From assembly GCF_028389875.1 (NCBI RefSeq), contig NC_084665.1, positions 3,224,001-3,288,000 of the forward strand: DNA of 64,000 bases, given 5' to 3'. Made by a program: the position numbers and the translations under genes. The notes under the pieces are model-generated. The model did no database searches. It saw only the letters and a program-made list of their open reading frames with translations, and was not told the origin of the DNA. Shown here piece after piece: positions 1-64,000 of the stretch (its first letter is position 1; the number at the start of each line of letters is the position of its first letter). The stretch comes from Rhea pennata (taxonomy: Eukaryota > Chordata > Aves > Rheiformes > Rheidae).

Positions 1-3000
1 AACAGAAAAGAGGTTATAAGACTCCTAAAGAGTCACTCAGTCTACTCCCTCACTCCAAAAAGGATCAGTTCTACTCAAAGCAGTCGCTTGCTTGCTTCAT
101 CTCACCAAAGCATGGCAAAGCGCAACGGCTCACGCTTCCTGAGCCTGCCTTTGGTGGCGCAGAGCTGAGCTGAAGGCTGCCTGAGGCCACACACCAAACC
201 GGGCTAGCTCCTTTCTCACTGAACAGTGATTTTTCTTAGGAGATGACAAATGCATGGAACTATTTTAAAAGTTGAATAAAGCTATACCCAGGAGGCAGAG
301 ATAGCAAGACATCCAAATCTCACAACCAGTGATGATCCTGTTTACACTAGTCCAAGTACACCCTCTAAATGCTGACCTCAAAATGTTCAGATGGAACAAG
401 GCATGGAAGTCTTCGCCTTCAAAGGCCTTCTAAATATTGGCCTTGAACTGTTAGGCTGGAGCAAGGCATTGGAGCCTTCATCTCGAAAGGCCCAGCACAC
501 AAAAGGCTACCTGTCCATCACGTCATGAACGGTACTCTACTCTCCAGCAGCCTGCTTCATTTGATTTGATCCAGAAGCAAACTGTTGGGGGTATTCTGCT
601 CTACCTCTTCTAACTCAAAGACAAACAATTAGGAATAAGGGCCCTAAAAAGGCAAAGGAAAGACAACTAATCTAAAACCTGCAGATTTTCATAAAGAAAA
701 GGACAGAAAAAGAAAGGGTTTTTTGAGAATGTTTACAAATGTGCAAGATGCATTTTTAATTCCTCAGAGCGTATGATACCTTATTTTTTAAAGAGATATC
801 ACCAACAGCAATGGGAGGCAAAGGTGTCCCAATAGAAGAAAAAACTCAAATGAGCATTGACCAGATGTTAGCACACTCATTTAAAAAATAAAGAAAAAAA
901 AGAAAAAAAAGTTAGTGTTTTGAAAGAAATTCAAGTTGTTCTAACCACAAGAAAATATTGCCAGCTACTGTAATTTACTTGTTGTAGATGAGCTTCTCAG
1001 GTTGGTTTAGCAGAAGTGGCCCAAATGCCCGTGCTGAGAAGCCACCTCTAGGACCTTTTCTTTTGGCGGCGGCATCGGCTCATGGAGACCTCGTGCTGTG
1101 GCTTAGAACACCCTCATCTTCAGCAACATCCTTTCCCTGCAACACCTCTGTTCACAGCAAACTCTCCACACAATCCCAAGCTCTTCTTAGAGGCTTTCTG
1201 ACCCCTTTCAGCCCCCAAGTAAGCTGTTGCCTACAAGGCATCTTCTTTTGGCTGGGGTAAGGGCTTCAGGCAGTGCCACTCCATGAACGCAGATGAGGTC
1301 TGAAACTTCTTTTAAGCTCCCAAACTCCCCACTCCAGGTGACGTCATGACCGAGCTCCCCTCTTACAGCCTAGACCCTCACTTAAGACTGCTTCGGCGCC
1401 TCTTCAGATTAATATTAAATGATTAAATGTTAACTTAAAATGATCAGCAGCAAGCAGGAGGTCACCTAGCAAGCCATTTACAGGAATTCGGCACTCACCT
1501 CTCCAAGAGGTATGACTTCAAGAGCAGGAGGGGGTGCCTTGGTAAACTGGGGTTTTTCAGAGCTTCAGTAGCAAGCTCTGGCTACTGAGACCTTAATAAC
1601 ATCAGCTCAATTTATGGAAGAGAAAATGATCTTGGGTAGGCCCTGCAAGAATCAAGATCCTGGTGCAGCAAGAAAGGAAAATGAGGCAATGGTACTTGGG
1701 ATTAGGGGAACATAAAGCCACTGAACCAGCAGAAGCAACGGAGCAGCCTGCAGGCATGATACAGGCCTTTGGCAAGAAAACAGGTCTGCAAAAAGCAGAG
1801 CAAATGATGCAAGGCAGGGAGAGGTTTGCCCAAGCATTTACATACCCTGAAGAACAGGGCTATGCTAGCTACATCTCACTTCCCTCCTGTGAGCATCCTC
1901 CCCTTTCTCCTCCGGTCCTCATCCTCCCAACCTCCGCCTAAGCTGACTCCCTTGCAAGAAAATAACAACACAGCTCATCTAATTAAAACACTCTGAGTAT
2001 CAGCACCTTCCTCAAAGGAGAGGAGTTTGAAACTTTAGTCTCATATAAACTTATATTCTAATTCTGCAAAACCTATTTGTCACAGATTGGGAAACAGGAA
2101 TGAACTTAATATTCAGCAATACAGTACTGATTTATTTAAGATGTATACTGACAGCAGAGTGTAAGCAACAGTACTCAATACTTAGGTAAACTGGTATTAG
2201 CATTAACTCTATGCAACTACACTAACCTGAATGCCATGTCTGAGGAGGAAAGAAGCAGATGCTTTGTTATTTTAAGTATTTAGCAAACAATGAATAATTA
2301 CACCCCAGACAGTTGACTTTGGGGACAGAAAAACAGGCTTGGGGATTGGGATTAAGGTTGTTAATTGGCTCTGAATGCAGCTTGTGCAACAGCAGCTTTG
2401 TTTATGCCAGAACTTTTGCAGTATGAAACACTTGTTTGAAATCTAAGAATATGTTTTCTCCAGAATTTCCCAGCAGTATTTTCTAGCTGACACTTATCAA
2501 ATCAAATATCACCCACACTAGACTGATGTCAAGCTTGGCACCAAGATACTGCTGTAGGGCAGCATGCTAATAAGTACACTTGCTCCACTGTTTACTGAAA
2601 TCAAGTTTTCCACTTATTTCACAGCTGACAGCTGTTTTATATTAAAGGCACAACCTCCTCGCTAGCCCACGAGCTAGGGAAACACAAGGCTATCTGCAAG
2701 TGAAAGAGGAAAAAAACAGAACATAAATGAGAAAGACTTAAACAGGACCAGAAGTACAAAACAGGAGCTTGAGATCAGCCGAGCCGTTTTTTTTTTATTG
2801 AGGCAGAACAACTTCTCCCTCCCATACTCTTTAGAGGGGAGGAACAGTAGGCTGCAGAAGTGTTGCTTCAAGAGCAAAATCAGTTCAGAAATATCATACT
2901 TCAGTTTCTACCTGCAGTTTAATAGAGCTGCTGACTGAATGCGTGCCATAATTGAAAAGCATACAATACAGCCAAGCGTACATACAATACGGTCCCTTCT

Positions 3001-3561
3001 CTGGTGCCGACACTTAAACTCGCTGCAACCATGCTGTAAGCCTGCCAGGCTTGCATGCTGTGTTAACCCTGCAGCAACAACAGGAATTCATTGAGATTTT
3101 ATTACTATGGACGCGCATGTATGAACAGGTCCATGTTATCGAGCTGCACAGCTTTGCAAGCATGAAACCTTTCCACAAAACCATTGCAAGAATTAGGGAG
3201 ATAGCCACCAATACGCAACTTGAGAATTATCACTACTGGCAGGCGCTGGCTGTCTTCTAAGCACTCAAGCAGAAGTCCCATTTGTTTACTGTAGACCTTT
3301 CTCCTTTCAAATGCGTGAAGACGGTTTTCTTATCTATTTCCAACTTCAGCAGCTCTGCCTTTTCTGGTAGGCATCAGAAGCCATTCCTCTTTGAAAGCCT
3401 AACTAAAAGGGGGGGGGGAAGCTTTGTATTAGCCAGGATACTACCACCTTTTAGATGCAGAACACATCACTAGTAAACCATTTGGATTACAATGAACGAA
3501 CAGTTCCCTTTTAGGGGCATACAAACAAGAGCATTGAACAATGCCAAAACATTACATATGC

Positions 3562-3601
3562 TGACCGTCAGCTGATTGCAGTTGCATTTAGCTGGCGGTC
3601 A
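3562..3601. repeat. Small inverted repeat, 12-bp arms
   Basis: Arms at 3562-3573 and 3590-3601 are reverse complements at 11 of 12 positions around a 16-base loop. No function is suggested by the surroundings, which are intronic. Confidence 0.5.
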
Positions 3602-4136
3602 CCAATGCCCCCTGCAATTGTGACCTGCTTAAAAGAGGCTTAACGAACAGCGCACAGCCCATAAAGGCACAGCGCAAATTAAAGAACAGATGTACCAATA
3701 GATACAGAGCAAGGGGTCGTTCCAGAAAGATTAATCCATTCCTGCTTTCATCTATGCTTTTATTCAAGGATTCTGGCTTTAGGTATCAGCTTGTTGAAGA
3801 CGTAACTCCTAAGTCAAGCACAGGGCTTGAAGCATTAAGCTGACAATTAAAACCAGAGCCTTTGCTCACACTGCAAAGATCTAAGAGCCATGCCAAAACA
3901 AGCGCACTCAAGGAAGCCGAACACCAGGTGCTGGAGTTCCTACTTGGCTGCTGTGTGGAAAACTGGACATTTTCTAGCCCTGCACATCAATCTGACATGA
4001 AGTTCAAAGCATATGTGGTCCCTACTCTGGTACCTGAAGGGGGAAAAAAAGACACTTTACTACAGAGACAATGCAGAACTATTGTAAATTGAAAGAAAAG
4101 GTTAGTAACTGCTTTACTCCTGGCTTTGCAAGGACT

Positions 4137-4375
4137 ATCACAGAATCACAGAACCGGTGAGGTTGGAAGGGACCTCTGGAGATCATCTAGCCCACCCTCC
4201 TGCTCAAACAGGGTCACCTACAGCACGTTGCACAGGATCACGTCCAGGCGGCTTTTGAGCATCTCCAGAGAAGACGACTCCACAACCTCCCTGGGCAACC
4301 TGTTCCAGTGCTGTCACTCTCACAGTGAAGAAGTTCTTCCTTATATTCAGGTGGAACTTCCTGTGTTTCAGGACT
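4137..4375 (-). mobile_element. CR1 LINE 3' fragment, minus orientation
   Basis: On the plus strand the segment begins with the reverse complement of the CR1 tail (TCACAGAATCACAGAA). It continues as the reverse complement of the conserved avian CR1 3' region, including GGAAGGGACCTCTGGAGATC (4167-4186), the block ending near TCCAGGCGGCTTTTGAGCAT and the AAGAAGTTCTTCCTTATATT block. The element is therefore inserted in minus orientation, truncated at its 5' end as is usual for CR1, and carries no intact reverse transcriptase. This is the main clue that the genome is avian; turtles and crocodiles also carry CR1 but with more diverged copies. The right-hand boundary is approximate. Confidence 0.92.
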
Positions 4376-7300
4376 ATGGAACAAGTATTTCCAACAACTG
4401 TGTCCCATTCAGAGTTTTCATATTCAGCAGCATCAAATTTATATTTTCAGCTTTGTGCTTGCTTCCTAAGGCTGCTCTGAAACCAATCACAACTCCACAA
4501 AAAGCAAGGCATGGCCACTAGACCGCTTTAGGGGAGAAAGAGACAGACTTCGCTCCCTGGGGATGCCAAGTAAAAATCCACTCAAGCATCTTCCACACAT
4601 GTGCTTTCACCCACAAGCACAGGATGTTGCAAGCTGCAAGCACTGGCTTCGAAACTTCATTTACATCACTCAGTTGTGTAGGCATCTGTTTTGGAGAAAT
4701 CACCTCAGGCAAAGGCCAGCAAATAGCACAGCAATCTCTAGACAGTATAAACGCATTTACTGTTCTCTGCTCTGAGCTTGAACGTATCCCACTGAAAAGT
4801 GAAATTTTCTTCGAAGGTTTTTTTTTTTTTTCCCCCTCAGTTATAGCACAAGTCCTTTATTCTGCACACCTCTAGTGACAGGAAGAGGTCAGGTTCCACA
4901 CAACCTCATTTCAATAGTATTCAACAGCAGCCTCTTCTGCAGGAAGAATTAAGCTGCATTTTCAGCTGGTCAGTCCTGATTTGAATGCTATTACTCAAGT
5001 TCAGAACAACAGAAGAGATATTACAGCAAAGTAGGGTATTTGAGGTTTCAAATATTTGTATTTGCTCTGCTTGACAGACAAAAAAAAAGAAGTGTATTAC
5101 AACTGAAAGAGAAAGGCCCACAGTTTGACCTCCAGATCAGTTCTCTCCAGAGAAGCCTGGAAGAAATACCAATTCTTGCTATTCAAGCATCACTCCTAGT
5201 TAAACAGGAGGAAGGTAACTGAAAAACACCTCTTCTTCTTCCCAACTGTGATAGGACAACTCCAGGCTTGAAAGGAGTTAGTATAGGAATACTATATTGT
5301 TATGTGGTTAGAACAGTTTTGCATCTATTCGTATATGGAAGTTACTTGCCGAAAAAGCAAGGCTGGTCGTTCCAGAGGAAAAAAAAATTAATAAATCCCA
5401 CAGATTAAAGTACTTACACAATGCAATTATATATGCCCTCCTTTGGAAGAGGTTTTGCTTCAGGTATTTGCTAGCTTCAGGGGGGGGGGAAAAAGTCAGC
5501 GCCTGAGTTTTTCCCCATGCTCTTCTTTCAATTTCTAAAATTCTCTTTCTGAGATTTGATAGGTTGTTTTATACAAGATTGGAGAGGGCAGCTGTGGAAC
5601 CTGAAAATAAACATTTGAAAATACTTAATTTTCTTGGTCTAATCTTTTCTATTGCTGTAGTGCACAGTAAGACTTCTTACATTACTTTGCAGGAAAATAA
5701 ATCTAGGTTAAACAAATAGTTTAATTTGAAAAGTAAACACAGCCATCGTTCCTGTTAGCTCAGTTCAATAATCATAGACTTAAATGATCAAGGCACATAA
5801 AGGCTAATATTAGAAAACTCTTCTCGCAAATTTAAATTGCCTTCATTAAAGAAGGGACAGATTTCCAAAGCTCAGTGTTACGTTCCTTTACCAACACTTG
5901 ACTGCTTTGAGACAGAAAGAAATATGCCAGCAAGGCAAAAGTGCAAAGGCCTGATGATAATTTTATTTCGAGGTATGGAGCTCACACAAGGCCTGGGTGA
6001 AAGGACACACTGACAGCCTGCAGGGTGACTAAGAGTGATTTCACACATTATCTACGTTTCAGCCCCTACAGTCACAACCTTTACACTCTCCCTAATTATT
6101 CTGCCTTGCCTCCAGCTCTGTTTAACCTATGTTCTTGTTGAACTCTTCACCAGTTGATGCAGCTCCCCGAACTGCCCTGTTCATTACCTCGTGAACCCTC
6201 TGCTCCCCCCCACCCCGGTTTTACCAGCAGTAACTGTGCATCTACCATCCCGCTGAGACAAAATTACTTACACTGATCCAAGAAACAGTCTCAAGAGAAT
6301 CTCCCAGTTGTTTCTCTCTCCATTAACAGCTACTCTCAAGACCTGTCACTGAGCTAGTTTTCAATACAGCTAATATGTGTTCCATTAACAGTGCAAGCCC
6401 TTTTAATAAGGGGATGCAGTGCAAAGTCAAGTGCTTTGCAGAAACAATTTTACCACTGATGCTTTCATCAGTCTGGTCATAGTCTTGATAAAACAGTCAT
6501 ATTTTCCACAGAGAGCCCACTTTTTCACAGGGCAATCTACTTTCATTGACACATATTTAGCTGCTAAAGTTTCTTCCATTTACTCTTACCATTAAAATTG
6601 ACTGTCATCCCAAATTGACTTTTATCATTAGAATTGCACAGATGCCACTGCAGGCTTGAATTTAGAGTCTCCTAAGTCCCCTGTTATCCTTTTAAAACAG
6701 CAGAAAGCACATTCTTATAATCCTCCCGTAGTACTGATTCAACCACGGCCAGATAGTATTCTCACCTTACAGCCCTACTCAGGGAGTCTGCCTTGCTTAT
6801 AATCACTTGCTCTTGATGCCAAAAGCTGTCCACTACTGTAACACCAGTGGTCTGATATTTACAGGACAGTGATGGGTTCCAGACTGCATTACCTACTGAG
6901 CTTTCAGAACACAGAGTTTTCTAGGGGAACTGCAGTGGAAACCTGTTCACTAATTTCACATCCTGATACGTTTACCATAATAACCTGACCTGCTTTCTAG
7001 GACTAGAAGACTAAAGCAAATTAGTTGTAGCCTCCTAAAAGGACTAGCATACATGGTGCCTTTCAAACAAAACTGGATGCAGTAGGCAAGACTCTTCATC
7101 CATGGCAGGAATCCTGCTTAGAAGGTGTAGCAGGCCTCTTGCAGGTATCATAGCAGCAGATTCTGGAGATGAAATGCCACCATAGTTAGTTTTCATTAAA
7201 ATGACATCATGCTGATTCCACCAAAGAGAAATACAAATTACTGCATCCCGGAGGAAACCTATGCATTTGCACCTATGTCCTGTGACTTATTTTGCACAGA

Positions 7301-7713
7301 ACTCAATTTGAAGCAAACCAAGCTGCTTAGGCATCAACGTGCCATTTATAACAGGAAAGCAAGCCACCTTCAAAAATGAACTTGTCGTAACTAGGTCACA
7401 GATACTCTGTGAAAGCAAAACCAGCTTGGAAATAGAACAAGGGTACAGAAGATATTGCATCACTGAGAAGATCCTCGTCCCCACAAAGACATCTTCCTTC
7501 CACTCGTGGCTGGAAAGTACACCTTGATCCCAAGAGTTCCCCAGAACTGCCCACATCAGGAAGTTTAGATACAGTGAAACAAGCACAAGTAGAAGATGAC
7601 TTCATAGGAATTAAACAGTAGCAACTATTAATAACAATGCAGTAATTAATCATTCAAGCTTAAGGCATCAAAGCAGAGCAACTGAATCCATGGGCCTGTA
7701 GGATATCAGAAGT

Positions 7714-8010
7714 ATGACATTGCAACGAAACAAGGAGTTCAAGGAGACACAAAAATCAGTTACAGGGAGCGAATTGTCTTCAGAATCCATAGGAAGTGTA
7801 CTCAAAGCCCTCCCTGAGAAATACAGAGAGCTAGAGACAACTGCTCAGGGAGTGCAGGATGCCATAGCACAGAGCAGATGCAGCAGAAAAATTCTTCGTT
7901 CTATTACAGAAATTACAGAGAAGCTCATAGGAAAATTGGGTCTAAAGAAAGAAACTTTAGACCACCAAGAAATCTGCAAGAGGATGTTAGAAGTCTCAAG
8001 AGATGCCTGA
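7714..8010 (+). other. Unassigned 98-codon ORF followed by a short A-run
   Basis: An ATG-started frame of 98 codons encodes a hydrophilic, helix-prone peptide rich in Glu, Lys, Ser and Thr (for example ALPEKYRELE and ITEKLIGKLG). The stop at 8008-8010 is followed about 20 bases later by a run of 13 A residues. The A-run raises the possibility of a small retroposed fragment. I do not recognise the protein and see no splice context supporting an exon. A chance ORF in an AT-rich intron remains the default. Confidence 0.15.
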
Positions 8011-8555
8011 AACAGAGTAAACCACACCTAAAAAAAAAAAAATTAAATTAACAACATGGCAAAAGACGACATGCTTGAACAGTAACGCACTGATGCATAG
8101 AAGTATTGCCAGGTATGCATCAATAAGATGCCCTCACAAATTATTGAGGCTTAAAAATTCACCTAATTTGGACATTGCAGGCAGTCTTGCTATTTGAGCT
8201 AAATGAATTCTATATCTTTAAGAGAAGGAGCGTGTGTTTCGGGGGAGGAAGGTAGAGGAACATGATAAAAGAAATACAGTGGCTCCAATGGCTAATTAAA
8301 CTGGGAAGATAATGCAGAGACCTAACATCTGATCACCAAAACTAAGTTACAAGTAGAAGTAACAGTAGTTCAGGGACACTCACCTAGGCATAAGCTGTCC
8401 AAACAACTGAGAATACACAAGACAGACCAGAATTTAGACACAGCCACTAAGTTCCCATTCATAAAACAAAAAGAGCAAACAGAAAGATTACATGTATACA
8501 CATGTGGAAGTCATTACACAATCCCATTTCAACAGATCGTAGCAGGGGAAAATGT

Positions 8556-8601
8556 TTTATATATATATATAACATATAAAATATATATATATATATATAT
8601 A
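8556..8601. repeat. (AT)n microsatellite
   Basis: Two runs of alternating A and T are separated by a short interruption (AACATATAAA) within the presumed ABHD12 intron. Confidence 0.95.
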
Positions 8602-11600
8602 AAACTGTGCATCCTCTTGGAAAGCTGTTAAAAAAATAGAACAAGTTTTCACATTCAGATGAGAATGAGAAAGTGATTAAATCTATAGTTATTGTGGGTG
8701 AAAGCACTGGCCAATGAATGGAAACTTTCACAGTTCCTTCATGAACTTTGCTTAGGTAATAATGAGGAACTGGAATAGCTGAGGCTACCCAGCAGGCAGG
8801 TGGAATCAGCAAAGAAAAAAAGTACATAGAAGCCTGCATGGCTGATACAACATCTATATACAAGCAGCACTTCCTTGTAGAGCACTAGCAAAGTAACTGG
8901 TTCAACCCGAAGACAGCAACTGAAGAGACAACGGCGCAAAAACCTCACATGGAAAAAAATTCTTAAGGAAGGTGTGGAAGAAAGCTTGCAGGAGAGGAAT
9001 TGATAAATTTGTCATTTCTGCTACAGTGACTAGACTGGAATAGTCCTAAAAGGCAGTGCAAATGGTGCTAGACAGGATAAGAGCAGGAAGGGATAGGTTA
9101 GGCCTAGAGAGACAAGGAAAGACAGATAGAACTGAACAAGTTTCCTGGCAGCGGAGGGAATTCTGCTCAAATCCAAAGAAACACCTGGATACTGGGGCAG
9201 TGGGATAACAAGGGACACCCCAAGTTGCATTTCACGGGCCTGGGCACACTTGGTGACCCAGCCAAATTCAAACACATCTGCAGGGAAGATGCAATCAGGA
9301 AGCTCTGACAGGCTGTTGTCTCTGGTCTGTAGCATCTCATTGTATTTTCATAAGATACCCAGAATAAGGTACCATGAGAAGCCTTCTGCCTTTGAAGGGA
9401 AACACTTGAAAAAGCTGCATGTGACTAGCAAGAAGGCAAATGTGGGTAATTACAGTTAACAGCATTATAACACCTTCATTTCTAGCTTGTGGGATACATG
9501 GGTTTGATGGCCCAGGGAAGGCTGTCAGAAAAAAAAAAGGGGGAAAGAAAAAGAAAAGAAAGAAAAAAACCACCTTGCAGGGACCTGTGCCAGGAATAAG
9601 GGGTTGCTAACAGCTAAGACAGTGAAGGTAACGAAGAGACAGGCCACAGGACAGCAGGCTTCTGCAGGGAGACAACTGTCTAGATGTACACTTACACACC
9701 TTGTGTTTGCAGCTCTTCACAGTAAGGAGAAAGACAGAAATGAGTTTTATCCTTACTCTCCTGCAAACACTTGTTTGCAAATGAATGGCAAAATTAATAC
9801 TCAGTTCTTCAGGTCTAAGGTCTGACTATGAATTGGGGCTAATAAAGCCTAGATAAGAACCAAGGCACAGAACAGAACGGTAGTAATTATGAGTCTGTTT
9901 GCCACAAGGACCAGGGTTCAGCAGAAGTGAAAGGGGCAAATCTGCTTTGACAGCAAAGCTAGTGTTAAGCTTACTGTTTTCTTTATTCTCTGTGCTCCTA
10001 CATAAAGGTCTTCTATATCCAAGTGTGCATAAATGCATTTCTTCAAAACATCCCAGCCACTTACCACAAAAAATGAGTTACAGCAACAACCACAGAACCA
10101 CTCTTCAAACATTAATCTGCTATGACCATTCTGCACAAAATGCACTGCTACCTTGATAACCATCTAGCACCTAGTTTAAACACTGTCAAGTGGAAAATGC
10201 ATCGTAACTCAAATGTTACAGGAATACCCATCTACACAAAACACATACCAGGAAATCCATTTTTGCACCACATGCTGCTGTAATACTGCAATATTGAATT
10301 TAACAGTTTCAGGTAAAATATCTGTGAACAATTTGGTTTTCAGAGGAACTGAGAGTTTCAAAGCAATCACTGGTAAACTTCTTAGATAACTACTACTTTT
10401 TTTTTTTTTTTCTTGCTACCTATGGAAGAAAGGCAGAAATACCTCTATTGTTTCTTTGTTTGTAAACCACTTAAGCCACAGAGATATCCATCTCCATTAT
10501 ACATGTACATACGCACATGCAGAGTTTATGTAACAGAGCAGTTCAAGCGCACAGTCACCTCTTCAGAATGAATTTCAGTTCTCGAATGAGCGAGCCCTGG
10601 GTGATGACATGACTGAACCAGAACTAAGGGACAGATACAATGCTGTTAAACTTAAATAATAATAAATAAAAGTATATACTGCTGGAAGCATAAGCTCCTG
10701 CTGTAAGTCAGCAGATATTCTTCAAACATTGCTTACACTTGCAGTTACGTGCTATTTGACTTTTGCTGAGGAATTGCATGCGGACACAAAAAGCCCTGCT
10801 GGGGAAGGCACACACAAGCTCTGCTACTACTTTAAATCTCTTGCCATCACCACAAAAAACATTGTCACTGCCTCTACAGCCCCCCCTCTCCCCTCCCCAG
10901 CACTCCCATACCATGCAGTCAGCCATGCGATCAGTCCTGGGTCACAGAACCACAGCCACTTCAGGCTATTGTAGAGCGGGCCTACCCCTCTGCCCCCCCC
11001 CACTTATTTTTTTAAACTAGTGGTCTATATCATTTCCTAAAAGAGATGGAAAACCAAATACTGAAATCAAACATGTGCTCTTTTCCCAAGCCTGCAGAGA
11101 AAGTCACCATCACCAGCAAGGAACGCTGACAGCCCCACTTCCCCCAAATGGGGAAATCACAGCCACCACAAGTGCTGACTTTTAACTATTTCACCAACAA
11201 GCATGTTGCTAGAAATAGTTTGCTTTCAGGGTACTAATTCTCATGTCCAGATATTACACCCCCTCCACCATTCCAGTAACCTTTGCAGCTGTCAGAGTTT
11301 TTGCTTCCCTCCAGTTTCTGGAACCTGGAGCGTAAGAGTAATATAACAGATGGATGGTTTAACAGATTCAAGTACTAATTTGATATCCAGTGGATATCCA
11401 AGCTCCGGCACAGGAAGCTGCTTGCCACAGATTCCTGCAAGGTTGTCCCAAGGGAGCACATGCTTGCCCTTTTCATATTCTTCCTGAAGTACAGCAGTTA
11501 TCCATGTCAAAGGCAGGATACAAGGTCCAAATGGAAGAACACGGGATGCCTGGAGATACAGGTGCTGCCCAGAACCTCCCATGGCACCTCTCATTCAGGC

Positions 11601-11902
11601 ACACTAAGATTCACACTCTAGCATTATATTTGTTATCCTTCAGAAAAGGATACCCAGAGGGTACCAGCAGGCCCAGGTGACTTGCCTGCAGGCCACTGTC
11701 GCATGGCTCACAGATGAGGAGCAAGCAAAGGAAGCCCACTTAAAAGGCTGTAAGCAAGACACACCACAATTCCCACCAGCCCAGGGAAGTAGAAAAAACA
11801 GAGAAGTACATAAGCAAGGGTTCTGCCTTGTTTTTCAGTTGATAAACACCATTTTGGCACAGGACGGTCCATAGGGTTTGGGATGTGAGTGTTCTTTAGG
11901 GT

Positions 11903-11907
<5 letters not shown>

Positions 11908-11934
<27 letters not shown>
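11908..11934. repeat. T27 homopolymer
   Basis: A run of 27 T residues. Seen from the minus strand it is a 27-A tract, as left by a retroposon tail, but no recognisable element precedes it on that strand. Confidence 0.9.
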
Positions 11935-12246
11935 AAGTGTAGAAAAGGGAAAGCAGCCTCCGAACGCATAAAGCATTTCTTAACGTCAAGACTTTGAGAA
12001 GCACCGCTATACGGTACACAGTGCCTGACAGAAAGCCCAAGACACATGCAGGACTTGAGGGACTTCTGAAACAGGCTTCAAAGGCTCAACATGGAAGAGA
12101 GCGAGGAAAAAAAAAAAATTGCCTGCTAACTGTTCTGTAAGAGCCCCGAGCCACGCTCAGAAGGCCGGAGCGGTCAGTAACACGCCGCTTGGACACCCCT
12201 GGTCTGAGGGATTACCTAGGGCGGCGAAAGGACCGAAGCCATCGGA

Positions 12247-12289
12247 TTTTTTTTTTTTTTTTTTTTTTTTTTGGGGGGGGGGGGGGGGG
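12247..12289. repeat. T26-G17 homopolymer junction
   Basis: A run of 26 T is followed directly by a run of 17 G at the edge of the ABHD12 CpG island. The length of such tracts is hard to sequence, so the exact counts may be unreliable. The G-run could form a G-quadruplex. Confidence 0.9.
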
Positions 12290-13240
12290 TGAGGGAGGAT
12301 GGAGAGGCAGAGCGCCCCGTGCCGCTCCCCGAGCACCGAAAGGCCTATCGCGACGCGCCCGGGCCGCCGCCACAGCCCGGGGCGCTGCCTGCGGGCCGCG
12401 ACACCGCCCGCCTCGGCGGGCGACAGCATCTCCTCGGACACCCCAGGCGAACAGGGACACGGGTGAAGAACTAAATAAGGCGCAGGAGCCCCCTGCGAGC
12501 CGCTGCTCCCGAGCCGCCCCCGCGGGCCGCCCAGAGGGGACGGGGACGGGGGTCGCGGCGGCCCTGCGAGGGCGGCGACGCCGCGCCACGGGCGCGGAGC
12601 GCCGCGCGCAGCCCCCCCGCCCCCGCCCCGGCCCCGGCCCGCGCTGACCTGCCCAGCGGTCGCTTCATCCCCGCGGCGGTGGCGGCGGCGGCAGCGGGGG
12701 GCAGGCGCAGGCTGTGCCTCAGGCTGCAGCCCTTGTCGGGCGGCGCCGGCGCGGCGGCGCCGGCGCCGGCGCGCTCATGCTCCACGGTGACGGACTCGTT
12801 GCGCTTCCTCATGCCGGGGCGAGCGGAGCCGCAGACGGCGAGAGCGGAGCGGAGCCGCGCGCGCACACCCGCCGCTGCCGCCGCCACCGCCACCGCCCGC
12901 CCCGCGCCCCGCCCCCGCCGGCCGGCACCCACCGGAAAGGGCTCCGGACAAAACAAAGCCACCGCTTGCCCGCACTCAAGATGGACGCCACCCTTCTCCC
13001 CCGCCTCCGTGCCTTGACATAGCGCGCCGCGGCGCCATATTTATAACGGGCAAAAGCGCCAGCCGCCATTTTGTTGGCTACCTGAGGGGAGGCCTGGAAG
13101 GCGCAGCAGCGGTGGAGAGGGGGATGCGCGGCCGGCGCACGCAGGCTCCGGCCTCCGGGTTTTCCTTGGGCAGGGTGACACGAGTGGGCAACCCTGCGGG
13201 CTTTGGGGGCTGCGGAGAGCCCTCGTTTCTCCTGGCGCTG
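12290..13240 (-). promoter_or_regulatory. ABHD12: ABHD12 CpG-island promoter
   Basis: A dense CpG, GC-rich block surrounds ABHD12 exon 1. On the minus strand it carries a TATA-box match TATAAATA (13038-13045 as TATTTATA on plus) and a YY1-like AAAATGGCGGC (13062-13072) just upstream of it. A transcription start near 13,010 would give a 5' UTR of about 200 bases before the ATG at 12,812. TATA plus a CpG island is a less common combination. Motif matches are read directly; the start site is inferred. Confidence 0.7.
12649..12812 (-). CDS. ABHD12: ABHD12 coding exon 1 (partial gene)
   Basis: Minus-strand exon from ATG at 12,812 to a GT donor (GGGCAG|GTCAGC) after 12,649. It encodes 54 codons plus two bases. 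The peptide starts MRKRNESVTVEHER and ends GMKRPLG(R). This matches the start of vertebrate ABHD12, which opens with MRKR..VxxEHER and has GMKRxLGRR just before the transmembrane helix encoded by exon 2. The middle is a low-complexity Ala/Pro segment. ABHD12 is a membrane-anchored serine hydrolase of the endoplasmic reticulum that degrades lysophosphatidylserine; the anchor and catalytic domain are encoded by exons outside the window. In humans ABHD12 has GINS1 head-to-head beside it; no GINS1 start is seen here. Confidence 0.85.
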
Positions 13241-14008
13241 CTGTGGCCACACGCAAGGAGAAGCGTAGCCCAGCCCTGGCTGGACCCTGGCGGCACAGGC
13301 CGGGGGAGTCGTGCGATTCCCAGGGAATCTGGGATGGATACTCCTTAGTGTTATTAAAAACGAAAAAAAAAAAGATGACTCGAAATGTTGTGTTGGAAGC
13401 TCAACAGAGTGCAGGAAGCACTTGGAAGTGGGTGTCTGCTTGCTGCTGGGGGGGGGGAAAGGGGGTGAAGCTGGCGCTGTTTAACAGCCTCTGCGTGAAG
13501 AAATGCAGAAACAGGGCTGGTTCTGCAAGGCTGATGGGGCAGCTGCAATCCAAGGAGCGCTAGGTGGTTTGCACATCCATGGATGGGCCCTGGGACTTTG
13601 CCAGGACTGGAGCACATGCTCAAGCATGGGGAAACATGCAGGTATGCTACAAGGATGCAGAGACAAAGCTAGCGGGAACTGTGCCTGTCAAAGCCGGCAG
13701 TGAGGAAGGGGGTGAAGTGCTGAGCTGACACATACAATCATAGTCTGGGTCCCTGAACAGCCTGAGGTGATCACCTTCCACTGTATTTTGTCCTTCAAAC
13801 CTCTCCCTGAAGCAGAAAGCAACCTTTTCAAAGTTTAGGATATGGTTCCGCCTGCCCTTTTGCTCTATAGCCTTTTGGGAAGGTTACAAAAACATTTCAG
13901 AAAATACATCCTCATCTGTTTGCCTCCACAGGCACACACTAGCAAGGCTTATGTTTCTGTACAGCTTCCTTAGCAGAGAGAGAATTCTGCACTGGAAACA
14001 AGTGGAGG

Positions 14009-14048
14009 GAAATGGGGCAGAATAAATAGAAATGGGGCAGAATAAATA
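14009..14048. repeat. Perfect 20-bp tandem duplication
   Basis: The 20-base unit GAAATGGGGCAGAATAAATA occurs twice head to tail without mismatch, suggesting a recent slippage event. No coding context. Confidence 0.95.
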
Positions 14049-17000
14049 AAACATTGGTTCCAATTTGGCAAAGGCTGGAGATTTCCATATCCATACCACT
14101 AGGGAACAAGACAGCACTGCACTAGAGAAAGCAGCTGTGGTCGTGCACTGTGTCTCCTGCTGCTGCTGTCACATGTAGAACATCAAATTGATCTACCAGG
14201 GTATCTCCTGTGTTCTTCAAAAGTAAAAAAGTGGAGAAATTATTAAAAAACATGTATTTCTTTCTTCAGATAGTAGTGATCTCAGCTCTCCTGCATCTAT
14301 TTCTTCTCTATCTTGCTATACTTGATGCAACATGGAGATTCAAAATAAATGTAGCATTATGAATTAATTCCAGGAGCAAAGAAAAGACGGTGGACCAAAA
14401 AGGAAAGTGCTGTTGTTAAAATACGGTCCTTGACTATCTCAGCAATTATGGAGAGCTGGCAGAAGGCACAGTCTGGCATGCCATGAAGGGTGTACTCCTA
14501 CCATCTGCACGCACCAAATCCGTTACCTGAACAATGCAAAGCAGCCTGGGGAATGTGCTGCCACAGGTTTTCGTAACAGCTAGTAACCCAGTGTGGTTAT
14601 GCAAAGAGAACGAGTACAGGAAGAACGGGAAAGTCCAGTCAGAGTAAAAGCTGGGAAAGGAAATGAGATTCCTTAGCTCAAGGCATAAATGAAGATTATG
14701 GTAGAGCAAAAGTGGAAACTGTCCCTGTGGGCAAGGATACCTTCTTTAGGGTTTCTGCACATCTGAAATGATCTGGAAGTGTCCTTGCCCATAGCCTGAT
14801 GAACTGCAACAGTGAGAGTCTCCTTCCCACCATGTATTCTCCACAGGCATCTGCACCTGAACAGACTTGCCTTGCCTAGAGATGAGGAAGGTGGAAAGCA
14901 GAGGACAGAAGCTGAGCACCGATCCTAAGTAAAAAGTTATCAAGGTAAACTTGGGAGATGTGTTTGGTTATGGATGAAGCTCTAACAGTTCTCCATGAAA
15001 GACAGAACCAAGAGAAGGAAACATTGAAGGAACCTCAAAGAGCTAGGAGTCAGTCCTGGTAAGAAAACCATTGGGAGGTAAGACTCAGGAGACCACAGCG
15101 GTATTCAGAGCAATCAAAAAAGGCAAAGAGAGCAATCACCTCTGAGGAGGTGCTTGAAAAGGGGGCAAAAGCCAACAAGGGTGCACTGAGGGCAAAGCAG
15201 AGAGAGACTGTGCACCCTGCTGATGAAGGTGGGAAATGCAGAGACCTGCTGGGAAGACAGATACCCACAGCCTTGTATTCCTCAAACTGCTCCTCTCTGA
15301 CAGGACAAGGCAGGAAAACAGATGCTACAAGCAAATAATGACTTTTTTTCCTACATATCAATCACGATAGAAATTCTTTAGCTCAAGTTGGTTAAGCATG
15401 TTTGTGCTTGATGGACAGTGCCAGGCTGTCCCGTGGGTTGAGCGCTCCTTCAGCTCTGCCTTTGCAGCATAGCACCCAGCTCCCATTGCAAGTCCCTGAG
15501 AAACAACCCCCAGCACCATCACCACCTCTGTCATTGGAATCTTAGACACTTCAGGAATTGCTATGCCTCCAGCAGGCACCAACAGATCCTCTCTGGGCAC
15601 TCCCAAAAAGATGTGCTAGGCACAACTGACTTCTACAAACTGAGTTGTAAGGTACCAAAGTCAGATCGTGGTTTAGATTTGTTCAGTTGCCGCCTTGGAA
15701 TACTTCAAAGAGATTTGCTTCAGTTTCTGTAGCCTCATCCAGTCCTTGTATTGGGGGTGAGCTCTTTGCGGAGTGTTTCTGATTCTTCATTGCAAAGACA
15801 TAACACTGACTGTGCTGACAAATGATCCTTGTGAGGAGATGAGAGGAAAACTGCAGTGAGAACATAGCTCTCTCCTGAGCTAGTGTTCCCAAACTATGCT
15901 ACTGTCCATACAAACCCAAACCCAGACTAAACATCCAATAACCCTGAGTCTCTGGTATGGAGTATCTAGGGATCACAGTAGTTCCCCAGGCTGACAGGTA
16001 CAGACAGAAAGCAGTAGCAGATACAGTCAGATACTTCACACTAGCTGGAGAGAGCTAATAAACAGAAAAGTTGTGCACCCAAGCACAGAACAGAGGAGTC
16101 CTCTTTTCCAAACAGTCCCCTTCACAGGAGTCCTTGGGGGAGCTCAATGCAACTGGGGATGTCCTAGCACAATTGACATCCACCTCTCAGAGTTAATAAG
16201 GCTGGCAGAGGAATCAAGACTCACCTGGCTGTCCCCAAGTTTCACTGCGTAGAGGAAACTGTGGAGAGCTAAGACTGAGGTAGCTGTGGAGCCATCCTTC
16301 CACACTGACTTCCTGAAGGCAGCAAAATCAGGGTTACTGAGGGTAAAACTAGCCCTGAAAAAGTTAATCACACAGTGCTCCAGACAGCTCCAGAGGAGTC
16401 ACTTGCTGATATTCTCCTGGCCACTACCTAGTTTCCCTAGTGAACAGTAAATACAGAGGTGGATGAAGACATAGGAGTTACACAAAGTCTCTACATGTGG
16501 TGGTACTCCAGTCTGCTACACAGGGGGATGCCTCTCCAGCAATGCTGGTTCATTTATTCACTCTCCTGATACCCGCTGGGCTGTAGTTCACCGATTTCTG
16601 AGAGCCTTGGGGTGAAATGAGAAATACTTTTTAAATTACAGATGCCAAACTAGATCCTTTCTAACACAGGGGCCAACTCAAACATCGGTCTTTTCTGGAA
16701 CTAGCTTGGAGAGACTGAAGTCTATATTATATTTGACCAGGTTTCCCTGGGTTTGGAGGTAGAGTTGAATGAATATCAATCCTAGACATGCATGAGGTCT
16801 CATCTGATGTTGCATCTCTCAGTATCAAGGGATAAAAGTTGACATATGTCCCACCCGTGCTCTCCTCTTAGCTTTAAGAGCATTTCTTAGACAGGTTTGG
16901 GGGCAAATTCTGTGCTGCTCCACTGTGGCCATCCGCATCAGCAAAGAAGGAGATATGGGTGCTCTGAGGTAGCAAACATTAACATAGACAGGCTAGGAAA

Positions 17001-17510
17001 GGCTGTTATCCAGAAGGGAAGACTAAATACATAGGTTTCCCTAATACCCTCTTCTGAATCAGAGGGGAGGAAACACTGCCCTCCCTGTCCTCCCACAAAG
17101 GGCCACAAGACTCGGTGCCCAAACATTTAAGTATTTATAAGAGAATGCACTAAAAAAAATTTGCATAACTTTCCCATCCTTGGAAGCTAAGGACAGAAAA
17201 GCATTCCCGAACCACAGCTTTGCGTAAGAGCGGTCAAACATTTCACCCTAAGGGCACTGCAATTTGGAGCCTCTTCAGTAGAGCCAAGAGCTCTTTACAG
17301 ACACAACACATACTCCAGTTGTGCTACAGACAAGAGAGCCTGAGCCTGCCATAAACAAAGCCCTTGGAACAATGTTAATTTGAAAAGTATATAACTTGAC
17401 AGAGTTCCTATAAAAATAGCATTATATGACTTGCTGAGAGATTTACACTTTCCAGATGAGAGTTTGGTGCCTGGTGATTTCTCGTTTCCAAATATCCATG
17501 TACTCCATTG

Positions 17511-17695
17511 CTACACTTGGGATTTTCTCCGCTGATTTTCCAGGTGAAAGGGCCAATTAGCTAGAATTAAGCTGAGCACCTCTAAGTCTCTATGCTTAAG
17601 CTCAGCGAGTACCCGGAGGTACTGGTCCGCCAGGATCCTTGTGAAGTCCATGATTCTAATTCCTCGAAGCAAAGCGTTACCTTTGAGACTGGCAC
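17511..17695 (-). pseudogene. Possible decayed family III CoA-transferase exon (SUGCT-like)
   Basis: Reading the minus strand from an AG acceptor (TTGCACATAG|GTGCC, exon start 17,695), the open frame contains LLRGIRIMDFTRILA. This resembles the N-terminal strand-loop of family III (CaiB/BaiF) CoA-transferases such as SUGCT, where L-x-G-[IV]-R-[IV]-[LM]-D-x-T-R-[IV]-L-A-G-P is typical. The next residues read DQYLRVLAEL in place of the expected GPF/GPY and LGDLGAEVIK block, so the match fades, as after small insertions or deletions. The frame stops at 17,511. The acceptor phase (2) fits the donor phase of the GC-rich exon at 19,304-19,427. Family membership rests on one motif read by eye. It could be a pseudogene, a diverged gene or chance. 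Confidence 0.3.
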
Positions 17696-19303
17696 CTATG
17701 TGCAAACCAGTCAACAGACTTGCTCAGGGACATGATCTGCAGTGTTACACAGGAAATAGCTGCCTCTTCGTGGGCACCTTTAGATTACTTGTTTACTATT
17801 CAGTCTGGCTTTGTACACTTTCTTACTTAGAGCCCCCCCCCCCAAAGCACATGTATTGAGCAGCGTGGTCTTCAGTTCTCTGCCTCTGTCTAGAATCAGG
17901 CTTGTTCAGTGAAAATTGCAGCTAGAGCATTTTTTCTTCAGCGATTTTGACTGAAAGTAGCGAGATGCTTAGAGCAAAACAGCAGGTATCTCAATGCACT
18001 GATGTTACTAACAATAATCTATTCAGTTCTGTCATAAAAAGTTACTTCCAGGAATGACATATCATTGCTCCTCTTAATAACCTACAATAATGAACAAACT
18101 TAATGTTTCAGTAACGTGCCATCCGGCTGGCCCCTGATAGGCAATGCACTCTGATTAGGAATCTCCTTCCATTTTCAGGACTTCCTCTGCTGTTCATTGG
18201 GCAGAAAGCAATATCCATCCACATAGAAAGAAGAAGTGAAATGGGATGGAGGGGGAGTTTATTGCTGCCAGGCACCTAAATCCATTCTCCAAAGCAGGGG
18301 AAATATCTCCCAGGGTTTGAGTTCACTGGCTGGGTCCAAATAAGAATTCATTAAAAATAAACTTGAAGCACAGTGATCAAAGGGAAAGTATTCATCCATT
18401 TTGCAGGCTACTTTTTTTTCACTTTTGACTTTTAGAAAAATCACACCGTTAACACTTCGTATATTTTTTTTCTTTTTTTTTGGCATAATTCACAGGTCAC
18501 AGCCGCTCATGTTTGCACAGGCATGTGCATTTGCAAGAAATCAGGTCTGAAGAGAACGAATGAGGATACTGACTTTTTCAGCGTTAGTGAAGGAAGACTG
18601 CAGATAGTCATCTGATTCATGTGCGTAAATCAAGCCTATCAGATGCACAACTGATCATAAATCAGTTATACTGCCTTGCAGAGATGTGTGCAATTAAGAG
18701 GTTCACCTAATACATGTTGGCAGCAGTTTCCATGTCAAAGAAGATGATCAAATGTAGCTGCTTGTTATCTACCTTTCCTGTTTTTAACCAATTTCTCTTT
18801 TAAGGTGTAAGCTCCATTTGAAAGAGGGAGGTAGAGAAGAAAATTAAAGTGGGTCAGAGATACGAGTACCTCATACTGTCAAGACAAGGGGAAGACTGGT
18901 TCCACCACAGACAAGGGCATTGCACTGGACCTCAAGTAAGGCTGGGAAGCAGTTCACTGCCAAGCGCGCTTTCAGAGGAAAAAGCAAGCAATTAGCTGGG
19001 CAGGATCACTCGTGTTGTATCCATAAATCTCATTAAAAATATTAGTGTTAGCTTTTGTTCCTCTTCTATAAAGTTTCTGGTCAAGTAGCAGGAAATCCCA
19101 TTCCCTCCATATCGAAACCCAACTTCTCAGCTGCAAATCTGACACTGCTTTAGGGATACAAACAGCGTTATTCCGAGTTTTCTGGTCTTCCTGCTCAATA
19201 AAATGGTGGCTCTGTGCTCTTACACAGTAACATTTAGGCCCCTTGAGCTGCTTTGTGCAACTGATTATAAAACCAGTAAAGATAAAACTAGCATAGGACT
19301 TAC

Positions 19304-19427
19304 CCCCACTCCGTGGGAACCAGGCACGGGGGCTGAGGGGCCCCGCCCCCAGGCCCTGCGGCCCCGCCCACTCCCGGGCTCTCTGGCGAGAAATCGCCCC
19401 TCCCTTCCGGAATCCCCTTAGCGTCAT
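19304..19427 (-). CDS. Candidate first coding exon with mitochondrial-presequence-like peptide
   Basis: On the minus strand a TATAAAA (19,488-19,494 as TTTTATA on plus) lies about 60 bases before an ATG at 19,427. The frame runs 41 codons plus one base to a strong donor G|GTAAGT (exon end 19,304). The peptide begins MTLRGFRKGGAISRQRAREW and is rich in Arg with no acidic residue before position 19, as expected for a mitochondrial targeting sequence. SUGCT-type enzymes carry such a presequence. Splicing to the acceptor at 17,695 keeps frame. I cannot identify the gene with certainty. Alternatives are a first exon of an unrelated gene or non-coding RNA. Confidence 0.35.
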
Positions 19428-19560
19428 ACAGCCGTCACCGGAGTCCAAGGGGACGTTTCCCCCTTAAGAGAAAGGTGTGACCCGGAGTTTTATAGGCGTG
19501 GCCCTTTTAAGAGCCACCACGTGGCCGGGGTGGGGCTCTCGGTCGAAGCCAGTGGCGGGG
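19428..19560 (-). promoter_or_regulatory. TATA-containing GC-rich promoter for the candidate exon
   Basis: TATAAAA on the minus strand at 19,494-19,488, followed by GC-rich sequence with several GGGCGG/CCCGCCC boxes inside the exon (19,340-19,375), predicts a start near 19,460. Another reading is that this is the distal part of the TSSK4-like 3' flank with no promoter role. Confidence 0.4.
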
Positions 19561-19595
19561 CTGCACCATCGCCCGCGGGGAAGGGAGAGGTTTGG

Positions 19596-19735
19596 ACTGA
19601 ACCACTGCCTGATGCGGGGGGGGGGGGAGGTTGGCCATAGAAAGGAGCTGAACCAATCCGTCGGGGGGCGCAAGGACTGAACCACTGGCTGAGGGGGGAC
19701 GGGCTAAACCATGCTGCGAATGGGGGGGGCTCACT
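19596..19735. repeat. Degenerate G-rich repeats with a CTGAACCA core
   Basis: Four diverged copies share a core like ACTGAACCACTG followed by a G-run (starting near 19,598, 19,646, 19,673 and 19,700). Two spacings are about 27 bases and one about 48. It includes a run of 12 G at 19,616-19,627. Confidence 0.6.
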
Positions 19736-19920
19736 GAAAAGGGAGGGGAATTTTGCATGTTTCAGGTTGGCCCACAATAAACGGGGAGGGCCCCTCTGGC
19801 AGAGCCCCCCCCTTTACAGGGGTGTCCCCAAGGAAAGAGGGAGCCAAGGGAGGGCTCAAGGCTTTTATTAGAGGTCCTCTAAAGCCGGGGGAGCGGGTCC
19901 CCAAAACTGCAGCGGGAGGA
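19736..19920. other. 3' flank / probable 3' UTR of the TSSK4-like gene
   Basis: This GC-rich stretch follows the TAA stop on the minus strand. Reading the minus strand, an AATAAA signal is present about 55 bases after the stop (TTTATT at 19,863-19,868 on plus), which would give a very short 3' UTR, as seen for many testis-expressed genes. Confidence 0.5.
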
Positions 19921-20061
19921 TTATGTCTCAGGGGCCTCTGTGTCAGAGGGCAGGTCCCCCAGGGGGCCAGGGGGCAGGAAGCGAGAGACCCAGGGGGTCT
20001 GCAGGAGCTCCCGGGCTGAGAGGCGCTGTGAGGCCGGGCACAGCAGGCGCAGGATCACATC
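19921..20061 (-). CDS. TSSK4-like exon 4 (residues 265-310, stop TAA)
   Basis: Starts after CCCCAG with [20 protein letters not shown], the usual C-lobe end of TSSK kinases. A Pro/Gly/Glu-rich tail of about 20 residues precedes TAA at 19,921-19,923. Confidence 0.78.
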   Translation of the reverse strand, partial: DVILRLLCPASQRLSARELLQTPWVSRFLPPGPLGDLPSDTEAPET

Positions 20062-22033
20062 CTGGGGGACAGGGCAGTGGGGGAGGGCCTCGGGGCCTCT
20101 CCCGAGGCCTGAGAGGACCCCCGTCACCTGGGGAGCCCCATCAGCTGAGAGACCCCCACGCCCCTGGTGCCCCTAGCTGCCTCCAGGTGTCCCTTGGTTG
20201 TCCTCCAGCTACTGGCTGCCCATGTCCCTCAATATCTTCTAAGTCCACTACTCCTCACAGCCCCTATAGTGCCTTCCATCTCCCCCATGTGCCCCTAGAT
20301 GCCCCCAGCTCCCCTCCCGTGCCTTCCAGATGGCCCTCAACACCACCCCATGCCCCAAGCTCCCTTCAACGCCCTAGAGCTGCCCCCCATTCCCCTGCTG
20401 CCATCTGTCTTCTGCTGCCCCCAACGCCCTCTAATGCCCCTTGGTGCTCCCAGCTGCCCCCCCCAGTCCCACCTTGCAGTCCTGGGGCAGAGGCTGCTGT
20501 GAGGGGAAGATGGGAGGCTGCTGGATCTGCTGCAGGAGGCGCCTCATGTTGGTATCATCAAAGGGCAGGTGGCCCAGGAGCAAGGCATAGAGGATGACTC
20601 CGGCGCTCCAGGTGTCTGCCAGGAAGGGGTCATAGGCCTGAGCCTGCAGGATCCTGGGGCAGGCATAGGCGTAGGACCCGCAGAAGGTCCGGCTCAGCAA
20701 CCCCCTGGTGGGTGCCCCTGCAGATGTGGAAGCTTCCGGTGACTCCTTGTTGGCATCCTCCGGGGCCACCCGCTGGGGGAAGCCGAAGATGGAGATCTTC
20801 ACGTTGTCCTGGCAGTCCAGGAGGAGGTTCTCCAACTTCAGATCCCTAGGAGAAACATGGTGTGAGGATGTCTGCAGGGCAGATGCCAGCGTGGAGCGCA
20901 GATACAGGTGCATCAGGTCACATAGGAGGAATGGGGGCAAATAGAGGCTTTGGAGGTCAGACACAGGGTGTGTGGGAAAAGTAGGGGACACAGATGAGCT
21001 GTGGGACAGATAGGGAAGTTTTGAGGCAGTTGGGATCAGATAGGTGGTGCAGTGGCAGATGGGAGGCTGTGGGGCAGGTAGGGGAACTATGTGGCAAATA
21101 GAGGCTGTGGAGGTCAGGTGTGGACCATGTGGGCTCAGTGGGACAGATATGGGTATTATGAAGTAAATGGAGCTGTGGGAGGCAAGTAAGTGCTATGGGG
21201 CAGATAGTGGTAGAGGAGCAAACTGGCAGTAGGTAGAAGTCAGGGAGTGTGGAGGCACTTGGGGGGCCCAAGGGTCTTCCCCCTTGCCCATGAATGCCTT
21301 GCTGCCTGGGGGGGCTTCCTCCTGGTGCCACAGCAGGGACCCTGTCACCCTGGTGCTCACCCACCGGTGGACGATGGCCCTGCTGTGGAGGTAGGCCAGG
21401 CAGAGGACCAACTGGGAGAACCAGTGGCCTGCCAGGCTCTCAGGGCAGGGTCCCTGGCACTGCACCCGCTGCAGAACGTTCCCTGACGGGGCCAGCTCCA
21501 TGATGACGTAGTGCCGCGCCGTGGTCTCGATGGCCTGGTAGAAGGTGATGAGATGCTTGTGGTGCAGCCCCTTCAATACCTGCAGGCAGGGAGGGGTTAG
21601 CGGGGGACAGGCCTGTCCCAGAGAGCCCTCTCCCCCACCAGATTGCTGCTGCCCCCACAAAATGCTGCATCTCCTGCACCCAGTGCCCCAGCCTCACCCC
21701 TTGCTGCCCCACCAATGCCCACCATGCCCAATAGCACGTTGTGACGCCCCTGAGCCCCCTAACCCACCGGCTCCCTCCAAAGCCTCTCCAATGCCCCCTG
21801 CTCCCTGATGCTCCTCCGTGTCCCCCTGCCTGGATGTGATGGGGCAGGAGCTCTCTGAGATATTCCTCCGGTGCCTTTCTTTTGGAGATGACTTTGATGG
21901 CCACCTGGGCCCGCTGCTGGCAGGCCACCGCCTTGTACACCTTCCCATAGGTGCTGTGGCCCAGCATCTGCTCCAGTTGGTAGCCGAACTGCTCCAGCAC
22001 CACTGGCGTGGCTGGGGCGGCCGCCTCCGCCAT
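19921..22033 (-). CDS. TSSK4-like testis-specific serine kinase, probable pseudokinase (4 exons, 310 aa)
   Basis: Coding exons on the minus strand are 21830-22033, 21365-21579, 20473-20845 and 19921-20061 (933 nt with stop). The protein resembles TSSK4: [24 protein letters not shown], DTWSxGVILY and LPFDDTN are shared, and TSSK4 is also split into several exons while most TSSKs are not. It keeps the ATP-binding Lys47 (VAIK), HRD Asp141, activation-loop Thr193 and alpha-F Asp217. It has lost the alpha-C glutamate (His66 where TSSK4 has LPREI), the DFG aspartate (Ile159-Phe-Gly) and the APE glutamate (Cys-Pro-Arg204). The glycine loop is also weakened (GHSTYG). Intron 1 has a GC donor. The chosen ATG gives a 16-residue leader before the kinase domain; an in-frame ATG at 22,255 would add 74 residues. 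The frame is open throughout, so this is either a pseudokinase or an early-decaying gene. TSSK kinases act in spermatids. Confidence 0.8.
20062..20472. repeat. TSSK4-like intron 3: degenerate C-rich repeat
   Basis: The plus strand reads as loosely repeated C-rich words such as GCCCCCAGCTGCCCC and CCCTTGGTGCTCC. This is typical of expanded minisatellite-like introns in GC-rich bird DNA. No coding content. Confidence 0.6.
20473..20845 (-). CDS. TSSK4-like exon 3 (residues 140-264)
   Basis: Starts after TCCTAG and encodes the catalytic loop (R)DLKLEN, the altered DFG (Ile159 codon at 20,788-20,790), a long activation segment with Thr193 and [10 protein letters not shown], the altered APE (Arg204 codon at 20,653-20,655), the alpha-F Asp217 and LPFDDTN. 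The donor is AAG|GTGGGA. Confidence 0.82.
20930..21235. repeat. TSSK4-like intron 2: degenerate minisatellite
   Basis: Most of intron 2 (20,846-21,364) consists of loosely repeated plus-strand words like TGTGGGGCAGATAG and GAGGCTGTGGAGGTCAG. The copies are too diverged to fix a unit length by eye. Confidence 0.6.
21365..21579 (-). CDS. TSSK4-like exon 2 (residues 69-140)
   Basis: Starts after CTGCAG and encodes [18 protein letters not shown] through [10 protein letters not shown](R). It contains hinge-like [10 protein letters not shown] and the alpha-E helix. The donor CG|GTGGGT splits the HRD arginine codon. Confidence 0.8.
21830..22033 (-). CDS. TSSK4-like exon 1 (residues 1-68)
   Basis: Encodes the leader, the glycine-rich loop GHSTYG and VAIK with Lys47. 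It ends LLPHHIQ, with two histidines where TSSK4 has Arg-Glu. The donor is CAG|GCAGGG, a GC rather than GT donor; no GT is available nearby that keeps the homology. Confidence 0.78.
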
Positions 22034-22920
22034 GTGCGCGGGCGGCGAACCCGGCAGCGGCCACAGCAGGGCCTCAGGGGCTCCCCCGGTGGGGACCGGC
22101 CCCCCTTCTCCTCCCTCAGGCCGCAGCCCCCCGGGCTTCCCCCTGCCGGTGACATCACAGCCGTGGGGATTCCCCCCCGCTGGTGACATCACAGCCATGG
22201 GGGTTCCCCCCTCTGGTGACATCACAACCGTGGGGGTTCCCCCCGCTGGTGACATCACAATCCCCAAGTCTTCCCTGTCGCCCCCTCTCCCCCCCCCCTC
22301 CGCTGCCCTGGGGATGGGGGGGCAGCTGGTTTTAGGGGTGTTCCGAGCCCTGTGGAGGTTCCTCAGGGCAACGGCTCCATTTGAGAAGCTGCAGGGAAGC
22401 GCCTGCAGCAGGAGCCACCGCGAGACCCCGCCACAGAGGGAAAGTGACACTTATCCGCCCGCTATCGAGCAGGTGGATTTCACCCGCTCGCACTGCCCCG
22501 CGCTCGCTGCCCGGGATCAGAGGAACGGCTGAGACCGGCGGACACCTCCGCAGAGCGCCTGCTCAGGCCGGGTCACCCGGAGCTCGCTGCTAGGGGAGCG
22601 CGCCCAGGCGCCGCCGGAGTCGCGGCCGCCCCCGCCCGGCCGCGGGGAAGCGGCAGCCCTGCGGCGGGCGCGATACCCCGCCCCGGCCCCTCCCCCTCGG
22701 GGGGCGGGGCCGCCGCCTCTCGGCGCTCCACCGGCAGCTGGTGGCCAATGAGAAAAAAAACCCATCCGCCGCCCAATGAGCGGCGGCGGCGGAGGTTGTT
22801 GCTGGGCAGACATGCGCGCTGCGCCCAATGGGAGCGGGGCGCTGCGGCCGGGCCCGGGCGCAGGCGGCGGCGGCGGCGGCGGCGGGTGCGGCGCGGGGCG
22901 GCTGGGCCGCGGCGCTCACC
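22034..22920. promoter_or_regulatory. Divergent promoter region of TSSK4-like gene (-) and PPP2R5D (+)
   Basis: 887 bases separate the two start codons, which point away from each other. The kinase-proximal half holds the CRE-like tandem repeats. The PPP2R5D-proximal half is a CpG island that continues to about 23.48 kb. It has three CCAAT boxes in the same orientation (22,745-22,749; 22,773-22,777; 22,825-22,829), a pattern typical of NF-Y-driven TATA-less promoters, and GGC repeats at 22,780-22,793 and 22,864-22,885. The PPP2R5D start is probably between 22,830 and 22,900. Confidence 0.75.
22148..22270. repeat. Four ~33-bp tandem repeats each with a CRE-like TGACATCA
   Basis: Units begin GGTGACATCACA at 22,148, 22,182, 22,215 and 22,248 (spacings 34, 33, 33). 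Each contains TGACATCA, one base from the CRE TGACGTCA. They sit 115-235 bases upstream of the kinase ATG. Read on the minus strand, the upstream copies can also encode an 11-residue repeat (V-M-S-P-x-G-G-T-P-x-x) in the kinase frame, so a coding role cannot be excluded. Confidence 0.85.
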
Positions 22921-52074
<29,154 letters not shown>

Positions 52075-55000
52075 CGGGTTAGGAGCTGGCACGGGAAGCT
52101 CTGCCCCATCCCTTCCCCCCAGGGGTCACAGAAACGCACTCGGTTCTCATGTATAACTAAGGAATGAACATGGTGAGCTGTGCCTATCCTCCACTCCATC
52201 TGCATTTCCCCCCCTCCCCCAAAGAGTAGATCTGGTTTTACGTTGTCCCTTCTCTCTTACCACTGCCATGTCCTCCCGCTTCTCCTCCTCCCTCTTGCTT
52301 CTCCACTTTTTGTGTGTACGTGAAGGGAGCCTGCCTGGCCTGTGATTGCATTAGCCCAGGCAGGAGTCACTTCATTTCCAGCCCCTGCCCAGTTCTTGCT
52401 GTGCCCGGGGACCAGAGCCTTGCTGCCCGGCAGGGAGGAGCTGCTCCTCTACCTCTGCTGGCAGGAGGGTGACCTAACGTGGGTGCCGGGAGCTGCTCTC
52501 AGCTACCTCTGTAAACGGCAGGGAGAGCTGGGCCCCTCTGCAGCTCGTGTCTGAGGGGTGCCTGAGCTAGGCAGAACCACGGCGCGATTCATCTCGCTGA
52601 CTGCGAAGAGCCTGGCTGGCCAACTTGGCCTGCCGGAGGAAGGTGCCACACACCCCGTCCCTGCTGCCTGGTCCAGGTGTGCCAGCCAGAGAGGCCGCGT
52701 GCAGCTCGGTGCGCTGCTGCGAGCCCCGTGCACGCGTCTCAGTCCTGCCTTCCGCAGTGCTGCCTGCACAGCCAAGCCCAGCGACGATCGGAGGTCGGGC
52801 TGGGTTCAGGGCAGGAATGTGTGGCAGAAGGAGCCTGTGAGGGCTCCGCTGTCCCACCGCCCTCCCTTGGGGTGGTGGTGTGCAGTTGGAGAGTCTCACC
52901 TACAGAAGAGATGTTCACTTCCACCTTTCTTTTGCCTCCAGTCCCCTGTTCTGTTCCCCTGTCTGTGGAGTGGGGGGGGGGTCTGTGCTTTGCCACCCCT
53001 GGGGAAACTGGGTGTAAGCACTACGTACTATTGCTTCTCTCCCCTTAGAGCAGCCTTAGAAGCTCTTCTGTGGGAAAATGATTTCCTTCAGCTGTTTGTG
53101 TTGCTCCTTGCTGAGTTGTTTCCGCCCCAGCATCTTGGTAGTCATAGGCCCAGAATTAACTTGACTTTTGCTTTCTTCCTCTATGTGCTCAATTCAAATA
53201 CTCCTGCAGACCTCCCTTTGTCACTGTGTCCCATCCATGCCTTAGCTCTACGGTGGCTGGAGTTTCTAGGAAGCTTGTGCTGCTAAAGAAATTCCTGCAA
53301 GTTAGTGGAAGTAACAGATAGGCATCATGGGGTCAGGCTGAATTTATGAGTGTTCAATCATCTCCTCTTTACAATCAGTGGTAGCTGCTACTAGTGAATT
53401 GCTTCTGCAGGTGCCCTGAGCAAAATTTGCGTTGCCCTGTTACTTTGGCACCTGCTCTGTGGCCTAAAGTCCTTGTTAGTTATCGCATGGCACACTGGGG
53501 ACTTGCTGTGGTCATTTAGCCTTTAGAACGTACTTGCCGATAGCCCAGGGGCCTGTGCAGCACTTGGGTGCTACTGTGATCCAGCTCTCGAGCTTTGTCC
53601 CCTGCCTTTCGTGGTGCAGGTTTCAGCCCCAGGCCGAGGTGCCACCTCAGAGAGGCTGGCTTGCAAGAGAGAAGGGAGCCTTCCTTGCTTCTCACCTGCC
53701 ATGCTTGCTTTTCTTGATGTGTAAGCCTGCAGGGATTTGCAGTGGTTTAGGGAGCTTTTGGGGCCAGTGCTAGTCTGACTGCTGCTTTGCAGCATTGTGG
53801 GATGCTGCCGAAGGTCCTGGTGTGTCTTCTCCTTGTCCTCACTAGCAGCCTGCTTCCCAGGTCATAGATTCTTCCCCTGTGATCTTACCACTGGTGTGCA
53901 GCGTATCTTTCCTTTCTTCAGTTTCTTCAGCCCTGCTGCTCTTAGTTGTTTTTCCTCAACCCAAATTAAGCTGTTGTGGCTTTTTTTCCCCCTCTGTGTG
54001 TCCTGTACCCACCCTCAGCCCTGTGTAGCTCTTTTCAGCAGAGCTTCTTTCAGTCTGGCCTGTTAGGCATGCCACCATCTCTTAGGAGCAGCTGGCAAGC
54101 GTGAGTATATGAGAAATCATAGGCATCACCCAAGCCTCTGCTTCCCCTCTGCTGCGTGCAGTGGGCCAGCTCATCAGGAGATCTATGAAACACCTCAGGG
54201 AGGTTATTGCTTATTTTGAACATTAGTCTGAGCTCATGGTCAGCTGCCAATCAATTACCTCATGCCTGGCACAGCATGTAGACATGCACTGGGTAATTCC
54301 AGACAAAACACAGGAGTGGCAGACGTCTCTAGGGCAGAGCAGAGACAAAAGATCGCCAAGTGCCATCTGCAGCAAGGCTTGGGGCTGCAGAAGATGTTTC
54401 TTCCCTTTGCAGTATGGAGTTTTTCCAACCTGTCTGCTTAGCATTGTGTTATAAGCTGCCACCTCATTTTTAAGAGTGCTACGGCCCACGCACGCCCTCG
54501 CTAGAGCCCCCTCGCTGCTAAGAGCGGTCGTGTTTCCCTGCTGTGGGCTGTTCCACCTGCGATAAGGAGCAGACTTCTGGAGCGCAGAGGTAGTTGCCGT
54601 CCTTCAGATGGGCTGTCTCCACCTGCAGCCCCCTGCCCTGGCCAGAGGAATAGCAGTGAGCTTGTGCCACGTGCAGGGGCAGGAGTGTAATGGATCACAA
54701 CTACATGCTGTACAGCTTGGATGTTCCCATAGCTTTGTGTATATTGTTCTGGGTCAGGGAACTTATGCTTAGTACCTTAACATTACTATTAGTTTGCTGC
54801 CTATTCATTCCAGTGTCCTGGACATCTAAGAAGGGGACCATGTGAGAAGAGGGGGGAAGCGTGTTAACCCTCTCTGCCACACATACTGCTTATTATGCAG
54901 ACTTGTGTCTGCCACGCTAGGGCTGTCCCTTGCTCCACACTCGGTTTCTAGCATTAGTGCTCATTTCTGCCTATGCCTTTCCCCACGTCGACCAAAACGG

Positions 55001-55128
55001 ACAGAACTGGAGCTGCCTCTTCCACTTCACACGGCTCCCTCCTCCTGAGGGAACAAGCAAAACTACTGCATTCACCCCCTGGACACAAGTATTAAGCTGC
55101 TTACAGTTCATATGTGCATATGGTGTAC

Positions 55129-55134
55129 TTTATT
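55129..55134 (-). terminator. MEA1: MEA1 polyadenylation signal AATAAA
   Basis: TTTATT on the plus strand reads AATAAA on the minus strand, about 420 bases after the MEA1 stop. Cleavage near 55,110 would make the two convergent 3' UTRs overlap by roughly 100 bases. Confidence 0.6.
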
Positions 55135-55202
55135 TTCAGTAGAGCATTACATAGTATGAAAGTGTTGGATTTTGTACAGATGTCCCTGTATGTACAGAAC
55201 TA

Positions 55203-55208
55203 AATAAA
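55203..55208 (+). terminator. PPP2R5D: PPP2R5D polyadenylation signal AATAAA
   Basis: AATAAA in CTAAATAAAACC, the first canonical plus-strand signal seen after the stop codon. A downstream GT-rich element is only weakly present. Confidence 0.6.
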
Positions 55209-55553
55209 ACCAATCTCTTGGAAAGACACACTGGAATCCACCTCTGATGTGCCAAAATACAGCTGCTTGTCCTGCTAGGAGGGGCCTGAGCGGAGAGGAC
55301 TTCTCCAGCACTGACAGCATGAGGAAGATCCCGTGTTTGTGCCACATCAATCCGGGTGAAGCCAGCTGAGCCCCCTCCCTCCACACACACACAGGGGTAG
55401 GGAAACCAGTGTAGTTACTCCAAGGAGGAGCACCAGGAAGCCAATACAAGGACACCACAGTGACTTACATGCCAGCCAGCGCTGCAAAGAGGAGCAGGAA
55501 GGGAAGGCGGACAGCGTCAACGGGAGAAGCAGTACCGTCGCTGTTGGCAAGTC

Positions 55554-56362
55554 CTAGTGCGGCCCAGTGCCAGGAAAGGCGGCGGGCGCGGGGCTGAGGG
55601 GAGGGCAGGAGGGAGCAGCCCCGGTCCCGCGGCTTCGCTCGGGCCTGGGGGTGCCGAGGCTGTGCCGGGCTTGCAGCGCGCGCTGCACCACGTCCTTCCA
55701 CTGTTCCTCAGAGATGTGGCTGGCCCACGCCGGGACGCCCAGGCTGGGCAGCTTCACGCCGGCCATGGTCCTCTTCACCAGCTCCACGTGCTCTGCGGAC
55801 GCAAGGGCAAGGAACGAGGCGGCAGCTCAAATGGCCGAGCCCCCGCGGGCGCGGGGTGGGCGGAAGGGGCCGGGGGCAGACGCCGCTCGCTACCTGGGTC
55901 CATGGGGATGGAGCTGCGGCTGCTCGGCGCGCCGGCGCCGCCTTCCTCCTCCTCCTCCTCCTCATCCTCGCTGTCCGCCGGGGGGTCGGGCAGGTGCAGC
56001 CGCAGCATCTGCAGCACGGAGGGAGCCAGCGCGGTGCCCCGGGGCCCTGGGCACCCTGTGCCCGCCCCCGCCCGCCCGCCCGCCCGCCCCGCTACCTGCA
56101 GCCGCTCCCGGAGGCCGGGGCCCGGCTCGGCGCGGCTCGGCGCCGCCGCGGCCGGCGGGACCTGCTCGCCGGGGCCCTGCTCCGCTTCCTGGCTCAGCGG
56201 CTGGTACAAGTAGCCGCCGCCGCCGCCGCTCTCCTCCTCCTCCTCATCTTCCTCCTCATCTTCCTCGTCGCCGCTCCAGCCCGCCGCGCCGTCGGGGGCC
56301 TCCGGCGGCCCCGGCTCCTCGGGGCACACGCGCTCCGGCCCCATGCTCTGCGCCACCGCCAT
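55554..56362 (-). CDS. MEA1: MEA1, male-enhanced antigen 1 (3 exons, 206 aa)
   Basis: Exons on the minus strand are 56096-56362, 55894-56008 and 55554-55792 (621 nt with stop TAG), all GT-AG. Conserved blocks against the mammalian protein are MGPER near the start, YxYQPLxQ (51-58), LHLPDPP followed by an acidic stretch, [20 protein letters not shown] and [20 protein letters not shown]. Two long Asp/Glu runs (about 32-44 and 103-112) make it very acidic. The C-terminus runs about 30 residues past the mammalian end with a Pro/Arg/Gly-rich tail. Function is unclear; in mammals it is strongly expressed in late spermatogenesis. It is convergent with PPP2R5D and divergent from KLHDC3, the same order as in mammals. 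Confidence 0.95.
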
Positions 56363-56600
56363 GCACCGGGCGCGGCACCGCCCCGCCTCCCGGAAGTGCC
56401 GCGCCGCCGCACGGCATTGTGGGGGTTGTAGTCCCGCGGGGCAAAGGGAGGATGGCGGCGCTCACCGCGGACCCCCCGCTCCGCCGCAGCCGTTGGCGCG
56501 GCCGCGCAACTACAAGTCCCAGCGTGCCCCGCGCGCGCGCGCGCGTGGCAGTTGGAGCCCGGCTGCCGAGGCGCCTTCCCGCCGCCAGGTACCGGGCTGC
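56363..56600. promoter_or_regulatory. Bidirectional MEA1/KLHDC3 promoter with two ZNF143-like motifs
   Basis: A CpG island separates the two genes. Two ACTACAA-type elements point away from each other: ACTACAACCCCCACAATGC on the minus strand (56,414-56,432) and ACTACAAGTCCCAGCGTGCC on the plus strand (56,509-56,528). These resemble the SBS2 motif bound by ZNF143, common in bidirectional housekeeping promoters. A YY1-like GATGGCGGC lies between them at 56,451. Confidence 0.75.
56450..56588 (+). other. KLHDC3: Probable non-coding exon 1 of KLHDC3
   Basis: GC-rich sequence ends at a donor GCCGCCAG|GTACCG (56,588/56,589). It is placed as the untranslated first exon because the ATG-bearing exon at 62.5 kb has its own acceptor and no promoter. 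The 5' boundary is a guess. Confidence 0.45.
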
Positions 56601-59600
56601 GGGGCCGCGGGCGGGGGCGACCGGCCGGCGCGGCGGGGCGGAGCGGGCCGCGGGGCCGCGCTGGCTGCTGCAGCGCGGGGAGAGGCCCTGGGCGCGGCCG
56701 CCCGCCGCTGCCCCTGGCCCGGCCCGGCCCGGCCCGCGTCCTGCGATGCGCGGGCGCCTCCCCGCGCTCCTGCGGGTTTCCTCGGTTTCCACCTGGGCTC
56801 GGCTGGTTTAACAGTTATTATTTATTTATTTACTTATTTGACGTTGCCGGGTCAGCCCGAGAGCGAGCAGCGGCTGGGGAGAGGCCGAGGCGCATGCCGC
56901 GGGGAAGCGGCGGCCTTCCGCGCCAAACGCGAGCTCGAGGCCCACAGAAAAAGGGGGGGGGGAAAGGGAGAAAAAATCAAAATAGAGAAAAAAAACGCCG
57001 AGCGGAGGCAGCACCACTCTCTGCAGCTAGGGAACGCAGAGATGAAGCGGGGCTCCGGCGCTCGAGGTCCCCAGGGCGCCGAGCGAGGTCTGTCGGCCCG
57101 CACCAGCTCCGTGGCTGTTCTAGCGCGGCCCGGGCGTGAGGCCACGGTGCGAGCGCCCGAGCGGGCGAGTCGCAGTGCCGGACAGTCGGGTAAATGTCAA
57201 GCGCGAGCGAAGAAATTGCGCCGTCCTCACGCTGCCTCTGACAGTAAGTTGGGCGCGCTTGAAATAGAACTGTCTGTATGGGCTGCCGTGAGCTGCACAG
57301 GCTATTTTAAGTGCTGCTAAACCTTGCGACTGGCACCTTTGGGGAGTCAGAGGAGCGAGGCAGCCACACGGTAGGGGTCTGTTCTCCCGCACAGCTTTTA
57401 CGGAGGCCAAGGGCTGCTGCGCTCGGGGTGCTGCAGCAGTCCCGGGGGTGATGAAGACGCAGCCTTGGAAAATGCCGTCTGCTTCCTCTGGGGTGTCTCT
57501 ATCCTGCTCTGGGAATTGAGCAACTTCTCCATAGCAAGGCTAATCCCAATAGCTTCTAGAAGCGGCTGAGGTTTCCTTTTTTGGATGTAGGAGAGGGAGC
57601 CAGCCCAGTGAACTCCTCGCACAAAGAAGCGAGTCCAAGAACATAGGTTTTGTTCGAAGATTGTGGTCTGGTTCCATGCTTGAAGCTTGTCTGTAGCCGC
57701 CTATTTTGAAATGATTTTGTAGCTGATTGTAAGGCTTGAAAATAGAAAGTCCGTAGCAAATCAGCAGAGCAGCTGAAAAAGAGATCTCTGACTGGAAAAA
57801 CTCTAGCTACTATTTTTTTTTTCTCCCCAATCTATGCCACTTTGCTCCAGTGACCACAACAGGTTTGGAAGGTATTCTTGTGGAAAATTGTTGAATGTGT
57901 TTTCTGGAGGGTTTTAGGTGCCTGTGTGCTGTATCAGTAGACTTGTGTAAGGCGCGAGCTGGGACAGTTTGAATGAGGGTTGTTCTGGGCTTTATCTGTG
58001 GCATTGGGTGGTTCCTCGTAGGCGCTATATTCGAAGAACGTAGAGCTGACTTAAAGTCTAGCTGTCCTCTTGCATAGCAGTGAAATGTCCTGGGTGAACT
58101 GCTGCGTTCCTTTTGCTGGATGTCAGCACTGATGAAGAATGAGGGAAGCGCTGAAGGATGTCTGCGGATGTTTCTCCAGCTCACAGGCTGGGGAGCTTCT
58201 GCCTGTGGTTGGGTGCTACGTCTGACCGCGGTAGTGCGGTTGATAGCGACAGCAGAGAGTGGTCACAGCGTGGCTGTTTTTGCACTGCTTACCTGGAAAG
58301 CCTGTACCGGGCTTCGTGATACTGTGCACAGTGGCTGGAGGGCTTCTCACGTTTCTTTTTTGAGTGCTTTTGATTTGACCAGCCTGTGCTTGGTGGCACA
58401 GAAACAACTCCTTGCTGTGCCCACTTTATTTCCAGCCATGGTCAACATCAGGTACTTCAAAGGAAGGACTCTGCAATGGCAGGTGAGGTGCAACCTGCTT
58501 TTAGAACCGTTCTTACTGCTGGCAACTAATGACAGGACTTACAGGGTGTCAACCCAAACGTCTCTGCGTTCTGTGCTGGGCAGGTGCTTGTCAAACTGGG
58601 GAAAGGAAGAGCGTGAATATTGCATGATTGCTGTCTGCCTGAGTGCAAAAGGAATCAGGAAGGTCTGTTATGTTAGTCTTTGGAGCCACGAAGAGGCAAT
58701 ATGCGCCTCGGTGAAAGCCAGCAGCGGCTCAAGCAGAAGCCTGCGCTTCTGCCTGCGAGCCCGCTTGAAGTCTTGCCGCCTCTTCTCCCTGCTCGAAGTG
58801 GCGGGGGAAAGCCGGAGATCCCTGGTTTATGGTGAGAGAGGGAATGCCCAGATAGCAGAACATGGGTGAGCGTGGTTTCCTCGGTTTCATTTGCTCTAGA
58901 AAAATCCTGCTTCCCGTCCTGTAAGAAACCTATGCTTATTTGGATGGAGCTGCTTGGCCTCCCTGCAGGTATGTTGCCATAGTTCGTGGGGGCTTTGGGG
59001 TGCAATTCCAGCTGGGGCAGGCTCAGCGGCTCCCAGAAGATTCCTTGGACCTTTAAGCAGCGCGAAAGCCGCTCTGATGGAGATGCAGCTCCATGTGCGT
59101 GGAGGGGCGCGTTCAGCAGGGCTCAGTAACGGGACATATGAGCAGCTCGGGATCTGCGAGAATCCCTGTGAAGGACAGCTCTTTCCTGCCAGGAGCTGGC
59201 AGAAGTAGCGAGAGCTTCTGCGACTTAAATGGTTCAAGCTTAATTTTTCTTCCGTGTGAAAGCGCTTCCTTTGATGCACCTCAAACGGCAGCTCTCCTTT
59301 GCTTCGGTTTGTGATGCAGGGCGCAAAGGCACCGGGCAGCTGAGCCCGCTTCGGTTCTCTCGTGCAGTTTCTCTTGTCGAGGCTTCTGTGTTTATAGCCT
59401 CAATCCTCATTGCAGGAGGCAGAAATGAGAAAATGCAGAACATGTTTTGCAAAACTTAATATATAATGATTTTCCCTAACTATATTATATTGGTTTTACT
59501 GTTCCCCACCCCCCTTCCCATCTACAGGCTCTTCTCTGAGTAATCTTTAAAGCTGAAGGACTCTTGAGGTCTGCTGGCTTACAGGAGCTGTATCGGTGCT

Positions 59601-62507
59601 TCCTATTAGGAAGTCGTCATGGAAAAGAGGTTGGAAAAGGGCAAATTTATGTCCTCATTTAGATCCTATAAATTAATACTGGGACTCAAATTCCTGAAAT
59701 GGAATTTAACTACACATGGGGTTACAGGGCAGGAAGTAAAGAATTTCCCCCCCCAAAAAAACTTAACTCGCGCTTGCAGGTAGTGCGGAGGAATTCATAA
59801 ATTCCTGTGGAATCACAGGAGGAATGGGGAGAGGAGGTGGCTCTAACACATGATTTCAGAAGAGGCAGGGTAGGGGAGAGGCTGAGGCTGGGCAAGCACG
59901 AAGGATGCAAAAAGCGGGATGCAGAGGAGAGTGGAGGGTCTTGGTGGGAACACGAGCATGGGGTGAGCAAGGAGGAGAAGAGGTGAACCTGGCCATGACT
60001 GAGAAGGGAAGGACACGTGTCCCAGGCTCTTGGCAGAGGCAGGAGGGCATAGTGACAATTTTAGGGTAGGGTTGCGGCCCATGGCAGAAGCAGCAGATGG
60101 AGTCTAGCTGGATGGTTTTATAAACTGCTCTTGGAAATGTGGCTCCTGGAGAAGAGCAACTTTTCACAGCAGCTGCTTTAATCTTGTGTTTTATTCTTTA
60201 ATGTATGATCCTATAAAGATCATTTCATATGTCTGACTTCTGATTATTTTATTTTCTTATAAAGCAAGTGAGTTTTTAGGCGTACCCTGGGTCTGTTGAA
60301 TCACAGTAAAAAAAAAATGCACATATATATATCCTGATTAATTCTTTCCTGCTTATTATGAAGGTGGTACATCTCAAGTGTAAACGCTAACTAAAAGACA
60401 TGATCATTCCCCCCTACCACCTCAGGTAGTCCATAAAACTATTTTGCCTTAAAGGTTGGTTGTCTGTGGAAAAAGCTTTCAGAGCAAGTTAGGCCTTGTG
60501 TAAGACTATAATTGTAGCAAACAATGTTGTGACATTGTTGCTACAGTGTAAACATTGTTTCCTACAGTGTGACAAACAGGAGCTTGAGCTTGAATCTCTG
60601 CTGACCAGATAAACTTCTTAGGATGTATAGCTGTAATTTCCTGCATTCATCTCATTAGTCTTAATTATGAAACTGTTCAGACAGGAAAGCCAACTCTTGC
60701 TGGTACCAATATATTAACTGAAGGGAAGAACATCCTGACCTGCTAATAACATATTCCTTGGGCAAACGTCTCCAAATGCGCTCCCAGGAGTGGAGAAGAG
60801 TTTTCCTGGCCTTTCTAGCATAAAGGCAAGCTTCTTCATAAAACGTCTGGCCGCCCAACTGTGCTATTATGCTCTTTTATTCCTGGAGGAACCAAGCAGA
60901 AAGCTCATTAATAATGCTAAATTTATGCTATTAACCTTCCTGGATCAGGCTCTGTCTTAAAGATGTTGAAAGTATTGATACTGCGCTAATAAGCCCACTT
61001 ACACTGATGGAAGGGTCTCTTACTAAATCAGTTAACCAGGAAGTAGATTTTGGAAAGTAATATTTTTTTCAGGTGGTAGTTCATGATTGAGGCTAAAACC
61101 AGACTTAAATGGCAATATGTGAAGCTTTTAAAACAGCCTAAAAGGTGACTTTGGACTCCATGGAAGCTCATCTGTTTTGTAGCTTTATGGAGGACTTATA
61201 CAAGAGTTGCTGTCTGGCTTTAATTTATTTTAATTTTTTTTTTTTTAAGAGAACTGCTAGAGCTGAAGTTTGGAGTAGTTCTAGGTGTACAGGCAAGTAT
61301 TCCCCTGTAGCAAAGCGAGGCTGTTCCTGTGCTCTGCTGGAGAAAAGTTTGATGTGACCATGCAATGCTTGCTACTCAGACGTCCCTCCAGCTTTGTTCC
61401 TCAGTTGTGGAGTTGGAAGTGACAAGGGGGTGGGCAGCTGGGCCAGAAAGCGTGCCGTTGTACCGTGCTTAGCCTGGCGATGGGTTGTGCAGTCGCCTGC
61501 GTTGCAAGCTGTGGTTTTGCTTGGCTGGTGGGCTGGGGAAAGCCTGACAGCTCTGGGGGGTTTCTCTGTGCCTCCATGCGGAGCAGCGCAGCATGGCACT
61601 ACCCTTTCCTGGTGCGCAAGCTGCTCTCCAGCTGCTTCAGAAACTTGAGAAAAGAGGAAAGTTTGCCTTGCCTTGAGAAAGCATGTGGAGAAGTATTTAT
61701 TTTCATCATTCTAAGGCATCCCCAAATTTCTTTGTGTTCTGCAGATGTTAAGGTTGACAGAGAAGTTTACTGGCAGGTTTAGTTTCATTCTGCACTGAGA
61801 ACTGACTGCTATAGTTTGGAAGCCCTTGAACGGTTTTGAAAATTGGATGATTAGCTATATCTTCCAAAGCACTAGAACCAAGCAGTGAAAGAGGGAATTT
61901 TCTGAAGACTGGCTGAAACACTGACTTTGCTTTTAGTGACTGTTTTTCACCTGGAGGGAAACTGTTAAAAGCTTGGACTGATCTGCTTTTTCAGAAGTGT
62001 CAGAGCAGGACTGTGCTCCACTCCCTTAGATCCAAAGAAGCACCTCCACAAAAATCAGCAGTGGTGACTTCTCCAAGAGCTGGCCCAAGCCATCTGTTGG
62101 ACTTGTGAAGTTTTTCTGTTTCTGAACTCAGTTAATATATTACAAAACGTTCATTGTTGCGCCTGAGTTTGCAGTGGGAGAAAGAGCAATTATTCTGATC
62201 CTTGCTGAAGAGCTTTTTCCCCAGACCAGGGGGTTTCTGTTCTCTCATGTTTAATTGAGCTGGACCGTGGTGCTCAAACCAATGAGTCTGAACGCTAGTG
62301 TTGTAGTGCACCTTCATATCAAGTAGTGCTGGCCTTGTTTGGGTGACAATACCTTCTTTGCATTTCCTTCCCCAGTGGAGAGTAAAACCATCTGTGGTGG
62401 GGAAGTAGATGAGTGAGGATACAGCAATGTGACCTTTGTAGCTGGCATTCGCAGTAGGAAGACCTTCGAGGTGGATGGTGTTATTTTAGCATGTATCTTT
62501 GTTGCAG
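56589..62507 (+). other. KLHDC3: Presumed KLHDC3 intron 1, 5.9 kb
   Basis: The CpG island continues to about 57.3 kb. A TTTA-repeat (about 56,816-56,840) and an A/G homopolymer-rich stretch (56,946-56,996) follow. One unexplained 249-codon ORF lies at 58,120-58,869. The rest holds only short chance frames. Confidence 0.6.
58120..58869 (+). other. Unassigned 249-codon ORF
   Basis: An ATG-started frame of 249 codons lies in sequence of ordinary, near 50% GC composition, where so long a run is unusual. The peptide is Leu/Ser/Arg/Cys-rich with no motif I recognise. It starts MSALMKNEGSAEG and ends GERGNAQIAEHG. No promoter, splice site or poly(A) context was identified. It may be a chance frame or an old retrocopy. 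Confidence 0.15.
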
Positions 62508-62754
62508 AGCCAGGTGACGTCTGTGCAGCATGATGGTGGCCTGAGAAGCATGAGGCTGTGGCACCGGGGGCCCTGAAGGCTGGTGGGCTCACGGGGAGGA
62601 ATGCTACGGTGGGCAGTGCACTTGGAAGGTGGGCCTCGAAGGGTGAACCACGCTGCTGTGGCCGTCGGGCACAAGGTGTATTCCTTTGGTGGCTATTGCT
62701 CTGGAGAAGACTATGAGACTCTACGGCAGATTGATGTTCACGTTTTTAACGCAG
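62508..62754 (+). CDS. KLHDC3: KLHDC3 exon 2, first coding exon (residues 1-51; gene partial)
   Basis: The acceptor TTTGTTGCAG ends at 62,507. Coding starts at ATG 62,601 and runs 51 codons plus one base to GCAG|GTAAGA. The peptide begins MLRWAVHLEGGPRRVNHAAV and ends QIDVHVFNA, nearly identical to human KLHDC3. It contains the first kelch blade with the GG doublet (SFGGYCSGEDY). KLHDC3 is a kelch-repeat protein that serves as substrate receptor of CUL2 ubiquitin ligases recognising C-terminal degrons. An upstream in-frame ATG-like start would add only a few residues; MLRW is kept because it is the conserved start. Remaining exons lie beyond the window. Confidence 0.95.
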
Positions 62755-64000
62755 GTAAGAGTGCTACGTCCTTTTGGTGCATGATGGAATGGCTCCTTGG
62801 GCTCAGCTGGCAGCTTTTCTTGCCCACTGCTGCTGGAGAGGGAGATGTTACACTCTGTCGCATGTCTGACTAATTTCCAAAACACTTACCACGTCGATGG
62901 GAGCCTCCTCTGTTGTGCAGCCCTGTGCTTTCAGCTTCAGGAACAGGGCACAGAGGGGCTGTAGTTCAGGAGACTGCTATGGGAAAGGCTCACCAGAAGC
63001 AACCACAGAGTCAGCAGCTTTTTTCACCCTTTTTGTTGGTGAGTACTGGCTCAAAACTGCAAAGAGAAGCTAAATTTAGTTGAATCAGTTCCTGTGTCCG
63101 GTTTGTAGCATGACTGTGCTCAGCCTCCCGGTAACATGGAATTGCCAGTACGCCAAGTCAAATCTTCAGGTTTAAATTCCTGAGCCATTTCACTGTGGTG
63201 GCAGCTGACAACTGCTGCTAGCACGGTGGAAGCGGCAGGGCCATGTGGTTACGGTGCAGGCCTGCTGCTTTTGGTGATGGCTAGCCACTAGATATTGTGA
63301 AGATTCACAGTGTGGCTCAGCAAAGCAGCTGGAGCTGGAGTTATTTTTGTAGGGTAACCAGTGTGTCAGGAACCAGTTGGAGTCCTCTGTCGATGGAGCA
63401 CTTCCCTGTAATTAGGCAGGTGGCTAAAAAAACTGTGCAGGTGCTTGGATGGGTCCAACTGAACAGATGAGAAGATGAACTTAAGAGGAACAAAAGCAGA
63501 GAACCAGTAACTAGTTTTTGGATGGCATGCCTAAATGCTCTCCTAGCACTTGGGTGGGATGTAGATGAAATTACTTTGTAGAATGTGGTGAATTCGCTGC
63601 TTTAGGTCTGAGGTTTGGAGAATATGGTGACTCATGCAGAAGTGGATAAGGTGGTTGGTTTGCACGCAGCCTTTGAGATGATCTGCTTGCGTTGCAGAGG
63701 GGAGCAACACTCAGGATCTCACGGATGAAGATACTCAGGTATAGGCAGAGAGACTAGTTTCTCACAGACCGGACAGGCGAGCAACGTAGCTTGTAAAACA
63801 TGCCAGTAGAGCACAGCTCTCATGGAGAAATAGTGATTAGTGTGCCCAAAGGAACGCTCTTGCATCTTCCTCCCTTCTTACTGCTCCCAAACATTAAAGG
63901 GTTACGATACTGCATCCACTGCTTGGGAGGGATGGGGCTGCAGTCACACTTGGCTTTCCAAACCCTTACTCAGCTAGCGCTGTCAGGTTTCAGCGCTAAG
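62755..64000 (+). other. KLHDC3: KLHDC3 intron 2 (partial)
   Basis: I looked for the next kelch exon (expected to continue V-S-L-R-W) and did not find it, so the window ends inside this intron. Nothing else is recognised. Confidence 0.75.

Follow-up and report, generated by a model that had tools for sequence, protein, structure and literature searches.

The 64,000-nucleotide window of Rhea pennata DNA analysed here carries, on the minus strand at 22033-19921, a TSSK4-like kinase gene of four exons and 310 residues whose product is probably a pseudokinase, as judged from a complete reading frame in which residues of phosphate transfer are lost. The explanation we prefer, which we hold with about even confidence for a candidate known from a single genome, is that this TSSK4-type pseudokinase has been kept by selection acting on its fold and binding surfaces.

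The gene model consists of exon 1 (21830..22033), with the ATG, the G-loop positions Gly25, Ser27 and Gly30, Lys47 and the alpha-C residue His66; exon 2 (21365..21579), whose 3' end lies within the HRD Arg codon, so that this codon is split between exons 2 and 3; exon 3 (20473..20845), with an intact HRDLKLEN, IFG for DFG, Thr193, CPR for APE and DTWSAG; and exon 4 (19921..20061), with Arg277 and the stop codon, all on the minus strand. Exon 3 also carries a long activation segment of the TSSK4 type, as compared with a provisional human TSSK4 sequence. The joined exons comprise 933 bases, 310 codons plus the stop, and no stop or frameshift interrupts the 310 codons. The G+C content by codon position was 0.65/0.42/0.84, compared to 0.57-0.66 across the three introns, which is a coding-like pattern. 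The splice acceptors are AG, and an AATAAA polyadenylation signal was read from the sequence at 19864..19869 (minus strand), approximately 50 bases 3' of the stop codon. An earlier sequence-only reading had described a frame open through four exons. This was borne out, and it depends on accepting intron 1 (21580..21829, minus strand, 250 bases) as a GC-AG intron.

The translation matched the PF00069 Pkinase profile at 178.5 bits, against a curated cut-off of 31.7 (E 2.3e-52), and covered the whole profile (1-263 of 263), so the match is not due to chance. Among the best 60 of the 2459 distinct sequences matched, the closest solved relatives were two TSSK6 entries, followed by SIK3, BRSK2 and MARK4, which places the protein in the TSSK family; the top TSSK6 match reached 172.6 bits. 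We take the TSSK6 entries 8iyj and 8otz to be mouse and bovine, respectively. A comparison alignment combined TSSK6 and SIK3 from the solved set with provisional sequences of human TSSK4, TSSK3 and TSSK2. The identity was 48% to the provisional human TSSK4 (307 aligned positions) versus 36-41% to the other four kinases, and 38 columns were shared exclusively with the provisional TSSK4 versus 5, 5, 6 and 12 for the others. These values, the long activation segment and the T-loop Thr make up the likeness to TSSK4, for which the human sequence was provisional. The label TSSK4-like in the sequence-only reading is thus supported by the top solved match to TSSK6 and by the 38 exclusive columns, with TSSK4, TSSK3 and TSSK2 all represented by provisional sequences.

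In contrast to TSSK4, the gene described here lacks the alpha-C Glu, the DFG Asp, the APE Glu and the second G-loop Gly, and it adjoins PPP2R5D. Identity to TSSK6 (8iyj mouse, 8otz bovine) was 38%, and TSSK6 has a shorter activation segment with all four residues intact. TSSK6 is a component of the sperm doublet microtubules and is reported to be primarily enzymatic (PMC13066092). TSSK5 is described as having subdomain II insertions and no ATP-binding signature (PMC8042308). Identity with TSSK5 was rejected, as the gene here is without the subdomain II insertion and only one of its three G-loop glycines is replaced. A pattern scan of the bacterial/archaeal and viral contig collections gave 23 and 8 matches, none encoding a relative, and among the papers listed by literature searches on TSSKs in birds and reptiles and on testis pseudokinases, none was on a bird TSSK4 pseudokinase.

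Three of the replaced residues had been recognized earlier: the alpha-C Glu is His66 (CAC, 21836..21838), the DFG Asp is Ile159 (ATC, 20788..20790) and the APE Glu is Arg204 (AGG, 20653..20655), all on the minus strand. Alignments to four solved kinases agreed with this claim, as Glu, Asp and Glu occupy these columns in the printed alignments of mouse TSSK6, bovine TSSK6, SIK3 and BRSK2. The codon positions given for His66 and Ile159 were correct, and the retention of Lys47, HRD Asp141, Thr193 and alpha-F Asp217 was confirmed in the translation. A further lesion was found at Ser27 (AGC, 21953..21955, minus strand), which stands at the second (middle) glycine of the GxGxxG G-loop and is the fourth lost among 12 classic catalytic residues. 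The residues retained are Lys47, His139-Arg140-Asp141, Lys143, Asn146, Phe160-Gly161, Thr193, Asp217, Gly222 and Arg277. In active kinases the residue at the position of Arg277 pairs with the APE Glu; with that Glu lost, Arg277 is without its usual partner. The residue before His66, His65, replaces an Arg found in all five reference kinases, three of which were provisional sequences.

By the genetic code, Ser27 requires a minimum of one base change, and His66, Ile159 and Arg204 require two each. It is therefore highly improbable that the catalytic codons are artefacts of sequencing or assembly, since such an error would have to introduce at least six base differences over three separate codons and keep the frame.

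A pseudokinase is defined by sequence as a kinase that has lost at least one among the VAIK Lys, the HRD Asp and the DFG Asp. Lys47 and Asp141 are kept here and the DFG Asp is Ile159, which places the protein in this sequence class, as had been proposed. Known pseudokinases such as ErbB3, STRAD, CASK and Tribbles have a kinase fold with catalytic residues lost, and in ErbB3, as in the gene here, the alpha-C Glu is replaced by His. None of the four is a TSSK, and to our knowledge none has the same set of replacements.

The sequence-only reading had left two fates for the gene, a retained non-catalytic role or very recent decay. Neutral decay was simulated from a canonical start with assumed rates. 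Of 12,500 neutral runs, 0 combined an open frame with the loss of at least three catalytic residues via two-base changes. Under 15 further settings, the joint frequency of the two-base loss pattern and an open frame was 0 to 0.001 without indels, and when an indel term was included the product was at most 2.9e-4. Four or more catalytic losses by any change together with an open frame were less rare, up to 0.03 without indels and approximately 0.005 with a moderate indel rate; the argument against neutral decay therefore rests on the two-base codons. Pure neutral decay was rejected as unlikely under the assumed rates.

Relative rates were compared between the kinase gene and the provisional human TSSK4 branch using four outgroups. 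Outside the 12 catalytic positions, the changes numbered 26/23, 27/28, 32/28 and 18/15 (kinase gene/TSSK4), and there was no clear rate excess over the provisional human TSSK4. With the 12 catalytic positions included, the relative-rate test against the provisional TSSK4 gave P values of 0.25-0.70. When a stricter outgroup consensus was applied (at least 3 of 4), the kinase gene had 16 changes versus 8 for TSSK4; 4 of the 16 were catalytic and one was His65. Very recent decay thus fits poorly with both the simulated frequencies and the rates.

The columns invariant in the five reference kinases, three of them provisional sequences, were kept at 49 of 55 positions. The six lost were the catalytic Ser27, His66, Ile159 and Arg204, the neighbouring His65 and one Leu to Val change. 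Catalytic positions were enriched among the lost invariant columns (P = 0.017, or P = 0.024 with BRSK2 added) when the three provisional references were used. With solved-structure references only, P was 0.70 with two and 0.39 with three, so the enrichment is dependent on the provisional sequences. Together, the simulation, the rates and the invariant columns speak for a fold that was long maintained after catalysis had gone more than for a gene that died recently, and a function is likely. Of the two fates, a retained non-catalytic role is the one that we would prefer.

A slower form of loss was also considered, in which catalysis was lost long ago, a weak folding constraint kept the frame, and the gene, now under relaxed selection, has no present function and is on its way out. 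We regard this as possible, at roughly half the confidence given to selection on the fold. The 310 codons without a stop or frameshift, the lack of a clear rate excess outside the catalytic positions (relative to the provisional TSSK4) and the rarity of the two-base lesions with an open frame under purely neutral decay all speak against it. Published observations also speak in its favour: duck testis germ cells are reported without TSSK4 in the testis atlas (PMC12419092), KinOrtho cluster 9, to which the TSSKs as a group are assigned, has a partial presence in reptiles and birds (PMC8449880), and the related TSSK5 is a unitary pseudogene in primates (PMC7401350).

Relaxed selection would also agree with the donor of intron 1, which is GC instead of GT and had been passed over in the sequence-only reading. 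With provisional weights, this donor scored 1.2, whereas the two remaining donors scored 6.3 and 8.0. When the second intron base was omitted, it scored highest of the three (6.1 versus 4.0 and 5.6, provisional weights). Functional GC-AG introns usually show such a strong score without the second intron base. Splicing of intron 1 may nevertheless suffer from the GC donor, and retention of its 250 bases would shift the frame. The best competing GT donor lies after 21698; its use would add 132 bases (21698-21829), equal to 44 residues, in frame and stop-free after Gln68.

The kinase gene lies head to head with PPP2R5D, an opposite-strand gene whose start is approximately 0.9 kb distant. The stretch that we take to be the first exon of PPP2R5D was recognized by eye, with no Pfam match there; three later pieces match B56, and the delta isoform was the best solved match. 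Past PPP2R5D is a minus-strand MEA1, matched at 27.6 bits versus a cut-off of 27, and beyond MEA1 are kelch motifs that presumably belong to a KLHDC3-like gene. Human PPP2R5D is located at 6p21.1. Human TSSK4 is at 14q12 (PMC7401350), so the gene order here differs from that in human and the gene could be a duplicate copy. In that case an intact TSSK4 would be present elsewhere in the genome, and the copy freed by duplication would have become a decoy or a decaying paralogue; we consider this rather unlikely, slightly more so than relaxed selection of a single gene. Such a copy would not be a retrocopy, since the introns are kept. Mouse TSSK4 has introns as well, as follows from the splice variants mentioned in PMC7401350.

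Under our preferred explanation of selection on the fold and binding surfaces, the protein would fold as a protein kinase and would be incapable of ordinary Mg-ATP phosphotransfer. The DFG Asp binds metal, and Mg-ATP transfer is not expected once this residue, the Lys-Glu bridge and the middle glycine are lost; the prediction rests on these three losses and on that of the APE Glu. Expression would most likely be in spermatids. The protein would act by binding, occupying the docking surfaces used by active TSSK4, with ODF2, CREM and HSP90 as candidate partners, and its putative role would be to serve as a scaffold or to compete with active TSSKs.

Published findings bear on this proposal. CREM is bound and phosphorylated by TSSK4 in vitro (PMC10454534), and TSSK4 has been linked to ODF2 and HSP90, with control of substrate access proposed for its inactive splice variants (PMC7401350). 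In flies, the K105M and T237A forms of the TSSK4 orthologue were present at lower levels and caused defects in motility and fertility, and human TSSK4 restored the fertility of mutant flies (PMC12059139); conserved kinase residues thus appear essential in the TSSK4 group. The defects of the fly mutants count against our preferred explanation, because the usefulness of a dead TSSK4 is not obvious from them, and so do the duck testis atlas and the KinOrtho clustering cited above.

A broader and more tentative reading, which we consider less probable than retention of this one gene, is that in birds or a bird clade the enzyme of the TSSK4 arm of spermiogenesis became a non-catalytic binder kept by selection and that other TSSKs took over phosphorylation. 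This would stand in contrast to flies, where the TSSK4 arm needs conserved kinase residues. A natural TSSK4 with replaced catalytic residues and no clear acceleration elsewhere would reveal surfaces that are important apart from catalysis and would signify that sperm development has changed in birds. TSSKs are under study as targets for male contraception (PMC7401350).

A 33-base tandem repeat of about four copies occupies 22133-22275, between the two divergent genes. It contains four copies of the CRE-like sequence GTGATGTCAC (22149..22258, minus strand), 116-225 bases 5' of the ATG. For the pattern GTGAYRTCAC, 0.1 chance matches are expected within the window; the GTGATGTCAC copies form one repeat family and are therefore not independent. 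GTGATGTCAC is GTGACGTCAC with one C-to-T change, and within GTGACGTCAC lies TGACGTCA, the CRE consensus that PMC10454534 gives for CREM. The GTGATGTCAC array could serve the kinase gene, PPP2R5D or neither. Between the GTGATGTCAC copies in 22133-22275 are three GGGGGAAYCCCC palindromes. These palindromes resemble what we take to be an NF-kB site. The exon 1 frame is open 5' of the ATG through the repeat (22034-22450) and contains more in-frame ATGs, so the N-terminus may be longer and include 11-residue repeats.

In the remainder of the window, a six-frame Pfam scan of 1-19499 gave DUF6132 as the sole match, below its cut-off, and searches with Rfam at gathering scores and for tRNAs returned no matches. 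The stretch at 12140-13480 is GC-rich and CpG-island-like, with no Pfam match in six frames. A fragment at 4140-4360, on which the avian label rests beside the sequence-only reading, is presumably an avian CR1 element. One of eight short CR1 strings matched, at 4161, a 26-base CR1 pattern had no match in the window, and a sequence search of the literature gave no match. At 42993-44759, a stop-free frame of 588 codons, rich in Leu and Ser, was observed within a strand-biased stretch; it probably reflects low-complexity DNA and not a gene.
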